From positions 1 through 64,000 of the forward strand of contig NZ_JBFNQN010000005.1 of the NCBI RefSeq assembly GCF_040796495.1: a stretch of DNA of 64,000 nucleotides, in the 5' to 3' direction. The DNA comes from Kineococcus endophyticus (lineage in GTDB: Bacteria > Actinomycetota > Actinomycetes > Actinomycetales > Kineococcaceae). The translations under genes and the position numbers were made by a program. The notes beneath the pieces are model-generated. The model was not told the origin of the DNA. It did not search any database and saw only the letters and a program-made list of their open reading frames with translations. Positions 1 to 64,000 of this stretch are shown here, one piece after another; position 1 is the stretch's first letter; each line of letters opens with the position of its first letter.

Positions 1-1051
1 AGGTGATCGACTCCACGCCGTCGACGGGCTTGTCGGTCACCAGCGCCACGCCGGTGTCGTAGAAGTCCAGGCCCGGGCTCGTCGAGGGCTTGGTGCCGTC
101 CTTGGCGTAGTCCGCGATCGCCTTGACACCGAGTTCGGCCATCTTCAGCGGGTACTGCTGCGCGGTCGCGCCGATGACGCCGTCGGTGACCTCCTTCACC
201 CCGTCGCACCCACCGTCGACCGAGACGATGATCACACCGGACTTCCCGGCCGCCTTCAGCGCGTTGTCCGCACCGGACGCGGCGGGCTCGTTGATCGTGT
301 AGACGACGTTGATGTCGGGGTTCTTCGTCAGGCAGTTCTCCATCGCGGTGCGGCCGCCGTCCTCGGCGCCACCGGTGGGTTCGTTGCAGACGATGGTGTA
401 GTCCCCGCCGTCGTACGTTCCGGTCTTGTCCTCGTCGCCGTTCTTCTTGGGATCCTTGGTGTCGATCCCCATGCCGGTGAGGAAACCCTGGTCGCGGTTG
501 TAGTCCACCGTGACGACCTTGTCGTTGAAGGCGTCCAGGAGCGCGATCGTCGCGGGCTTGCCGCCGAGCTGGCCCTTGGCCCACTTCCCGATCATCTCGC
601 CGGCCTTGAAGTTGTCGGTGGCGAAGGTGATGTCGACGGTGTCGGCCGGGTCCGGCGGGGTGTCCAGGGCGATGACGTACAGGCCCGCGTCGCGCGCCTT
701 CTCGATCGCGCTGTTCACGCCCGGGCCGTTGGGCGTGATGAGGATGCCCTTCTGGCCGGCCGCGATGGCGTTCTCGATGAGCTGGACCTGGCCCTGCTCG
801 TCGCCGTCCTCCTTGCCGGCACCGACCGTCAGGTCGATGCCGTCCTTCTCGGCCTCGGCCTTGGCGCCCTTCTGCATGGCGACGAAGAACGGGTTCTGGG
901 AGTCCTTCGTGATGAGCGAGACGGCGACCTTGTCGTCACCCCCGCCGCCGGAACCGGTGCTGCCGCTGCCGGAACCGCAGGCGACGAGGCTGGCCGCGGC
1001 GAGTGCGGCGACACCGACGGCAACGGTCGGGCGGGTGCGGACGATCTTCAT
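1..1051 (-). CDS. Sugar ABC transporter substrate-binding protein, FrcB-like (3' part beyond left edge)
   Basis: This lipoprotein binds a monosaccharide outside the membrane and hands it to an ABC permease that must lie beyond the left edge. The N-terminus reads MKIVRTRPTVAVGVAALAAA then a lipobox-like LVAC at about residue 25, followed by a Gly/Ser linker. The mature part has the periplasmic-binding-protein type 1 fold (PF13407): SLITKDSQNPFFVAM, ITPNGPGVNSAIEKARDAG, IALDTPPDP, TINEPAASGA. The close agreement with FrcB-type fructose binders suggests fructose; ribose or another sugar is possible. ATG at 1049-1051 has an AGGAGG ribosome site just upstream. It diverges from a ROK regulator, the probable controller. 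Confidence 0.9.
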   Translation of the reverse strand, partial: MKIVRTRPTVAVGVAALAAASLVACGSGSGSTGSGGGGDDKVAVSLITKDSQNPFFVAMQKGAKAEAEKDGIDLTVGAGKEDGDEQGQVQLIENAIAAGQKGILITPNGPGVNSAIEKARDAGLYVIALDTPPDPADTVDITFATDNFKAGEMIGKWAKGQLGGKPATIALLDAFNDKVVTVDYNRDQGFLTGMGIDTKDPKKNGDEDKTGTYDGGDYTIVCNEPTGGAEDGGRTAMENCLTKNPDINVVYTINEPAASGADNALKAAGKSGVIIVSVDGGCDGVKEVTDGVIGATAQQYPLKMAELGVKAIADYAKDGTKPSTSPGLDFYDTGVALVTDKPVDGVESIT

Positions 1052-1129
1052 CGATTCCTCCTGTGGGGCGCAGATCCCGCGGTCGTCGGTGACCGGGTGC
1101 CGCCACCGCGCTCTGTGGCCGACGGCAGG

Positions 1130-1210
1130 AGAGTGCCCGGCACTTACGTCGGCTGTCAACGACTAGATCTCGACTTCTGCTTGACAATCGACATAAGGCA
1201 GGCGGAGGCT
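1130..1210. promoter_or_regulatory. Divergent promoter pair between ABC binding protein and ROK regulator
   Basis: Two TTGACA boxes point outwards: minus strand at 1154-1159, plus strand at 1181-1186. Each is followed after 18 nt by an xANNNT hexamer, CACTCT (1130-1135, minus) and GAGGCT (1205-1210, plus). The 14-bp blocks TTGACAnnCGACnT are inverted copies of each other. Between them is AGATCT flanked by direct CGACT repeats (1160-1175). This centre is a plausible binding site for the adjacent ROK protein; that is inference. Confidence 0.55.
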
Positions 1211-1241
1211 CAGGCCGTCACCCACCGACCCAGGAGGTCTC

Positions 1242-2453
1242 ATGGCACCGGCCGCACCGCGGAGGACCTCCGACGGCGGTTCCGGGCAGGCGCTCGACCT
1301 CATCACCTCCGGCCGCGCCCGGACGCGGACCGCCCTGGCGGACGCGCTCGGACTGTCGCGGTCGACGACGGGGCAGCGGCTTGAACCCCTGCTGGCCAGC
1401 GGGCTCGTCCAGGAGTCCGACGACCTCGTCGCCTCCGGAGGGCGGCCGTCGCGCAGCCTGCGACTCAACGCCCGCGCCGGGCTGGTGGTCAGCGTCGACA
1501 TCGGCGAGGAGCGGACGCGGGTGGCGGTCACCGACCTCGAGACCGCGGTGCTGGGCGAACGCGTCCTGGCCCTGCGCCTGGACGACGGCCCGGAACCGTT
1601 GCTGGAGAGGATCTCCGAGGCAGCGCGTCAGGTCCTGCGGGAGGACGACCTCACCGGGGCACCCGTCGTCGGGATCGGCCTGGGTGTTCCGGCTCCGGTG
1701 GACTCCGCCGCGGGCCGGGTCACGGGATGGTCGATCATGTCCGGGTGGGACGGTTTCGACGTCCGCGACCACCTGCGCCGGGCCTGGGGCGTTCCCGTCG
1801 TCGTCGACAACGACGTGAACGTCCAGACCGTCGCCGAGCACCACCGGTTCTGGCCGGACGTCTCCCACCTGTTCTACGTGAAGATCGGCACCGGCGTGGG
1901 CAGCGGGATGGTCGTCGACGGGGCGGTGAACCGAGGTGCCCAGGGCGGGGCCGGGGACATCGGCCACGCCCACGTCGGCGGGTACGGCGACCCGCAGTGC
2001 CGGTGCGGGAACCTCGGGTGCCTGGAGTCCCTCGTCGGCGGGTGGGCACTGGCCCGCGACCTGCGCGACGCGCCACGCCCGGACATGCACGACGCCCGGG
2101 ACGTGGCCCGGCAGGTGAAGCTCGGCGAGGTGCAGGCCGTGACCCGTCTGCGCGCCGCCGGCCGGATCCTCGGGGAGGCCGTCGCCTTCGCCACCAGCCT
2201 GCTGAACCCGGAGGTCATCGTCCTGGGCGGGTTGCTGAGCGTCAGCGGCGACCACCTCATGGCCGGGGTGCGCGAGACCGTGTACCAGCGTTCGCACCCC
2301 CTGGCGACGCGGCAGTTGCGCATCGTCCCCACCGGGTTCCGGTCGCGGTCGGGGATCGTCGGCGCGAGCTACCTCGTGCGGGACCACGTCCTGGCCCCCG
2401 CCCGGGTGGACGGGCTGCTCGCGGCCGGCGACTCCCCCTTCGAGCTCCCCTGA
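1242..2453 (+). CDS. ROK family transcriptional regulator
   Basis: A 403-residue repressor of the NagC/XylR type, which senses a sugar or sugar phosphate. An N-terminal winged helix (about residues 20-65, ALADALGLSRSTTGQRLEPL) is followed by a ROK domain with DNDVN near residue 190 and the zinc motif CRCGNLGCLE (Cys253, 255, 260), preceded by GHAHVGG. The start is fixed by AGGAGG at 1232-1237, five bases before the ATG. It diverges from the sugar-binding protein gene and probably regulates it and itself. The helix-turn-helix argues for a regulator and not a free sugar kinase. Confidence 0.9.
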   Translation: MAPAAPRRTSDGGSGQALDLITSGRARTRTALADALGLSRSTTGQRLEPLLASGLVQESDDLVASGGRPSRSLRLNARAGLVVSVDIGEERTRVAVTDLETAVLGERVLALRLDDGPEPLLERISEAARQVLREDDLTGAPVVGIGLGVPAPVDSAAGRVTGWSIMSGWDGFDVRDHLRRAWGVPVVVDNDVNVQTVAEHHRFWPDVSHLFYVKIGTGVGSGMVVDGAVNRGAQGGAGDIGHAHVGGYGDPQCRCGNLGCLESLVGGWALARDLRDAPRPDMHDARDVARQVKLGEVQAVTRLRAAGRILGEAVAFATSLLNPEVIVLGGLLSVSGDHLMAGVRETVYQRSHPLATRQLRIVPTGFRSRSGIVGASYLVRDHVLAPARVDGLLAAGDSPFELP

Positions 2454-2462
2454 CGCCGAACT

Positions 2463-2482
2463 CCTGACGACGCCGCGTCAGG
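2463..2482. terminator. Short inverted repeat between convergent genes
   Basis: CCTGACG (2463-2469) and CGTCAGG (2476-2482) form a 7-bp stem with a 6-nt loop between the ROK gene and the convergent RibD-C gene, covering the latter's stop codon. There is no T-run. It could end transcription from either side, but it is weak. Confidence 0.35.
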
Positions 2483-3038
2483 ACCGCACCGCGTACCGGA
2501 GGCCGACGACCCCCTGGGCGAACCGCCGCACGTCCTGCAGGTCGAGGTCGACCCGCAGGCCGAGGGGCAGCGCCGGGCGGCCCCCACCGACGGCGACGGG
2601 ACACACCAGCAGGACGCACTCGTCGACGAGACCGTGCCGGAACGCCTCGGCCCCGAGCGCGGCTCCGCCCACGCTGAGGTCGGTGTCCGAGGCCTGCTTG
2701 AGGGCACGGACGACGTCGGGGTCGAACTCGCGGTGCAGCGTCGTCCGCGAGGTCGTCACCGCGTCGAGCGTCCGGGAGAACACGACCTTGTCGGCGTCGC
2801 GCCAGACGGCGGCATACTCCTGCACGACGTCCGGTTCACCCTCGAGCCAGTCGTCGTCCTCCCAGACCCGCATCGTCTCGTACATGCGCCGGCCGTAGAG
2901 GGACGTCCCGATGCGCCGTTCGTGCTCGTTCCAGAACGCGTGCACCTCCTCGTCGGGGACGGACCAGTCGAACGCCCCGGAGGCGTCCTCGAGGTACCCG
3001 TCGAGCGAGGTGTTCGCCGCGTAGACCAGTCGACCCAT
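2478..3038 (-). CDS. Dihydrofolate reductase family protein (RibD C-terminal domain)
   Basis: A 186-residue protein of the RibD_C/YyaP-like branch of the DHFR fold. It begins MGRLVYAANTSLDGYLED, typical of the family's first strand and substrate loop, and has LYGRRMYETM, SVGGAALGAEA and LLVCPVAVGGGRPAL. These proteins bind NADPH, and their substrates are mostly unknown. The ATG at 3036-3038 has GGAGGAACTC before it, so the longer upstream open frame is not used. It is a single gene converging on the ROK gene. I would not call it a folate-pathway DHFR. Confidence 0.85.
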   Translation of the reverse strand: MGRLVYAANTSLDGYLEDASGAFDWSVPDEEVHAFWNEHERRIGTSLYGRRMYETMRVWEDDDWLEGEPDVVQEYAAVWRDADKVVFSRTLDAVTTSRTTLHREFDPDVVRALKQASDTDLSVGGAALGAEAFRHGLVDECVLLVCPVAVGGGRPALPLGLRVDLDLQDVRRFAQGVVGLRYAVRS

Positions 3039-3102
3039 GAGTTCCTCCGCCTCCCCGAACTCCACCCTGCACCGGAGGGGACCGCCGGACAAGGGGTCGC
3101 CC

Positions 3103-3630
3103 TCACGCGGCGGACGTGGCGACCCGCAGGTCCGACACGACGACGTCGAGGTCGACGGCCCCGTCCGTCGGGACCCGCACCACCGGCCCCAGTGCGAGAG
3201 GTTCGGCGTTCGCCGCCCAGCGGTCGTAGTCCTCCCCCAGCCGCCGCTCGTCCTCGTGGACGGCCGACCTCCGGCGCGCCGCGTACCGCCGTCGCGCCAG
3301 CGCCGGAGCCACGTCGCACCACACCTCGACCACGGTGGACGCACCGCTCGTCGCCACGCCCGCGCGGGCGAAGGTCAGGTCTCGTGGACGGAACCACCAG
3401 GACTCCACCAGGACCGTGCCCGGCAGCCCCGCCGCCACCGCCCAGACCGTGTCCATCGCGACGGCGCCCAGCCGCGGGCGGGGGAACTCCGCCGGCAGCA
3501 CGGGGGCGAGGGCCTCCTTCACCGCGTCCTTCGTCAGGCACGGCCACCCCGTCCGCTCGGCCAGGCCGCGCGCCAGCGTCGTCTTCCCCGCTCCCGGCAG
3601 CCCGTTGACGAGGATCACGACGGCGGCCAC
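3103..3630 (-). CDS. P-loop AAA/zeta-toxin-like small-molecule kinase
   Basis: A 175-residue P-loop kinase-like protein. Walker A is GLPGAGKTT close to the N-terminus, preceded by a VVILVNG strand. Later come KDAVKEAL and VLVESWWFRP, and an Arg-rich lid (ALARRRYAARRR). Proteins of this shape are annotated as AAA_33/zeta-like kinases acting on small molecules; the substrate cannot be told. I chose GTG at 3630 because CAGGGT (3637-3642, minus) lies exactly 6 nt upstream, the leaderless pattern seen throughout the window. GTG 3618 is an alternative. Confidence 0.7.
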   Translation of the reverse strand: MAAVVILVNGLPGAGKTTLARGLAERTGWPCLTKDAVKEALAPVLPAEFPRPRLGAVAMDTVWAVAAGLPGTVLVESWWFRPRDLTFARAGVATSGASTVVEVWCDVAPALARRRYAARRRSAVHEDERRLGEDYDRWAANAEPLALGPVVRVPTDGAVDLDVVVSDLRVATSAA

Positions 3631-3779
3631 CGGCCCACCCTGGCACGGTGCTCCCGTGATCGGCACGCCGCCGAGTTCAGCGCGATCCGGCTGCGGAACG
3701 CCGGAGCGGGGCAGGCCGGAGGAGGACGTCGCCCGGGCGGCGGATCCAGCGAGGCCTGAAACGTCCCGAACCATCCTGC

Positions 3780-4193
3780 ATGTTCACCTCCGCCGTCACC
3801 GGGGCCCGTGTCGTGGGTTTCACGCGCGAGGCCGGCTGGTGCCAGGCTCCCGGGTGCGCCCACCCCGTCCCCGAGGGCGTGGCCCTCGTCGTCCTGCCCG
3901 ACGGCCGGTTCGCCCACTTCGCCCGCACGTGCGTCCGGCACGTCCTGGGGGTGACGCTCACGCTCGAGGACCTGCTGGCCATCGAGGCCCGGCGGCACGC
4001 CGCCTTCGTCATGGGCCTGGCCCAGGTCCACGCGGCGTTCGTCCGTGAAGACCCGGACCTGTGCGCCGGTCTCCTGCTGACCCTGGAGGAACTGCGGCCC
4101 GCGACGGTCGCCGAGCGCATCGTCCTGGAGTCGGCCCGGGCTCGGCTCGAACTCGTCGTCGCCACGGGGACCAGCGAGGCGGTCGACGCGTAG
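3780..4193 (+). CDS. Hypothetical protein with Cys/His-containing N-terminus
   Basis: A 137-residue protein that I do not recognise. Residues about 20-55 hold WCQAPGCAHPVPEG and FARTCVRHVLG, that is three Cys with nearby His, which might bind a metal. The remainder is predicted helical with no signal peptide or membrane segment. Codon use matches the neighbours. It lies on the plus strand directly before another unknown gene (gap 29 bp) and diverges from the P-loop kinase. Translation from ATG 3780 lacks a clear ribosome site. Confidence 0.55.
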   Translation: MFTSAVTGARVVGFTREAGWCQAPGCAHPVPEGVALVVLPDGRFAHFARTCVRHVLGVTLTLEDLLAIEARRHAAFVMGLAQVHAAFVREDPDLCAGLLLTLEELRPATVAERIVLESARARLELVVATGTSEAVDA

Positions 4194-4222
4194 GCCGGGA
4201 GGCCGACGCGTACGATCGGCGC

Positions 4223-4696
4223 GTGGTCCTGCCGATCAGCCATCCCCTGCAGCGGTACAGCGTCAGCGGGTACCAGGAGGAGGAACTGCCCTCGGGCGCG
4301 GTCGCGTGGTCGGCGAACCTGTTGCGGTACGGGCAGGGGTTCGGCCTGGTGACCGACCACGGCGACGGCCGGCCGGCCGAGTGGACGTTCACCGACGCCG
4401 GGTACGGCGAGGAGTTCCTCACCGCGGCGGCCGCGCTGCACCCGGACTCCGAGGACCCGGGGGCGGTGCTCGTCGACCAGCTCGTGACCGTCCGGGCGAT
4501 GAACTCCCTGGACCAGGTCGCCTACTGCCTGGACGACGACGCGTTCGAGACCCGCGGGGAGCACCGGCTCGCCGACCCCGGCCTGACGTTCCTGCAGGTC
4601 CGCCGCGACCTGGCCGAACGGTTCCCCGACCGCAACCCCCGCATCTGGGACAAGAACGCGTCGGCGATGGTGCCGGTCACGTCCCCCTCCACCTGA
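4223..4696 (+). CDS. Hypothetical protein
   Basis: A 157-residue protein of unknown function. It begins MVLPISHPLQRYSVSGYQEE and contains FGLVTDHGDGRPAEWTFTDAGYGEEFL and an acidic middle. It looks globular and cytoplasmic, with no signal or membrane segment. The GTG at 4223 is chosen because TACGAT (4211-4216) is followed by exactly 6 nt and the start codon, a -10 element for a leaderless mRNA; the longer upstream frame overlaps the preceding gene. Its stop is 2 bp from the stop of the convergent chemoreceptor gene. Confidence 0.65.
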   Translation: MVLPISHPLQRYSVSGYQEEELPSGAVAWSANLLRYGQGFGLVTDHGDGRPAEWTFTDAGYGEEFLTAAAALHPDSEDPGAVLVDQLVTVRAMNSLDQVAYCLDDDAFETRGEHRLADPGLTFLQVRRDLAERFPDRNPRIWDKNASAMVPVTSPST

Positions 4697-4698
4697 GG

Positions 4699-6285
4699 TC
4701 AGCGGCGGAACGTCGCCACGACGGAGTTCAGTTCCGCCGCCGAGCGCGCCACCTCGCCCGCCGTCGTCGCGGTGTGCCCCGCGCCGGTGGTGGTCTGGGC
4801 CGCCGCAGCGGCGATGCCGGTCGTGTTGAGCGCGATCTCCTGGGCACCGGCCGAGACCTCGGTGACGTTGCGGACCATCTCGGCGGTCGTGGCCGACTGT
4901 TCCTCGACGGCAGCGGCGATCGTCGACTGCAGGGCGTCGACGCGGACGATGACCTCGGCGATGTCCTCCACGGCCCGCGCCGCGGCGTCGGCGTCGGTCT
5001 GGGTGGCCCCGACCTTCGCGACGATCTCCTCCGTCGCCCGCGCGGTCTGCTGCGCCAGTTCCTTGACCTCCCCGGCCACGACGGCGAAACCCTTGCCCAT
5101 CTCCCCGGCCCGGGCGGCCTCGATGGTGGCGTTCAGGGCCAACAGGTTCGTCTGCTCGGCGATGGAGGTGATGAGCTTGACCACGTCACCGATCTCACGG
5201 CTGGAGGCCGACAGGCGCGTCAGTGTCGCCGAGGCGTCGTGCGCGGAGGCCACCGCGCCGGCCGCCGTCTCCGACGCCTGCGCGGTGGCGGAGGCGATCT
5301 CGCGGATGGCCGAGGTCATCTGCTCCCCGGCCGCGGCGACCGTCGCGATGGACGTCGAGATCTCCTCGGTGGCGGCGGCGACGACCTGCGCCTGGACGGC
5401 GGACTCCTCGGCCCCGCCGGACAACTGCGTCGCGACGGCGGTCAGCTCCTCGCTCGAGGCGGCGAGCGTGACGGCGTTGTCGGCGATGCGGCCCACGGTG
5501 GCCGACAGCGCGTCCAGGGAGGTGTCGGTGGCGACGGCGAGGCGGCCCACCTCGTCGCGGGCCACGTACTCGACGCGCTGGTCGAGGCGGCCCTGGGCGA
5601 GGCCCTCCATGACCTCCACGGCGCGACCGAGGGGCCGGGCGATGGAACGTGCCGTGAGGACGGCGGTGACGGCCGCCAGCACGAGCGCGAGGAGCACGGT
5701 GCCCACGACGACCGCGACGGCGGTGCGGTAGGCGGTCTCCCCCTCCGCCGCGATGGCCTGCGCCGCAGCGGTCTCGGACTCGTCGAGCTCGGCGATGGCG
5801 GCGCGGACCCGCTCGGCGGCGGGCGCGGCGGACGTCGTGCGCTGCTGGACGAAGGCCGCCAGCTCGTCGTCCTGCGCCAGCGGCAGGAGGGCCGTCACGG
5901 CGGTGCGGTAGTCGGACAGGGCGGCGGTCACGGCCTCGCGCTGGTCAGCGGGGGCGGACGGTCCGCTCGCGAGGTAGCGGGCCCAGGCGGCGTCCACGGC
6001 GGCGTCGTCGGCCTGCAGGCGCTGGGCCGCGGCCGCCGTCGAGGCCGCGTCGGGGGCGAGCGCGGTGTCGGCGAGGTCGGAGCGGGCCAGGACGAAGGCG
6101 GTGTCCACCTTGTCGACGGCGTCCACCGAGGCCAGCCCGGACGTGGCCAGGTACTGCATGTGGTCCTGCGCCTGGGCCAGGCGGTGCAGCCCCACCCCCG
6201 CGACGAGGACGAGGAGCGCCCCGACGAGCCCGAACCCGACGGCGAGCTTCGCCGCCACCCTCAGGTCACGCCACCGACTCGCCAC
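4699..6285 (-). CDS. Methyl-accepting chemotaxis protein
   Basis: A 528-residue membrane chemoreceptor that passes an external signal to CheA/CheW. Order: first membrane helix (about 11-33), extracellular four-helix-bundle sensor (about 35-180, Ala/Asp-rich, 4HB_MCP type), second membrane helix (about 185-212), HAMP, and a long cytoplasmic coiled coil. The conserved hairpin tip [19 protein letters not shown] lies near residues 377-396, followed by [15 protein letters not shown]. No C-terminal CheR pentapeptide is seen. The start is GTG 6283-6285. No other che gene is in the window, so this is an orphan receptor here. Confidence 0.95.
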
Positions 6286-6403
6286 GACCGCCGTCCCCTC
6301 GCAAGGCGGGGGCGCGGTGCCCCCTCCCCCTGGTGATCGGCAGGCGGGCCGGACGGCTGGAGCCGCCCGACCCGCCCGGTTCCAGGGGACGTGCAGCCGG
6401 GTG

Positions 6404-6955
6404 TCAGGCCGCGCGGGTGGCGGCGACGAGCCCGTCGAGGACCGAGGTGAGCTTCTCCACGACCTCGGCGTCGTCCTTGGGGTGGGTCTGCGCGAACCGG
6501 ACGACCGAACCCGGGATGGCGAAGGTGACGTCGGACAGGACGTTCGCGCCGGCGATGCCGAGCGCCTTGCGGGCGTCGTCCTGGGCCCAGACGCCGCCGA
6601 ACTGGCCGAACGCGGAACCGACGACGACGAGCGGCTTGCCGTTCAGGGGGCTGGCGCCGTACGGGCGGGAGGCCCAGTCGATGGCGTTCTTCAGCACGGC
6701 CGGGACGGTGCCGTTGTGCTCGGGGGTGACGACGAGGACCGCGTCGGCGGCGGTGAGCGCGGCGCGGAAGTCCAGGGCGGTCTGCGGGACCGATCCCTCG
6801 ACGTCGACGTCCTCGTTGTAGAAGGGGAGGTCGCCCAGCCCTTCCTGGATCGTCAGCTCGACGCCCTCGGGGGCCAGGGCGACGGCGGTCTCGGCGATCT
6901 GCCGGTTGGTGGACGCGGCGCGCAGGCTGCCGACCAGCACCAGGACGTGGGTCAC
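6404..6955 (-). CDS. NAD(P)H-dependent FMN reductase family oxidoreductase
   Basis: A 183-residue flavodoxin-like reductase of the NADPH-dependent FMN/quinone reductase family (PF03358). The FMN phosphate loop is [11 protein letters not shown] (about 9-19), and the isoalloxazine-binding segment is [17 protein letters not shown]. Such enzymes reduce flavins, quinones or azo compounds, often as protection from redox stress. The GTG at 6953-6955 has GAGGAG a few bases upstream. It diverges from a TetR regulator, with a palindromic operator lying on its -10 box, so it is very likely repressed by that protein. Confidence 0.9.
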
Positions 6956-7000
6956 GGGGAACTCCTCGGGAGACGGTGGGCACCCGGTCGGGCGCCCGAA

Positions 7001-7034
7001 ACGGACTGTAGTCCGTATCTTGTCCCAGCTTCAA
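7001..7034 (-). promoter_or_regulatory. Promoter of FMN reductase with overlapping TetR-type operator
   Basis: ACGGACT-GT-AGTCCGT (7001-7016) is a perfect inverted repeat, 7-bp arms and 2-bp centre. On the minus strand TTGAAG (7029-7034) and TACAGT (7005-7010) are 18 bp apart, a good -35/-10 pair for the reductase gene, and the palindrome covers the -10. The geometry suits a TetR dimer encoded by the divergent gene starting at 7090. Confidence 0.75.
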
Positions 7035-7089
7035 GCAGACACCGTCCGCCCGAGCGGCCGAGCTCCCAGCGCTCCCCTAGGCTGCGCGG

Positions 7090-7725
7090 GTGGCGAGGAT
7101 GCTGGCCCTGCTGGGCGACGGCGCAGGGGTCCCCGGCCGCGCCGACGCCTCCCGCAACCGCGAACTCCTGCTGTGCGCGGCCCGGCGCCTGCTCGCCGAG
7201 GTCGGCCCCGACGGGCTGAGCATGGACGCGCTGGCCGACGCGGCGGGTCTGGGAAAGGGCACCGTCTTCCGCCGGTTCGGTTCCCGCGCAGGGCTCTTCG
7301 TCGCGCTGCTGGACGAGGACGAGCGCGCGTTCCAGTCCGCCTGCCTGACCGGTCCCCCGCCGTTGGGCCCCGGCGCCGACCCCGTCGAACGGCTCGTCGC
7401 CTTCGGCCGCGAGCGTCTGACCTTCGCCGACAGCCGGGCGGCACTGCTGCGCGAGGCCCGCGCGCGGCGGACGACCCCCGGGGCGCCCGGGGACTTCACC
7501 CGGCTGCACCTGCGCGTCCTCCTCGAGGCCGCCGGCACGCGGGGCGACACCCAGGTCCTGGCCTACCAGCTGCAGGCGGTGCTGGAAGCGCCGCTGCGGC
7601 ACCACGTCGAGGCGGGCCTGGACACGGGCCTGGACGCCGGGCGGGGCCAGGCCCCGCCCCTTGACCGCCTCACGGCCGGGTGGGCCGACCTCGTCCGGCG
7701 CACCACCGCCGACCGGCTGCGCTGA
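7090..7725 (+). CDS. TetR/AcrR family transcriptional regulator
   Basis: A 211-residue repressor. The N-terminal helix-turn-helix (about residues 22-68) contains LLCAARRLLAEVGPDGLSMD and AGLGKGTVFRRFGSRAGLF, the TetR signature. The C-terminal helical half is the ligand-binding and dimer part. GTG 7090 is supported by TAGGCT (7078-7083) ending 6 nt upstream, so the transcript is probably leaderless. It diverges from the FMN reductase gene across 134 bp holding a perfect palindrome, so that gene is the likely target, with a quinone, flavin or electrophile as inducer (inference). Confidence 0.9.
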   Translation: MARMLALLGDGAGVPGRADASRNRELLLCAARRLLAEVGPDGLSMDALADAAGLGKGTVFRRFGSRAGLFVALLDEDERAFQSACLTGPPPLGPGADPVERLVAFGRERLTFADSRAALLREARARRTTPGAPGDFTRLHLRVLLEAAGTRGDTQVLAYQLQAVLEAPLRHHVEAGLDTGLDAGRGQAPPLDRLTAGWADLVRRTTADRLR

Positions 7726-7791
7726 GCACCGATGAGTCCGGCGGCAGCCGGGAGTCGACCGCACGACGGACCGGACGCACCAGGAGGACGC

Positions 7792-8412
7792 ATGGGCCAG
7801 ATCCACCTCGAACTCTTCGCCACCCTCGACCTGGTGGGGCAGGGCCCCGGGGGTCCGGACGAGGACCCCGTCGGGTTCGCGTTCAGCGGCTGGCAGGCCC
7901 CGCTCGTGGACGAGCACACGGGACGGCAGGTCGCGGCCTCCTACGAGGGCACCGACGCGCTGCTGCTGGGACGGCGCACCCACGAGATCTTCAGCGCCTA
8001 CTGGCCGCACCAGGAGGGCGGGCGCGACGACGACATCGCGACGCTGTTCAACCGCGTCCCCAAGTACGTCGCCTCACGCGGCCGGCCGGACCTGTCGTGG
8101 TCGGGATCGGTGCAGCTCGGACCGGACCTGCCGGCGGCCGTCCGGGAGGTCCGGGAGCGGCACGAGCGCGTCAAGGTCGTCGGCAGCCTGAACCTCGTGC
8201 AGACCCTGCTGCGGGAGCGGTTGTTCGACGAACTGCACCTGTGGCTGCACCCGCTCGTCCTGGGCACCGGCAAGAAGGTGTTCGACGGCGGCGTCGTCCC
8301 CGCCAACCTCACGCTGCTCGCCCCGCCGGACGCGGGACCCCGCGGCACCGTGTTCCTGCGCTACGGCCTGGCCGGGGGAGTTCCCGCGACGGGTGACATG
8401 ACGGCGGGGTGA
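7792..8412 (+). CDS. Dihydrofolate reductase family protein (RibD C-terminal domain)
   Basis: A 206-residue member of the RibD_C/DHFR-like fold, the second in this window. It has ALLLGRRTHEIFSAYWP, KYVASRGRPDLSW, VVGSLNLVQTLLRERLFDELHLW and PLVLGTGKKVFDGG, the last being the NADPH-binding end of the fold. The physiological substrate is unknown. ATG 7792 is preceded by GGAGGACGC. It follows the TetR gene by 66 bp in the same direction and may be co-transcribed. It is distinct from the copy at 2478-3038, with little identity outside the fold motifs. Confidence 0.85.
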   Translation: MGQIHLELFATLDLVGQGPGGPDEDPVGFAFSGWQAPLVDEHTGRQVAASYEGTDALLLGRRTHEIFSAYWPHQEGGRDDDIATLFNRVPKYVASRGRPDLSWSGSVQLGPDLPAAVREVRERHERVKVVGSLNLVQTLLRERLFDELHLWLHPLVLGTGKKVFDGGVVPANLTLLAPPDAGPRGTVFLRYGLAGGVPATGDMTAG

Positions 8413-8424
8413 CCCGTCCCGGGA

Positions 8425-8961
8425 TCAGCCCGCAGCGGTGCGCTGGTAGAGCACGTGGTCCTGCCAGCGCCCCGCGATCCGCAGGTACCGGCGGGCGACA
8501 CCGATCCGCTCGAACCCGTTGCGCTGCAGCACTGCCTGCGAGGCGGAGTTCGAGAGCAGGGTTCCGGCCTGCAGCCGGTGCAGACCGAGCCCGGCCGGTT
8601 CCGGGGCGAACGCGAGGTCCACCAGCGCGGCCACCGCGTGGGTGGCGACGCCCCGGCCGTTGACGGCCTCGGCCACGAGGTACCCGACGTCGGCGGACTG
8701 GAAGGGACCCCGGACGATGCCCGACAGCGTCAGCCGGCCGACGAGTTCCCCGTCGTGCTCGATGACGTACGGGGCGACCCGGCCGGCGGCGTGCTCGGCC
8801 AGCGCGGCGGTCAGAAGTTCCTCCTGGCCCTCGGCGGTGAAGTAGGCCTCGTCCCGCTCGGGTTCGTAGGGCGCCAGGAACGGCCAGTTCTCCCGCAGCA
8901 GCGCCGCCACGGCGGCGGCGTCGTCGGGTCGCGCCAGCCGCAGCGTCGTCGCGTCCGTCAC
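8425..8961 (-). CDS. GNAT family N-acetyltransferase (RimJ/RimL type)
   Basis: A 178-residue acetyltransferase using acetyl-CoA. It reads TLRLARPDDAAAVAALLREN at the start, VGRLTLSGIVRGPFQSADVGYLV in the central strands and VNGRGVATHAVAALVDLAF as the acetyl-CoA loop, then LLSNSASQAVLQRNGFERIG. This matches the Acetyltransf_3 (RimJ/RimL) subgroup, which acetylates protein N-termini or small amines. GTG 8961 overlaps the TGA of the upstream ATP-binding gene by 4 bp (GTGA), so it is translationally coupled to it and is the last gene of the GGDEF-EAL operon. Confidence 0.9.
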   Translation of the reverse strand: MTDATTLRLARPDDAAAVAALLRENWPFLAPYEPERDEAYFTAEGQEELLTAALAEHAAGRVAPYVIEHDGELVGRLTLSGIVRGPFQSADVGYLVAEAVNGRGVATHAVAALVDLAFAPEPAGLGLHRLQAGTLLSNSASQAVLQRNGFERIGVARRYLRIAGRWQDHVLYQRTAAG

Positions 8962-9350
8962 GAGATCACGAACCAGACGGTCTTGCCGTTCTCGTCGTGC
9001 TCGACGCCCCACCGGTCGGAGATGATGTCGACGAGGGCGACACCGCGGCCGCCTTCGGCCTCCGGTTCCGCGTCGCGGCGCACGGGCGGGTGCGGGTTGC
9101 CGTCGGAGACGGCCACGTGCAGCGCCGGGCCGTCACCATCGCAGGAGACCCGCACGCGCACGGGCGGGCCGCCGTGGCGGACGGCGTTGGTCACGAGCTC
9201 GGAGACCAGCAGTTGCGCCTCGTCGAGGACGCGGGCGTGGTGCGCGGCGCAGAAGGCCTCGGACAGGAACGCGCGCGCCCGGCGGGCCGAGTGCTCCTCG
9301 TCGGGCAGGGTGATCTCCGCCGCCGGGGTCGCCTCGCACACGCAGGCCAT
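8958..9350 (-). CDS. HATPase_c_2 ATP-binding protein (RsbW/SpoIIAB-like)
   Basis: A 130-residue GHKL ATPase domain protein of the serine-kinase/anti-sigma type common in actinobacteria. The N box is ELVTNAVRHG (around residue 60), the G1-like box is VSDGNPHPP and the G2-like loop is GGRGVALVD. Such proteins phosphorylate anti-anti-sigma factors or act as orphan signalling ATPases. ATG 9348-9350 gives the family's usual length; upstream codons are Arg/Gly-rich and atypical. It sits between an HDOD protein (61 bp upstream) and a coupled GNAT gene, suggesting a signalling operon. Confidence 0.85.
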   Translation of the reverse strand: MACVCEATPAAEITLPDEEHSARRARAFLSEAFCAAHHARVLDEAQLLVSELVTNAVRHGGPPVRVRVSCDGDGPALHVAVSDGNPHPPVRRDAEPEAEGGRGVALVDIISDRWGVEHDENGKTVWFVIS

Positions 9351-9411
9351 CCAACACCATCCCCTCGCACCGCGCCCCCGCCCGCGCACGCCGCTGCGCA
9401 CCGGCGCGCGC

Positions 9412-10266
9412 TCAGGCCGTCAGGAGCTGCACGAGTTCGGCGGCGGTGCGGGTGACGCCGGCGCGGACGGCGTCCAGCTCGGCGTCGCGCACGTGCCCCG
9501 CGGAGAGCTGCTCGGCGACCTGCGGCGTGCGCGCCGGGTCGGTGATCCGCTCGGACAGCTCCAGCCCCAGGCGCACGCACGTGGCCAGCGGCGTCGCCCA
9601 CCCGGGGCGGTCGACCTGCGACAGGGCGTGGGCGAGGTCCTCGGGGAAGGCCCAGGCCGCGAGCGCCTCGGCCGACACCCGCGTGTGGGTGGCGCCGTAG
9701 CGGCGGTTCTCGGCGGCCAGGAGTTCCTCGCGGTCGGCGCACTCGACCGTCATCCGCGGGTACTCCACGGGGTCGCAGCGCACGAGCAGCGCCTGCCCCA
9801 GCCGGGCCAGCAGGCCGACCGAGAACGCCTCCGGCGCACCGCACCCGAGCCGCGGGGCGAACTCGGCGGCGGCCACGGCGGTCAGGACGCTGCGGTCCCA
9901 GAACCCGGCGAGGGACTCGGGGACGTCGTCGAGACCGGCCATGGCCGAGACGGCCAGGCTGCGCACGGTGGAGAAGCCGACGACGGTCACCGCGAACGCG
10001 GGCTGGGAGACCCGGCCGGACAACCCGAAGTAGGCGGAGTTGGCCAGCCGCAGCACCTTGGCCAGCAGGGCCGGGTCGTAGCCGAGGGTGCGCCCGAGGG
10101 AGCGGGCGTCGGAGGCGGTGTCGTCGGCCTCGGCCACCACGCGCGCCGCGACCGGCCGGTGGGCGGGCAGGTCGTCGAGAGCGGCGGAGATGCGGCCGAG
10201 GACCTCGACGGCTCCCGGCGGGCTGCTGGACGTCTGCACGGCCGAGGTCGTGGGGGTCGTGCTCAC
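9412..10266 (-). CDS. HDOD domain signalling protein
   Basis: A 284-residue HDOD (PF08668) protein. Typical pieces are GYDPALLAKVLRLANSAYFGL, VTVVGFSTVRSLAVSAM and VGLLARLGQALL, the last lacking the HD metal pair as the family does. HDOD domains are regulatory modules in bacterial signalling, often next to GGDEF or EAL proteins. GTG 10266 overlaps the stop of the upstream GGDEF-EAL gene by 4 bp, so the two are translationally coupled and probably act in one pathway. No membrane segment is seen. Confidence 0.9.
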   Translation of the reverse strand: MSTTPTTSAVQTSSSPPGAVEVLGRISAALDDLPAHRPVAARVVAEADDTASDARSLGRTLGYDPALLAKVLRLANSAYFGLSGRVSQPAFAVTVVGFSTVRSLAVSAMAGLDDVPESLAGFWDRSVLTAVAAAEFAPRLGCGAPEAFSVGLLARLGQALLVRCDPVEYPRMTVECADREELLAAENRRYGATHTRVSAEALAAWAFPEDLAHALSQVDRPGWATPLATCVRLGLELSERITDPARTPQVAEQLSAGHVRDAELDAVRAGVTRTAAELVQLLTA

Positions 10267-12533
10267 GCGGGCACCCCCTTCAGCGACGGGGTGGCGGGCC
10301 CGGGGACCAGCTCCCCACCGCCGCGCAGCACCTCGACGAGGCCCTGGCGGGTCAGCGGACGGGAGTACAGGTACCCCTGCACGGCCTCGCAGCCGAGGTC
10401 GGTGATGACGGCGTCCTGCTCGAACGTCTCGACGCCCTCGGCGACGACCCCCAGGCCCAGGGTGCGGGCGAGGGACACGACGGCGGCCGCCACGGCCCGG
10501 GCGGGTCCGGTGGTGGAGCGCAGGTCCCGCACGAAGGACCGGTCGACCTTGAGGTGGTCGACGGGCAGGTCCTTGAGGTAGGCCAGCGAGGAGTACCCCG
10601 TGCCGAAGTCGTCGATGGCGACGCGCACCCCGTCGGCCCGCAGTTCCTCCAGGACCTGGCGGCAGGCGCGCAGGTCGCTGGCCAGGGCGGTCTCGGTGAC
10701 CTCCAGGCACAGGTCGCTCAGCTGCAGGCCCGCGGTGGCGACGGCCCGGCGGACCCCGGCGGCGAACCCGTCGGCGGCCAGGCTCACGGCCGAGACGTTG
10801 ACGGCCACGTGGTCCGGGCTGACGGGCAGGTCCCCGGCGGCCTGCGCCGCGCGCCACGCCGCGAGGTCGTGGCAGGCGACCTGCAGGACGTGGGCGTCCA
10901 GGGCCGGGACGAGGTTGGCGCGTTCGGCCAGCTCGATGAAGACGTCGGGGCGGACGGGGCCGAGTTCGGGGTGCGTCCAGCGGCACAGGGCCTCGACGCT
11001 GCGCAGCCGCGCGGGCCGGCCGGGCTGGACGACGGGCTGGTAGTGCACCTCGACGCCACCGCGGGCCAGGGCCTCGCGCAGGTCGGCGACGAGGCGCAGG
11101 GCGCGGCGGGCCCGCGTTCGGACCTCCTCGTCGAGCAGGGTCCAGCGGCCACCTCCGGCGGCCTTGGCCTCGTGCACGGCGATGCCGGCGTCGCGCACGA
11201 CCTCCTCGGCGCTGCAGCCCAGGCCCTCCAGGAGGACCACGCCGATGCTGGCGACGAGCCGCAGCCGCAGCCCGTTGACCTCCACGGGGACGAGCACGGC
11301 CTCCAGGACGCGTTCGGCGGTGGCCCGCACGGCGTCGAGGTCGGACAGGTCGGCGCACACGAGGACGAACTCGTCGCCACCGGGCCGGGCCACCATGTCC
11401 CCGGCGCGCACGGTGCGGGCCAGCCGGCGGGCCACCTCGACGAGGACGGCGTCCCCGGCCTCCGGGCCCAGGCCGTCGTTGACGGTCTTGAAGTCGTCGA
11501 GGTCCACCATGAGGACCCCGACGTCCGGGCCCTGGCCGGGCGCACGGCCCGGCAGGGCGAGCAGGTCGGACAGCCGTTCCAGCAGCGCGAGCCGGTTGGG
11601 CAGGCCCGTCAGCAGGTCGTGCTGGGCCTGGTAGGCCAGCCGGTGCTCGCGGGCGAGGCGGTCGGTGACGTCCTCGACGGTGCCGATGAAACCGGCCCCG
11701 TACCCGGGGGTCCGGCTGGGGGCCAGCCGGACCGTCACCCACCGGATCTGGCCGGCGGCCGTCCGCAGGCGGGTGTCGAGCGTGACGCGTTCCCCGGCCA
11801 GGACGGTGGCGACGGCCTCCACGACACCGGTCCGCTCGTCGTCGACGACGTGGGTCAGCCAGCCCGTGCCGCACAGCTCCTCGGCGGGCAGGCCCAGCAG
11901 TTCGGCGAACGCGTCGTTCACGCGGGACAGGCGCGCGCCCACGTCGGAGACGATCGTGGGCACGGGGGAACTCTGGGCGAGGGTGGCGAACCGTTCCTCG
12001 GCGGCGCGCAGCGCGGCGTGGGCCCGCTCGTCCTCCGGCAGCGCCAGCGACAGCACCCAGAACTGCTCCCCCGCCCCGGCCCGCGCGACGGCGGCCAGGC
12101 CGGGTCCGGGACGGTCGGGGACCGGCCAGGCCACGACCTCGGAGCGCCGCAGTTCACCACCGGCCGTGACGACCTCGACGGCGTAGCGGGTGCGGCGCTC
12201 GCGGGAGAGGCGTTCGGCGTCCGGACCGGTGCGCAGGAGCCGGGTCACGGCGACGTCGACGAGGTGGTCGGCGTCGATCCCGAACAGGTCGGAGGCGGCG
12301 GTGTTCGCCCAGCGCACCCGGGCGATCTCGCGGGCGGCGTGCGGACGGGACACGACGAGGACGGGTTCGTCGGCGGCGGCCGCGTGGTGCAGCAACGCGG
12401 CGTCGACCCCGGCGGTGGAGTCGGGGCCTCCCCCGGGGTGGTGGCTGCGCCACGCCTCGTTCAGCACTGGTTCCGTCCACGGTGGTTCCCGGCGATCCCT
12501 TCCGTGGGACCGCATCGGAGTGTTCATCGGCAC
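10263..12533 (-). CDS. PAS-GGDEF-EAL cyclic-di-GMP signalling protein
   Basis: A cytoplasmic protein of about 756 residues that can make and degrade cyclic-di-GMP. Domain order: PAS-like (about 55-150), PAS/PAC (about 160-285, FATLAQSSPVPTIVSDVG), GGDEF (about 295-455, with intact RPGGDEF near residue 384) and EAL (about 475-735, with VHYQPVV, the EAL motif in SVEALCRW near 512, and DDFGTGYSSLAYL). The GGDEF A-site and the EAL catalytic motifs look intact. The start may be GTG 12533 or ATG 12527; neither has a strong ribosome site. It is the first gene of the operon with HDOD, HATPase and GNAT, and diverges from an MFS gene. Confidence 0.95.
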   Translation of the reverse strand: MPMNTPMRSHGRDRREPPWTEPVLNEAWRSHHPGGGPDSTAGVDAALLHHAAAADEPVLVVSRPHAAREIARVRWANTAASDLFGIDADHLVDVAVTRLLRTGPDAERLSRERRTRYAVEVVTAGGELRRSEVVAWPVPDRPGPGLAAVARAGAGEQFWVLSLALPEDERAHAALRAAEERFATLAQSSPVPTIVSDVGARLSRVNDAFAELLGLPAEELCGTGWLTHVVDDERTGVVEAVATVLAGERVTLDTRLRTAAGQIRWVTVRLAPSRTPGYGAGFIGTVEDVTDRLAREHRLAYQAQHDLLTGLPNRLALLERLSDLLALPGRAPGQGPDVGVLMVDLDDFKTVNDGLGPEAGDAVLVEVARRLARTVRAGDMVARPGGDEFVLVCADLSDLDAVRATAERVLEAVLVPVEVNGLRLRLVASIGVVLLEGLGCSAEEVVRDAGIAVHEAKAAGGGRWTLLDEEVRTRARRALRLVADLREALARGGVEVHYQPVVQPGRPARLRSVEALCRWTHPELGPVRPDVFIELAERANLVPALDAHVLQVACHDLAAWRAAQAAGDLPVSPDHVAVNVSAVSLAADGFAAGVRRAVATAGLQLSDLCLEVTETALASDLRACRQVLEELRADGVRVAIDDFGTGYSSLAYLKDLPVDHLKVDRSFVRDLRSTTGPARAVAAAVVSLARTLGLGVVAEGVETFEQDAVITDLGCEAVQGYLYSRPLTRQGLVEVLRGGGELVPGPATPSLKGVPA

Positions 12534-12700
12534 GTTGCGCCACGAACTGATCCCCCCGGGTGCACGGACGCCGGGACCGCGCCGGAACCCACGCGGGGCC
12601 GGCTGCGCTGCGTGACGTCGCCACCCGCCGGAGCGCGCAGTAGGGTTCGGCGCAAACGTCCGGCCCCCAGGCCGGTCCGCCCCTGCCGGAAGGTTCCGCC

Positions 12701-13840
12701 GTGCTCACGGCGTTCTTCGCCGCGGCCGCGTGGGGGCGGGTCGGACTCGCCGCGACCCCCCTGGCGCTGCTGTGGTTCGTCCACGACCGGACGGGTTCCT
12801 GGTCCGGTGCCGGGCTCGCCGCGGCCGGTCTGGCCGTGGCCGAGGCCGTCGCCGGTCCGCAGACGGCCCGGCTCGTCGACCGGTTCGGCCAGCCCCCCGT
12901 CCTGCCGGTCCTGGCCCTGGCGCACGCGGCCGGCCTCGTGGCCGTCGTCGTCCTCCTGCCCGCGTCGGCGCCGCCCCTCGTCCTGCTGACCGCGGGCCTG
13001 CTCGTCGGGTCGACCCTGCCCCAGCTGGGGGCGTTCTCGGGGGCTCGCTGGTCGCACCGGCTCACCTCCGCGACCGGGTTGTCACGCGCCTTCGCGTGGG
13101 AGGCGGTGGCGAACTCCACGGCGTTCCTGCTCGGTCCGGTCCTCGCGGCCTGGCTCGCCGGCAGGGGCCTGCCGGAGGTGGCCCTGGCCGGGGCCGCCGG
13201 TCTCGTCGCCTCGGGGACCCTGGTGCTGGCCCTGCTGCGGTCCTCCGCCCCTCCTCCCGCGCGGCGGGGCACCCCCGGGCTGGGGCTGCCGCGCGGGCTG
13301 GGGCTCCCGCTCGTCGTGACGGCCTGCCTCGGGGTCCACTTCGGGGCGCTGCCCCTGGCGGTCGCGGCGGCCCGGCCCGAGGCGGCCGCCGCGGTCCTGG
13401 GCGCCTCGAGCGCCGGTGGGCTGCTCGCCGGGCTGGCGCTCACCCGGGCCCGGGACCCGCGGCTGCGCCGGGCCGCGGTCGTCCTCGCGCTGGTCGCGAC
13501 GCCGCTGGCCCTGCCGGGACTGCTCACCGCCCCCGTCGTCGTGCTCGCCGCGGTGCTCGCCCTGGTGGGGGCCGCGGTCCCGCCCGTCGTCGTCGCCACG
13601 ACCGTCCTGGTGCGCGAACGTGCCGCGCCGCAGCAGCTCACGAGCGCCTTCGCCTGGTCCGCCAGCGTCTCGGCGGCCGGCGTCGCGGTCGGGTCGGCGG
13701 CCGCGGGGCAGGTCGTCGACCGCGTCGGGCCACCGGGAGCGAGCGGGCTGGCCGCGCTGTCCCTCGCGGCCGCCCTCCTGGCGGTCCTGGGCTGGGGCAG
13801 GATCGTGCGGTGCGCCCGTTGCGACCCACCCGCCTCCTGA
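12701..13840 (+). CDS. MFS transporter
   Basis: A 379-residue, very Ala/Leu/Val-rich membrane protein with about 10-12 predicted helices. It has the MFS layout, with LVDRFGQPPVLPVLALAHA resembling the loop 2-3 motif and a repeat in the second half (VDRVGPPGASGLAAL). The substrate is unknown; this group includes drug and metabolite exporters. The start is GTG 12701. TAGGGT at 12641-12646 is a good actinobacterial -10. The next gene starts inside its last 31 bp, so the two are co-transcribed. Confidence 0.85.
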   Translation: MLTAFFAAAAWGRVGLAATPLALLWFVHDRTGSWSGAGLAAAGLAVAEAVAGPQTARLVDRFGQPPVLPVLALAHAAGLVAVVVLLPASAPPLVLLTAGLLVGSTLPQLGAFSGARWSHRLTSATGLSRAFAWEAVANSTAFLLGPVLAAWLAGRGLPEVALAGAAGLVASGTLVLALLRSSAPPPARRGTPGLGLPRGLGLPLVVTACLGVHFGALPLAVAAARPEAAAAVLGASSAGGLLAGLALTRARDPRLRRAAVVLALVATPLALPGLLTAPVVVLAAVLALVGAAVPPVVVATTVLVRERAAPQQLTSAFAWSASVSAAGVAVGSAAAGQVVDRVGPPGASGLAALSLAAALLAVLGWGRIVRCARCDPPAS

Positions 13841-15171
13841 GCCTGGACTCGGGGCTGTGGGCGCTGGACGAGACCCAGCCGGTCGCCGCCGTGCTGGACC
13901 GGCGCACCGGCCGGGTCGAGCGCGTGGTCGGGTGGTCGCAGGTCCCGCCCGAACCCGCGCCGACCCCGTGGCCGCCGCCGCGGCTGCTGCCGGACGGGCC
14001 GGCGTTCTGGACGCACCCGGACGGGGAGGCGCCCCTCGTGCGCATCGGCCCCGGTGGCGTGGAACTCGCGGTCTGGACGCACGGGCTGCGGTTGGCGGCC
14101 GTCGGGCCCGACGGCGCGTGGTGCGCTCCCCCACCACCCCCGCAGGACGTGGTGCGCTCGGCGCAGGGCCGTCCCGGCTGGGGCCTGCAGCCGAGCCAGC
14201 TGCTCCACGTCGCCCGTCGCGGCACCCCGCGGCGCACGAACGTGCCGGCGCCCGTGCGGGCCGCGCAGGCCGAGGACTCGGGGTTCTTCGTGGCCCTGGA
14301 CGCCGAACCCTGGCACCTGGAACCCCTCGGCGCCGACCTGCACGAGGTGGTGTGGGACACCGCCTGGTACCGCGTGCCGTGGGGTGCCGACGTCGGCGAG
14401 GAACTGCTCGACGTCGCCGAACCCGTCGCCGAGGGACCGCCCGTGCGGACCGAGGACGGCCGCGGGACGCACTCGTGGCTGGACCCGTGGAGCGCGGGCG
14501 GGGACCGGCACGGCGTCCGGCTGGAGGGGGCGCGCTGGGGTTTCGGCTGGCGCGCCGACGGTGCCGCCGCCGCGACGGGCGACCTCGTGGCCGTCGTCCA
14601 CAACGCCGACGGGAACCCGGTGCGCCGCATCGCGATGGGCCGCGGGACGACGACGTCGGCCGCCCTCGTCGGCACGGGGTCCGGCGAGCGTCTCGTGGTG
14701 GCCGTCCGCCGCGACGCGCCGGGGGTCCTGGCCCCGCCCGTCGACCTGCTCACGGTGCACCGCAGCGGGGACGTGACACCGCTCCTGGGCGGCGCCGAGG
14801 TCGACGTGAGCGGGCACGTCCGCCCGCTCGTGGACCGGCCGCTGGAGGCCGGCTCCTACCTGCGGCAGGTGCTGGCGACGTACGGCCGCCTCGAGGAGCA
14901 CTGGCGCACCGACGCCGGGTTGCTGCCGCTGGTGGACGGGCTGAGCGCCGCCCGCGCCCGCCTCGTCGGCGACTGGCCGGACACGGTGCTGGAGTGGACC
15001 TTCGAGCACCCCGAGCGACCCGGCGTGCGGCTGCGCCGGCGGGTCCCGCTCTTCGACGAACTGGGCCGGATCACCCCGCCGGACAGCGCCGCCGAGGCGT
15101 TGCGCGAGGACCTGCTGACGGGCCACGTCCCGCCGCTGGACGCGGCCCGCCGGGGTTTCCTGGACCTGTGA
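13810..15171 (+). CDS. Conserved-looking protein of unknown function, coupled to MFS gene
   Basis: A 453-residue protein that I do not recognise. It has no signal peptide or membrane segment. The sequence shows many short strands with Trp and Gly turns (SLDSGLWALDETQPVAAVLD, VELAVWTHGLRLAAVGPDG, HSWLDPWSAGGDRHGVRLEG, LVAVVHNADGNPVRRIAMGRG), which suggests a beta-propeller-like or other all-beta fold; this is inference. GTG 13810, with AGGA 10 bp upstream, overlaps the MFS gene by 31 bp in another frame. The overlap implies that the two are made together. Codon use is as in the neighbours. Confidence 0.7.
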   Translation: MRPLRPTRLLSLDSGLWALDETQPVAAVLDRRTGRVERVVGWSQVPPEPAPTPWPPPRLLPDGPAFWTHPDGEAPLVRIGPGGVELAVWTHGLRLAAVGPDGAWCAPPPPPQDVVRSAQGRPGWGLQPSQLLHVARRGTPRRTNVPAPVRAAQAEDSGFFVALDAEPWHLEPLGADLHEVVWDTAWYRVPWGADVGEELLDVAEPVAEGPPVRTEDGRGTHSWLDPWSAGGDRHGVRLEGARWGFGWRADGAAAATGDLVAVVHNADGNPVRRIAMGRGTTTSAALVGTGSGERLVVAVRRDAPGVLAPPVDLLTVHRSGDVTPLLGGAEVDVSGHVRPLVDRPLEAGSYLRQVLATYGRLEEHWRTDAGLLPLVDGLSAARARLVGDWPDTVLEWTFEHPERPGVRLRRRVPLFDELGRITPPDSAAEALREDLLTGHVPPLDAARRGFLDL

Positions 15172-15178
15172 GGGCGCC

Positions 15179-16684
15179 TCAGCCGTCGGCGCGGAACAGG
15201 ACCAGCACGTCCTTCGTGCGCCAGGTCCCGGCCGTCGTGGTCCACTGCTCGACACCCTGCGGGGGTTTCACGGCGGCGCTGCGCCAGCGCAGCACCCACG
15301 GGTCGGGCTGGACGGGGCCGGGGGCGCGCCGGGCGTAGTTCCAGCGCAGCAGCTGGCGCAGGACCGGGTCGGCCTCCTCCGTGCGGGCCTCGACGAGGGG
15401 TTCCAGCACGGCGGGGTCGGAGAACTGGTCGACGATCTCGCAGTCGCACGAGTACGCCAGCAGCCCGATCTCCCCCGGCGCGGTGACGCGCTGGTCGCCG
15501 ACGATCCGGCCGACGTCGGCGCCGATCGCCCGGTACTCCGCCGGGGTCGCGAAGTTCCCGAACACCGGCGGGTAGGCCCAGGGCAGCGGCAGCGCGGACG
15601 CCGGCACCGAGGCGGCGAGCCCGCCCACCGCGGCCAGCGCCGTGACGACGGGCACGACCCGCCGGGCCCGGTCCCGCAGCAGCAGCCCCAGCCCGACGAC
15701 GGCGACGAACGACAGCGTCGCCGCGGGCGGCACGTAGTACCACTGGTAGGGCGGGACCCCCAGGACGCTGTAGACGCCGAAGTACGCGGCACCGCCCAGG
15801 CCCAGGCCCACGAGGCCGCGGCGCGCGGCGTCCCTGCGCCGCACCAGACCCACGAGCAGGAGCAGCAGGACGACGACGCCGAGCACCGCCCCGGCGACGC
15901 CGACCCCGACCGCGACGGGGGTGTTGGGCCAGTAGTGCGTCCACAGCCCCTGCAGGTACGTGCGGTCGGGCCCGAAGTTCTTCTGGTTCGTCTTGATGAC
16001 GAACGTGTCCGGGATCGCGGACCCCAGGAACCACCAGCTCACCGCGAACCACGGCAGCGCGACGGCGCAGCACGTGGCGATCGCGACGTGCAGCCGGCGC
16101 AGCACCGGGCCGGAGACGAGGGCGAGCAGCACGACGAACACGACGGTGTCGAGGCGGGACAGCAGGGCCAGGCCGGCCACGACGCCGTACAGCGCCGGCC
16201 GGCCCGCCACCGAGGCGGCCAGCAGAGCCAGGACGGCCGTGAACACGAGGACGACCTCGAGGCCGACCGCGGAGACCAGCAGCGGGTTCGCCAGCACGAC
16301 GACGACGGCCGCGGCGGCCCACCAGGACGACACCCCCGCCCGCCGGGTGACGTGCCCGGCGCACGCGGCGGCGACGGCGGCCAGGACGGTCGTCACGACG
16401 CCCAGGGCGAGTTCACCGTCCGGGCCGGCGAAGGGCCCCACGACGAGGAACCCCAGCGCCAGCAGCCCGACGTTGAGCGGCGAGGTCGCGGCGTTCGACG
16501 TGATGCCCGGGGTCATGCCCCAGTGGAAGTGCTCGGCCAGGTTCCGGGCGTAGGCCAGCGTGATGTACGTGTCGTCGATGAGGCCGCGGGACGTGGTCCA
16601 GGACAGCAGGGCGCCCACGAGGGCGCCGAACAGCGGTAGGACCACCCGGGAGGAGGGGCGTGGCGGTGCGGGCACGGGCTGCAT
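15179..16684 (-). CDS. GT-C fold glycosyltransferase-like membrane protein
   Basis: A 501-residue integral membrane protein with about 10-11 helices and a soluble C-terminal part. Residues about 36-50 read LIDDTYITLAYARNLAEH, then SNAATSPLNVGLL. This is the Asp-Asp first loop and following segment seen in GT-C enzymes such as the arabinofuranosyl- and mannosyltransferases (AftB/ArnT-like) that use polyprenyl-phosphate sugars. A role in cell-wall glycan or protein glycosylation is likely, but the sugar is unknown. ATG 16682-16684 is used. It lies downstream of aconitase but is separated from it by a strong hairpin. Confidence 0.7.
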   Translation of the reverse strand: MQPVPAPPRPSSRVVLPLFGALVGALLSWTTSRGLIDDTYITLAYARNLAEHFHWGMTPGITSNAATSPLNVGLLALGFLVVGPFAGPDGELALGVVTTVLAAVAAACAGHVTRRAGVSSWWAAAAVVVVLANPLLVSAVGLEVVLVFTAVLALLAASVAGRPALYGVVAGLALLSRLDTVVFVVLLALVSGPVLRRLHVAIATCCAVALPWFAVSWWFLGSAIPDTFVIKTNQKNFGPDRTYLQGLWTHYWPNTPVAVGVGVAGAVLGVVVLLLLLVGLVRRRDAARRGLVGLGLGGAAYFGVYSVLGVPPYQWYYVPPAATLSFVAVVGLGLLLRDRARRVVPVVTALAAVGGLAASVPASALPLPWAYPPVFGNFATPAEYRAIGADVGRIVGDQRVTAPGEIGLLAYSCDCEIVDQFSDPAVLEPLVEARTEEADPVLRQLLRWNYARRAPGPVQPDPWVLRWRSAAVKPPQGVEQWTTTAGTWRTKDVLVLFRADG

Positions 16685-16705
16685 CCCACCACAGTCCGGG
16701 GACGA

Positions 16706-16739
16706 CGACGGCCGCCCCCCTTCCGGGGGACGGCCGTCG
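16706..16739 (-). terminator. Stem-loop terminator after acnA
   Basis: CGACGGCCG (16706-16714) pairs with CGGCCGTCG (16731-16739). Inside, six C pair with five G around a TTCC loop, with one bulged base. It begins 17 bp after the acnA stop on the minus strand. It has no T-run, as is usual at high GC, but is the strongest candidate to end the acnA transcript. Confidence 0.65.
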
Positions 16740-16755
16740 GGCGTGCAGGTGGGGA

Positions 16756-19545
<2,790 letters not shown>

Positions 19546-19613
19546 CGGGAGCTCCTCACTCGTCGTCCGACGTCGTCGCGTCGCACCGCGCCGCCGTCCT
19601 TGCCGTGCTCGAT

Positions 19614-19637
19614 GGTCCCACCGTCAGTGGTGGGACC
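19614..19637 (-). terminator. Hairpin between DUF202 operon and acnA (terminator or leader structure)
   Basis: GGTCCCACC (19614-19622) and GGTGGGACC (19629-19637) form a perfect 9-bp stem with a 6-nt loop. It is about 30 bp after the DUF202 stop, so it may be that operon's terminator. If acnA starts from the predicted promoter at 19652-19680, the same hairpin is near the 5' end of the acnA leader and could stabilise or attenuate the mRNA. Confidence 0.55.
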
Positions 19638-19651
19638 GACCCGCGGGGTGG

Positions 19652-19684
19652 ACCCTCGCGACCATTTATCTCGACGTCAAGATA
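19652..19684 (-). promoter_or_regulatory. Predicted acnA promoter with 18-bp palindrome
   Basis: TATCTCGACGTCAAGATA (19667-19684) is palindromic except for one position in each arm. On the minus strand it contains TTGACG (19675-19680) as a -35, and 17 bp further GAGGGT (19652-19657) as a -10, reading towards acnA. The site overlaps the last codons of the DUF202 gene. A dimeric regulator bound here would cover the -35. I cannot name the regulator from sequence. Confidence 0.55.
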
Positions 19685-20022
19685 CCACTGTGGGTGGCCG
19701 AGAGCACCAGCACCGTCGCGGACACGCCCAGGAGCACCGCGACACCGGCCGTCGCGGCCAGCAGACCCGCGCCGGGCCCGGCCCGCAGGTGCCCGTCCCG
19801 CAGCAGCGCGCGCACCGTCCGCCGCCCCCGGGCGCCCGCGGCGACGTGCAGCGCCGCCCCCGCCCCGCAGCCCGCGACCGCCAGGACGAGCGCCGCCGTT
19901 CCGAACCGGGGCGCCAGCAACCGGCCGAGCAGGGCCGAGCCGACGAGGACGGCCAGCGCCGTCCGCCGCCACGCCAGCGCCGTCCGCTCCGGCTGCAGCC
20001 CCGCGTCGAACCGGCCGGTCAC
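19666..20022 (-). CDS. DUF202 family membrane protein
   Basis: A 118-residue membrane protein with three predicted helices. The N-terminal FDAGLQPERTALAWRRTALA is the DUF202 signature (RTxLAWxRTAL). The function is unknown. GTG 20022 overlaps the stop of the upstream DUF202 gene by 4 bp, so the two paralogues are coupled and may form a heteromer. Its last codons are part of the palindrome proposed to regulate acnA. Confidence 0.85.
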   Translation of the reverse strand: MTGRFDAGLQPERTALAWRRTALAVLVGSALLGRLLAPRFGTAALVLAVAGCGAGAALHVAAGARGRRTVRALLRDGHLRAGPGAGLLAATAGVAVLLGVSATVLVLSATHSGILTSR

Positions 20023-20384
20023 CGCAGGACCAGACCCAGCAGGACGAGCACTCCCGCCAGGCCGACCCCGACCGTCAGCGGCGCCGCCAGCGACGGCGAC
20101 GCGAGCGGTTCCCCGCGGCGCATGGCCCGCTCGTCGCGGGCCCAGCCGCGCCAGGCCTGCCCGGCGGTGACCGTCCCGAGGACGACGAGGAGGACCGAGG
20201 CGGCGAGCCGCAGCTGCGGCTGCAGGGCGAGGTCCAGCCCCTCCAGCGCGACGCCACCCGCCAGGAGCGCCAGCGCCGTGCGGACCCAGGCGAGGAACGT
20301 GCGCTCGTTGGCGAGGCTGAAGCGGGGGTCCGGTTCCTCCCCCTCGCCGTAGACGCTGCGCGGGAAGCGGGAGGGGGCGCTCAC
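20019..20384 (-). CDS. DUF202 family membrane protein (YidH-like)
   Basis: A 121-residue membrane protein with three predicted helices. It carries the classic start of the family, DPRFSLANERTFLAWVRTAL (about residues 20-39), followed by the first helix; the C-terminus is a long hydrophobic helix. The function is unknown; E. coli YidH is the best-known relative. I use GTG 20384; GACGAT ends 6 nt upstream, consistent with a leaderless start. It is the first gene of a two-gene operon with another DUF202 protein. Confidence 0.88.
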   Translation of the reverse strand: MSAPSRFPRSVYGEGEEPDPRFSLANERTFLAWVRTALALLAGGVALEGLDLALQPQLRLAASVLLVVLGTVTAGQAWRGWARDERAMRRGEPLASPSLAAPLTVGVGLAGVLVLLGLVLR

Positions 20385-20449
20385 GCCCCGATCGTCTCGC
20401 ACCGCGACGGACCACTCGGTCGGGTGCACACGGATGCAGCACAGTCGGC

Positions 20450-20479
20450 TTGAGCCGGGTCACTCTCGGTCAGCACAGT
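20450..20479 (+). promoter_or_regulatory. Predicted promoter of small gene at 20516
   Basis: TTGAGC (20450-20455) and CACAGT (20474-20479) are 18 bp apart on the plus strand. Transcription would begin near 20486 and give a 30-nt leader containing GGAGG at 20506-20510. Confidence 0.4.
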
Positions 20480-20515
20480 GGAGGCACGCCCCAGCCGCCC
20501 GCCCCGGAGGTCCCG

Positions 20516-20698
20516 ATGCCCCTGCTCTCCCGCCGCCCCGAGCGCTACGTCCCCCGCCACTCGACCCGCGAGGTGTTCCGCGCGTGGGAGCCCGCCGCGG
20601 TCGTCGACGTCATCCGCGGCGAGTCCCCCGCCGACGTCCTCGAGAGCGTCCTGGAGGCCCTCGACGGTCTCGACGCCCGCGAGCGCCAGCACGCCTGA
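20516..20698 (+). CDS. Small hypothetical protein (60 aa)
   Basis: A 60-residue protein beginning MPLLSRRPERYVPRHSTREV and ending in an acidic amphipathic helix (ESPADVLESVLEALDGLD). ATG 20516 has GGAGG five bases upstream and a plausible promoter at 20450-20479, which supports translation. No family is recognised. Arg-rich start plus Leu/Asp-rich end suggests a small helical protein. It converges on the RNA methyltransferase gene with 19 bp between stops. Confidence 0.6.
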   Translation: MPLLSRRPERYVPRHSTREVFRAWEPAAVVDVIRGESPADVLESVLEALDGLDARERQHA

Positions 20699-20717
20699 CC
20701 CCCTCCCCACCCCGACG

Positions 20718-22085
20718 TCAGCGCACGAAGCGCGCCACGCACTCCACGTGGTGCGTCATCGGGAACAGGTCGAAGGCCCGCAGCCCGTCGAGGCGGTACC
20801 CGTGGCCGGAGAGGAACTTCGTGTCCCGGGCCAGGGCCGCGGGGTCGCAGGCCACGTAGGCCACGGCCCGCGGCGCGAGGGCCGCGATCCCGTCCACCAC
20901 GGCCCGGCCGGCGCCCGAGCGCGGGGGGTCCAGGACGACGAGGTCGGTCCGGCGGCCGGCGAGCTCGTCGTCGGTCAGCGCCTCCTCGACGGCACCCGCC
21001 CACAGCTCCACCTGCGGGTGCTCGTGCAGCGACCGGCGCGCGTCGCGCACGGCCCGTTCCTCGCCCTCCACGGCCAGGACGGTCCCGTCGGCGCCCACCG
21101 CGTCGGCGAGCAGGGCCGTGAACAGCCCGACGCCGGAGTACAGGTCGAGCGCGTGCTCGCCCGGCTGCGGTGCCAGAGCCGCCAGGACGGCCTCCCCGAG
21201 CAGCCGCGGGGCGGCGGGGTGGACCTGCCAGAAGCCGGCTCCCCCCACGCGGAACGCGTGCTGGCGCTCCTGCTCCCCCACCCTCACGGTGACGCGCTCG
21301 CCGACCCAGGTGCGTCCCGAGACGCGGTGCAGCCCCTCGGGGGTGCGGACGGCGACGGAGGCGTCCGGCAGCTTCGGGACGTGCGCGTGGGTGCCGGGCA
21401 GCGGCTCGACGACGACCAGCGGTGCCGCGCCGTCCGAGCCCGCGGCGACCTCGACGGTGCCGACGTTGCCGAACCTCGCCCCGAGGACGCCGGACCCCAC
21501 GACGGCCTCGGTGCTGATCGGGCAGTCCTGCAGCGGGACGACCTGGTGCGAACGGTGCGCCCGCAGACCCGTGCGGCCCTCGGCGTCGACGGCGAACTGG
21601 GTGCGGGTGCGCCAGCGCAGCCCGTCCCCGTCCGCTCCCGGCAGGGGCGCCTCCTCGACCGTCACGTCGACGTCCAGGCCGGCGAGGCGGCGGAACTGCT
21701 CGGAGACGACGGTGGCCTTGAGCGTGCGCTGGCGGGCCGGGGTGGCGTGCTGGAAGTCGCACCCGCCGCACAGGCCGGGGCCGGCGACGGGGCACGGCGG
21801 TTCGACGCGGTCGGCGTCGGCGGCCAGGACGCGCACGGCGTCGGCGCGCCAGAACGAGGCGCCCTCGGCCCCCTCGGTGACGCGCGCGACGACCCGCTCG
21901 CCGGGCAGGGCGTGCCGGACGAAGACGACGCGGCCCTCGTGCCGGGCCACGCAGTGACCGCCGTGGGCGACCGGCCCGACCTCCAGCTCGAGCTCGGTGC
22001 CACGGGAGTCGACGGCGTCCGGTCCTGCCGGAGCGGGCCGACGGGTCCCGCGGGCGCGGGTGGGGCGGCGGGCGGGGGTGCTCAC
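20718..22085 (-). CDS. TrmA/RumA-family SAM-dependent RNA (uracil-5) methyltransferase
   Basis: A 455-residue RNA methyltransferase. An N-terminal TRAM domain (about 30-85, VGPVAHGGHCVARHEGRVVF) is followed by an iron-sulphur-type Cys set CPVAGPGLCGGC (about 98-109) plus a later Cys in LQDCPIS, then the SAM fold (ALDLYSGVGLFTALLAD) and catalytic VAYVACDPAALARD (Cys near 411), which attacks C6 of uracil. The RNA target may be 23S rRNA or tRNA. It corresponds to mycobacterial Rv2689c by gene order. GTG 22085 overlaps the upstream permease stop by 4 bp. Confidence 0.92.
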   Translation of the reverse strand: MSTPARRPTRARGTRRPAPAGPDAVDSRGTELELEVGPVAHGGHCVARHEGRVVFVRHALPGERVVARVTEGAEGASFWRADAVRVLAADADRVEPPCPVAGPGLCGGCDFQHATPARQRTLKATVVSEQFRRLAGLDVDVTVEEAPLPGADGDGLRWRTRTQFAVDAEGRTGLRAHRSHQVVPLQDCPISTEAVVGSGVLGARFGNVGTVEVAAGSDGAAPLVVVEPLPGTHAHVPKLPDASVAVRTPEGLHRVSGRTWVGERVTVRVGEQERQHAFRVGGAGFWQVHPAAPRLLGEAVLAALAPQPGEHALDLYSGVGLFTALLADAVGADGTVLAVEGEERAVRDARRSLHEHPQVELWAGAVEEALTDDELAGRRTDLVVLDPPRSGAGRAVVDGIAALAPRAVAYVACDPAALARDTKFLSGHGYRLDGLRAFDLFPMTHHVECVARFVR

Positions 22086-24160
22086 GGGGTCTCCTCGGTG
22101 CTGCTGGTGGTGTCGCTGGTCGTGCCCGCGGGGCCGCGGTCGACGGGACCCGGGCCGAAGGTGCCGCGCCGGACGGTGCCGGGGGCCTGCCGTTCCAGCC
22201 GGTCCTCCTGGCCCGCCGAGCTCGACAGCTGCCACGGGACGCTGGCGACCATGACGCCGGGCTGGTAGCGCAGCCGGGCCCGCAGCCGCAGTGCGGACTG
22301 GTTGTGCAGGAACGTCTCCCACCAGTGCCCGACGACGTACTCGGGCACGTAGACGATGACGAGGTCGCGCGGGTAGCGCGCCCGCAGCGCCTTGACGTGC
22401 TCCACGACCGGCCGGGTGATCTCCCGGTACGGGGAGTCCAGGACGGTCAAGGGCACGGGGACGCCGAGGGCCTCCCAGCGCTGCTGCAGCGCCGCCGTCT
22501 CCTCGGGGTCGACCGCCACCGTGACGGCCTGCAGGTCGGTCGGCTTGGCGGCGCGGGCGAACGCGAGGGCCCGCAGCGTCGGCTTGTGGATCTTGGAGAC
22601 CAGGACGACGCCCCGCACCCCCGTGGGCAGCGCCTTGGCCTTGGCGTCGGGCGCGACCTCGATCTCGCGGCTGACGTTGCCGTAGTGGCGCCGGATGAGC
22701 TTCATGTTCACGAAGACGACGACCATGGCGAGGATCGCGATCCACGCCCCCTGGGTGAACTTCGTCAGCAGGACGATGACCAGGACCGTCGCGGTCAGAC
22801 CGAGGCCGATGCAGTTGATGACGCGGGAGCGGCGCATGCGGGCGCGCGCCGCGGGGTCGGTCTCGGTCCGCAGGTGCCGGTTCCAGTGCCGGATCATGCC
22901 CGTCTGGCTCATGGTGAACGAGACGAAGACGCCGACGATGTAGAGCTGGATGAGCCGGGTCACCTCGGCGTCGAAGGCGAGGATGAGGACGATCGCCGCC
23001 ACGGCGAGGGCGATGATCCCGTTGGAGAACGCGAGCCGGTCCCCGCGGGTGTGCAGCTGCTTGGGCAGGAAGCCGTCGCGGGCCAGGATCGAGCCGAGCA
23101 CGGGGAACCCGTTGAACGCGGTGTTGGCGGCCAGCACGAGGATGACCCCGGTGGCGGCCGTCACGACGTAGAACGCGACCGGGAAGTGGTCGAAGATCGT
23201 CGCGGCGAGCTGGCCGATGACCGGGTCCTGCACGTAGCTGCTGCCCACCGGCGTCCCGTTGCGCAGCAGCTGGTGCTCGGGGTCCTCGGCGAAGCGGACA
23301 CCGGTGAGGTTGGCCAGCGCCACGATGCTGACGAGCATGGTGACGCTCGTCAGGCCGAGCAGCAGCAGGGTCGTCGCGGCGTTCTTGCTCTTGGGCTTGC
23401 GGAAGGCCGGGACGCCGTTGCTGATGGCCTCCACGCCCGTCAGGGCCGCGGCGCCGGAGGAGAACGCCCGCAGGACCAGGTAGGCCCCCGCCAGGCTCGT
23501 GAGCCCGCCGGAGATGTCGTGCTCGGCCGTCAGGCTGAAGGCGGCGCTCGGGGCCTTGGGCAGCTCCCCGAACAGCAGGCGCCCGAAGCCCCACACCGCC
23601 ATCCCCAGGATGGAGGCCATGAAGATGTAGGTGGGGATGGCGAAGGCCGCCCCGCTCTCGCGGATGCCGCGCAGGTTGACCGTCATGAGCAGCAGGACCA
23701 GCGCGACGGCGAAGAGCGCCTCGTGCCCGCGCAGGGCCGGGATCGCCGCGGCCGCGTACTGCGCCCCCGAGGAGATCGAGACGGCCACCGTCAGGACGTA
23801 GTCGACGAGCAGCGCGCTGCCGACCGTCAGCCCGGCGTTGGGGCCGAGGTTGACCGTGGCGACCTCGTAGTCACCGCCCCCGGAGGGGTAGGCGTGCACG
23901 TTCTGCCGGTAGGAGGCGACGACGACGAACATGACGACCACGACGCCGACGGTGATCCACGGGGAGAAGGAGTACGCGGCGATGCCGGCGATCGAGAGCG
24001 TCAGGAAGATCTCGTCGGGGGCGTACGCGACGGAGCTCAGCGCGTCGGAGGCGAAGACGGGCAGGGCGATGCGCTTGGGGAGGAGCGTCTCGGACAGGCG
24101 TTCGCTGCGGAACGGTCGTCCGACGAGGACGCGCTTGACCGCATCGGTCACAGAGGGCAC
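22082..24160 (-). CDS. APC-superfamily permease, KimA-like potassium transporter
   Basis: A protein of about 692 residues with about 12 helices and a cytosolic C-terminal domain. It matches Bacillus KimA along its length: FASDALSSVAYAPDEI, SYRQNVHAYPSGGGDYEVA, LLVDYVLTVAVSISSGAQY, AFSSGAAALTGVEAISNGVP, RDGFLPKQLHTRGDRLAFSN, GVFVSFTMSQTGM. KimA imports K+ and is controlled by cyclic-di-AMP; the assignment here is homology. The C-terminal 180 residues hold a Rossmann-like region and a Pro/Thr-rich tail. GTG 24160 has TACCAT (24169-24174) 8 nt upstream; GTG 24151 is possible. It diverges from two TrkA genes and is coupled to the RNA methyltransferase. Confidence 0.85.
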   Translation of the reverse strand: MPSVTDAVKRVLVGRPFRSERLSETLLPKRIALPVFASDALSSVAYAPDEIFLTLSIAGIAAYSFSPWITVGVVVVMFVVVASYRQNVHAYPSGGGDYEVATVNLGPNAGLTVGSALLVDYVLTVAVSISSGAQYAAAAIPALRGHEALFAVALVLLLMTVNLRGIRESGAAFAIPTYIFMASILGMAVWGFGRLLFGELPKAPSAAFSLTAEHDISGGLTSLAGAYLVLRAFSSGAAALTGVEAISNGVPAFRKPKSKNAATTLLLLGLTSVTMLVSIVALANLTGVRFAEDPEHQLLRNGTPVGSSYVQDPVIGQLAATIFDHFPVAFYVVTAATGVILVLAANTAFNGFPVLGSILARDGFLPKQLHTRGDRLAFSNGIIALAVAAIVLILAFDAEVTRLIQLYIVGVFVSFTMSQTGMIRHWNRHLRTETDPAARARMRRSRVINCIGLGLTATVLVIVLLTKFTQGAWIAILAMVVVFVNMKLIRRHYGNVSREIEVAPDAKAKALPTGVRGVVLVSKIHKPTLRALAFARAAKPTDLQAVTVAVDPEETAALQQRWEALGVPVPLTVLDSPYREITRPVVEHVKALRARYPRDLVIVYVPEYVVGHWWETFLHNQSALRLRARLRYQPGVMVASVPWQLSSSAGQEDRLERQAPGTVRRGTFGPGPVDRGPAGTTSDTTSSTEETP

Positions 24161-24168
24161 GTCTGCCG

Positions 24169-24192
24169 ATGGTAGGCGCAAGACGGTAGCGT
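24169..24192. promoter_or_regulatory. Back-to-back -10 elements for permease and trkA genes
   Basis: On the minus strand TACCAT (24169-24174) lies 8 nt before GTG 24160. On the plus strand TAGCGT (24187-24192) lies 7 nt before GTG 24200. The intergenic space is only 39 bp, so each -35 region would sit at or beyond the other gene's start. Confidence 0.5.
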
Positions 24193-24199
24193 TCGGGAC

Positions 24200-24865
24200 G
24201 TGCACTTCGTGATCATGGGCTGCGGCCGGGTCGGCTCGAGCCTGGCGCTCACCGTCGAGCAGCGGGGGCACAGCGTGGCCGTCGTCGACCAGAACGCCGA
24301 CGCGTTCCGCCGGCTGGGCCCGACGTTCGCGGGTCGCCGGGTCACCGGCGTCGGCTTCGACCACGACACGCTCGTCGAGGCCGGCATCCACGAGGCCGAC
24401 GCCTTCGCCGCCGTCTCCTCCGGCGACAACTCCAACATCCTCGCCGCGCGGGTGGCACGTGAGAAGTTCGACGTCGAGAACGTCGTGGCCCGCATCTACG
24501 ACCCGGGCCGGGCCGAGGTCTACGAGCGCCTGGGCATCCCCACGATCGCCACCGTCCGCTGGACGTCGGACCAGGTGCTGCGCCGCCTCGTCCCCGAGGG
24601 GGCCCTCAGCGAGTTCCGCGACGCCTCCGGGCGTGTCGTGCTCGTCGAGCTGCCCGTGCACGAGGGGTGGGTCGGGCGGCCGCTGTCGGCGCTGGAGGCC
24701 GCCGCCGGTGTGCGCGTGGCCTACCTGACCCGGCTCGGGCAGGGCGTCGTGCCCGTCAAGGGCATGGCCTACCAGGAGGACGACGTCGTGCACGTCGTCG
24801 TCGCCGACGAGCGCACGACGTCCGCCGCGGCCGTCCTGGCCGCCGCACCGGAGGAGGGGGCCTGA
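24200..24865 (+). CDS. TrkA-family RCK potassium-channel regulatory protein (CeoB-like)
   Basis: A 221-residue cytosolic regulator of K+ transport. TrkA_N Rossmann domain with FVIMGCGRVGSSLALTVE (GxGxxG near 7-12) that binds NAD(H) or nucleotide, then a C-terminal RCK_C/TrkA_C domain (about 135-215, LVELPVHEGWVGRPLSALE). GTG 24200 is supported by TAGCGT ending 7 nt before it. Its stop overlaps the start of a second TrkA gene by one base. By order it corresponds to mycobacterial ceoB (Rv2691). No TrkH/KtrB pore subunit is in the window, so the KimA-like permease next door may be the partner (inference). Confidence 0.93.
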   Translation: MHFVIMGCGRVGSSLALTVEQRGHSVAVVDQNADAFRRLGPTFAGRRVTGVGFDHDTLVEAGIHEADAFAAVSSGDNSNILAARVAREKFDVENVVARIYDPGRAEVYERLGIPTIATVRWTSDQVLRRLVPEGALSEFRDASGRVVLVELPVHEGWVGRPLSALEAAAGVRVAYLTRLGQGVVPVKGMAYQEDDVVHVVVADERTTSAAAVLAAAPEEGA

Positions 24866-25524
24866 TGCGCGTCGTCATCGCCGGGGCCGGGATCGTGGGA
24901 CGGTCCATCGCCCGCGAGCTGCTGGGCAACGGCCACCGCGTCCTGCTCATCGACCGCAGCCCCGCGGCCATGAAGATCACCAGCGTCCCGGACGCGCAGT
25001 GGCTGCTCGCCGACGCGTGCGAGATCTCCAGCCTCGACGAGGCCGAGCTGGCCGACTGCGACGTCGTCGTGGCCGCCACGGGCGACGACAAGGCCAACCT
25101 CGTCGTCTCGCTGCTGGCCAAGACCGAGTACGGCGTGCCGCGCACCGTGGCGCGCGTGAACAACCCCAAGAACGAGTGGCTGTTCGACGAGGCCTGGGGC
25201 GTGGACGTCGCCGTGTCGACGCCACGGCTCATGACGGCCCTCGTCGAGGAGGCCGTGAGCGTCGGCGAGCTGGTGCGGTTGTTCACGTTCCAGCAGGGCC
25301 AGGCCTCCATGGCCGAGTACACCCTCGAGGAGGGCAGCCCCGTCCTGGGCCGCACCGTCGGGGAGGTGCGGCTGCCCGAGGACACCGTCCTCGTCGCGAT
25401 CGTCCGCGCCGAGCGGCCGCTGCCGCCCAGCCCCGACGACGTCCTCGAACCGGGCGACCACCTGCTGTTCCTGTCCGTCCCGGACGCCGAGGCGGAGCTG
25501 CGCACGATCCTCGCGGCCGGCTGA
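24865..25524 (+). CDS. TrkA-family RCK potassium-channel regulatory protein (CeoC-like)
   Basis: A 219-residue paralogue of the preceding protein. It starts MRVVIAGAGIVGRSIARELL (GxGxxG) with an acidic LLIDRS second strand, a long TrkA_N domain (ATGDDKANLVVSLLAKTEYG) and TrkA_C (about 135-218, LEEGSPVLGRTVGEVRLPED). The start is ATG in a TGATG overlap with the upstream stop, so the two are translationally coupled and probably form a hetero-oligomeric ring. By order it corresponds to mycobacterial ceoC (Rv2692). Confidence 0.93.
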   Translation: MRVVIAGAGIVGRSIARELLGNGHRVLLIDRSPAAMKITSVPDAQWLLADACEISSLDEAELADCDVVVAATGDDKANLVVSLLAKTEYGVPRTVARVNNPKNEWLFDEAWGVDVAVSTPRLMTALVEEAVSVGELVRLFTFQQGQASMAEYTLEEGSPVLGRTVGEVRLPEDTVLVAIVRAERPLPPSPDDVLEPGDHLLFLSVPDAEAELRTILAAG

Positions 25525-25564
25525 GGGGCTCCCCTGCAGCGGACGCCGCTGGCAGGATCGGTCC

Positions 25565-27985
25565 ATGAGCGCGCACCCCGCCGACCGGCACGACACGATC
25601 CGGGTCCACGGGGCGCGGGAGAACAACCTGCGTGACGTGAGCGTCGACCTGCCCAAGCGGCGGCTCACGGTGTTCACCGGGGTCTCGGGCTCGGGCAAGA
25701 GCTCCCTGGTGTTCGGCACCATCGCCGCGGAGTCGCAGCGCATGATCAACGAGACGTTTTCCACCTTCGTCCAGGGGTTCATGCCCGCGCTCGGCCGTCC
25801 CGACGTCGACGTCCTCGACGGCCTGACGACGGCGATCATCGTCGACCAGCAGCGGATGGGTGGGGACGTCCGCTCGACCGTGGGGACGGCGACCGACGCG
25901 AACGCCCTGCTGCGCATCCTCTTCAGCCGCCTGGCCGAACCGCACGTGGGGGGCCCGCAGGCGTTCTCCTTCAACGTCGCCTCCGTGAGCGCCAAGGGCG
26001 CGATGACGGTCGCCAAGGGCGCGGGCCAGAAGAAGGTCGTGGCCGACTGGTCGCGCACGGGGGGGATGTGCCCGCGCTGCGAGGGCCGCGGCACCGTCGA
26101 CGACCTCGACCTCAGCGAGCTGTACGACGCGTCGACGTCCATCAACGACGGCGCCATCAAGGTGCCGGGCTACTCGATGGACGGCTGGTACGGGCGGATC
26201 TACAACGGGTGCGGGTTCTTCTCCTGCGACAAGCCCGTCGGGGAGTTCACGCAGGAGGAGCTCGACGCGTTCCTGTACGCCGAGCCGGTCCGCATCAAGG
26301 TCGACGGCATCAACGTCACCTACGAGGGACTCGTGCCGAAGGTCCGCAAGTCGATGCTGTCCAAGGACGTCGACGCCCTGCAGCCGCACGTGCGCGCCTT
26401 CGTCGAACGGCTCGCGACGTTCACCACGTGCCCCGACTGCGACGGCACGCGCCTGGCCGAGGGCGCCCGGAACGCCCGCATCGGCGGGGTGAGCATCGCC
26501 GACGCCTGCCGGATGCAGGTCACCGACCTCCTGGACTGGGTGCGCGGGCTGGACGAACCCTCCGTCGCCCCGCTGCTGGAGAACCTGAGGGGCGTGCTCG
26601 AGGCGTTCGTCGAGATCGGCCTGGGGTACCTGTCGCTGGAACGGCCCGCGGGCACGTTGTCGGGCGGGGAGGCCCAGCGCGTGAAGATGGTGCGCCACCT
26701 GGGCTCCGCGCTCACCGACACCACGTACGTGTTCGACGAGCCGACCACGGGCCTGCACCCGCACGACGTCACCCGCATGAACGACCTGCTGCTGCGGTTG
26801 CGCGACAAGGGGAACACCGTCCTCGTGGTCGAGCACAAACCCGAGGTGTTCGCCGTCGCCGACCACGTCGTCGACCTCGGCCCCGGGGCGGGGTCGGCCG
26901 GCGGGACGGTCTGCTACGAGGGGAGCTTCGAGGGGTTGCGGGCCAGCGGGACGGTCACCGGCCGGCACGTCGACGACCGCGCGCAGCTCAAGGCCGCGGT
27001 GCGCACGCCGACGGGGTTCCTGCCGGTGCGCGGCGCGTCGACGAACAACCTGCGGGACGTCTCGGTCGACCTGCCGCTGGGGGTGCTGCTGGTCCTGACC
27101 GGCGTCGCCGGGTCGGGCAAGAGCTCCCTCGTCCGCGGATCGGTGTCCGGGCTCGACGGTGTCGTCACCGTGGACCAGAGCCCGATCCGCGGCTCGCGCC
27201 GCAGCAACCCGGCCACGTACACCGGGCTGCTCGAGCCGGTGCGCAAGGCGTTCGCGAAGGCGAACGGCGTGAAACCCGCACTGTTCAGCGCGAACTCGGA
27301 GGGGGCCTGCCCCACGTGCAACGGCGCGGGCGTCGTCTACACCGACCTCGCCGTCATGGCCGGCGTCGCCACGACCTGCGAGGACTGCGAGGGCCGCCGC
27401 TTCCAGGCGTCGGTGCTCGAACTCCGCCTGGCCGGCAGGAACATCGCCGAGGTGCTGGCGATGCCCGTCGAGGAGGCCGTGGAGTTCTTCGCGGCCGGCC
27501 CCTCGCGCGTCCCGGCCGCGCACACCGTCTTGGCACGGCTGGCCGACGTCGGGCTCGGCTACCTGACGCTGGGGCAGCCGCTCACCACGTTGTCCGGCGG
27601 GGAACGCCAACGGCTCAAGCTCGCCCTGCACACGGGCACGACGGGCGGGGTGCTCGTCCTGGACGAACCCACGACCGGCCTGCACCTGGCGGACGTGGCG
27701 CACCTGCTGGCGCTGCTGGACCGGCTCGTCGACGCCGGCACGTCGGTGCTCGTCGTGGAGCACCACCAGGCCGTCATGGCCCACGCCGACTGGATCGTCG
27801 ACCTCGGGCCGGGAGCCGGCCACGACGGCGGCACGGTCGTCTTCGAGGGCACACCGGCCGACCTGGTGGCCGCGCGGGCGACGCTGACGGGCGAGCACCT
27901 GGCCCGCTACGTCGGCGCCGCCGACGCGGCACCGGTCAGGGCTGGAGGAAGGCGACGATCCCCTGCGCGAACCGGGGGTCGCTGA
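25565..27985 (+). CDS. UvrA-like ABC ATPase (short, class II type)
   Basis: An 806-residue tandem ABC ATPase of the excinuclease UvrA family, shorter than UvrA proper (about 950). First Walker A GVSGSGKS (39-46), zinc CPRCEGRG (about 169) with CPDC later, signature LSGGEAQR (about 363), second Walker A GVAGSGKS (about 513), CPTC zinc module, signature LSGGERQR (about 675). Such proteins are described as UvrA2 or DrrC-like, linked to tolerance of DNA-intercalating drugs; the UvrB-interaction region looks reduced. ATG 25565 has CAGGAT exactly 6 nt before it. Its last 50 bp overlap the end of the convergent hydrolase gene. Confidence 0.9.
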
Positions 27986-28760
27986 ACACCGTCGCGTGGT
28001 CCCCGGAGGCCAGCTGGACGCGGGCGCCGGGAACGGCGTCGGCCAGCACCTGCGGCCGCACGGCCAGGGGGTCCTCGTCGCCGGCCACGACGAGGGTGGG
28101 CACCGCGATCGAGGCCAGGTCGATCGGGGAGGCGTGCGCGACGTCGGCCTGTGCGGCCAGGGCCAGGAGGTCGTTGCCCGTCGAGGCCGCGAACGCGCGG
28201 AACCCCTGGAGCAGGTCGTCACCGAGGTCACCCGGGTCCGCCGCGCGCAGCGCCCGGGCGAGTTCGGACGCGGGCAGGGCCCGGGTGTCCACGCCGCCGA
28301 GTTCGACCACGCCGGCCCCGACCCCACCCACGACGAGGCGGCGCAAGCGGTCGGAGTGCCCGGCCGCGACGAGGAGGGACACGACGGACCCCATCGAGTA
28401 CCCCACGAGGTCGACCTGCGGCAGGCCGAGCGCGTCGAGGACCTCGAGGACGTCCTGCGCCATGCGGGCCTCGCCGTAGAAGGCGTTGTCGTGCGGGGCG
28501 TCGGAGGCTCCGTGCCCGCGCGCGTCGACCGCCAGGACGCGCCGGCCCTGCCCCAGCAGCGTCTGCGGCAGACCCGAGCGCGGCCACTCGACGAACGCGC
28601 TGGCGCTGAAGCCGTGGTGCAGCAGGACGGGCGTGGCGTCGGCCGCGCCCTCCCACTCGTACACGCTGAGCGTCAGTCCGTCGGACGTCGGAAGGCGGTG
28701 GGTGCGGTCGGGCGCCCGGAGTTCCGGGGCGGCGGGCTGTTCGGGTGCGGGGGTGCTCAC
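27936..28760 (-). CDS. Alpha/beta hydrolase
   Basis: A 274-residue alpha/beta hydrolase. PVLLHHGFSASAFVEW carries the oxyanion HG, LAVDARGHGASDAP is the family's second landmark, and the nucleophile elbow is VGYSMGS (Ser near residue 122). The acid is in VVAGDEDPLA and the His in SGDHATVF close to the C-terminus. The substrate is unknown (esterase, lactonase or similar). GTG 28760 has GGAGGAACC directly upstream. It is a single gene whose 3' end overlaps the UvrA-like gene by 50 bp tail to tail. Confidence 0.9.
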   Translation of the reverse strand: MSTPAPEQPAAPELRAPDRTHRLPTSDGLTLSVYEWEGAADATPVLLHHGFSASAFVEWPRSGLPQTLLGQGRRVLAVDARGHGASDAPHDNAFYGEARMAQDVLEVLDALGLPQVDLVGYSMGSVVSLLVAAGHSDRLRRLVVGGVGAGVVELGGVDTRALPASELARALRAADPGDLGDDLLQGFRAFAASTGNDLLALAAQADVAHASPIDLASIAVPTLVVAGDEDPLAVRPQVLADAVPGARVQLASGDHATVFSDPRFAQGIVAFLQP

Positions 28761-28847
28761 GGTTCCTCCGGGGGTTCTGCGGTGGCGGGCCCACGGTAGG
28801 GCACTGACAGGAAACCTGCCATCGTCGGATGGTGTCGGTTCGTCGGG

Positions 28848-29390
28848 TCAGTTCGTCCGCTGCAGGAACTCCGGGTCGAGGTCGCCCGGCGCGACGGAGA
28901 TGACCGACTCGTCGTCGACACCGACGTGCTCGAAGAGGGTGATGCGGGCGAACTCGGGCACGACGTGGATCGGGTAGGTGGGCCCGGCGTCGCGGAAGGC
29001 GCGCATGCGGTCGAGGTGGTCGTTCTGGAAGAGGACGGTCCTGGAGCCGTCCTCCTCGACCCAGCGCGGGAAGAAGATCGTGCCGTGCAGGCGGCGGCGC
29101 TGCGGCATGACGTCGACCACGACGGACGTGCCGGTCGGCTCGTTCCAGGACACCTTGAAGCCGTCCTCGTCGAGCTGCACCAGGTCGACGGCCTGGTCCT
29201 TGACCCAGCGTCCGCCGACCATGCCCGAGTGGATGCGGTAGTCGATGGTCGTGGCGTTCTTGACGTACATCTCGTACTGCCAGCCGTTGGCGTAGGTGTA
29301 GACGAAGCGGTGCCCCACGATGCCCGAGAGGTCCTGCGGGGGCGCGGGGTGTTCGACAGTGGTCGTGACGGGGACGTCGGTGGTCGTCAT
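28848..29390 (-). CDS. padC: Phenolic acid decarboxylase
   Basis: A 180-residue enzyme that removes CO2 from hydroxycinnamic acids such as ferulate and p-coumarate to give vinylphenols, detoxifying plant phenolics. The match to Bacillus PadC is strong: [70 protein letters not shown]. The catalytic residues Tyr11, Tyr13, Arg41 and Glu64 of Bacillus PAD fall here at Tyr31, Tyr33, Arg61 and Glu84, a constant shift of 20. ATG 29388-29390 has CAAAAT ending 7 nt upstream (leaderless). A palindrome covers that -10, and a MarR regulator is divergent. Confidence 0.95.
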
Positions 29391-29397
29391 GCGGTCT

Positions 29398-29425
29398 ATT
29401 TTGCTGACAAAACTCAGGGGGGCAA
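29398..29425 (-). promoter_or_regulatory. padC promoter with MarR-type operator
   Basis: TTTTG-CTGA-CAAAA (29399-29412) is an inverted repeat standing out in this GC-rich sequence. On the minus strand CAAAAT (29398-29403) is a -10 seven nt before the padC start, with TTGCCC (29420-29425) 16 bp upstream as -35. The palindrome fills the -10 and spacer, so a bound dimer would block padC. Confidence 0.6.
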
Positions 29426-29447
29426 CCCGAGCGGGCAGGATGGGCGC

Positions 29448-29909
29448 GTGACCTCCCCCACGTCCGGTGTCCCGTCCGCAGCGGGGACGGCCCGCCGGCT
29501 CGGCCCGCTGCTGGGACCGCTGCGGCGCACCGTGCTGCGCCGCAGCCGCGACCTCGCCGCGCTGCCGGACCTGCCCGAGGCGCAGGTGGAACTGCTGCGG
29601 GTGCTGGCCGGGCAGGGCGCGCAGAGCCCGAGCGGTCTCGCGGACCGGTTGCGGCTGGCCCGGCCCACCGTCAGCAACCTGCTGCGGACCCTGTCGAGCA
29701 CCGGCCTCGTCGACCGCTCCCCCGGCGCCGGGCGCGCCGTCGAGGTCAGCGCCACCGACCACGCCCGCGACCTGCTGCGCCGCTACGACGCGGCGAGCGC
29801 GCGGACGCTGGAACTCGCTCTGGAACGCCTGGACACCGCCGACCGCACCACCCTCGCCGCCGCCCTGCCCGCCCTCGAACGCCTCCTGGCCGCTCTCGGC
29901 GACGACTGA
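29448..29909 (+). CDS. MarR family transcriptional regulator
   Basis: A 153-residue winged-helix repressor. [20 protein letters not shown] then [33 protein letters not shown] is the MarR recognition helix and wing (about 45-100), flanked by dimerising helices. Phenolic acids are usual ligands of this family, which fits control of the divergent padC. In Bacillus and Lactobacillus padC is governed by PadR, so a MarR here is a different solution. GTG 29448 has CAGGAT (29436-29441) ending exactly 6 nt upstream. trmB follows after 31 bp. Confidence 0.88.
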
Positions 29910-29940
29910 GCCACCCCCGCCCGTGCCCGAGAATGGAGTG

Positions 29941-30630
29941 GTGAGCGCCTCCCCCGTCCCCGCCGGCACGCCCCTGCAGTCGTACAAGCTGCGCCGGGGA
30001 CGGATGGGGGTCGAGCGCACGGAGGCGCTCGCCACGCACCTGCCGCGCTACGCGGTGCCGGCGGGTCCGGGTCGGCTGGACCTGCAGCACCTGTTCGGTG
30101 ACGACCACCCCGTCGTGCTCGAGATCGGGTCGGGGATGGGCGACGCGACGCTCGCGATGGCCCAGGCCGATCCGGGCACGAACGTCGTCGCGGCCGAGGT
30201 GCACACCCCGGGCATCGGTGCGCTGCTGCAGGGCCTCGTGGAGCACGGCGTGGAGAACGTCCGGTTGCTCGAGGGCGACGGCCGCGAACTGCTGGACGCG
30301 CGCATCACCCCCGGGGCGCTGGCCGGGGTGCGCGTGTACTTCCCCGACCCGTGGCCCAAGGCGCGCCACCACAAGCGCCGGCTCGTGCAGCCGGACTTCG
30401 TGGCGCTCGTGGCCGACCGGCTCGCCCCGGGCGGCACCCTGCACTGCGCGACCGACTGGGAGCCCTACGCCGAGCAGATGGTCGAGGTGATCGGCGCCGA
30501 CCCGCGGTTCGAGGTGTCCGCCGACCGGTCACGGCCCGCGTGGCGACCGCAGACGCGCTTCGAACGGCGTGGACTCGCGCTGGGGCACGTCGTCACCGAC
30601 GTGCTCGCCACGCAGGTCAGTCGACCTTGA
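29941..30630 (+). CDS. trmB: tRNA (guanine-N7-)-methyltransferase
   Basis: A 229-residue enzyme that makes m7G46 in tRNA using SAM. The SAM loop is [15 protein letters not shown]; the family hallmark [16 protein letters not shown] (about 125-140) is intact; [10 protein letters not shown] and the C-terminal [10 protein letters not shown] element match the tRNA-binding end of TrmB. GTG 29941 has GAGAAT ending exactly 6 nt upstream, pointing to its own leaderless transcript although it follows the MarR gene. It converges on the small Cys-rich gene; the coding ends overlap by 14 bp. Confidence 0.95.
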
Positions 30631-30766
30631 CCAGCCGGCGGCGCTTCACGGTCCACCCCTCGGGCATGGTGCCCTCCTTGAGCATCCGCAGCGGGCACCG
30701 CCGGCACTTGTCCTTGGATTCGCAGCACTTGGACTTCGGCCAGAGGTCCTTCTTCTTCCCACCCAC
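30617..30766 (-). CDS. Small cysteine-rich basic protein (49 aa)
   Basis: A 49-residue protein too short for routine gene finders. It starts MGGKKKDLWPKSKCCESKDK and continues with CRRCPLRML, a four-Cys cluster CC-x5-C-x2-C in a strongly basic chain, a likely zinc knuckle that might touch RNA or the ribosome. GTG 30766 is strongly supported: TACCTT (30773-30778, minus) ends exactly 6 nt before it. It lies 33 bp after the DUF3159 gene in the same direction and its end overlaps trmB by 14 bp tail to tail. I cannot name a family. Confidence 0.65.
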   Translation of the reverse strand: MGGKKKDLWPKSKCCESKDKCRRCPLRMLKEGTMPEGWTVKRRRLVKVD

Positions 30767-30799
30767 GCGCAGAAGGTAACAGGCCCAGGTAGGTGAGCC

Positions 30800-31468
30800 T
30801 CACCGCACCTGGAGCGGGGTGCGTCCCTTCAGGAGCATCGCGCCGGCGACGACGAGCCCCAGCAGGAGCAGCGGCCAGCCCAGCGCGAGCTTCGCGACGG
30901 CCAGACCGGTGGTGTTGTCGGTCAGGTACAGCGGCAGCTGGACCGCCACCCGCAGGACGTACCCGGCCAGCAGGAGCGCGGTCAGCTTCTGGCACAGCGC
31001 GACGATGCCGCGGTCCCGGCGCCACGCGGTCGGCTCCTCGGTGACGGCCCCGACGAGGAACCCCACGACGGGCCAGCGGGTGAGCATCGACACCGCGAAG
31101 GCCACCGCGAGGGCGAGGTTGAGCAGGATCCCCGGCAGGAACACGTCCTGCGCCCGGCCGGTGCGGGAGGCGACGAAGGCGGCGACCGCCGTCACGAGGA
31201 TGCTGCCGAGCGCGAACTGCACCGTCTCGCGGCGGGCGACGCGCACGACGAGCGCGACGAGCATGACCGCCAGCGACGCGCCGACCGAGACCCGGAGGTC
31301 GCTCGTGGCGAGCCAGGCGATGAGGAAGGCGAGCGGCGCGACGGCGGAGTCCAGCAGCCCGCGCCACCCCCCCAGCGCCGTCGACAGGCGCAACCGGACG
31401 AGTTCCTCGACGGTCTGCGGGCCCTCGGGCGCGGTGGACGGCGTGGACCCGGCGGCGGCGTCCGCCAC
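30800..31468 (-). CDS. DUF3159 family membrane protein
   Basis: A 222-residue membrane protein with about six helices (GLLDSAVAPLAFLIAWL, LRVSVGASLAVMLVALVVRV, QFALGSILVTAVAAFVASR, and others). It contains the DUF3159 pattern, including SRTGRAQDVFLPGILLN. The function is unknown; the family resembles intracellular septation/VUT-type proteins. GTG 31468 shares one base with the TAG of the OB-fold gene, so it is coupled to it. The order dut, DUF3710, OB-fold, DUF3159 matches mycobacterial Rv2697c-Rv2693c. Confidence 0.88.
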   Translation of the reverse strand: MADAAAGSTPSTAPEGPQTVEELVRLRLSTALGGWRGLLDSAVAPLAFLIAWLATSDLRVSVGASLAVMLVALVVRVARRETVQFALGSILVTAVAAFVASRTGRAQDVFLPGILLNLALAVAFAVSMLTRWPVVGFLVGAVTEEPTAWRRDRGIVALCQKLTALLLAGYVLRVAVQLPLYLTDNTTGLAVAKLALGWPLLLLGLVVAGAMLLKGRTPLQVR

Positions 31469-31875
31469 TACGCCTCGGCCTTCTCGGCGCACACGAGCTC
31501 GTAGACCGGGTTGAAGATCACCCGCTGGCCGTCGTCGCAGGCGACGAGCCCCTTGGCCTTGACCCGGCGCCCGGGCTCGACCCCCGCGATGCGCCGGCGC
31601 CCCAGCCAGACGAGCTGGACCGAGCCGGAGCCGTCGAACAGCTCGGCCTCGAGCGCGGGGACGCCCCCACGGGGACGCAGGGTCACCGAGCGCAGCGTCC
31701 CGCAGACGCACGCACGGGTGCGGTCGGGCACCTGGCCGCACGGGGTCCCGCCGTTGCGGACCGCGTCCTCCTGGGCCTCCTCGGCGGCGAGGTCGGAGTT
31801 CGACGCGGTGAACCGCGCCAGAGCACGGCGCCACAGGGGCGCGCCCAGCACTGAGGACTTCGACACGGCACTCAC
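31468..31875 (-). CDS. OB-fold nucleic-acid-binding protein
   Basis: A 135-residue protein with an OB-fold similar to the RecG wedge/DUF3111-like proteins: TRACVCGTLRSVTLRPRGGVPALEAELFDGSGSVQLVWLGRRRIAGVEPGRRVKAKG is cut here to its idea, that is GTLRSVTL, ELFDGSGSVQLVWLG and GRRVKAKGLV. It probably binds single-stranded nucleic acid; the partner is unknown. GTG 31875 has GGAGG 10 bp upstream. It stands between DUF3710 (91 bp upstream) and DUF3159 (1-bp overlap), as Rv2694c does in mycobacteria. Confidence 0.85.
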   Translation of the reverse strand: MSAVSKSSVLGAPLWRRALARFTASNSDLAAEEAQEDAVRNGGTPCGQVPDRTRACVCGTLRSVTLRPRGGVPALEAELFDGSGSVQLVWLGRRRIAGVEPGRRVKAKGLVACDDGQRVIFNPVYELVCAEKAEA

Positions 31876-31914
31876 AGTAGGCCCTCCCGGTCGCCTGCGA
31901 GGTTCAACGTCAAT

Positions 31915-31937
31915 CCCCGGGACGGTGTTCCGCGGGG
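31915..31937 (-). terminator. Hairpin between DUF3710 and OB-fold genes
   Basis: CCCCGGGA (31915-31922) pairs with TCC-G-CGGGG (31929-31937) with one bulged G and a 6-nt loop. It lies in the 91-bp gap of an otherwise tight operon and may reduce read-through from dut-DUF3710 into the OB-fold gene. Confidence 0.35.
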
Positions 31938-31966
31938 TTGCGGGCAGCGGCGGCGGACGCCCGCGG

Positions 31967-32806
31967 TCAGCGGACCTCGGTGATCTCGGGGCCGCGCTCG
32001 AACGGGTTGAGGTCGTCGCGGCCCGAGGCCTCCTGCGCCGGGTCCTCCGAGGGGGCCGGCTGCTCGGGCAGGGCCAGCGCGATGAGCTCGCGGGGGGCCA
32101 TGGCCTCGTCGCCGCGGACGACGACCGTCTTGCGCACGACGCCCTCCAGCTCCGCGGCCGCGGACGCGTCGTGCGCGGCGGGCCCGCTGAACACGGCGCG
32201 CAGGAACCAGCGCGGACCGTCGACGCCGGCGAAACGCGCCGGCTGGTGGGCCGTGCGACCGTCCTCGGTCCGCACCGGCAGGCGGCACAGCAGCTCCCGG
32301 CCGAGCGGGCCGTCCTGCTCGTCGGCCGCCCCGCCCTGCTGGACGACCGCCTCGGCGATCTCGGCGCGGATCTCGTCCCAGACCCCGCTCGAGCGCGGGG
32401 CGGCGAACGCCTGCAGCTGCACGGTGGACCCGTTCAGCCCGACGGTGACGGCGATGACGCGGCCGGAACCCTCCTCGACCTCGAAGCGCAGCTCCATGCC
32501 CTCGCGCCCCACCAGCCGCAGACCCCCGAGGGCGAGGCGGTCCTCCGCCTCGTCGACCTCGGAGACGTCGAACGGCCCCGCGGAGCGGTCGAACGCCTCC
32601 GGCGCGGGCTGCGCCTTCGCCGGCGCGTCGGCCTCGGCGGCCGCGCGGGCCTCGGGGTCGTCCACGACACCCGAGGACGCCGTGGCGGGCTCGGCACCGG
32701 CCTCGGCGGTGGTCACCGAGGTCGTGGCGTCGGCGTCGGTCGACGGTCCGGTCGCGGGGTCGCTCGGGGTGGTCTCGGCGACCTTGCGGCGGCGGAACAG
32801 GCTCAC
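31967..32806 (-). CDS. DUF3710 domain protein
   Basis: A 279-residue protein. The first 90 residues are low-complexity and acidic (Ala, Thr, Glu, Pro) after a basic start MSLFRRRKVAE. The DUF3710 domain follows (GPFDVSEVDEAEDRLALGGL, LQAFAAPRSSGVWDEIRAEI, RFAGVDGPRWFLRAVFSGPA) and the chain ends DDLNPFERGPEITEVR, a typical C-terminus. The function is unknown. GTG 32806 overlaps the dut stop by 4 bp, so it is coupled to dUTPase synthesis, as Rv2696c is to dut in mycobacteria. Confidence 0.9.
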   Translation of the reverse strand: MSLFRRRKVAETTPSDPATGPSTDADATTSVTTAEAGAEPATASSGVVDDPEARAAAEADAPAKAQPAPEAFDRSAGPFDVSEVDEAEDRLALGGLRLVGREGMELRFEVEEGSGRVIAVTVGLNGSTVQLQAFAAPRSSGVWDEIRAEIAEAVVQQGGAADEQDGPLGRELLCRLPVRTEDGRTAHQPARFAGVDGPRWFLRAVFSGPAAHDASAAAELEGVVRKTVVVRGDEAMAPRELIALALPEQPAPSEDPAQEASGRDDLNPFERGPEITEVR

Positions 32807-33333
32807 GGTCGCTCCTCGGGAGTGGTGGTGGTGGGGAAGGGGGCGGTGCTCACCAGGGCGTCGCTGCCACCCGTGGAGCCGTGGCCGCCCTCGCCGCGGG
32901 CGGAGACCGGCAGCTCCTGGACGGGCAGGAACTGGACGCGCTCGACGCGCTGGACGACGACCTGGGCCACGCGGTCGCCCGCCCGCAGCTCGACGGCCTC
33001 GCGCAGGTCGGTGTTGAGCAGCGTGACGCGCACCTCGCCGCGGTACCCGGCGTCCACCGTCCCGGGCGAGTTCAGGACGGTCAGACCGCGCTTGGCGGCC
33101 AGGCCCGAGCGCGGGACGACGAAGGCGACGTGCCCGTCGGGCAGCGCGAGCGAGACCCCGGTCGGCACCGTCACGCGCTCCCCCGGCCCGACGACCACGT
33201 CGACGCGCGTCGTGAGGTCGGCGCCGGCGTCGCCGGCGTGGGCGTACGTCGGCAGGGCCTGCGGGACGGCCAGGAGCACGGGCACCGGCAGGGGTGCCGG
33301 AACCGCCTCGGCCTGCGGGAACGCGTCGGTCAC
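32803..33333 (-). CDS. dut: Deoxyuridine 5'-triphosphate nucleotidohydrolase
   Basis: A 176-residue dUTPase that hydrolyses dUTP to dUMP and keeps uracil out of DNA. All five trimer motifs are present: AGDAGADL (33-40), PRSGLA (74-79), NSPGTVDAGYRGEV (88-101), RVAQ (121-124) and RGEGGHGSTG (146-155). The C-terminal tail beyond motif V is about 20 residues longer than usual. GTG 33333 has TAGGGT 8 nt upstream on the minus strand. It is the first gene of dut-DUF3710 and diverges from DUF3093 across 139 bp that include a 12-bp tandem repeat. Confidence 0.97.
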   Translation of the reverse strand: MTDAFPQAEAVPAPLPVPVLLAVPQALPTYAHAGDAGADLTTRVDVVVGPGERVTVPTGVSLALPDGHVAFVVPRSGLAAKRGLTVLNSPGTVDAGYRGEVRVTLLNTDLREAVELRAGDRVAQVVVQRVERVQFLPVQELPVSARGEGGHGSTGGSDALVSTAPFPTTTTPEERP

Positions 33334-33391
33334 GGGGCTCGACCCTACCCGTCACGGGCCGTGCGGTCCCGCCCCGGTCCACGGGCCGGCC

Positions 33392-33439
33392 GACGTCCCG
33401 GTCGACGTCCCGGTCAACGTCCCGGTCAACGTCCCGGTC
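33392..33439 (+). repeat. Four tandem 12-bp units between dut and DUF3093
   Basis: Units at 33392-33403, 33404-33415, 33416-33427 and 33428-33439 read rACGTCCCGGTC (first base G or A) with one variable position. They begin about 60 bp upstream of dut and end 33 bp before the DUF3093 start. A 12-bp period keeps no frame shift, yet no gene is credible here. The copies could be regulator sites or a slippage-prone tract. Confidence 0.9.
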
Positions 33440-33472
33440 CACCGCGCCGCACGCGCGTGCGACCCTGGGCTC

Positions 33473-33988
33473 GTGTCGAGCGCGACCAGCCCCTCCCCGT
33501 CCCCGCAGCCGTCCGAGGGACCCGTGCGGGGCGACACGGCCTGGGACGGCCGTGAGACGTGGTGGCCGGCGGTCACGTCGTGGTTGTCCTGGCTGCCCGC
33601 CGTCGTCGGGGGCGCGCTCGTGGCGCTGCCGATCTGGGGGACGCAGGGAGCCCTCGTGGGCGCGGTCGTGGGGGCCGTGCTGGCCGTCGGGGTCCTGCTG
33701 AGCCTGTCGTGGACCACGCGGCTGACCGAGACGGAGTTCCGGGTGGGACGGGCGACGTTGCCGCTGTCCGTGGTCTCCGGGGTGGACGTCATCGCCCGCC
33801 GGGAGCGCCGGACCGCGCTGGGGCCCGGGCTCGACGCCCGGGCCCACCTCGCGATCCGGTCCTGGATCGGACCCGCCGTGCGGATCCACCTGGACGACCC
33901 GGCCGACCCCACCCCCTACTGGGTGGTGTCGACCCGCCGCCCGCAGCGCCTGGCCGCCGAGATCAGGCGGCGCAGTCGTTGCAGATGA
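33473..33988 (+). CDS. DUF3093 family membrane protein
   Basis: A 171-residue protein with a polar Ser/Pro-rich start, two close hydrophobic helices (about 35-80, WLSWLPAVVGGALVALPIWG and ALVGAVVGAVLAVGVLLSL) and a soluble domain with TRLTETEFRVGRATLPLSVV and the ending PTPYWVVSTRRPQRLAAEI, typical of DUF3093. The function is unknown. GTG 33473. It diverges from dut as Rv2698 does in mycobacteria, and its last 26 bp overlap the end of DUF4193 tail to tail. Confidence 0.9.
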   Translation: MSSATSPSPSPQPSEGPVRGDTAWDGRETWWPAVTSWLSWLPAVVGGALVALPIWGTQGALVGAVVGAVLAVGVLLSLSWTTRLTETEFRVGRATLPLSVVSGVDVIARRERRTALGPGLDARAHLAIRSWIGPAVRIHLDDPADPTPYWVVSTRRPQRLAAEIRRRSRCR

Positions 33989-34262
33989 TCTTCCCGTCGC
34001 CGGAGTCGTGCAGCTGGCTGCGGTGCACCACGAGGAAGCAGCTGGTGCACGTGAACTCGTCCTGCTGACGCGGGAGGACCCGCACCGACAGCTCCTCGTT
34101 GGACAGGTCCGCGCCCGGCAGCTCGAAGCCCTCGGCCGCCTCCGTCTCGTCCTCGTCGACGGCGCCCGAGCTCTTGTCGGTGCGACGGGCCTTGAGCTCC
34201 TCGATGGAGTCCTCGTTCAGCTCGTCGTCGTTCTTGCGCGGTGCGTCGTAGTCGGTCGCCAT
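33963..34262 (-). CDS. DUF4193 zinc-ribbon-like protein
   Basis: A 99-residue protein conserved in actinobacteria (Rv2699c type). It has an acidic, Lys-containing N-terminal half beginning MATDYDAPRKNDDELNEDSI and a C-terminal zinc-ribbon-like CTSC (about 72-75) and CNDC (about 94-97) with FLVVHRSQL between. Unknown role; a metal-binding adaptor is likely. ATG 34260-34262 is preceded by a weak GAGGT. It overlaps the 3' end of DUF3093 by 26 bp and is read from the long spacer to the right. Confidence 0.93.
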   Translation of the reverse strand: MATDYDAPRKNDDELNEDSIEELKARRTDKSSGAVDEDETEAAEGFELPGADLSNEELSVRVLPRQQDEFTCTSCFLVVHRSQLHDSGDGKIICNDCAA

Positions 34263-34808
34263 GACCTCGCCTCACACTCCATGCCTTCTCGGCGTCCGTC
34301 GTCCTCGTCCTGCAGGACGTGCTGGTCTTCCTGCTTCTTCCGCCGGTTCCCGCGCGTCGTGCCGGCACCGGGTCCCCGGTGCGGCGGGGACAACGCCCCG
34401 ACCGCCCGATCCATGCCCGGGACCAGTCCCTCCCCGCCCCCTGCGTCCCCCCGCGCTGAGCGCGAGCGAGCACGCATCATGACCTACCCGCGGCCCGGAC
34501 TCGAACGGGGGCGGGTCGCGTGTCGCGCCGCAACCCCCCAGGGCCGGGACCACCCGAACGGGTCAACGTCCGGGAACCAGGTGTCACGTACGTCACTTCC
34601 GCGCTCCGGCAACGGCTTTCGCAGCACCGGCCCTCGGTACCGCCGTTCGGGGGGCTGTCCACAGCCGGGACACCCTGGGAGTTGGACGAGCGGCCGCCGA
34701 GCCGTAGTGTGCTCGCGTCCCCGCCGATCCGGTCGTCCGTCCCGCGCCCCGCGCCCGGGACGGAGCGCACGGCCGAGAGGAGCTCCCGACGCCCCGCAGG
34801 GAGGTGCC
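34263..34808. other. 546-bp non-coding spacer between DUF4193 and the 100-aa gene
   Basis: This is the only gene-free stretch over 300 bp. No reading frame here has convincing codon use or a start signal. It holds a 7-bp stem-loop, GTCCCCG/CGGGGAC (34372-34378 with 34385-34391), an ACGTACGT palindrome near 34588, and a good promoter at 34682-34710 for the rightward gene. A leader for DUF4193 should lie in the left part; I cannot pick its promoter. Confidence 0.6.
34682..34710 (+). promoter_or_regulatory. Sigma-70-type promoter for the 100-aa gene
   Basis: TTGGAC (34682-34687) and TAGTGT (34705-34710) are exactly 17 bp apart on the plus strand. The predicted start near 34717 gives a leader of about 90 nt ending in GGGAGG before GTG 34809. 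Confidence 0.6.
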
Positions 34809-35111
34809 GTGCCCGTGCACGAACCCAGCACGTCCGTAGAGACCTCGCCCACGTTCGTGGCCGAGCTGTCCGACCGCGTCCAGCGCACGCGCGCGACCAT
34901 CGACTCCGCCGCCGCCGCCGGTGACGACGACCTCGCCCAGGCTCTGCTGGACGACCTCGAGGCCCTCGTGGACCTCGCCACCGCGCACGACGTGGCGCTG
35001 CCCGACACCGTCGCCTACCTGGCCAGCCAGCCCGGGCGGACCGTCGTCGACGTCCGCTCCACCGACCAGCGCGCCGACGTGCACGCCGCTGCGGAGTGCG
35101 CGCCTGCCTGA
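34809..35111 (+). CDS. Hypothetical helical protein (100 aa)
   Basis: A 100-residue acidic protein of unknown function. After a short tail, FVAELSDRVQRTRATIDSAA and DDDLAQALLDDLEALVDLAT form two helices, probably a coiled coil or hairpin; the end is Ala/Asp-rich. GTG 34809 is chosen because GGGAGG lies 5 bp upstream; GTG 34815 is possible. It has its own promoter (34682-34710) and ends 28 bp before a very strong terminator, so it is a monocistronic gene. Confidence 0.65.
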   Translation: MPVHEPSTSVETSPTFVAELSDRVQRTRATIDSAAAAGDDDLAQALLDDLEALVDLATAHDVALPDTVAYLASQPGRTVVDVRSTDQRADVHAAAECAPA

Positions 35112-35138
35112 CCCCTTCCGCTTCCCGCGGGACCGACG

Positions 35139-35173
35139 AAGAGCCTGACCCTCCGGTGGAGGGTCAGGCTCTT
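35139..35173. terminator. Bidirectional terminator, 16-bp perfect stem
   Basis: AAGAGCCTGACCCTCC (35139-35154) and its exact complement (35158-35173) flank a 3-nt loop GGT. The A and T at the ends give a short T-run on both strands. It separates the convergent 100-aa gene (ends 35111) and suhB (ends 35190) and should stop transcription both ways. It is the best terminator in the window. Confidence 0.93.
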
Positions 35174-35189
35174 GCGCGTCGTGCGGGCC

Positions 35190-36017
35190 TCAGCCCAGGC
35201 CGAGCGTCTCGCGCAGGACGGGGTGCAACCCGGCGCCGGCCGCGATGAGGCCGTGCGTCCCGGCCGCCCCGCCGGCGAAGTCCGTGACGAGGGCTCCGGC
35301 CTCCCGGGCCACGAGCCAGCCGCCGGCGAAGTCCCAGGGGTTGAGCCCGAGCTCGTAGTAGGCGTCGACGCGGCCCGCGGCCACGGCGCACAGGTCCAGC
35401 GAGGCCGTGCCGATCCGGCGCAGGTCGCGCACCTGCGGCAGCAGCCGCGCCACGACGGCGGCCTGCTCGGCCCGGCGGGCCGCGTGGTAGCCGAAGCCCG
35501 TCGCCACGAGCGCCTGCCCGAGGTCCGGGCCGGCGCCGGCGTGCAGCGGGTGCACCCCGCGGGCGTCGGTCAGCGTCGCACCGGCACCTGCGCCGGCCGA
35601 CCACGTCTCCCCCGCCGAGGGGTCGACGACGGCCGCGGCCAGCACCGTCCAGGAGTCCGGGTCCGGGGGCCCGGCCGGGTCGTGGGAGACCACGGCGACG
35701 CTCACGGCGTAGGAGCGCAACCCGTAGAGGTAGTTGACCGTCCCGTCGATGGGGTCGACCACCCAGGTGAGCCCGCTGCTGCCCGCCTCGTAGCCCTCCT
35801 CCTCGCCCAGCAGCCCGTCGTGCGGGCGGGCGGCGCGCAGACGCTGGCGCAGCAACTGCTCGGAGGCGGTGTCCATGGCGGTGACGACGTCGGTCGGGCT
35901 CGACTTCGTCGCGGCCACCTCGACGCGGTCGGGGCGGCCGGCCGAGATCAGCTCACCGGCCGCGGTGGCGACCTCGACGGCCAGCCGCCGCAGCTCGGCG
36001 GTCGGGGGCTGCTCCAC
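35190..36017 (-). CDS. suhB: Inositol monophosphatase family protein
   Basis: A 275-residue Mg-dependent phosphatase that releases myo-inositol or a related alcohol from its phosphate, feeding inositol lipids in actinobacteria. The metal-site motifs are GEEEG (71-75), WVVDPIDGTVNYLYG (85-99, with DPIDGT at 88-93) and LNPWDFAGGWLV near the C-terminus (second IMP signature). GTG 36017 lies 3 bp after the stop of the ferrochelatase gene, so they are co-transcribed. Position next to DUF4193 and dut matches Rv2701c. Confidence 0.92.
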   Translation of the reverse strand: MEQPPTAELRRLAVEVATAAGELISAGRPDRVEVAATKSSPTDVVTAMDTASEQLLRQRLRAARPHDGLLGEEEGYEAGSSGLTWVVDPIDGTVNYLYGLRSYAVSVAVVSHDPAGPPDPDSWTVLAAAVVDPSAGETWSAGAGAGATLTDARGVHPLHAGAGPDLGQALVATGFGYHAARRAEQAAVVARLLPQVRDLRRIGTASLDLCAVAAGRVDAYYELGLNPWDFAGGWLVAREAGALVTDFAGGAAGTHGLIAAGAGLHPVLRETLGLG

Positions 36018-36020
36018 GGC

Positions 36021-37151
36021 TCAGGACCCGGCCGGGACGGGCGCGCGCCAGTCCTCGCCCGTCGCGGCCGGCACGGACGCGCGCAGGTTCCGGCAGCAGT
36101 CCACGGGGCACACGGTGTGCGAGGGCGGCAGCCCACCGGCCACCGGGCGCTCGGGCTCCTCACCGCGGGCCTGGGCGGCCCGCTCCTCGACGAGGTCGAC
36201 GAGGCCGGCGACGAACTGGGACGTGGCGCCGACGGTCGCGGCCCGGGCGAACGGCAACCCGATCTCCCCGGCCGTCTCCGCGGCCTCGGTGTCGAGGTCG
36301 AACTTGACCTCCATGTGGTCGCTGACGAAGCCGATGGGGGCCACGACGACGCCCGGGACGCCGTCCGCGTGCAGCGCGCGCAGGTGGTCGTTGACGTCCG
36401 GCTCGAGCCAGGGCTGACTGGGCGGGCCGCTGCGCGAGCAGTAGGCGAGGTCCCACGCCAGCTCGCGGCCGAGGCGCTCGGAGGCGCGGCGGGCGACCTC
36501 GCCGGCCACGTCGAGGTGCTGGCGGACGTAGGCCCCACCGCCGGCCGCCGGCGGGCCCGAGACGTCGTTCATGGCGTCGGGGATGCTGTGGGTGACGAAG
36601 ACCACACGGGCACTCGCCCGCGCGTCCTCGGGCAGCCGCTCCACCGCGTCGGCGACGGCGGCGGCGTTCACGTCGACGAAGGCCGGGTGGTTGAAGTAGT
36701 GCCGGATCTTGTCGACCTCGAGGCTGCGGCCCTCCTCGGCCAGCACCCCCAGGGCCTTGCCGAGGTCCTCGCGGTACTGCCGGCAGCTGGAGTACGAGGA
36801 GTAGGCGCTGGTGAAGACCGTCAGGACCTTCCGGGCGCCGTCCTCGTGCGCGGCGCGCAGCACGTCGGTGACGTACGGCTCCCAGTTCCGGTTGCCCCAC
36901 AGCAGGGGGAGGTCGCCCAGACCGCGCGCGTCGAACTCGGCCCGCAGCGCGGCCAGCAGTTCCTTGTTCTGGTCGTTGATGGGGCTCTTGCCGCCGAAGT
37001 GGAGGTAGTGCTGGGCCACGTCCTCGAGGCGTTCGCGGGGGATGCCCCGGCCACGCGTCACGTTCTCGAGGAACGGCATCACGTCGTCGGGACCCTCCGG
37101 CCCGCCGAAGGACTGCAGCAGGACGGCGTCGTACGGCTTCACGTCGCTCAC
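36021..37151 (-). CDS. cpfC: Coproporphyrin ferrochelatase
   Basis: A 376-residue enzyme inserting Fe2+ into coproporphyrin III in the actinobacterial haem route (older name hemH). It reads YDAVLLQSFGGPEGPDDVMPFL, HFGGKSPINDQNKEL, THSIPDAM (catalytic His188) and DHMEVKFDLDTEA (Glu281). The C-terminus has CPVDCC (Cys348, 352, 353), and with Cys123 these could carry the [2Fe-2S] cluster reported for several actinobacterial ferrochelatases. GTG 37151 is used; GATGAT ends 6 nt upstream. It is followed by suhB and diverges from sepH. Confidence 0.93.
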   Translation of the reverse strand: MSDVKPYDAVLLQSFGGPEGPDDVMPFLENVTRGRGIPRERLEDVAQHYLHFGGKSPINDQNKELLAALRAEFDARGLGDLPLLWGNRNWEPYVTDVLRAAHEDGARKVLTVFTSAYSSYSSCRQYREDLGKALGVLAEEGRSLEVDKIRHYFNHPAFVDVNAAAVADAVERLPEDARASARVVFVTHSIPDAMNDVSGPPAAGGGAYVRQHLDVAGEVARRASERLGRELAWDLAYCSRSGPPSQPWLEPDVNDHLRALHADGVPGVVVAPIGFVSDHMEVKFDLDTEAAETAGEIGLPFARAATVGATSQFVAGLVDLVEERAAQARGEEPERPVAGGLPPSHTVCPVDCCRNLRASVPAATGEDWRAPVPAGS

Positions 37152-37302
37152 CGCGCCATCATCCACTCCCGCAGCCCTCCTCCGCCCCCGGGGCCACCCT
37201 GCGCGGCTCGTCCCGTCCCGCCGTCCGCACGGGGTGGGGCCGGAGGTGGCAGAGTGCATCCGCGATGATGGCCCGCACCACGCTTCCTGGAGGGCGCCCC
37301 AC

Positions 37303-38523
37303 ATGCAGGACCTGAGGCTCGTCGGGGTCCACGACGACGGAGAGCACGTCGTGCTCGTCGGCACCGACGGCAGCCGTTACCGGCTGCGGGTGGACGAGGC
37401 GCTGCGCGCCGCCGTGCGCCGCGACCGGGCCCGGCTGGGCCAGCTGCAGATCCAGATGGAGGCGCAGCTGCGCCCCCGTGACATCCAGGCGCGCATCCGC
37501 GCGGGCGAGACGGCCGAGGAGGTCGCCGCCGCCGGCGGGCTCAGCGTCGAGCACGTCCGCCGGTACGAGGGCCCAGTCCTCGCCGAGCGCGCCCACGTCA
37601 CCGGCCTGGCCCGGCGGACGCCGTACGGCCGCTCCGGCGTCGCCGGGACGCTCGACGACGTCGTGGTCGCCCGGCTCTCCGCCCGCGCCGTCGACCCCGA
37701 GGGCGCGCGCTGGGACGCCTGGCGCACCGAGGACGGCGGCTGGGTCGTCCAGTGCGAGTTCGTCGCCGGTGGACGCGGCCGCGTGGCCCGATGGGGCTTC
37801 GACCCCGTCGCACGCGTGCTGTCCGCCCACGACGACGAGGCGCGCTGGCTCTCGGAGGAGGAACCGGCCGAACCCGGTCCCCTGCCGGCCCGGCGCCTGG
37901 TCTCGGTGGCCGGTGACGGTCCGCGGTCGGGGTCCGGGACGGGTTCCGAACGCGTCTACGACGTCGAGGCCGACGGCGGCGTGCGCGCGAACCTGGCCGG
38001 TCAGGACACGACGGACGACCTCCTCGAGGCGCTCGACTCCGCCCGCGGCGTCCGTCCCGAGCAGGGTCCGGCCACGCCGTCGCGCGACCAGCCGTCTCCC
38101 TCGTCCTCGCCATCGCCCTCGTCGGCGGCGCCGCGGGTGGACGCGCTGGTGGCCGACCCGCCGCCCGCGCACCCGGCCGACTCCGCCCCCGGGGACGTCG
38201 TCGACCGGACGGTGCTGCCGGCCCCCGAACCGTCGGACGAAGACGGGCAGGAGGCCGCGCAGCAGGTCGAGGCGGACGTTCCCGCCGACGAGCCGGCGGT
38301 GGAGCCCTCCGCGCACTCCACTGCTCGGCCCGCCGAGGAGCCCGCGGTCGAGCCGGAGACCGCAGCCGCCGCCGACGAACCGGCGCCGGACCCGCAGGCT
38401 CCTCAGGAGACGCCGGCCGAACCGCGGCGCCGCAACCGGTCCGCGCGCCGGGGGTCGGCCGCGGCCAAGCGCCCCAGCGTCCCGAGCTGGGACGACATCA
38501 TGTTCGGGACGAAGAAGGACTGA
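37303..38523 (+). CDS. sepH: Cell-division protein SepH (DUF3071)
   Basis: A 406-residue actinobacterial protein that binds FtsZ and promotes Z-ring assembly. The N-terminal DUF3071 domain (about 1-185) begins MQDLRLVGVHDDGEHVVLVG and contains the helix-turn-helix-like LRPRDIQARIRAGETAEEVA. A long Pro/Glu/Ala-rich disordered linker follows (about 190-385), ending in the conserved basic and aromatic tail RPSVPSWDDIMFG. ATG 37303 has GGAGGG upstream. It diverges from cpfC and its 3' end overlaps the MFS gene by 26 bp. Confidence 0.95.
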   Translation: MQDLRLVGVHDDGEHVVLVGTDGSRYRLRVDEALRAAVRRDRARLGQLQIQMEAQLRPRDIQARIRAGETAEEVAAAGGLSVEHVRRYEGPVLAERAHVTGLARRTPYGRSGVAGTLDDVVVARLSARAVDPEGARWDAWRTEDGGWVVQCEFVAGGRGRVARWGFDPVARVLSAHDDEARWLSEEEPAEPGPLPARRLVSVAGDGPRSGSGTGSERVYDVEADGGVRANLAGQDTTDDLLEALDSARGVRPEQGPATPSRDQPSPSSSPSPSSAAPRVDALVADPPPAHPADSAPGDVVDRTVLPAPEPSDEDGQEAAQQVEADVPADEPAVEPSAHSTARPAEEPAVEPETAAAADEPAPDPQAPQETPAEPRRRNRSARRGSAAAKRPSVPSWDDIMFGTKKD

Positions 38524-39688
38524 CCGGCGCCGGTCCGTCCACGGCCGGCACGCGGATCCAGCGCGCCAGCACCGCGACGAGGAGCGACGTCACGACGAGC
38601 AGGCCGAGGGCCGCGCGCAGGGACGTCAGCTCGGCCAGCGCGCCCACGAGGGGTGGCCCGACGAAGAACGCGGGCCACTCCCCGAGGTTCACGAACGTCA
38701 CCGCGCGCCCAGCGGAGACGTCGGGCTGGTTGCCCGCCAGCCCCATGACGGTGGGGAACACGCACGCGCAGCCGACCCCGACGAGGGCGAAGCCGACGAG
38801 CGCGGCGGGCACGCTGCCGGACAGGACCGCCAGCAGGACGCCCGCGGCCGTCGTCGCGGCCGACACCTGGACGAAGCGGACGCGGCCGAGCCGGTCGACG
38901 ACGCGGTCCCCGACCGTGCGCATGGCGGCGATGGCCAGGGAGTAGCAGACCAGGGTCAGCGACCCGACCGCGACGCTCGCCCCGAGAGAGACGGAGAACT
39001 GCGCGCTCCACTGCACGGCCGACCCCTCGGTGACGGCCCCGAGGAGGGCCAGCACCGCGAGCAGGACGACCTGTCGCGTCGGCCGCTCCCGCCGCCCCGT
39101 GCGCTCCCGAGCGGGACGGGCGGGGTCGGTGTCCCCGCGTGGGACGGCCCGCCGGGTGGCCAGCAGCGCGACGGCCAGGACGGCGTTGCAGGCCAGCACC
39201 TGCGCCCACGGGTCGACGCCCCACGCCCCCGCCGCGACCCCCGCGAGCCCGCCGCCGAGCTGGCCGGCGCTGAACCCGGCGTGGAAGGACGACATCGTGC
39301 TGCGCCCGTAGCGCCGCTCGACGACGACGGCGAGGGCGTTCATCGGCCCGAAGAGGAGCCCGACGGCGGCCCCCTGCAGCGCCAGTGCGACGACGAGGAC
39401 GGCCGGGGTGGGCGAGGCCGCCGCGCACGGCGCCACGACCAGCAGGAGCACGGCACCGGCCAGCGCCAGCACCCGCGGTCCCGTGCGGCCGATGACCCGG
39501 GTCAGCACGAGCAGCGCCAGCAGCGTGCCCACCGGCTGCGCGAGGACGACCAGACCCCACTGCGCGTCCCCCAGCCCCAGGTCGGCCTTGACCGTCGGGA
39601 TGCGCCCCGCCCAGCCGCCCGTCACGGCCCCCGCCACGACGAACAGGACGAGGACGGCGACGCGGGCCTGCCGGCGGGTCGCGCTCAC
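38498..39688 (-). CDS. MFS transporter (YbjJ-like)
   Basis: A 396-residue transporter with 12 predicted helices. TGGWAGRIPTVKADLGLGDAQWGLVV at the start, GPMNALAVVVERRYGRSTMSSFHAGFS in the fourth-fifth helix region and NLGEWPAFFVGPPLVG near the end are typical of the YbjJ/fucose-permease-like MFS group; the substrate is unknown. GTG 39688 overlaps the stop of the upstream esterase gene by 4 bp. It is the last gene of a four-gene operon (DUF5998, phosphodiesterase, esterase, MFS). Confidence 0.9.
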   Translation of the reverse strand: MSATRRQARVAVLVLFVVAGAVTGGWAGRIPTVKADLGLGDAQWGLVVLAQPVGTLLALLVLTRVIGRTGPRVLALAGAVLLLVVAPCAAASPTPAVLVVALALQGAAVGLLFGPMNALAVVVERRYGRSTMSSFHAGFSAGQLGGGLAGVAAGAWGVDPWAQVLACNAVLAVALLATRRAVPRGDTDPARPARERTGRRERPTRQVVLLAVLALLGAVTEGSAVQWSAQFSVSLGASVAVGSLTLVCYSLAIAAMRTVGDRVVDRLGRVRFVQVSAATTAAGVLLAVLSGSVPAALVGFALVGVGCACVFPTVMGLAGNQPDVSAGRAVTFVNLGEWPAFFVGPPLVGALAELTSLRAALGLLVVTSLLVAVLARWIRVPAVDGPAPVSPSSSRT

Positions 39689-40599
39689 GCCAGGTGCTCG
39701 CGCAGGAAGCCGTCGACGAGGTCGAGCAGGGCCGGCGACCAGAACGGCGGCCCACCGTGGTCGGCGCCCTCGAGGCGCACGAGGTCGACGCGCTGCCCCG
39801 CCGCCTGCAACGCCTCGGTGAGCAGGACGCTCTGCCCGAACGGCACGAGCCGGTCGCCCCTGCCGTGGACGACGAGGAACGGCGGCAGGTCCCGCCCGGG
39901 GCGCACGTGCGCGGCGGCGACGGTCGGCGCGACGAGGTCGGGGCGCTCGCTGACCCGGTGCCCGCCGATGAGCAGGCCCTCCGGGGAGTCCGGCGCGTCG
40001 TGGTCCATCGCCGACGGCTCGGCGCTCATGGCGGCGATGTCGGTCGGGCCGTAGAAGTCCACGACGGCCCGCACGCCCAGGGGCCCCTCCCCGCCCTCGT
40101 CGGGGTGGACGAACGCCGGGTCGCCGTCGGTGAGGGCCGCGAGCACGACCGTGTGGCCGCCGGAGGAGTCGCCCCACAGCGCCGTCCGCGCGGGGTCGAC
40201 CCCGAACTCCCCGGCGCGCCGGTGCAGGAACCGGACGGCGGCGCGCAGGTCGAGCACCTGCGCGGGGAACGGCGCGACCGTCGACGGGCGGTAGGCGATC
40301 GTCGCGACGGCGTACCCCCGGGCGGCGAAGGCGGTGAGCGCCGGGAGGTTCAGGCCCAGCTCCTGCTCGAACCACGCCGACCCCTGGACGTGCACGACGA
40401 GCGGCAGCGACGTGCGCTCCCCCGGCGGGACGAGCAGGTGCAGGACGAGGGAGCGGCCGTCGCGGTGGGCGTACTCGACGCCGAGGCGCGCGGTGCCGTG
40501 GACGGGGTCGTGGTCGGCGGTCAGCGTCCGCATCCCCGGGGCGCTGCGCGCGGAGTCGGGGAACGGCGGCAGCGGGGGGCGGCGGAGGGGGGTGCGCAC
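39685..40599 (-). CDS. Alpha/beta hydrolase (BD-FAE/HSL-type esterase)
   Basis: A 304-residue esterase. LPLVVHVQGSAWFEQELG is the oxyanion-hole region (HVQG in place of HGGG), YAVATIAYRPSTVAPFPAQV the next landmark, and LWGDSSGGHTVV the nucleophile elbow (GDSSG). The acid and His are in HGRGDRLVPFGQS and EGADHGGPPFW. Substrate unknown. GTG 40599 is chosen because TGAGGAACCTC, which includes the stop of the upstream gene, is its ribosome site; ATG further in would cut an N-terminal strand. It is coupled to genes on both sides. Confidence 0.88.
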   Translation of the reverse strand: MRTPLRRPPLPPFPDSARSAPGMRTLTADHDPVHGTARLGVEYAHRDGRSLVLHLLVPPGERTSLPLVVHVQGSAWFEQELGLNLPALTAFAARGYAVATIAYRPSTVAPFPAQVLDLRAAVRFLHRRAGEFGVDPARTALWGDSSGGHTVVLAALTDGDPAFVHPDEGGEGPLGVRAVVDFYGPTDIAAMSAEPSAMDHDAPDSPEGLLIGGHRVSERPDLVAPTVAAAHVRPGRDLPPFLVVHGRGDRLVPFGQSVLLTEALQAAGQRVDLVRLEGADHGGPPFWSPALLDLVDGFLREHLA

Positions 40600-40607
40600 G
40601 AGGTTCC

Positions 40608-41756
40608 TCAGCAGGGGACGGTGAAGAGCGGGACCAGGCGTTCGGCGTCCGAGAGGGCCCCGTGCTGCCCGACGAGGCGCAGCGTCTCGGGGCGCATCGT
40701 CCGCGAGTTCACGACGGCGAGGTCGTCGCGCATGACGGCGAGGACGTCGCCGATGCGGCCGGAGACGCGGTCCTCGACCGGGCCGAACCAGCCGGCGGCG
40801 ACGGCCTCGGCGCGCAGCAGGACCTCCGCCGACGCACCGAAGCGCTGCCGCCAGGTCTCCGCCACCGCCCGCGCCGCACCGGGTCCGGTGTAGAGCTGGA
40901 CGGTCCGGGGTTCGCCCCCGACGTGCCGGACCCCGGCGAGGAGGTCGGGTTCGCGGGCCAGGTCGAGGCGCTGCGCGGCGGGCACGTCGACCATCCCGTG
41001 GTCGGCGGTGACGACGAGGAGGGTCCCGCGCGGGAGGCGGCGGGCGAGCGTCGCGAGGGCCTCGTCGACGCGTTCGAGCTCGGCGGTCCACTCCCCCGAG
41101 TCGACACCGGCGCCGTGGCCGGTGTGGTCCAGGCGGCCCCAGTACAGGTAGGTGAGCTGGTGCGGGGCCGAGCGGACCGCGTCGACCGCGGCGTCGACGC
41201 GCGCCTCGAGCCGTTCGGGCGTCCCCACGAACCGGCCGCCGCGCAGGGCCGCCTCGGTGAGGCCGGACCCGTCGAAGTGCGGCGGGGCCACCCGCACGAC
41301 GTCCACGCCCGCAGCGGCGACGCGCTGGAACAGCGTCGTGTGCGGCTGCCAGCGGCGGGGGTCGACGGCGGTGTCCCACTGCAGTTCGTTGAGCAGGCGG
41401 TCACGGTCGGGGTCGAGCACCTCGTACCCGACGAGGCCGTGGCCTCCGGGCGGCAGCCCGGTGCCGAGCAGACCCATGCTCGTGGCGGTCGTCGTGGGGA
41501 ACCCAGCGGTCAGGACGCGGTGCAGCCCGTCGGAGCGCCAGCGCCGCATCGTGCCCGTGTGACCGGACCGCGCCGCGAGGAGCAGCTCCCCCATCCCGTC
41601 GACGAGGACGAAGCAGACCCGTTGCGCCGCAGGCAGGACGACGTGCGGCGAGGCGTCGGCGAAGTCCGCGACACCGAGGGCGCGCCCGACGGCGGGCAGC
41701 AGGTCGGCGAGGGTGTCGCGGCCGTAGGCGGGTGCGGGGAGGGGCGCGGGGACCAC
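40608..41756 (-). CDS. Alkaline-phosphatase-superfamily nucleotide pyrophosphatase/phosphodiesterase
   Basis: A 382-residue metal-dependent phosphoesterase. CFVLVDGMGELLL supplies the first metal Asp, FPTTTATSMGLLGTGL the catalytic Thr and entry loop, YLYWGRLDHTGHGAG and VTADHGMVDV the remaining metal ligands. It belongs to the NPP/phosphodiesterase branch (PF01663). The physiological substrate is unknown. GTG 41756 is 7 bp after the DUF5998 stop. The pair DUF5998-phosphodiesterase near sepH is common in actinobacteria, as far as I recall. Confidence 0.92.
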   Translation of the reverse strand: MVPAPLPAPAYGRDTLADLLPAVGRALGVADFADASPHVVLPAAQRVCFVLVDGMGELLLAARSGHTGTMRRWRSDGLHRVLTAGFPTTTATSMGLLGTGLPPGGHGLVGYEVLDPDRDRLLNELQWDTAVDPRRWQPHTTLFQRVAAAGVDVVRVAPPHFDGSGLTEAALRGGRFVGTPERLEARVDAAVDAVRSAPHQLTYLYWGRLDHTGHGAGVDSGEWTAELERVDEALATLARRLPRGTLLVVTADHGMVDVPAAQRLDLAREPDLLAGVRHVGGEPRTVQLYTGPGAARAVAETWRQRFGASAEVLLRAEAVAAGWFGPVEDRVSGRIGDVLAVMRDDLAVVNSRTMRPETLRLVGQHGALSDAERLVPLFTVPC

Positions 41757-41763
41757 GGGGAGG

Positions 41764-42360
41764 TCAGCGACCGGCCACGGCGGACAGGGCGCGGGCGAAG
41801 TCGAGGGCCGCGGTGACCGCGTCGGCCCCCTCGGCGGCGCTGGCGATCCGGACGGTGAGGTCGTCGCCGGTCACCGAGCCGGTGTAGCCGTGGTCGGCCT
41901 CGCAGCCGGGGTCGGGGCAGGACGCGGGTTCGAGGTCGACGCGGTGCAGCACACCCCACCCGAGGGTCAGGCTCACCTCCGCGGGTGTGGAGCCCGGGCG
42001 GTGGTCGGCGGGCCGGGAGACCACCTGGGAGACGACGACGGAGTGCACGCGGGACAGGGCGACCGACTCCGTCGAGCAGACCGCGTAGGGCTCACCGGAG
42101 GTGTCGTCGGGTCCGTGGTCGTCGGCGTGGGCCACGACGAGGCGGCCGGGGGTGGTGACGAGGACGGTGACGTGCCGGCGGACCTCGTTGGCGTCGAACG
42201 TCGTCTCGGGGTGCACGAGGTGCGCGTGGACGGGCTCGCCGGCCACGGCCGTGCGCAGGCAGTCGGCCACGAGCTCGGGGTAGTACCCGGCGCGGGCGAG
42301 GTCCTGGAGCAGGGCGACCGGGAGGTCGGAGCCGGCACGGGTGTCGGTGCGGTCGCGCAT
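41764..42360 (-). CDS. DUF5998 family protein
   Basis: A 198-residue cytosolic protein. SDLPVALLQDLARAGYYPELVADCLRTAVAGE, HLVHPETTFDANEVRRHVTVL and DPGCEADHGYTGSVTGDDLTVRIAS (quoted in parts) match what I know as DUF5998; the function is unknown. It contains CPDPGCEADH, which might bind a metal. ATG 42358-42360 is chosen with GATGAT ending 6 nt upstream; GTG 42387 and 42378 are alternatives. It is the first gene of the operon running to the MFS gene at 38498. Confidence 0.82.
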   Translation of the reverse strand: MRDRTDTRAGSDLPVALLQDLARAGYYPELVADCLRTAVAGEPVHAHLVHPETTFDANEVRRHVTVLVTTPGRLVVAHADDHGPDDTSGEPYAVCSTESVALSRVHSVVVSQVVSRPADHRPGSTPAEVSLTLGWGVLHRVDLEPASCPDPGCEADHGYTGSVTGDDLTVRIASAAEGADAVTAALDFARALSAVAGR

Positions 42361-42406
42361 CCGGCCATCATCCCGCACCTGCTGCACCCCCCGTGCTCAG
42401 GTGGGC

Positions 42407-45100
42407 TCAGGTGGGCAGGGTCCGGCGGTCGGGGTCGGCGCGGCCCTGCGGGGGCGCGACGCGGACGACGGCGTCCAGGCACGTCAGCCCCTGCTCGGCG
42501 ACGAGGACGGGGCTCAGCCGCAGCTCGGCGAGCTCGGGCAGCGCGTCGGCGAGCACGGCGACGCGGGCGACGACGTCCTCCAGGGCCAGCACGTCCAGGC
42601 GCGGGGACCCGCGGTGCCCGAACAGCTTGGGTGCGGCCTTGACGGAGCGGACGAGGTCGGCGACGTCGACGTCGGTCAGCGGCGGGATGCGGTAGGCGAC
42701 GTCCCCCATGAGGTCGATCGGGTCGCCCTCGACGCCGAAGGCGAGCACGGGCCCGAACAGGGGGTCCTCGGTGCTGCGGACGAGGCAGGGGACGCCGAGC
42801 GGGGCCATGGGCTGCACGGCCAGGGCCTTCACCTCCGAGCCGAAGACGGCCCGCATCTCGCCCACCGCGGCGCGCAGCGCGTCGGCGCTGGACAGCCCGA
42901 GGCGGACGCCCCGCAGGTCCTGCCGGCCCGCCAGCGCCTCCCCGACGGTCTTGAGCGCGACGGGCCACCCGAAGCGCTCCGCGGCGCGCACGGCCTCCTC
43001 GGCGGCGTCCTCCCCGGCCGCGACCTCGGCGCGCGGCAGCAGGGGGACGCCGACGGCGGTGAGCAGCTCGGTCCGGGCCTCGCGGTCCAGCAGGGCGCCG
43101 TCGGGGTGGGCGGCCAGGACCCGGTCGACCACGGCGCGCGCCCGCGGCAGGTCGACGCCCTCGGGCGCGACGGGGTGGCCGCGCTCCTTGCGCCGCCACT
43201 GCGCGTACCGCACGACCGAGGCCAGGGCCCGGACCGCGTCCTCGGGGGTGGGGAAGCTCGGGACCGACGGGCAGTCGTCCCCCGGGTCCCCCGAACCGAC
43301 ACGGGCCGCCGACACCGACCGGGTCCCCAGGAAGCACGTCACGCACGTCTTGCCGCCCTCGGCCGCGGTGCGGGCGACGGCCGTGGCCACGGCGGCGTCC
43401 ACCGTGGCGGTGGGGGGCACCCAGCTCGCCACCACGGCGTCGACCTCGGGGTCGGCGAAGGCGTCGCGCAGGGCGGCGGTGAACTCCTCGACGGGGGCCT
43501 CGGGGTGCACGGACGCGGGTCCGTGGACGACCTGCAGCCCCCAGCTGACGCAGGCGTCGGCGGCGAGGGTCCCCAGGGCGTCGGAGTTCCCGACGATGGC
43601 GATGCGGGCGCCCTCGGGCAGCGGCTGCTCGACGGTCACCTGGGCCACGTCGAAGAGCTGGTGGACGTTCTCGACGCGGATGACGCCGGCCTGCCGCAGC
43701 ATGCTGTCGACGACCTCGAACGGCACCTGCGAGCGCCGGACGGTGTGCCCGGGCGGGACACCGAAACCCGAGGCGCCGGACTTGACGACGATGACGGGTT
43801 TGCGGCGGGCCAGCCGGCGGGCGACGCGGCTGAACTTGCGGGGGTTCCCGACGCTCTCGAGGTAGAGGCCGACGGCGGCGGTGGCCTCGTCGTCGTGCCA
43901 GAACTGCATGAGGTCGTTGCCCGAGACGTCCGCGCGGTTGCCGGCCGAGACGAACGTCGAGATCCCCAGGCCGCGGCGGTGCGCGGAACTGAGGACGGTG
44001 ACGGCCAGGGCCCCGGACTGGCTGAACAACCCGAACCGGCCCGGCGGCGGCACCTCCTGGGCGAGCGAGGCGTTCAGGCGGACGTCGGCGGCGGTGTTCA
44101 CGACGCCGAAGGAGTTCGGGCCGATGACGCGCATGCCGTTGGCGCGGGCGATGCGGACCAGTTCGCGCTGCAGCCCCACTCCCTCGGGACCGGTCTCGGC
44201 GAAACCACTGGAGACGACCACGAGACCGCGCACACCGGCTGCGGCGCAGTCGGTCACGGCCTCCAGGACGGTCGCGGGGGCGACGGCGACCACGGCGAGG
44301 TCGACGGGTTCGCCGATGTCGGCGACGGTGGCGTGCAGGCGGACCCCGAGGAGTTCCTCCCCGGCCCCGGCGGCGTTCACGGCGTGGACGGTGCCGGCGA
44401 AGTCCCCCGCCAGCAGGTCGGCCAGCAACCGGTGCCCGACGGTGCCGACGGTGCGCCGGGCGCCCACGACGACGACCGAGCGCGGGGTCAGCAGGGCCGT
44501 CAGGCTGCGGGCCTCGGCGCGCTGCTCGCGGGCCTGCATGACGTCGACGGAGCGCTCGGTCGGGTCGATGTCGAAGGACACGTCGAGGACGCCGTCGGAG
44601 AACCCCTGGCGGACCTCGAAACCGGCCTCGCGGAAGACGCCGATCATCTTGGCGTTCGTCGGCAGGACGTCGGCGGTGAAGCGGCGGATGCCGCGTTCGC
44701 GAGCAGCGGCGGCGAGGTGCTCGAGCAGCACGGACCCCAGGCCGCGTCCCTGGTGGGCGTCGGAGATGTTGAAGGCGACCTCCGCCGAGCGGGGCCGGCC
44801 GGGGCGGACGGGGGCGGCGTCGAAGCGCGCGATGCCGACGATGTCCTCCCCCACGGTCGCCACGAGCGCGACGCGGTCGACGTGGTCGACCTGGGTGAAG
44901 CGGGCCAGGTCGCGTCGCGAGAGCCGGGGCATGGGGGCGAAGAAGCGGAAGTAGCGGGACTCGTCGGACTGCCGGTCGTGGAAGGCCGCGACCGCGTCGG
45001 CGTCCTCGGGCCGGATGGGCCGCACGTGCGCCGTCCCGCCGTCGCGCAGGGCGACGTCGGCCTCCCACCGGGTCGGGTAGCCCACGGGCGGCAGCGGCAT
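42407..45100 (-). CDS. Bifunctional GNAT acetyltransferase / NDP-forming acyl-CoA synthetase (Pat-like)
   Basis: An 897-residue fusion. Residues about 1-180 are a GNAT domain (AHVRPIRPEDADAVAAFHDR, ISDAHQGRGLGSVLLEHLAA, VLPTNAKMIGVFREAGFEV). Then come a CoA-binding domain (LLTPRSVVVVGARR), a succinyl-CoA-ligase-like domain (FGLFSQSGALAVTVLSSAHR, FVSAGNRADVSGNDLMQFW) and an ATP-grasp domain (FGWPVALKTVGEAL, VFGVEGDPIDLMGDVAYRIPP in part). This is the actinobacterial form of Pat/AcuA-type lysine acetyltransferases, with GNAT at the front and not at the back. It likely acetylates acyl-CoA synthetases. ATG 45100 has TAGGAT 7 nt upstream. Confidence 0.92.
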   Translation of the reverse strand: MPLPPVGYPTRWEADVALRDGGTAHVRPIRPEDADAVAAFHDRQSDESRYFRFFAPMPRLSRRDLARFTQVDHVDRVALVATVGEDIVGIARFDAAPVRPGRPRSAEVAFNISDAHQGRGLGSVLLEHLAAAARERGIRRFTADVLPTNAKMIGVFREAGFEVRQGFSDGVLDVSFDIDPTERSVDVMQAREQRAEARSLTALLTPRSVVVVGARRTVGTVGHRLLADLLAGDFAGTVHAVNAAGAGEELLGVRLHATVADIGEPVDLAVVAVAPATVLEAVTDCAAAGVRGLVVVSSGFAETGPEGVGLQRELVRIARANGMRVIGPNSFGVVNTAADVRLNASLAQEVPPPGRFGLFSQSGALAVTVLSSAHRRGLGISTFVSAGNRADVSGNDLMQFWHDDEATAAVGLYLESVGNPRKFSRVARRLARRKPVIVVKSGASGFGVPPGHTVRRSQVPFEVVDSMLRQAGVIRVENVHQLFDVAQVTVEQPLPEGARIAIVGNSDALGTLAADACVSWGLQVVHGPASVHPEAPVEEFTAALRDAFADPEVDAVVASWVPPTATVDAAVATAVARTAAEGGKTCVTCFLGTRSVSAARVGSGDPGDDCPSVPSFPTPEDAVRALASVVRYAQWRRKERGHPVAPEGVDLPRARAVVDRVLAAHPDGALLDREARTELLTAVGVPLLPRAEVAAGEDAAEEAVRAAERFGWPVALKTVGEALAGRQDLRGVRLGLSSADALRAAVGEMRAVFGSEVKALAVQPMAPLGVPCLVRSTEDPLFGPVLAFGVEGDPIDLMGDVAYRIPPLTDVDVADLVRSVKAAPKLFGHRGSPRLDVLALEDVVARVAVLADALPELAELRLSPVLVAEQGLTCLDAVVRVAPPQGRADPDRRTLPT

Positions 45101-45107
45101 GGTCCCG

Positions 45108-45120
45108 ATCCTACGAGGAT
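45108..45120. promoter_or_regulatory. Symmetrical bidirectional -10 between pat-like and nitroreductase genes
   Basis: ATCCT-ACG-AGGAT (45108-45120) is a perfect inverted repeat. Read leftward it gives TAGGAT (45108-45113) 7 nt before ATG 45100; read rightward GAGGAT (45115-45120) 6 nt before GTG 45127. Only 26 bp separate the two start codons, so one site should drive both genes and both mRNAs should be leaderless. Confidence 0.65.
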
Positions 45121-45126
45121 GGGGCC

Positions 45127-45750
45127 GTGGAGTACTCCGAGGTCCTGCGGGCGCGGCGCATGGTCCGCCGCTACGACGGGCGGCCCGTGGCCGACGACGT
45201 CCTCGGCCGGGTCGTGGCCGCGGGGCTGCGCGCGCCCAGCGCCGGCAACAGCCAGGGCCGGGACCTGCTGGTGCTGCGCTCGCCGGCCGACCGGGAGCTC
45301 TTCTGGAGCACGACCGCGGGGACCCGGGACGCCGGCGCGGCGCCGGACCGTTGGCTGACGGGCATGCGCACGGCCCCCGTCGTCGTGCTGCTGCTGGCCG
45401 ACCCCGCCGCCTACGCCCGGCGGTACGCCGCCCCCGACAAGCCGGGACCGGACCGCGACGCCGCCACCTGGGAGGTCGCCTGGCCCGACGTCGACACCGG
45501 CATGTCCGGTCTGCTGGTCCTGCTCGCGGCCGTCGACGAGGGCCTGGGGGCGTGCCTGTTCGGCGTCCCCTCGGCGGCGCACGCGGCGGTCCGCGCGGTC
45601 TTCGCGGTCCCGGCGGACCGGCGCGTCGTCGCGGCGCTCACGCTGGGGCACCCGGCGCCCGGGGAGGCCTCGCGACCGTCCCGGCTGCACCGGCGGACGG
45701 TGGCGGACGCGGTGCACGACGGGCGGTTCGGCGTGCCCTGGAGCCGGTGA
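45127..45750 (+). CDS. Nitroreductase family protein
   Basis: A 207-residue FMN-dependent reductase fold. It begins MEYSEVLRARRMVRRYDGRP with the FMN-binding Arg cluster, followed by GLRAPSAGNSQGRDLLVL (PSAGNxQ), and later DEGLGACLFGVP and the C-terminal LGHPAPGEASRPSRLHRR, all typical of the nitroreductase superfamily. The natural substrate is unknown. GTG 45127 has GAGGAT ending exactly 6 nt before it. It shares a 26-bp promoter region with the divergent Pat-like gene and is followed by parC after 27 bp. Confidence 0.92.
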   Translation: MEYSEVLRARRMVRRYDGRPVADDVLGRVVAAGLRAPSAGNSQGRDLLVLRSPADRELFWSTTAGTRDAGAAPDRWLTGMRTAPVVVLLLADPAAYARRYAAPDKPGPDRDAATWEVAWPDVDTGMSGLLVLLAAVDEGLGACLFGVPSAAHAAVRAVFAVPADRRVVAALTLGHPAPGEASRPSRLHRRTVADAVHDGRFGVPWSR

Positions 45751-45777
45751 GGGCCCCGGGCGCGGCAGAATGCCCCC

Positions 45778-48261
45778 GTGCCCAGCAGATCCGGACCTCC
45801 GCCGACCGACGTCCCCGAGCGGATCGTCGACATCGACGTCGAGCAGGAGATGCAGGGCGCGTTCCTCGAGTACGCCTACTCGGTCATCTACTCCCGGGCC
45901 CTGCCCGACGCCCGCGACGGCCTCAAGCCGGTCCAGCGCCGCATCCTCTACATGATGCAGGACATGGGGTTGATCCCCGCCCGGGCGCACGTGAAGTCCG
46001 CCCGCGTCGTCGGTGAGGTGATGGGCAAGCTCCACCCGCACGGCGACGTCGCGATCTACGACGCCCTCGTCCGCCAGGCGCAGGCCTTCACCATGCGGCT
46101 GCCCCTCATCGACGGGCACGGCAACTTCGGCTCCCTCGACGCCGGTCCGGCCGCACAGCGGTACACCGAGGCCCGGATGGCGCCCGCCGCGCTGCTCATG
46201 ACGACGGGGCTGGACGAGGACGTCGTCGACTTCGTCCCGAACTACGACGACCGCCTCAAGGAGCCCGGCGTCCTGCCCGCGGCGTTCCCGAACCTGCTCG
46301 TCAACGGGGCCAGCGGCATCGCCGTCGGCATGGCGACGAACATGCCGCCGCACAACCTCGTCGAGGTCGTCAACGCGGCCCGGCACCTCATCAAGCACCC
46401 CGACGCGGACCTGCCGGCGCTCATGCGGTTCGTCCCCGGTCCGGACTTCCCCACCGGCGGGCGCATCGTCGGCCTGGAGGGCATCCGCGACGCCTACGCC
46501 GCGGGCCGCGGCACGTTCCGCACCCGGGCCAGCGTCAAGGTGGAGAAGATCGGGCGCCGGCAGGGCCTGGTCGTCACCGAACTGCCCTACGGCGTCGGCC
46601 CCGAACGCCTCGTCGAGAAGATCGCCGACAACGTCAAGAACAAGCGCCTGCAGGGCATCGCGGACGTCACGGACCTGTCCGACCGCCGCAACGGCATGCG
46701 CCTGGTCATCGAGGTCAAGAACGGGTTCAACCCCGAGGCGGTGCTGGAACAGCTCTACCGGCTGACGCCGATGGAGGAGACGTTCGGCATCAACAACGTG
46801 GCCCTCGTCGAGGGCCAGCCGCGGACGCTGGGGCTGAAGGAACTCCTCGAGGTGTTCGTCGGGCACCGCGTCGACGTCGTCCGCCGGCGCACGCAGTTCC
46901 GCCTCGGCAAGGCGCAGGACCGCCTGCACCTCGTCGACGGCCTGCTGCTGGCCATCATCGACATCGACGAGGTCATCGCGATCGTGCGGTCCTCCGACGA
47001 CGCGAACGCCGCGCTGGCCCGCCTGGTCGAGCGGTTCTCCCTGTCCGAGACCCAGGGCCGCTACATCCTCGACATGCAGCTGCGCCGCCTGACGCGGTTC
47101 TCCCGCATCGAGCTCGAGCGCGAGCAGGCAGAACTGCAGGCGACGATCGCGGAGCTGCAGGCGATCCTCGACGACGAGCAGCGGTTGCGGACCCTCGTCA
47201 GCGACGAGCTCGGCCAGGTGGCGGCCGACCACGGCACCCCGCGCCGGACGGTGCTGCTGACGTCGTCGGGGCCGGCGACGGGTGCGGCGGCCGCGGCGCA
47301 GCTGGAGATCGAGGACGACCCGTGCTGGGTGCTGCTGAGCTCGACGGGGTTGCTGGCCCGGACGAGTTCGGCCGAGCCCCTGGGCACCGAGGGCCGGCGC
47401 GCCCGGCACGACCTCGTCACCGCCGCCGCCCCGGCCACCGCGCGCGGCGACGTCGGCGTCCTGACCTCGGCCGGCCGGCTGGTCAAGGTCTCGGTGCTGG
47501 AACTGCCGACGCTGCCGCCGGTCGCGGGACGGCCGAACCTGTCCGGCGGGACGAGCGTCAAGGAGTTCGTGACGCTCGGCAAGGGCGAACGGGCGCTGAC
47601 GATCGTGCCGCTGCCCGTGGCGGGCGTGGAGGACCCCGACGACCCGGGGTTCGCGCTGGCCACGGCCTCGGGCGTCGTCAAGCGCGTCGTGCCCGAACCC
47701 CTCGGCAACCGTCCGGAGGTCGAGGTCATCGCGCTGAAGGACCTCACGGCCCGGCAGAAGGACGAGGTCGTGGCGGCCACCGCCCTGACCACCGGTCAGG
47801 AGGACCTCGTCTTCGTCACGACGGACGCGCAGCTGCTGCGCTTCTCCGCCGCGCTGGTGCGGCCGCAGGGCCGCGGGGCCGCGGGGATGGCGGGGATCAA
47901 GCTGTCCCCCGGTGCGCGGGTCGTCGCCATGACGGCTGTCGCGGCGGACGCCACCGACGCGGTGGTCGTCACGGTCGCCGGGGACGCGGCCGGCGGGGCC
48001 TCGCAGGTCGGCTCGGCCAAGGTCACCCCGCTGTCGGAGTACCCGTCGAAGGGCCGCGCCACGGGCGGGGTCCGCTGCCACCGGTTCGCGCGCGGCGAGG
48101 ACTCGCTGCTGCTCGCATGGGCAGGGCGGGGACCGGCCGAGGCCGCGACGTCGACGGGCAGCGCCGTGGCGCTGCCCGGCCCGCAGGGCCGCCGCGACGG
48201 GTCGGGCACCGCGCTCGACAAGCCCGTGGCGGCCGTCGGCGGTCCGCCCGCCACGAGCTGA
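45778..48261 (+). CDS. parC: DNA topoisomerase IV subunit A
   Basis: An 827-residue type IIA topoisomerase subunit. The DNA-breakage domain has [36 protein letters not shown] and [10 protein letters not shown] (catalytic Tyr129); [20 protein letters not shown] follows. A coiled-coil and a C-terminal beta-pinwheel come after about residue 480. The GyrA box (QRRGGKG-like) is absent, which favours ParC over GyrA; parE is not in the window. The residue matching E. coli ParC Ser80/GyrA Ser83 is Val91. GTG 45778 has CAGAAT ending exactly 6 nt upstream. Confidence 0.93.
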
Positions 48262-48263
48262 GG

Positions 48264-49055
48264 TCACGCCCGCCGTGCGTGCCGGGTGGTGAACGCCACC
48301 GTGGCCGCCACGACGGTGTCCCGTTGCGGCAGCTGGGCCCAGCCGTGGTCGGCCCCCTCGACGACGACGAGCTCGGCCCGGTCGCCGAGGACGTCGTCGT
48401 CGAGGTAGCGGCGGGCGCACCCGAGCGGGACGAAGTCGTCGGTCCCGTGCAGCAGCAGGGTCGGGCCGCGCCAGCCCGCGGCCCGGGCCCACGGGTCCCA
48501 GCCCCGGGCGTCCTCGCGCAGCGCCGGTCCGAGCCGCTGCCCGAGGAAGTCGAAGAACCCCTGTCCGTCGAGGACGTCGAGCGGCCTGCCCTGCAGGGTG
48601 CCGCCGCGCACCTCGTCGGCGAACACGGCCGCGGTCGACCACATGGTCAGCGAGCGGATCCCGGCGGGACGGTCCGCGGCGACGACGGAGGCGACGACCG
48701 ACCCCAGGCTCATGCCCACGAGGTGCAGGTCCTGCGCGTCCACGCCGGGGAGCGCGGCCACCACGTCGAGGACCCGCCGGGAGTCCTCGACGTCCTGCGT
48801 GACCGTGGTGTCGAAGAACTCGCCGTCGCTCTCGCCGTGCCCGGCGCGGTCGAACGCGACGACACCGGTCCCCGCGGCCACGAGGCGGCGGGCGAGCGTG
48901 ACGAAGACGCCCGTCGTCTCGACGCGGGAACCCCCGAACCCGTGGAACAGCACCGCCGTGGGGGCCGGACCGTCCCCGGCTGGCCGGTACCGCGTCCCCC
49001 GCAGCTCCAGCCCGCGCACGGTGGTGCGGAAGGGTTCGACGGTGCAGGACGTCAC
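48264..49055 (-). CDS. Alpha/beta hydrolase
   Basis: A 263-residue serine hydrolase. APTAVLFHGFGGSRVETTGV (oxyanion region), VVAFDRAGHGESDGEFFDTT, VGMSLGSVVAS (nucleophile Ser near 117), LLLHGTDDFVPLG (acid) and VVEGADHGWAQ (His) are in order. The family includes feruloyl- and acyl-esterases; the substrate is unknown. GTG 49055 overlaps the stop of the upstream MFS gene by 4 bp, so it probably acts on the transported compound. It ends 2 bp from parC. Confidence 0.9.
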   Translation of the reverse strand: MTSCTVEPFRTTVRGLELRGTRYRPAGDGPAPTAVLFHGFGGSRVETTGVFVTLARRLVAAGTGVVAFDRAGHGESDGEFFDTTVTQDVEDSRRVLDVVAALPGVDAQDLHLVGMSLGSVVASVVAADRPAGIRSLTMWSTAAVFADEVRGGTLQGRPLDVLDGQGFFDFLGQRLGPALREDARGWDPWARAAGWRGPTLLLHGTDDFVPLGCARRYLDDDVLGDRAELVVVEGADHGWAQLPQRDTVVAATVAFTTRHARRA

Positions 49056-50365
49056 CGGGCGACCTGGGGCTGCCCCACGAGCGCCTCCGGGACCTCGGCC
49101 TGCGCCTCGAGCGCGAACTGGGTGCGGGGGGCGTTCCGGAAACCCAGCCAGCCGACGAGGAAACCCGCTGCGGCCAGGGCGGTCACGCCGAGGTAGACAC
49201 CGCGGGGGTCCAGCGCCAGCAGGGTCGGGGTGACGACGTTGAGGCCGGCCGTCGCGAACCGCGCGACCCCGTACACGGTGCCCTGGGCGGTCGAGCGCAG
49301 CAGCGTCGGGAACGACTCCTGCGTCCAGACCTTCATGATGGTCTCGAAGCAGAACGCCCCGGCGAACGTGGACGCGACGACCGAGACGACGAGGGTCGCG
49401 AGCGAGAACCCGAACACCACCGGGACCAGGTTGGACACCACGACGGCGACGGCCCCGACGACGTAGTGCGGCATCCGGAACCTCGTGTCCGCGACGGCCA
49501 TGAACCACAGGGCGCCCAGCACGGCGGCGGGCATCGCGAGGATCGTCCACGACTGGTAGCGGTCCACGGGGACGCCCGCGACGTTCACCGCCACGAACGT
49601 GCCGAAGCTGCCGGCGACGCTGATCGCCAGCGAGGCGAGCGTGTAGTAGACGAGGAGCGTCGCGAAGGGACGGCGGTACTGCGGGGCGCCGAGGTCGCGC
49701 ACGCGGGCCCGCTGCGCCCGGACCGTCCCCGCACCCCGCTCCCGCTCGGCCCGCGCCGCCGTCCAGGCCGCGGACTCCGGGATCGTCAGGCGCAGCAGGA
49801 GGACGACGAGGCCGACCCCGCCGAAGAGGGCGAACAGCAGGTGCCCACCGGTCGGGCCGGTGGAGCCGTAGGAGATCCCGACGAGCACCGCGGCGAGGAT
49901 GCCGAACCCGCCGAGCAGGTTGGAGAACACCAGGACCTTCCCGCGGTTGCGGTCGGTGGCGGCCTCGGAGATCGTCGCGAGCGCCGCGGGCAGGTCGGCC
50001 CCCACCCCGAGCCCGATGAGCGCGATCCCCGGCAGCAGGACGCCGACGCTGACGCCGAGGAACGGCGTGGCCGCCCCGAGGACGATGAGCGCCATCGTCA
50101 CGAGGAACACGCGGCGGCGGCCGAACCGGTCGGCCAGGCGGCCGCCGGCCAGGGACCCCACGGCGACCCCGGCGGTGAGGACCCCGGTGAGGAGCCCGAT
50201 CTGCGCGGGGGTCAGCCCGACGGCGCCCGGGCCGCGGGCCTGGAACAGCACCAGCGCGATGCCGATGCCCGTCGTCGCAGCCGCGTCGACGAACGTGGCC
50301 ATGCCGCAGACGAACCCCACCCACCAGGCACCGGGTCCGGTGCGCGACGGCGTCCTCGCAGTCAT
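49052..50365 (-). CDS. MFS transporter (sugar/organic-acid porter type)
   Basis: A 437-residue transporter with 12 predicted helices. GGRLADRFGRRRVFLVTM is the loop 2-3 motif of the sugar-porter/aromatic-acid symporter group; GLGVGADLPAALATISE and LTIPESAAWTAARAE are further landmarks. The substrate is unknown, perhaps a sugar, inositol or aromatic acid. ATG 50363-50365 has GAGGAGG upstream. A perfect LacI-style operator lies 62 bp upstream, after the lacI gene, so the transporter and its coupled hydrolase are likely induced together. Confidence 0.9.
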   Translation of the reverse strand: MTARTPSRTGPGAWWVGFVCGMATFVDAAATTGIGIALVLFQARGPGAVGLTPAQIGLLTGVLTAGVAVGSLAGGRLADRFGRRRVFLVTMALIVLGAATPFLGVSVGVLLPGIALIGLGVGADLPAALATISEAATDRNRGKVLVFSNLLGGFGILAAVLVGISYGSTGPTGGHLLFALFGGVGLVVLLLRLTIPESAAWTAARAERERGAGTVRAQRARVRDLGAPQYRRPFATLLVYYTLASLAISVAGSFGTFVAVNVAGVPVDRYQSWTILAMPAAVLGALWFMAVADTRFRMPHYVVGAVAVVVSNLVPVVFGFSLATLVVSVVASTFAGAFCFETIMKVWTQESFPTLLRSTAQGTVYGVARFATAGLNVVTPTLLALDPRGVYLGVTALAAAGFLVGWLGFRNAPRTQFALEAQAEVPEALVGQPQVAR

Positions 50366-50427
50366 CTGTCCTCCTCAGGCGGAGGCCGGGGGCCGCCACG
50401 ACGCGACCACCGCACCCGGGGACAGAA

Positions 50428-50443
50428 GCTATATCGATTTAGC
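50428..50443. promoter_or_regulatory. LacI-type operator upstream of MFS gene
   Basis: GCTATATCGATTTAGC is a 16-bp palindrome centred on CG (50435/50436), with only one mismatched pair. This is the classic LacI/GalR operator form. It is an AT-rich island in the spacer between the end of lacI (50476) and the MFS start (50365), so it probably overlaps the MFS promoter. Confidence 0.75.
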
Positions 50444-50475
50444 GGACGGGGGTAGAGCCCTTCCGCAGAGCGGAA

Positions 50476-51558
50476 TCAGGGCGGTGGCGCGGTGGACTCG
50501 CCGAGCACCAGGGGCATCGGGACCCGGCGCACGTCGGCTGTCGTCGGCGGGCCGGGAGGGCCCGTCGGGTCGCCGAGCAGCAGCTGCGCCGCGAGCCGCC
50601 CGAGCTCGGCCTGGGGCAGGGCGACCGAGGTCAGCGGCGGGTCGAGCGCGCGGCTGATCGCGCTGCCGTCGAACCCCACGACGGACACGTCGGCGGGCAC
50701 GTCCAGCCCCGCCCGGCGCAGGGCCTGGTAGGCCCCGGCGGCCACGGCGTCGTTGGCGCACACGAGCGCCCGCGGCCGGACCCCGGAGGCGAGCAGTCCC
50801 GCGACGGCCGCGCGGCCGTCGTGCGGGTCCCAGTCCGCATCGATGGGCACCCGGCCCGCGAGGGTCGCCCCCACGGAGTCCAGCGCGGCCTCCAGGCCCC
50901 GCAGGCGCTCGGTGAGCGCGAGGGGGCTCCACCCGTGCCACGCCGCTCCCCCGGTGAAACCCGGCCGGAAGGCGCCGACGAACCAGACCCCGTCGCGGTG
51001 GCCGAGGTCGAGCAGGTGCTCCCCGGCGGCGCGGCCGGCGGCCTCCTCGTCGGGGACGACCGCCCTGGCCGCCACCCCGGGACCGGGGACGCAGTTCAGC
51101 AAGACGTACGGAACTCGCTGCAGCGCAGCGGGGACGGTGATCGACCGGGTGAACATCGAGGCGTAGAGCACCCCGTCGACGGACCGGCTCAGCAGGTTCT
51201 CCACGACCTGCGCCTCCAGCCCCGGATCGCCCTGCGTGTCGACCGTGAACAACAGGGATCCCTCGTCGCGCAGGGCCTCCAAGGCCCCGCGGACCATCGA
51301 GTTCGCGTGCGAGGTGCTGGCGACGAAGTCCGAGACCAGGGCCACCGTCCCCGAACGCCCGGTGCGCAGCGTCCGGGCCGCCGCGTTCGGCCGGTACCCG
51401 AGTTCCTCGGCGGCCCGCCGCACCCGCGCCGACGTCTCCTCCGACAACCGCTGGTCGGTCCGGCCGCTGAGCACGAACGAGACCGCCGAGCGCGACACAC
51501 CGGCGCGCTCGGCGACGTGGGCCAGGGTCACCCGGCGCCCGGGTCCGCCGCCGCTCAC
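50476..51558 (-). CDS. LacI family transcriptional regulator
   Basis: A 360-residue repressor. The N-terminal helix-turn-helix (about 9-30) is VTLAHVAERAGVSRSAVSFV, followed by the hinge LGYRPNAAARTLRTGRS. The effector domain is of the periplasmic-binding type 1 fold (SRSVDGVLYASMF, ALVCANDAVAAGAYQALRRA, DVSVVGFDGSAISRALDPPL). GTG 51558 is used. It precedes the MFS-hydrolase pair in the same direction, with the operator at 50428-50443 between; an inverted repeat at 51577-51593 may allow self-control. Confidence 0.93.
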   Translation of the reverse strand: MSGGGPGRRVTLAHVAERAGVSRSAVSFVLSGRTDQRLSEETSARVRRAAEELGYRPNAAARTLRTGRSGTVALVSDFVASTSHANSMVRGALEALRDEGSLLFTVDTQGDPGLEAQVVENLLSRSVDGVLYASMFTRSITVPAALQRVPYVLLNCVPGPGVAARAVVPDEEAAGRAAGEHLLDLGHRDGVWFVGAFRPGFTGGAAWHGWSPLALTERLRGLEAALDSVGATLAGRVPIDADWDPHDGRAAVAGLLASGVRPRALVCANDAVAAGAYQALRRAGLDVPADVSVVGFDGSAISRALDPPLTSVALPQAELGRLAAQLLLGDPTGPPGPPTTADVRRVPMPLVLGESTAPPP

Positions 51559-51576
51559 CGGCGACCACCCGCGGAT

Positions 51577-51593
51577 GTGCTGCGCCGCAGCAC
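51577..51593. promoter_or_regulatory. Inverted repeat upstream of lacI-type gene
   Basis: GTGCTGC-GCC-GCAGCAC has perfect 7-bp arms and ends 18 bp before the regulator's start codon. It could be an autoregulatory site or a leader hairpin. It does not share the CG-centred form of the 50428 operator. Confidence 0.35.
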
Positions 51594-51723
51594 GACGGGA
51601 TCGGTCGCGGTCGCCACGGCCGCGCCCGCGCCGGTTCCGGGAACGGTCACCGGGTCAGTGTGCCCCACCGCGCCGGGACCCCTCCCGGCGGCGGACACCC
51701 CGTCCCCGCGGGCGCGGCCACCC

Positions 51724-51753
51724 TTGGCACGGGGGCGCCCGGCAGGGTAGGCC
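51724..51753 (+). promoter_or_regulatory. Predicted promoter of the M20-abgT operon
   Basis: TTGGCA (51724-51729) and TAGGCC (51748-51753) are 18 bp apart on the plus strand, with ATG 51762 eight nt further. No ribosome site is visible between, so the mRNA may be leaderless or nearly so. Confidence 0.4.
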
Positions 51754-51761
51754 TGCTGCCC

Positions 51762-53117
51762 ATGGCTGACGCGACCCCCCGGGACCGGCACGACCCCACG
51801 CGCCCGACGACTCCGGACGGCACCTACCTCGCCGGGGTCCGGGCCGCGATCGACCGGGCCGCCGGGACCGCCGACCCCCTGCGCAGCACGCACACCGGGG
51901 CGTCCGAGGAGGTCCTCGCCGCCACCGAGGCCGCCGTGGAGGGGTTCGGGGAGGACCTGCTGGCGCTGAGCCACTCCCTGCACGCCCATCCCGAGGAGGG
52001 TTTCGCCGAGCACGACTCCGTCCGGGCCGCGGCGGACCTGCTGGCCCGCCACGACGTCGACGCGCAGGTGGGGGTGCACGGGCTCCAGACGGCGCTGCGC
52101 GCGAGCGTGAGCGCGGGCGAGGGCCCCACCGTCGCCGTGCTGGCCGAGTACGACGCGCTGCCCGGCATCGGTCACGGCTGCGGGCACAACGTCATCTGCG
52201 CCACCGCGGTCGGCGCGTTCCTCGGGCTCGTCCAGGCCCTGCGCTCGGGTGCCGTCGGCGGGACCGTCGTCCTGCTCGGCACCCCGGCCGAGGAGGGCGG
52301 CGGGGGCAAGGAACTCATGGCCCGCGACGGCGCGTTCGACGGCGTCGACGCCGTCGTCATGCTGCACCCGTTCTCCTACGACGTCGCGATCCAGCCGTTC
52401 CTGGGCCGCCGGCAGGTGCGGGCCACCTACCGCGGGGTCGCCGCCCACGCCTCGGCCCAGCCGTTCATGGGGCGCAACGCCCTCGACGCCGTCGTCGCGG
52501 GGTACACCGGGATCGCGATGCTGCGCCAGCACATCACCCCCAGCGACCGCGTCCACGGGATCGTCGTCGACGGCGGGCAACGCCCCAACGTCGTGCCCGC
52601 GACGGCGAGTGCGGAGTACTACGTCCGCTCGGCCGAACCGGCCACGCTCGCCGACCTGTGCTCACGGGTGGAACTCGTCCTGCGGGCCGCGGCCGCGATG
52701 ACCGGCACCGGCGTCGAGCTCGAGTGGGACCGCCAGCCCGCCTACCTGCCGATCCGGGCGAACCGGGAGCTCGCGGCCCGCTGGACGACGCACCAGCAGC
52801 GCCGGGGCCGGACGGCGCTGCCCCCGGGCGTCGTCCCCGAGACGCTGTCCGGCTCCACCGACCTCGGGAACGTCAGCGTCCGCGTCCCCTCGATCCACCC
52901 GATGCTCGCGATCTCCTCCCCCGACCTGTCGTTGCACACCGCCGAGTTCGCCGCCGCCGCGGGGTCGGCGACGGGCGACCGCGGAGTGCTCGACGGGGCC
53001 GTCGGGCTGGCGCTCACGGCGCTGGACGTCCTCGCCGACCCCGAACTCCTCGCCGCGGTGCAGGCCGAGTTCGAGGAGGCGGGCGGGGTGCTGGACGTCG
53101 AGGAGTTCCTGCGGTGA
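51762..53117 (+). CDS. M20 family amidohydrolase (AbgA/AbgB-like)
   Basis: A 451-residue metallopeptidase-like amidohydrolase. The metal site shows in LSHSLHAHPEEGFAEHDS, AEYDALPGIGHGCGHN and LGTPAEEGGGGKELM; the lid domain has the dimer segment VAAHASAQPFMGRNALDA. Members cleave N-acyl amino acids, including p-aminobenzoyl-glutamate. That activity is the likeliest here because an AbgT transporter gene follows with a 4-bp overlap. ATG 51762 starts the frame; the 50-residue N-terminal extension is polar. Confidence 0.9.
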   Translation: MADATPRDRHDPTRPTTPDGTYLAGVRAAIDRAAGTADPLRSTHTGASEEVLAATEAAVEGFGEDLLALSHSLHAHPEEGFAEHDSVRAAADLLARHDVDAQVGVHGLQTALRASVSAGEGPTVAVLAEYDALPGIGHGCGHNVICATAVGAFLGLVQALRSGAVGGTVVLLGTPAEEGGGGKELMARDGAFDGVDAVVMLHPFSYDVAIQPFLGRRQVRATYRGVAAHASAQPFMGRNALDAVVAGYTGIAMLRQHITPSDRVHGIVVDGGQRPNVVPATASAEYYVRSAEPATLADLCSRVELVLRAAAAMTGTGVELEWDRQPAYLPIRANRELAARWTTHQQRRGRTALPPGVVPETLSGSTDLGNVSVRVPSIHPMLAISSPDLSLHTAEFAAAAGSATGDRGVLDGAVGLALTALDVLADPELLAAVQAEFEEAGGVLDVEEFLR

Positions 53118-54679
53118 GCGCCCCGCGGTCGGCGGGGACCACACGGACGGACCGGTTGCTCGGCGGGGTCGAGCGCGTGGGGAACAGGATCCCCGAACCC
53201 TTCGTCCTGTTCGTCGGGTTGTTCGTGGTCCTGGCCGTGGCCTCGACCGTCATGGCGCTGACGTCGACGACCGTGCGGCTGCCCGGAGCCGAGGAGTCGC
53301 AGGCGGTCCGCGGGTTCTTCACGGGCGAGGGCGTCCGCTGGTTCACCACGACGCTCGTGGAGAACTTCACCTCGTTCCCACCGCTGGGGACGGTCGTCGT
53401 GATCCTGCTCGCCGTCGGTCTCGCCCAGCGCAGCGGCCTGATGTCCGCGCTCATCAAGACCGCGTTCTCCGGGGCGCCGCGCTGGGTCCTGCCCTACCTC
53501 GTGGCGGCCGTCTGCATGGTCGGGCACGTCATGGCGGACTCGGTGATGATCGTCGTCCCGCCGCTCGCGGCGATGGTGTTCAAGGCGGCGGGACGCCACC
53601 CCGTGGCCGGCCTGCTCGGGGCCTTCGCCGCCGCCGGCGCGGCGTACTCGACGTCGTTCGTCGTCACCAGCCTCGACGCGCTGTTCGCCGGGATCACCCA
53701 GTCGGTCACGGCGTCGCTGCCCGACCCGGGGACTCCGGTGACCCCGGTCTCGAACTGGTTCTACAACATCGCCTGCTCCGTGGTGCTCACCGTCGTCTGC
53801 GGGATGCTCACCACCCGGGTGCTCGAGCCGCGGCTGGAGCGGACGGGGGTTCCCACCACGCAGGCCGAGGGGTCCGAGGGGATCGGCACCGTCGAGGACG
53901 TGCAGGACCTGCACGTCGCCGCCGAGGACCGTGCGGGGTTGCGCCGGGCCGGTCTGTCCTTCGGCCTGACGCTCGCCGGCCTCGGCACCCTCGCGCTCGT
54001 CCCCTCCTCCCCGCTGCGGAACTCCGGCGGCGGTTTCCTGCCGGAGTCCCCGCTGCTGGACTCCGTGCCCTTCGTCGTGTTCTGCCTGCTGGCCGTGCCC
54101 GCCCTGGTCTTCGGCCGTGCCACGGGTTCCCTCGCCCGCGCCGCCGACGTGCCCCGGGTCATGGGCGAGGCGGTGCGGGACATGGCGCCGTTCATCGTGC
54201 TCGCCTTCGTGCTCGGTCAGTTCGTCGCGCTCTTCACGTGGTCGCGCGTCGGGTCGTGGATGGCGGTGTCGGGGGCGGGACTGCTGAACCGGCTCGACCT
54301 CGACGGGTTCGAGGCCGTCGTCGCCTTCATCGTCCTCGCCTCGCTGCTGAACCTCTTCATCACCTCCGGCTCCTCGATGTGGACGATCATGGGCGCGGTG
54401 TTCGTCCCGCTCTTCGCCCTGCTCGGCTACGAACCCGCCTTCACCCAGGCGGCGTTCCGGGTCGGGGACTCCGCGACGCAGATCATCACCCCGCTGAACC
54501 CGTACGTGGTGCTGGTGCTCGCGATGCTGCGCCGCTACGAACCGGAGGCCGGGCTCGGGACGCTCATCGCCCGGTTCCTGCCGTTCACGCTGTGCTTCTG
54601 GATCGCGTGGGTGCTGGTGCTGTCGCTCTGGTTCGTGCTCGACCTGCCGTTCGGTCCCGGGCAGTACGCGAGGATGTGA
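53114..54679 (+). CDS. abgT: AbgT family transporter (p-aminobenzoyl-glutamate)
   Basis: A 521-residue membrane protein of the AbgT family with about 11-13 helices. GGVERVGNRIPEPFVLFVGLF at the start, GLAQRSGLMSALIKTAFSGAP, MVGHVMADSVMIVVPPLAAM and ITSGSSMWTIMGAVFVPLFA with GDSATQIITPLNPYVVLVLA near the end are diagnostic. E. coli AbgT imports p-aminobenzoyl-glutamate from folate breakdown; some relatives export sulfa drugs. Coupling to the M20 hydrolase (GTGA overlap) favours import. GTG 53114. Confidence 0.93.
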   Translation: MSAPRSAGTTRTDRLLGGVERVGNRIPEPFVLFVGLFVVLAVASTVMALTSTTVRLPGAEESQAVRGFFTGEGVRWFTTTLVENFTSFPPLGTVVVILLAVGLAQRSGLMSALIKTAFSGAPRWVLPYLVAAVCMVGHVMADSVMIVVPPLAAMVFKAAGRHPVAGLLGAFAAAGAAYSTSFVVTSLDALFAGITQSVTASLPDPGTPVTPVSNWFYNIACSVVLTVVCGMLTTRVLEPRLERTGVPTTQAEGSEGIGTVEDVQDLHVAAEDRAGLRRAGLSFGLTLAGLGTLALVPSSPLRNSGGGFLPESPLLDSVPFVVFCLLAVPALVFGRATGSLARAADVPRVMGEAVRDMAPFIVLAFVLGQFVALFTWSRVGSWMAVSGAGLLNRLDLDGFEAVVAFIVLASLLNLFITSGSSMWTIMGAVFVPLFALLGYEPAFTQAAFRVGDSATQIITPLNPYVVLVLAMLRRYEPEAGLGTLIARFLPFTLCFWIAWVLVLSLWFVLDLPFGPGQYARM

Positions 54680-54680
54680 C

Positions 54681-55190
54681 GTGCCGTTCGCCGGGGAACC
54701 CTCACCGCTGTCGTCCGACCCCACCGCGCTGTGCGCCGGGTACCTCGACTGGTACGCCACCGTGCTGCTGCGGCGGCTGGAGGGCCTGAGCGACGTCCAG
54801 GTCCGCACACCGGCCGTCCCCTCGGGCTGGTCGCTGCTCGGCCTCGTGCAGCACTCGGCGTGCGTGCGCCGGTTCTGGGTCCGGCACGTGTTCTCGGGTG
54901 AGGACGTCGACTTCTCCTGGCCGGGGACGGCCGAGCAGGAGTGGGTTCCGCGGCCCGAGGACACGGTCGCCGGCGTGTCCGCGTTCTACCGCGGCGAGCA
55001 CGAGAACTCCCTGCGGGTGCTGCGGTCCCACGACGCGGCCACCACCGCGACGCGCGCCTACGGCGGCACCGGAACACGCCCCACCCTGGCGTGGATCGCG
55101 TTCCACCTTCTGCAGGAGTCGGCGCGGCACGCCGGCCACGCCGACGTCGCCCGGGAACTGCTCGACGGGGCGACCGAGCTCGACCCCTGA
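54681..55190 (+). CDS. DinB superfamily protein (DUF664)
   Basis: A 169-residue four-helix protein of the DinB/DUF664 family: ALCAGYLDWYATVLLRRLEGL, GWSLLGLVQHSACVRRFWVRH (metal His), and HLLQESARHAGHADVARELL (two further His). The three His fit the usual metal site; some relatives are thiol-dependent S-transferases using mycothiol or bacillithiol. GTG 54681 starts one base after the abgT stop codon, so it belongs to the M20-AbgT operon, but its role there is unclear. Confidence 0.9.
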   Translation: MPFAGEPSPLSSDPTALCAGYLDWYATVLLRRLEGLSDVQVRTPAVPSGWSLLGLVQHSACVRRFWVRHVFSGEDVDFSWPGTAEQEWVPRPEDTVAGVSAFYRGEHENSLRVLRSHDAATTATRAYGGTGTRPTLAWIAFHLLQESARHAGHADVARELLDGATELDP

Positions 55191-55194
55191 CTCC

Positions 55195-56529
55195 TCAGAG
55201 GTAGTTCCCCGTGAGCGGCGCCGGCTGCCACCGCCCCTCCCGCACCACCTGGAGCACGGCGTCGGTGCCGAGGTCCTCGCCGTGGCCGAGGACGGTGCGG
55301 CGCACGATCTCGCGCAGGTCGGCCCCCGTCACGCCCGGCGGCAGGTGCGCGGCGACCGCGGCGCAGTCGACGGTCCCCTCCTCGCCGAACGCTCCGAACA
55401 ACCGTCGCAGGATCGCCCCGCACGCCTCGCGGTCCGGCGCCGCGAGGTGGACGACGGCGTCGAACCGGGCCGAGCGGGTGGCGGCGGCGTCGAGGGCCGA
55501 CGGGTCGTTCGTGCTGGCCAGCGTCAGCACGTCGCGGTACGCCTCGGTGCCGTCGAGGACGGCGAGGAAGTCGGCCAGCGCCGTCCCCCGGGCGCCCGCC
55601 TTGCGGTCGCCGAGGTAGAGGTCGACGTCCTCGAGGACGACGACGCACGGGCCGAGGTCGGTCGTCTCCCGGTACACCTGGCGCAGGACGCTGGAGGCCG
55701 CGGCGGCGTCGACGATGATGACGGTGAACTCCCCCGCGAGTTCGCGGGCCACGACGCGGCTCAGCGCGCTCTTGCCGACCCCGGGCGGACCGGCCAGCAG
55801 CACCCCGCGGTTGGTGCCCAGCCCCATGCTGCGCAGCAGGTCCGCGCGGGAGGTCAACGCGGCGACGTTGGCGTCGATCTCGGTCCACACGTGCGCGGGC
55901 AGCACGAGGTCCTCGCGGCCACCGGGACCCAGCGCCGTGGGTTTCAGCTTCAGCGGCAGGTGCGCGTCGGCGTGCAGGACCCGGCCGCGGTAGAACCCCT
56001 TGTCCCGCCGGGCCGTGGCCAGCAGGGCGTCGGCGACGGTCCGCGCGGCCGCGTGGTCGCCCGGGCGGGACAGCACCCGCAGCGACGCCGGTTGCGGTTC
56101 GTACTCGTGCTCGGCCAGCTGCACGACGACGTCGGCGTCGGTGGCCGTGCCCGCGGGGAAGAACGCCGCGGCCGACGTCGGCACCGAGACGTGCTCGTCG
56201 AGCAGGTCGATGCGCTGCCACGTCGGGGGTTCGTCGTCCTCGACCGGACCGAGGACCGCCGCGTGCAGGTCGACGAGGTCGGCCAGCGCCGCGCCCACCG
56301 AGACGGCGCGGGTGTTCGTCAGGTCGACGCGTTCGGACACGAGCGCGGTGTGCGGCATCCGCAGGTGGGTCTCGACGAACCCGTTCGCGGTCGTCGGGGA
56401 CCGGTCGCCGCCGGAGAGGACCTCGCCGAGCACGGTCAGGGCCCGGCGGACGTCGGCGGGTTCGGTGGCCAGCCGACGGGCCAGGGCGGGGGCGAGACCG
56501 TCGGGCGTGTCCGGGGAGGGGGTCGTCAC
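55195..56529 (-). CDS. AAA family ATPase with uncharacterised N-terminal domain
   Basis: A 444-residue protein. Residues 1-200 have no family I recognise but include GFYRGRVLHADAHLPLKLKP (about 178-197), a segment often found just before the ATPase in this group. The AAA core has Walker A GPPGVGKS (247-254), Walker B VVVLED (296-301), a sensor-1 LASTND and an arginine-finger region with SARFD. No transmembrane helix is seen. GTG 56529 has TAGCGT exactly 6 nt upstream, overlapping the lepB stop. It may remodel or extract proteins; target unknown. Confidence 0.85.
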   Translation of the reverse strand: MTTPSPDTPDGLAPALARRLATEPADVRRALTVLGEVLSGGDRSPTTANGFVETHLRMPHTALVSERVDLTNTRAVSVGAALADLVDLHAAVLGPVEDDEPPTWQRIDLLDEHVSVPTSAAAFFPAGTATDADVVVQLAEHEYEPQPASLRVLSRPGDHAAARTVADALLATARRDKGFYRGRVLHADAHLPLKLKPTALGPGGREDLVLPAHVWTEIDANVAALTSRADLLRSMGLGTNRGVLLAGPPGVGKSALSRVVARELAGEFTVIIVDAAAASSVLRQVYRETTDLGPCVVVLEDVDLYLGDRKAGARGTALADFLAVLDGTEAYRDVLTLASTNDPSALDAAATRSARFDAVVHLAAPDREACGAILRRLFGAFGEEGTVDCAAVAAHLPPGVTGADLREIVRRTVLGHGEDLGTDAVLQVVREGRWQPAPLTGNYL

Positions 56530-56538
56530 CGGTCGACG

Positions 56539-57243
56539 CTACGTCCGGTGGGACGTCCGGGGCCAGGAGGCGCCCGACGCGGCGGGCACGTCGTCGAAGG
56601 CGGACGGCGTGGCGAGCCGCGACCAGTGCGACAGCGGCCAGACGACGAGTTCGGCCCGGCCCACGACGTCGTCCTCCGGGAGGAACCCGTGCTTGCGCGA
56701 GTCCCAGGAGTCCTGGCGGTTGTCGCCCATGACCCACAGGTCCCCCGCGGGGACGGTGACGTCGAACGCCGTCTGGCTCGGACGGGCCCCCGCCGCGAGG
56801 TACCCCGACTCCTCGACCGCGACCCCGTTCACCGACAACCGCCCCTGGGCGTCGCAGCAGACGACGTGGTCCCCCGGGAGACCGACGAGCCGCTTCACGA
56901 GGTGGTCGTTCCCGTCCTGCGGCAGGACACCGACCGTCGACAGGGCCCGGGCGAGCCGCCCCCGCTCCGGCGCGGCCGGCTGGCCGGCGAGCCAGTCCCC
57001 GGGATCGGTGAAGACGACGACGTCGCCGCGGTGCAGCGCGAACGGCCCGGGGGTGAGCTTGGAGACGACGACCCGGTCCCCCACGTCGAGCGTCTGCTCC
57101 ATCGACTCCGAGGGGATCCAGAACACCTGCAGCAGGAACGTCTTGACGACCAGCGAGACGACGACGGCGATCGCGACGACGAGGACGACCTCCCGGACGG
57201 CGGCGAGGATCCCCGTGCGCGGGCGGGTCCGGGACGTGGTCAC
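56539..57243 (-). CDS. lepB: Signal peptidase I
   Basis: A 234-residue membrane-bound serine peptidase that cleaves Sec and Tat signal peptides. One N-terminal helix (about 15-37), then WIPSESMEQTL with nucleophile Ser47, HLVKRLVGLPGD with general-base Lys117, and GDNRQDSWDSR (box E). A Gly/Ala-rich C-terminal tail follows. GTG 57243 has TACCGT (57250-57255, minus) ending exactly 6 nt upstream. It is 9 bp from the AAA ATPase gene downstream and only 30 bp from a divergent gene. Confidence 0.96.
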   Translation of the reverse strand: MTTSRTRPRTGILAAVREVVLVVAIAVVVSLVVKTFLLQVFWIPSESMEQTLDVGDRVVVSKLTPGPFALHRGDVVVFTDPGDWLAGQPAAPERGRLARALSTVGVLPQDGNDHLVKRLVGLPGDHVVCCDAQGRLSVNGVAVEESGYLAAGARPSQTAFDVTVPAGDLWVMGDNRQDSWDSRKHGFLPEDDVVGRAELVVWPLSHWSRLATPSAFDDVPAASGASWPRTSHRT

Positions 57244-57249
57244 CGTTCG

Positions 57250-57267
57250 ACGGTAGCGGTCTACGCT
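57250..57267. promoter_or_regulatory. Dual -10 elements for divergent leaderless genes
   Basis: TACCGT (57250-57255, minus strand) precedes lepB GTG 57243 by 6 nt, and TACGCT (57262-57267, plus strand) precedes GTG 57274 by 6 nt. With 30 bp between start codons, each gene's -35 region must lie inside the other gene. No TTGACA-like box is present at those places. Confidence 0.55.
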
Positions 57268-57273
57268 CCGCGC

Positions 57274-57906
57274 GTGGACCTCTCAGGACTGCGTGCTCAG
57301 GTGGACGCCTTGCAACCCCGGGACCGGATGTGGCCTGCGCCGTACGCCGACCGCATGCCGTCGGAAGTGGAGTACAGCCGCTGCCTGGACCCCGGGAAGT
57401 ACCAGGTGCTCCACGAGCGGCTGCAGCTCTGGGCCGCCGTGGTGGTGAAGGCAGGACTGGGGCGCGTCGAGGCGGCACAGGGAGCGGTGTGGCGTGACCT
57501 CCTCCCCGAGCGGGACCTCCGCGCTGCAACCCCCACTGCCACCTGGTGGCTTCGCCCGTCGTCGACGTCCGCTCTTCCCCTCCTCGTCGTCGCGCACCGG
57601 CAGGAGGGCGGTGTGTGGATGGGAGCCGGTGATCCGGCGGTGCCGGTGGTGCGGCTCCCGGTGTGCGGGTGCGACGCCTGCGACGACGGCGGGGCTCTGC
57701 TCGCCGGGGAACTCGACGACCGCGTGCTCGACGTCCTCGGAGGCTCGTTCACGCACGTGCGGCTCGGCGACGCGCGCGTCGTCGGTGTCGCGGACGGCTG
57801 GTCCACGAACTCGGACCTCGCCGGGCAGGACGTGGAACGTCTCCTGGCCGAGGCGCGGTCGGGCCGGTCGCCGCACCATGTCGTCCACGGAACGCCCTGG
57901 GGCTGA
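57274..57906 (+). CDS. DUF6226-like protein
   Basis: A 210-residue cytosolic protein. EVEYSRCLDPGKYQVLHERLQLWAAVVV in the first third (quoted in parts), a WWLRPSSTSALPLLVVAHRQ strand pair, and the motif LPVCGCDACDDGG (about 127-139) followed by LDVLGGSFTHVRLG match the DUF6226 pattern as I recall it; function unknown. The CGCDAC group might bind zinc. GTG 57274 has TACGCT ending exactly 6 nt upstream. It diverges from lepB by 30 bp and converges on the carboxylesterase. Confidence 0.78.
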   Translation: MDLSGLRAQVDALQPRDRMWPAPYADRMPSEVEYSRCLDPGKYQVLHERLQLWAAVVVKAGLGRVEAAQGAVWRDLLPERDLRAATPTATWWLRPSSTSALPLLVVAHRQEGGVWMGAGDPAVPVVRLPVCGCDACDDGGALLAGELDDRVLDVLGGSFTHVRLGDARVVGVADGWSTNSDLAGQDVERLLAEARSGRSPHHVVHGTPWG

Positions 57907-57923
57907 GCGACGAGCCACGGCGT

Positions 57924-57996
57924 ACGGGATGTCTGCGACCTGACGCCGGGGACGCGTCGGAAGGGCGGTTTCGGGGTCACCGTGCAGACATCCCGT
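57924..57996. repeat. 12-bp inverted repeat with inner hairpin between convergent genes
   Basis: ACGGGATGTCTG (57924-57935) and its exact complement (57985-57996) flank 49 nt. Inside, GACGC (57942-57946) pairs with GCGTC (57954-57958). The whole lies between the stops of the DUF6226-like gene (57906) and the carboxylesterase (58001). It may serve as a terminator for both directions or be a leftover of a small inserted element. Confidence 0.7.
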
Positions 57997-58000
57997 CCGC

Positions 58001-59593
58001 TCAGACGCTCGCCGGGACCTCGCCGTCGTAGGGGCGGAACGCGACGTCGGCGAAGAGGTCCGCCCGCGGGTCCCGCGCGTGGGCGAGGGCGTCCTTGGAA
58101 CCCCACACGTGCACGGGCACGCCGTCGGCTCCCGCCGCCGGCCAGCCGGGGTCTCCGTCGGCGGCGAACCGCGTCCACGCCTCGACCACGCGCCGCGACA
58201 GGGCCGCGGCCGCGGGCGTGGGGAACAGCCCGCGCAGGCGCGGGCCGAGGCCGGGCACCTTGCGGGCCAGCGGCAGGACGGGCACGGCGTGCAGGAACAG
58301 TTCCATCGCCTGCGGGTTCCCGAACGCGAAGGGCACGTCGAGGCCGTGGGTCGCGCCGTACCGACCACCCAGGGCCGGGGACCGCCACGTGAAGCGGGCC
58401 AGGTGGGTCCGGCCGCCCGCGGCGGTGTGCGCCTGCGCGAACCGCCGCGACGGTTCGACGAAGAGGGCGTCCGAGAGCAGGGCGTCCCCCAGCGCACCGG
58501 GGTCGGCGTGCGGCAGCAGCGCTCGGTAGCTGCCGACCGCGGAGGCCGGCAACCCCACGGCGGCCGCGAACTCCGCGACCTGCTCGAAGGTGGAGGCGAC
58601 CGGTGCGAAACCGCTGCGGGAGAAGAGCGTCCACTCGTCGGCGACGGTCTGCACGAGCAGGTCGACGGCCGGGTCGCCCCCCGCGCGCGGACCCTCCATG
58701 AACGGGCCGGTCACGACGTCCCCGTCGACGACGGGGTGGTAGAGCAGCGGGACCGCACCCCGGACACCGGCCCGGGGGTCGGCGGCGAGGTCCTGGGCGA
58801 CGGCGTCGGAGGCCGCGAGCAGTCGGACGGGCGGGAGGCCCGCGAAACCCTCCCGCGTCGCGGGGACGCGGGCGGCGCGAGCCACGAGCTCCGCCGTCCG
58901 CTCGGCGTGCGCAACGGTGACGGTCTCGCCCGTGATGCTCGCCGCGATGGCCCGCCGGAACAGACCGCGCGCGTCCCGGGCGCACAGGAGGGCGGCGACG
59001 GAGGCGGCACCCGCCGACTGCCCGGCGATGGTGACGCGGTCCGGGTCGCCGCCGAAGGCGCGGACGTTCTCGGCCACCCACCGCAGCGCTGCGACCTGGT
59101 CGAGCAGGCCCCGGTTGTGGGGAGCGCCGGGGACGGCGCCGAAACCCTCGAAACCCAGCCGGTAGTTCATCGACACCACGACGAAACCCCGCCGCACCCA
59201 GGCGGCGGGGTGGTACCCGGGGGCCGAACCGGACCCCGAGACCCATCCGCCGCCGTGGATCCACACGAGCACCGGCAGGTCGCGGGGGAAGTCGGCGGGG
59301 ACGTGGACGTCGACGGTGAGGTGGTCCTCGCCCGCGGTCGGCGACCAGCCGTACCCGGACCGCGGGTCCTGCGGGGCGACGGGCGAGGGGTCGCGCGCCT
59401 CGCGGACGCCCTCCCAGCGGTCGACCGGGGCGGGGGCGGCGAAGCGCCGCAACCCGACCGGGGGCGCCGCGTAGGGAACTCCCCGGAAGCTGACGACACC
59501 ACGGTCGGCGGCCCGACCGCGCACCCCGCCCGCCGTCGTGACGACGACCCTGGGCACCTCCGACACCTCCACCACCGCACCGCTGACACGCAC
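58001..59593 (-). CDS. Type-B carboxylesterase
   Basis: A 530-residue carboxylesterase/cholinesterase-family enzyme. GVVSFRGVPYAAPPVGLRRF, PVLVWIHGGGWVSGSG (oxyanion hole), and VTIAGQSAGAASVAALL with nucleophile Ser near 197 are typical. The His is probably in GATHGLDVPFAFGN near the C-terminus, with the acid between. No signal peptide is seen, so it should be intracellular. It hydrolyses esters of uncertain type, for instance p-nitrobenzyl-like substrates. The start is GTG 59593. It lies after the PTS operon in the same direction but beyond a hairpin. Confidence 0.92.
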   Translation of the reverse strand: MRVSGAVVEVSEVPRVVVTTAGGVRGRAADRGVVSFRGVPYAAPPVGLRRFAAPAPVDRWEGVREARDPSPVAPQDPRSGYGWSPTAGEDHLTVDVHVPADFPRDLPVLVWIHGGGWVSGSGSAPGYHPAAWVRRGFVVVSMNYRLGFEGFGAVPGAPHNRGLLDQVAALRWVAENVRAFGGDPDRVTIAGQSAGAASVAALLCARDARGLFRRAIAASITGETVTVAHAERTAELVARAARVPATREGFAGLPPVRLLAASDAVAQDLAADPRAGVRGAVPLLYHPVVDGDVVTGPFMEGPRAGGDPAVDLLVQTVADEWTLFSRSGFAPVASTFEQVAEFAAAVGLPASAVGSYRALLPHADPGALGDALLSDALFVEPSRRFAQAHTAAGGRTHLARFTWRSPALGGRYGATHGLDVPFAFGNPQAMELFLHAVPVLPLARKVPGLGPRLRGLFPTPAAAALSRRVVEAWTRFAADGDPGWPAAGADGVPVHVWGSKDALAHARDPRADLFADVAFRPYDGEVPASV

Positions 59594-59612
59594 CGCTGCA
59601 CTCGAGATCTGC

Positions 59613-59655
59613 GGATCCCTCGGCGAGGCCGGGGGGACGTCCCGCCGAGGGATCC
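59613..59655 (-). terminator. 13-bp inverted repeat after ptsI
   Basis: GGATCCCTCGGCG (59613-59625) and its exact complement (59643-59655) flank 17 nt. It begins 11 bp after the ptsI stop on the minus strand and ends 19 bp before the carboxylesterase start. No T-run follows, but the position suits a terminator for the PTS operon. Confidence 0.6.
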
Positions 59656-59666
59656 TGTTCCCGAGG

Positions 59667-61346
59667 CTACAACGCGAGCACGTCCGCGTCGGCGAAACGC
59701 GCCGCCGCCCCGCGCGCGTCGTCCGGCGAGTCCGCCTCCAGCGCCGCGTCGGCCATCTTGGTGCAGGTGCCCAGGTCGGTGCGGGACAGCGCGAACCGCA
59801 CCGCGGGCACCGCGGCCGGGGCCATCGACAGGCTCCGGACGCCCAGACCGACCAGGACGAGGGCCAGCAGCGGGTCGCGGGCGGCCTCGCCGCAGACGCC
59901 CACGGGAACCTCGACCGTTCCCGTCGCCTGGACCAGCTGCAGGACGGCCGGCTGCCACGGGTCGAGCAGGTCGGCGAGGTCGCCCTCGAGCCGGTCGGCG
60001 GCCATGGCGTACTGCGTGAGGTCGTTGGTCCCCAGGCTCACGAAGTCGAGCCCCGCGGCCACCAGCCGGCGGGCCCGCAACGCCGCCGCGGGCACCTCGA
60101 CCATGGCCCCGACCGTGCTCAGCCCGGCAGCTCGCGCCTGAGCCGCGAACTGCCGCGCCTCGTCCGGGGTCGACACCATGGGAGCCATCACCCAGGGCTG
60201 GGCGCCGGTCCGCTCGGCCGCCGCGGCGAGGGCCGCGAGCTGCGTCGCCAGCAGTTCGGGGTGGCGGCGCGACGTGCGCAGCCCCCGGACCCCCAGCGCC
60301 GGGTTCTCCTCGGCCGCGACGTCGACGAAGGCGAGCGGCTTGTCGGCCCCGGCGTCCAGCGTCCGCACGACGACCTTCCGGTCGCCGAAGGCCGTGAACA
60401 CCCGCGCGTAGGCGTCGGTCTGCTCCTGCAGGGTCGGCGCGCTCGCCCGGTCCAGGAACAGCACCTCGGTGCGGAACAGCCCGACGCCCTCGACGTCCAG
60501 CGCAGCGGCCCGGTCGGCGTCCTCGAGGGTTCCGACGTTGGCCAGGAGCTGGACGGCCGTCCCGTCGGCGGTGCGTCCGGGCCCTCCGGCCGAGGCGGCC
60601 AGCGCCGCGCGGGCCGCCCGGCGGGCCTCGACCTCCTCGCGCAGGGAGGCCGGCGGTTCCGGCGTCACGGCACCCGTGCGGGCGTCGACGGCCACGGCGG
60701 AACCGGCGGTCAGTCCCATCGCCCCGGCGACGCGCACGACGCAGGGGATGTCGAACTGCGCGGCGATGATCGCCGTGTGGCTCGTCGGGCCGCCGAGTTC
60801 GGTGACGATGCCGACGACGAGGGACAGGTCGAGCGCGGCGGTGTCGGCGGGGGCGAGGTCGCGGGCGACGACCACCGAGGGACCGTCCAGCTGCGGGACA
60901 CCGGGTTCGGGCAGACCGAGGACGCGCGCCACGACGCGGTCGCGGACGTCGCGCAGGTCGGTGACGCGTTCGGCCAGGTACGGCCCGCTCGCCGCGAGGA
61001 CCGCGCAGAACTGCTCGACGGCCTCGTCGACGGCGGTGGCCGGGCCGGACCCGGCGGCCAGTCGCTGGTCGACGACGGCCAGCAGCCCGGGGTCGGCGGC
61101 CATGAGCGCCGTGGCCTGCAGGACGTCGGCCGTCGTGCCGGCCCCCGTTCCAGCCGCCGACTCCGCGCGGCGGCGCAGTTCCGCGGCGACGGCGTCGAAG
61201 GCCTCGCGGATGCGGGGACCCGCGGTGGGGTCGGCGGGTTCACCGGCCGGGGGCCGGGCGGCCGGGGCGAGGACGACGGCCGTCCCCACCGCGGCGCCCG
61301 TCCCCACGCCGACGCCCGAGAGCGCGCCGGACGTCGTGTCAGGCAT
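59667..61346 (-). CDS. ptsI: PTS enzyme I (phosphoenolpyruvate-protein phosphotransferase)
   Basis: A 559-residue cytosolic enzyme that takes phosphate from PEP onto a His and passes it to HPr. The active His190 is in LGGPTSHTAIIAAQ; the PEP/Mg domain has GLFRTEVLFLDR, VVVRTLDAGADKPL, NPALGVRGLR, APMVSTPDEAR and FVSLGTNDLTQYAMAADR, and the catalytic Cys is in VGVCGEAARDP. ATG 61344-61346 overlaps the HPr stop by 8 bp. It is the last gene of the fructose PTS operon. Confidence 0.97.
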   Translation of the reverse strand: MPDTTSGALSGVGVGTGAAVGTAVVLAPAARPPAGEPADPTAGPRIREAFDAVAAELRRRAESAAGTGAGTTADVLQATALMAADPGLLAVVDQRLAAGSGPATAVDEAVEQFCAVLAASGPYLAERVTDLRDVRDRVVARVLGLPEPGVPQLDGPSVVVARDLAPADTAALDLSLVVGIVTELGGPTSHTAIIAAQFDIPCVVRVAGAMGLTAGSAVAVDARTGAVTPEPPASLREEVEARRAARAALAASAGGPGRTADGTAVQLLANVGTLEDADRAAALDVEGVGLFRTEVLFLDRASAPTLQEQTDAYARVFTAFGDRKVVVRTLDAGADKPLAFVDVAAEENPALGVRGLRTSRRHPELLATQLAALAAAAERTGAQPWVMAPMVSTPDEARQFAAQARAAGLSTVGAMVEVPAAALRARRLVAAGLDFVSLGTNDLTQYAMAADRLEGDLADLLDPWQPAVLQLVQATGTVEVPVGVCGEAARDPLLALVLVGLGVRSLSMAPAAVPAVRFALSRTDLGTCTKMADAALEADSPDDARGAAARFADADVLAL

Positions 61347-61605
61347 CGTGGTCGGTCTCGACGAGCGCGACGAGGGAGTCCAGCGCCGCGTCGGCGCCGT
61401 CGCCCTCGGCGGTGAGCGTGACCTGGTCGCCGTGCTTGGCGCCCAGACCCATGACCATGAGGATGCTGCGGGCGTCGACCGGGTCGCCGTCCCCCACGGC
61501 GACGGTCACCGGCAGACCGGTGGCCGCGGCGGCCTGGACGAACAGCGAGGCGGGGCGGGCGTGCAGGCCCACGCGGGAGGCGACGGTGGCGGTGCGGGTG
61601 CTCAT
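61339..61605 (-). CDS. ptsH: HPr phosphocarrier protein
   Basis: An 88-residue phosphocarrier between enzyme I and EIIA. It carries VGLHARPAS with phosphorylated His15, and the regulatory Ser region ARSILMVMGLGAKHGD with Ser47. ATG 61603-61605 has GGAGAGTT upstream. It lies 29 bp after EIIBC and overlaps ptsI by 8 bp, placing general PTS proteins in a sugar-specific operon. Whether Ser47 is phosphorylated here cannot be told; an HPr kinase is not in the window. Confidence 0.96.
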   Translation of the reverse strand: MSTRTATVASRVGLHARPASLFVQAAAATGLPVTVAVGDGDPVDARSILMVMGLGAKHGDQVTLTAEGDGADAALDSLVALVETDHDA

Positions 61606-61634
61606 CTCGGGAACTCTCCTTCGCTCGACCGGGG

Positions 61635-63122
61635 TCAGACGGTCGCGGGCTGGGCGGCGGCGGGGGTGGCCTCGGCCTCGGGAGCCTTGCGGTGCAGGCC
61701 CTTGAGGACGATGACGGCCACGGCGGTGACGGCGGTCCCGAGGAGGATCGCCACCAGGTACAGCAGCGGCTGACCGACGAGCCCGAAGACGACGATCCCG
61801 CCGTGCGGGGCGCGCAGCGTGTTGCCGAAGGCCATCGTCAGACCGCCGGTCAGACCGGAGCCGATCATCGCGGCGGGGATGATGCGCAGCGGGGCGGCCG
61901 CCGCGAACGGGATCGCGCCCTCGGTGATGAAGAACGCGCCGAGCAGGACCGCGGCCTTGCCGTTCTGCCGTTCGGCCTCGGTGAACAGGTTCTTGCGGAC
62001 GAACGTCGCCAGGGCGATGCCCAGCGGCGGGGTCATGCCGGCGGCCATGACGGCGGCCATGATCTTCAGCTCCACCGGGCTGCCGGAGGACGTCGCGACG
62101 GTGGCCAGGCCGGTCGTCGCGAACGTGTACGCCACCTTGTTGATGGGCCCGCCGAGGTCGGCGGCCATCATGACGCCGAGGATGACGCCGAGCAGGACGA
62201 TGCCGCTGCCGGACAGGGAGTTCAGGCCCGCGGTGAGTTCGTCCATGAGCCAGGCGATGGGCCGGCCGAGGACGACGAGCATGGCGCCGGCGGTGATGAA
62301 CGTGGCCACGAGCGGGATGACGACGACGGGCATGATGCCGCGCACCGCGTTGGGGACCTTGAGCCGCGCCAGGGCGAGGGCGACGAAGCCCCCGAGGAAC
62401 CCGGCGACGAGGCCGCCGAGGAACCCGCTGCCGACCGTCACGGCGATGGTGCCGCCGACGAAGCCGGGGGCCAGGCCCGGGCGGTCGGCGATGCCGAACG
62501 CGATGAACCCGGCGAGGACCGGGACGAGGAACCCGAAGGCCGCCCCGCCGAGGACGAACAGCAGGCCGGCCCAGTCGTGACCGGACAGCGGGTCGAACCC
62601 GGAGATCAGGTCGGCGGCCGTGACGTCGGAGATCTGGTACCCGCCGATGAGGAACGCCAGGGCGATCATGATGCCGCCGGCGGCGACGAACGGGATCATG
62701 TAGCTGACCCCGGTCATGAGCCACTGCCGGACGCGGGTGCCGACACCGGCGTTCGACGTCACCTTGGTGGCCAGCGCCGGGCCCGCGGCCGGCGCCGGGG
62801 TCGAGCCCTTGGGCGCGGCCTCGACGGCGGCGACCGCGGCGGCCACGACACCGGGGGCGTCGGCGACGGCCTTCTTCACACCGACGTCGACGGACGGCAG
62901 GCCGGCGAAGCGGTCCTTGTCGCGGACCTCGAGGTCGGCGGCGAAGATGACGCCGTCGGCCGCGGCGATGACGGCCGGGTCGAACGGGGCCGAGCCCGCC
63001 GACCCCTGCGTCTCGACCTGGACGTCGTGCCCCGCGGCCTTGCCGGCCTGCTCCAGGGCCTCGGCGGCCATGTACGTGTGGGCGATGCCCGTGGGGCAGC
63101 TGGTGATCGCGACGAACTTCAC
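61635..63122 (-). CDS. fruA: PTS fructose transporter subunit IIBC
   Basis: A 495-residue membrane permease that imports and phosphorylates fructose to fructose 1-phosphate. EIIB (about 1-100) begins MKFVAITSCPTGIAHTYMAA with the phosphorylated Cys9; an Ala/Pro linker follows; EIIC (about 125-470) has about 10 helices, with MTGVSYMIPFVAAGGIMIAL, the conserved GGPINKVAY, and FFITEGAIPFAAAAPLRIIP. GTG 63122 overlaps the EIIA stop by 4 bp. Fructose specificity rests on similarity and on the fruK gene upstream. Confidence 0.95.
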   Translation of the reverse strand: MKFVAITSCPTGIAHTYMAAEALEQAGKAAGHDVQVETQGSAGSAPFDPAVIAAADGVIFAADLEVRDKDRFAGLPSVDVGVKKAVADAPGVVAAAVAAVEAAPKGSTPAPAAGPALATKVTSNAGVGTRVRQWLMTGVSYMIPFVAAGGIMIALAFLIGGYQISDVTAADLISGFDPLSGHDWAGLLFVLGGAAFGFLVPVLAGFIAFGIADRPGLAPGFVGGTIAVTVGSGFLGGLVAGFLGGFVALALARLKVPNAVRGIMPVVVIPLVATFITAGAMLVVLGRPIAWLMDELTAGLNSLSGSGIVLLGVILGVMMAADLGGPINKVAYTFATTGLATVATSSGSPVELKIMAAVMAAGMTPPLGIALATFVRKNLFTEAERQNGKAAVLLGAFFITEGAIPFAAAAPLRIIPAAMIGSGLTGGLTMAFGNTLRAPHGGIVVFGLVGQPLLYLVAILLGTAVTAVAVIVLKGLHRKAPEAEATPAAAQPATV

Positions 63123-63577
63123 CGTCCGTACACCTCCGTCAGCACGATCGAGGACACGGCCGCCGCGTCGGGCGCCGCGAGGAGGGACTCGCGGAAGGAG
63201 ACGTGCACGAGCTTGCGCGCCAGGGCCGCGAGGATCTGCAGGTGGTCGGCCTCGCCCTCCGTGGGCGCGGCGATGAGGAACACGAGGTTCGCGGGACCGT
63301 CGGGAGCGCCCCAGTCGATGCGCTCGCCGGAGACGACGCGACCGACGGCCAGGCTCGGCACGGTGACGGCGGTCGACCGGGCGTGCGGCAGGCCGATGCC
63401 GCCGGGGATGCCGGTGGCCATCTGCTCCTCGCGGGCCGCGACGTCGGTGAGGAACTGCTGGAGGTCGGTGACCCGCCCGGCGTCGGCCAGCGTCTGCGCC
63501 AGCTGACGCGTCGCGTCGATGCGGTCGGTCGCCACCAGGTCGGTGAGGACGAGTTCGGGGGCGGTCAGGTCGGTCAT
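63119..63577 (-). CDS. PTS fructose subunit IIA
   Basis: A 152-residue EIIA of the fructose/mannitol type (PTS_EIIA_2). The phosphorylated His65 is in GIGLPHARS, preceded by REEQMATGIPGG; later FLIAAPTEGEADHLQILAAL matches the family. In many relatives EIIA is fused to EIIBC or HPr; here it is separate. ATG 63577 overlaps the fruK stop (ATGA) and its own stop overlaps the EIIBC start, so synthesis is tightly coupled. Confidence 0.95.
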   Translation of the reverse strand: MTDLTAPELVLTDLVATDRIDATRQLAQTLADAGRVTDLQQFLTDVAAREEQMATGIPGGIGLPHARSTAVTVPSLAVGRVVSGERIDWGAPDGPANLVFLIAAPTEGEADHLQILAALARKLVHVSFRESLLAAPDAAAVSSIVLTEVYGR

Positions 63578-64000
63578 CGCTGCAGGTCCTTCACGAGGGT
63601 GTCGGGATCGGGATCGGTCAGAGTCCGGACGGCGGTGGCCGCGCGGGTGGTCTCGGGGTCGCCCGGCACGGAACTGCCCGGGAGGAGGACGGCGGCGCGG
63701 CCCCAGGCCACGGCCGTCGCGAGGCGGTCCGCCGGGGAACCGCAGGCGTGCAGGAAACCCGCCAGCGTGCAGTCGCCGGCGCCGACGGTGCTCAAGGGGA
63801 CGAGGGGTTCCCCGCCCGCCCACACCACGCCGTCACCGCCGACGAGCAGGGCGCCGGCGCCACCGAGGCTGACGAGCACCTCGCCGACCCCGCGACCGCG
63901 CAGTTCCGCGGCCGCCGTCACGACGTCGCCCACGGTGTGCAGTTCACGGCCGAGCAGTTCGGCGAGTTCGTCCTCGTTGGGTTTCAGGACGTCGGGGGCG
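63574..64000 (-). CDS. fruK: 1-phosphofructokinase, C-terminal part (5' end beyond right edge)
   Basis: The last 141 residues of a PfkB-family kinase. VLKPNEDELAELLG at the edge is the KPN-EL motif of 1-phosphofructokinases and tagatose-6-phosphate kinases; STVGAGDCTLAGFLHA is PfkB signature 2 with catalytic Asp in GAGD. It phosphorylates fructose 1-phosphate to fructose 1,6-bisphosphate, the step after the PTS. Its stop overlaps the EIIA start by 4 bp. The start and any fruR regulator lie to the right of the window. Confidence 0.93.
   Translation of the reverse strand, partial: APDVLKPNEDELAELLGRELHTVGDVVTAAAELRGRGVGEVLVSLGGAGALLVGGDGVVWAGGEPLVPLSTVGAGDCTLAGFLHACGSPADRLATAVAWGRAAVLLPGSSVPGDPETTRAATAVRTLTDPDPDTLVKDLQR

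Follow-up and report, generated by a model that had tools for sequence, protein, structure and literature searches.

Two divergently oriented genes of the soil bacterium Kineococcus, one encoding a Pat-like protein and the other a nitroreductase, are separated by only 26 bp, and a perfect inverted repeat lies in the middle of the gap. Is this repeat a single promoter that is read in both directions, or is it the place where two independent promoters meet? We addressed this question in a window of 64,000 nucleotides (the whole stretch of DNA that was analyzed) and by comparison with related loci. The genome carrying the window (G000) measures 5.04 Mb, and its close relatives belong to Kineococcus. 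The features of the locus are as follows.

42407 to 45100, minus strand: SlPatA-type gene, 897 aa, ATG start, identified by Pfam, NCBIfam, and PDB matches
45101 to 45126, no strand: intergenic spacer with both putative promoter elements back to back and the inverted repeat inside
45108 to 45113, minus strand: putative -10 element TAGGAT of the Pat-like gene, fitting TANNNT and ending 7 nt before the ATG
45115 to 45120, plus strand: putative -10-like element GAGGAT of the nitroreductase gene, lacking the first T and ending 6 nt before the GTG
45127 to 45750, plus strand: nitroreductase family gene (PF00881), 207 aa, GTG start, identified by Pfam and NCBIfam matches

The larger protein begins with a GNAT domain, which is followed by CoA-binding, succinyl-CoA-ligase-like, and ATP-grasp domains (Pfam and NCBIfam). 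Its residues 8 to 178 match PDB entry 4nxy_A (E = 3e-57), while residues 197 to 887 match PDB entries titled "Protein acetyltransferase" (9it0 and 9isq). Both the Pfam order and the PDB matches thus place GNAT N-terminal to a large CoA-ligase-like part, the arrangement that we use to define the SlPatA type. In SlPatA from Streptomyces lividans, GNAT is likewise at the N terminus, opposite to the order in the Salmonella enzyme (PMC4053389). The likeness to SlPatA consists of that N-terminal GNAT and the large second part; the acetyltransferase role of the Kineococcus gene is predicted from its domains. On the other side of the locus, 27 bp past the nitroreductase gene, lies another gene (45778 to 48261) that by eye resembles a type II topoisomerase subunit A. 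With CAGAAT 6 nt before its GTG, it may have a leaderless promoter of its own.

The spacer reads GGTCCCGATCCTACGAGGATGGGGCC and is flanked by the CAT of the minus-strand ORF (45098 to 45100) and the GTG of the plus-strand ORF (at 45127). Both the palindrome and the distances from hexamer to start codon (7 nt and 6 nt) were exactly as given in the initial annotation. That annotation had also described a "perfectly symmetrical -10," a description that goes too far. The inverted repeat ATCCT-ACG-AGGAT (45108 to 45120) is indeed perfect, with a 5-3-5 layout, but it is made of two neighboring hexamers whose first bases differ (T on the minus strand, G on the plus strand). These hexamers are separate, do not overlap, and lie 1 bp apart. 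When compared to the actinobacterial leaderless type, in which TANNNT precedes the start codon by 6 to 8 nt, the Pat side conforms (TAGGAT at 7 nt), whereas GAGGAT on the nitroreductase side does not, its first T being absent. Judged by eye and without statistics, there was no TTGACA-like -35 match 16 to 18 bp upstream of either hexamer. The RNA is predicted to start at the A of the ATG or 1 nt before it on the Pat side, and at the G of the GTG on the nitroreductase side; both start codons are themselves predictions.

A short palindrome is weak evidence for a promoter. The position of a hexamer relative to a start codon is stronger evidence, and we determined what is usual for this genome in a sample of 1.264 Mb, in which 1,154 genes were called and 1,150 had usable upstream regions. 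Genes were called with a simple script that relied on codon usage only and was blind to upstream signals, so that start errors blur the following counts. At 6, 7, and 8 nt upstream of the 1,150 starts, we counted TANNNT 66, 41, and 22 times, compared to 0 to 3 times at each other distance from 0 to 29 nt. Hexamers of the form [CG]ANNNT were also anchored to starts, with 106 at 6 nt and 31 at 7 nt versus 6 to 24 at other distances. Because of these peaks, both hexamers of the spacer can be said to occupy the usual leaderless-type -10 position of the genome. The two types differed in their spacing: counts at 6, 7, and 8 nt were 55, 7, and 5 for [CG]A..AT versus 66, 41, and 22 for TA...T, such that the [CG] type sits mostly at exactly 6 nt. 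This narrower spacing possibly reflects two initiation geometries. The low count at 7 nt may partly be an artifact of start choice, as GATG at that place yields an in-frame ATG.

The position of GAGGAT has a second possible meaning, since the hexamer includes AGGA at Shine-Dalgarno distance. Only the Pat promoter might be real, with AGGA serving as the ribosome-binding site of a nitroreductase RNA whose start lies farther upstream, within the coding sequence of Pat. In favor of such a site, GAGGA ends 7 nt before the GTG, the hexamer lacks the first T of the standard element, and AGGA and GAGG were themselves enriched about 5 to 9 nt before starts in the genome sample. We nevertheless regard it as unlikely. 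Among the 1,150 starts, the variant [CG]A[not G]GAT, which contains no Shine-Dalgarno-like tetramer, was found 14 times at 6 nt and 0 to 3 times elsewhere, and the comparison with relatives described below points the same way.

The pairing of the two genes is old, as judged from its distribution. Of 61 named Pat loci, 32 have a nitroreductase gene divergently upstream, and 28 of these belong to genera other than Kineococcus, namely Terrabacter, Phycicoccus, Humibacillus, Intrasporangium, and their relatives. Among the remaining 29 loci, some had too little upstream sequence, and in genera such as Nocardioides, Cellulomonas, Georgenia, and Brachybacterium no such gene was found within 2 kb. With a pairing of this age, the spacer may link protein acetylation to a flavin reductase, as the initial annotation proposed. 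Both starts were resolved at 25 loci outside Kineococcus, and 20 of these have a gap of 52 to 56 bp, although many come from close relatives (several Terrabacter and Phycicoccus) and are not independent. For this count the start was taken as the first one with a hexamer, which makes it circular as a measure of hexamer presence; the automatic choice gave an incorrect Pat start at L021 and an incorrect nitroreductase start at L035, and neither L072 nor L074 had a resolved start. Across Terrabacter, Phycicoccus, and relatives (L027 to L069), the length of the gap is strikingly constant while the sequence between the hexamers varies.

On the nitroreductase side, the start was instead fixed by alignment to the query. 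Here 38 distinct upstream regions were compared (Kineococcus included), of which 37 had NANNNT 6 or 7 nt before the start, compared to 0 to 8 of 38 at other distances. Eight of the loci aligned from residue 18 to 20, and their starts were extrapolated. The Kineococcus loci L021, L023, L024, and L061 were left out in favor of the family genomes, G007 is absent, as its contig stops 2 bases short of the start codon, and 39 regions reduced to the 38 distinct ones. A Shine-Dalgarno-like tetramer (AGGA, GGAG, or GAGG, at -15 to -4) was present in only 16 of these 38 regions and is thus not a conserved feature of the gene. All 22 regions that lack one keep NANNNT at 6 or 7 nt, in forms such as GACGAT, CACACT, and GACGCT, which argues against a ribosome-binding site as the reason for the hexamer.

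A similar picture emerged on the Pat side. Outside Kineococcus, a -10-like hexamer preceded a possible in-frame Pat start at 50 of 53 loci, a generous figure given that several candidate starts were tried per locus and the one bearing a hexamer was taken. TANNNT accounted for 21 of the 53 loci (shifted control, 0 of 53) and [CG]A..[AC]T for 29 (7 hits over three shifted controls together), leaving 3 with neither type. The 53 were drawn from the 57 loci L025 to L081, with the omission of L034 and L061 (Kineococcus) and of L050 and L070 (start missing). Because both hexamer types occupy the same place of the same gene across genera, GAGGAT is best interpreted as a -10 element rather than as a ribosome-binding site. 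This interchange in orthologues is, on comparative grounds, the strongest argument for that assignment. It also suggests that NANNNT without the first T can replace TANNNT at leaderless starts, which, if true, would matter for gene-start finding in high-GC Actinobacteria.

We then turned to the family genomes, in which the spacer itself can be followed. Each of the 12 genomes has one match to the nitroreductase, and in the 10 whose contig extends far enough, the gene adjoins Pat. Conservation of the spacer as such was limited: its length is 26 bp in 5 of the 10 genomes with both starts (G000, G003, G001, G005, and G009), and the perfect palindrome occurs at the locus in only 3 of the 12 (G000, G003, and G001). 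What has been kept far more widely is the position of each hexamer. TANNNT lies 6 to 7 nt before the Pat ATG in all 10 genomes where the Pat start is present, as well as at the named loci L022 and L034. The nitroreductase GTG is likewise preceded by NANNNT at 6 to 7 nt in 9 of the 10 genomes with both starts and in G002, for which only that side is available; the exception is G004, whose 42-bp spacer has no NANNNT hexamer at that distance. In the longer spacers of G008 (54 bp), G006 (63 bp), G010 (122 bp), and G011 (246 bp), each hexamer is still 6 to 7 nt from its own start. The upstream region of the nitroreductase gene in G010 (L016) contains an inverted repeat, CGGTCGTGATCTTCC ... GGAAGATCACGACCG, between the two putative promoters, both hexamers being intact; it looks like an inserted palindromic repeat.

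Within the five 26-bp genomes, the hexamers are constrained. Eleven of the 12 hexamer columns are invariant (TAGGAT, 6/6; GAGGAT, 5/6), compared to 5 of the 14 other spacer columns (Fisher P = 0.005) and to 103 of 334 fourfold-degenerate sites of both genes (P = 3e-5). This constraint could come from a bound regulator. Divergent gene pairs are often coregulated, and a perfect 5-3-5 inverted repeat is what one would expect of an operator for a dimeric regulator common to both genes. Yet the pattern ATCCTNNNAGGAT occurs once in G000, and although it was found in 4 of the 12 family genomes (control pattern, 0 of 12), only 3 of these have it at this locus, the three further matches all lying elsewhere in G009. 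In G005 and G009 one arm is altered (ATCCT/ACGAT), but NANNNT remains in place at an unchanged distance, and in other relatives the arms are separate. An operator is therefore highly improbable, and an operator with a multicopy regulon was rejected on the single copy in G000.

The same comparisons bear on whether the spacer is a true shared-element bidirectional promoter, in which symmetry has been selected and one site, read both ways, sets the ratio of the two products. Such a promoter would predict what five genomes show, namely adjoining hexamers and a length of exactly 26 bp. However, symmetry was lost in G005 and G009, the spacer of G004 is 42 bp long, and the hexamers have no bases in common. 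Furthermore, the predicted starts are 26 to 27 bp apart, outside the range of 7 to 25 bp and the modes of 10, 18, and 23 bp reported for such promoters in enteric bacteria (PMC10268837 and PMC12825309). We consider this explanation very unlikely. Selection on the palindrome as a unit was likewise set aside as the main reading, because only 3 of 12 genomes have the perfect repeat here, whereas the hexamers are maintained one by one. For the initial annotation this cuts both ways. Its proposal of two opposed promoters, each with a leaderless mRNA, is supported by the comparison, in which the start-anchored hexamers are widely kept, while its notion of one palindromic promoter as a conserved unit finds no support in relatives, where the hexamers drift apart separately.

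We built a tree from the nitroreductase together with the N-terminal portion of Pat, G002 and G007 being represented by the nitroreductase only. It split the five 26-bp genomes plus G004 from the others with 98% support. Inside this group, G000 and G003 paired with 100% support and joined G005 and G001 with 96%, whereas support was 58% for G005 with G001 and 48% for G009 with G004. From this topology, the gap would have shrunk within or before this group of six. With 48% support for its position, G004 may have lengthened again or may have branched off first, and the number of length changes depends on which.

Taken together, the spacer very probably carries two separate housekeeping-type leaderless promoters placed back to back, their palindrome having arisen by coincidence after the gap was compacted. 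The Pat side would use a standard actinobacterial -10 (TAGGAT), with RNA beginning at or beside the start codon, and the nitroreductase side GAGGAT, a common variant that lacks the first T. We infer promoter activity and RNA start sites on both sides, as well as the direction of the length change: across related families, this pair of start-anchored elements lies at either end of a gap that mostly measures 52 to 56 bp, and in one Kineococcus group the gap would have shrunk to 26 bp, with the hexamers nearly touching. Since the perfect palindrome occurs in only 3 genomes and the 26-bp spacer in 5 of 10, the symmetry looks like a by-product of compaction, a chance outcome of two similar hexamers meeting.

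Compaction would also have moved both upstream (-35) regions into the opposite genes. This need not matter, because Mycobacterium tuberculosis promoters are reported to have no conserved -35 (PMC3898074). With elements 1 bp apart, only one RNA polymerase would be accommodated at a time. The footprint of RNA polymerase is about 75 bp, and mutual exclusion is plausible from size alone; it would hold in wider-gap relatives too. Exclusion, if relevant, would predate compaction, because footprints of this size would collide at gaps of 52 to 56 bp as well. Bidirectional promoters tested in Escherichia coli had low basal activity, a property that limits such competition unless transcription one way rises (PMC12825309). 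Given that low basal activity, little coupling between Pat and nitroreductase is expected at rest.

The compactness of the locus had been presented as something singular, a view that did not hold up against the rest of the genome. Among 208 divergent pairs of the 1.264-Mb sample, a leaderless-type signal preceded 126 of the 416 genes, compared to 11 to 14 of 416 at four shifted positions. The signal was present on both sides of 19 pairs, and independence predicts 19.08; leaderless/leaderless pairs thus appear to be ordinary, with no mutual preference and no enrichment. One further divergent pair lies in the window itself (29391 to 29447), with a 57-bp gap and with CAAAAT and CAGGAT 7 and 6 nt from the starts. 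When gaps of positive length were ranked, the shortest were 16, 22, and 26 bp, which makes the Pat/nitroreductase spacer the third. The 16-bp gap carries no such signal.

The 22-bp gap does (G000:C1:312305-312326, equal to L111:12305-12326). It separates a pepA-like gene from a GNAT gene, both named by eye from their sequences, and contains TAGGGT and TAACGT, which share a central TA and are each 6 nt from a GTG. The length of 22 bp is kept in all six genomes of the group (G000, G003, G005, G001, G004, and G009). Outside the group, G002, G006, G007, and G008 have pepA with TAGGGT or TAGGCT 6 nt before the GTG and no opposed TAACGT, so the shared element seems to be confined to the group. For G011 no pepA start was resolved, and the pepA match in G010 is distant. 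The GNAT start is less certain, as the N terminus varies and homology starts at residue 29 to 30. The predicted start sites are 23 bp apart. The pepA/GNAT spacer may accordingly be a true bidirectional promoter of the leaderless, shared-element kind and, on its sequence, would illustrate the idea of a bidirectional promoter better than the 26-bp spacer does.

It is conceivable, though doubtful, that divergent leaderless promoters in this Kineococcus group have been pushed to the smallest of gaps (26 bp at Pat/nitroreductase and 22 bp at pepA/GNAT), where competition of polymerases for a single site would set a reciprocal balance of two proteins without a regulator or leader RNA. If the main reading of two back-to-back leaderless promoters is right, nature provides a series of gaps of 246, 122, 63, 54, 42, and 26 bp at one locus and of 22 bp at another. 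Such a series would allow one to ask at what distance opposed promoters begin to interfere in organisms that rely mostly on the -10 and often lack RNA leaders.

In one open-access literature collection, we found no paper on leaderless promoters in Kineococcus. Among known systems, the 26-bp spacer is a new and tight case of divergent leaderless promoter pairs, and it overturns nothing known. Leaderless genes with TANNNT exceed 20% in Actinobacteria (PMC3160421), and the motif lies about 12 bp upstream of their start codons (PMC3160421 and PMC3898074). The Pat side resembles these genes in position and sequence, and the Kineococcus genome has many such genes; the nitroreductase side differs in lacking the first T (GAGGAT), and leaderless status here is predicted from sequence. 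M. tuberculosis is reported to have closely juxtaposed divergent promoters, including at least one divergent leaderless/leaderless pair, prpD/Rv1129c (PMC3898074). The likeness lies in the divergent arrangement with leaderless RNA on both sides, which in Kineococcus is predicted; when set beside that pair, the Kineococcus spacer has a gap of 26 bp and -10 elements 1 bp apart.

The symmetry-based promoters of enteric bacteria offer a second comparison. Common start-site distances are 18 bp and also 10 and 23 bp in E. coli (PMC12825309), and start sites are 7 to 25 bp apart in Salmonella (PMC10268837). The Kineococcus spacer is similar in that its opposed -10 elements are close enough for polymerase exclusion to be expected. 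By definition, starts in this class lie beside or within a shared -10. At Pat/nitroreductase, in contrast, the hexamers do not overlap, no -10 is shared, and the predicted starts fall just beyond the Salmonella range. The pepA/GNAT spacer, with its shared TA and a predicted distance that is one of those common in E. coli, fits the symmetry-based class better.
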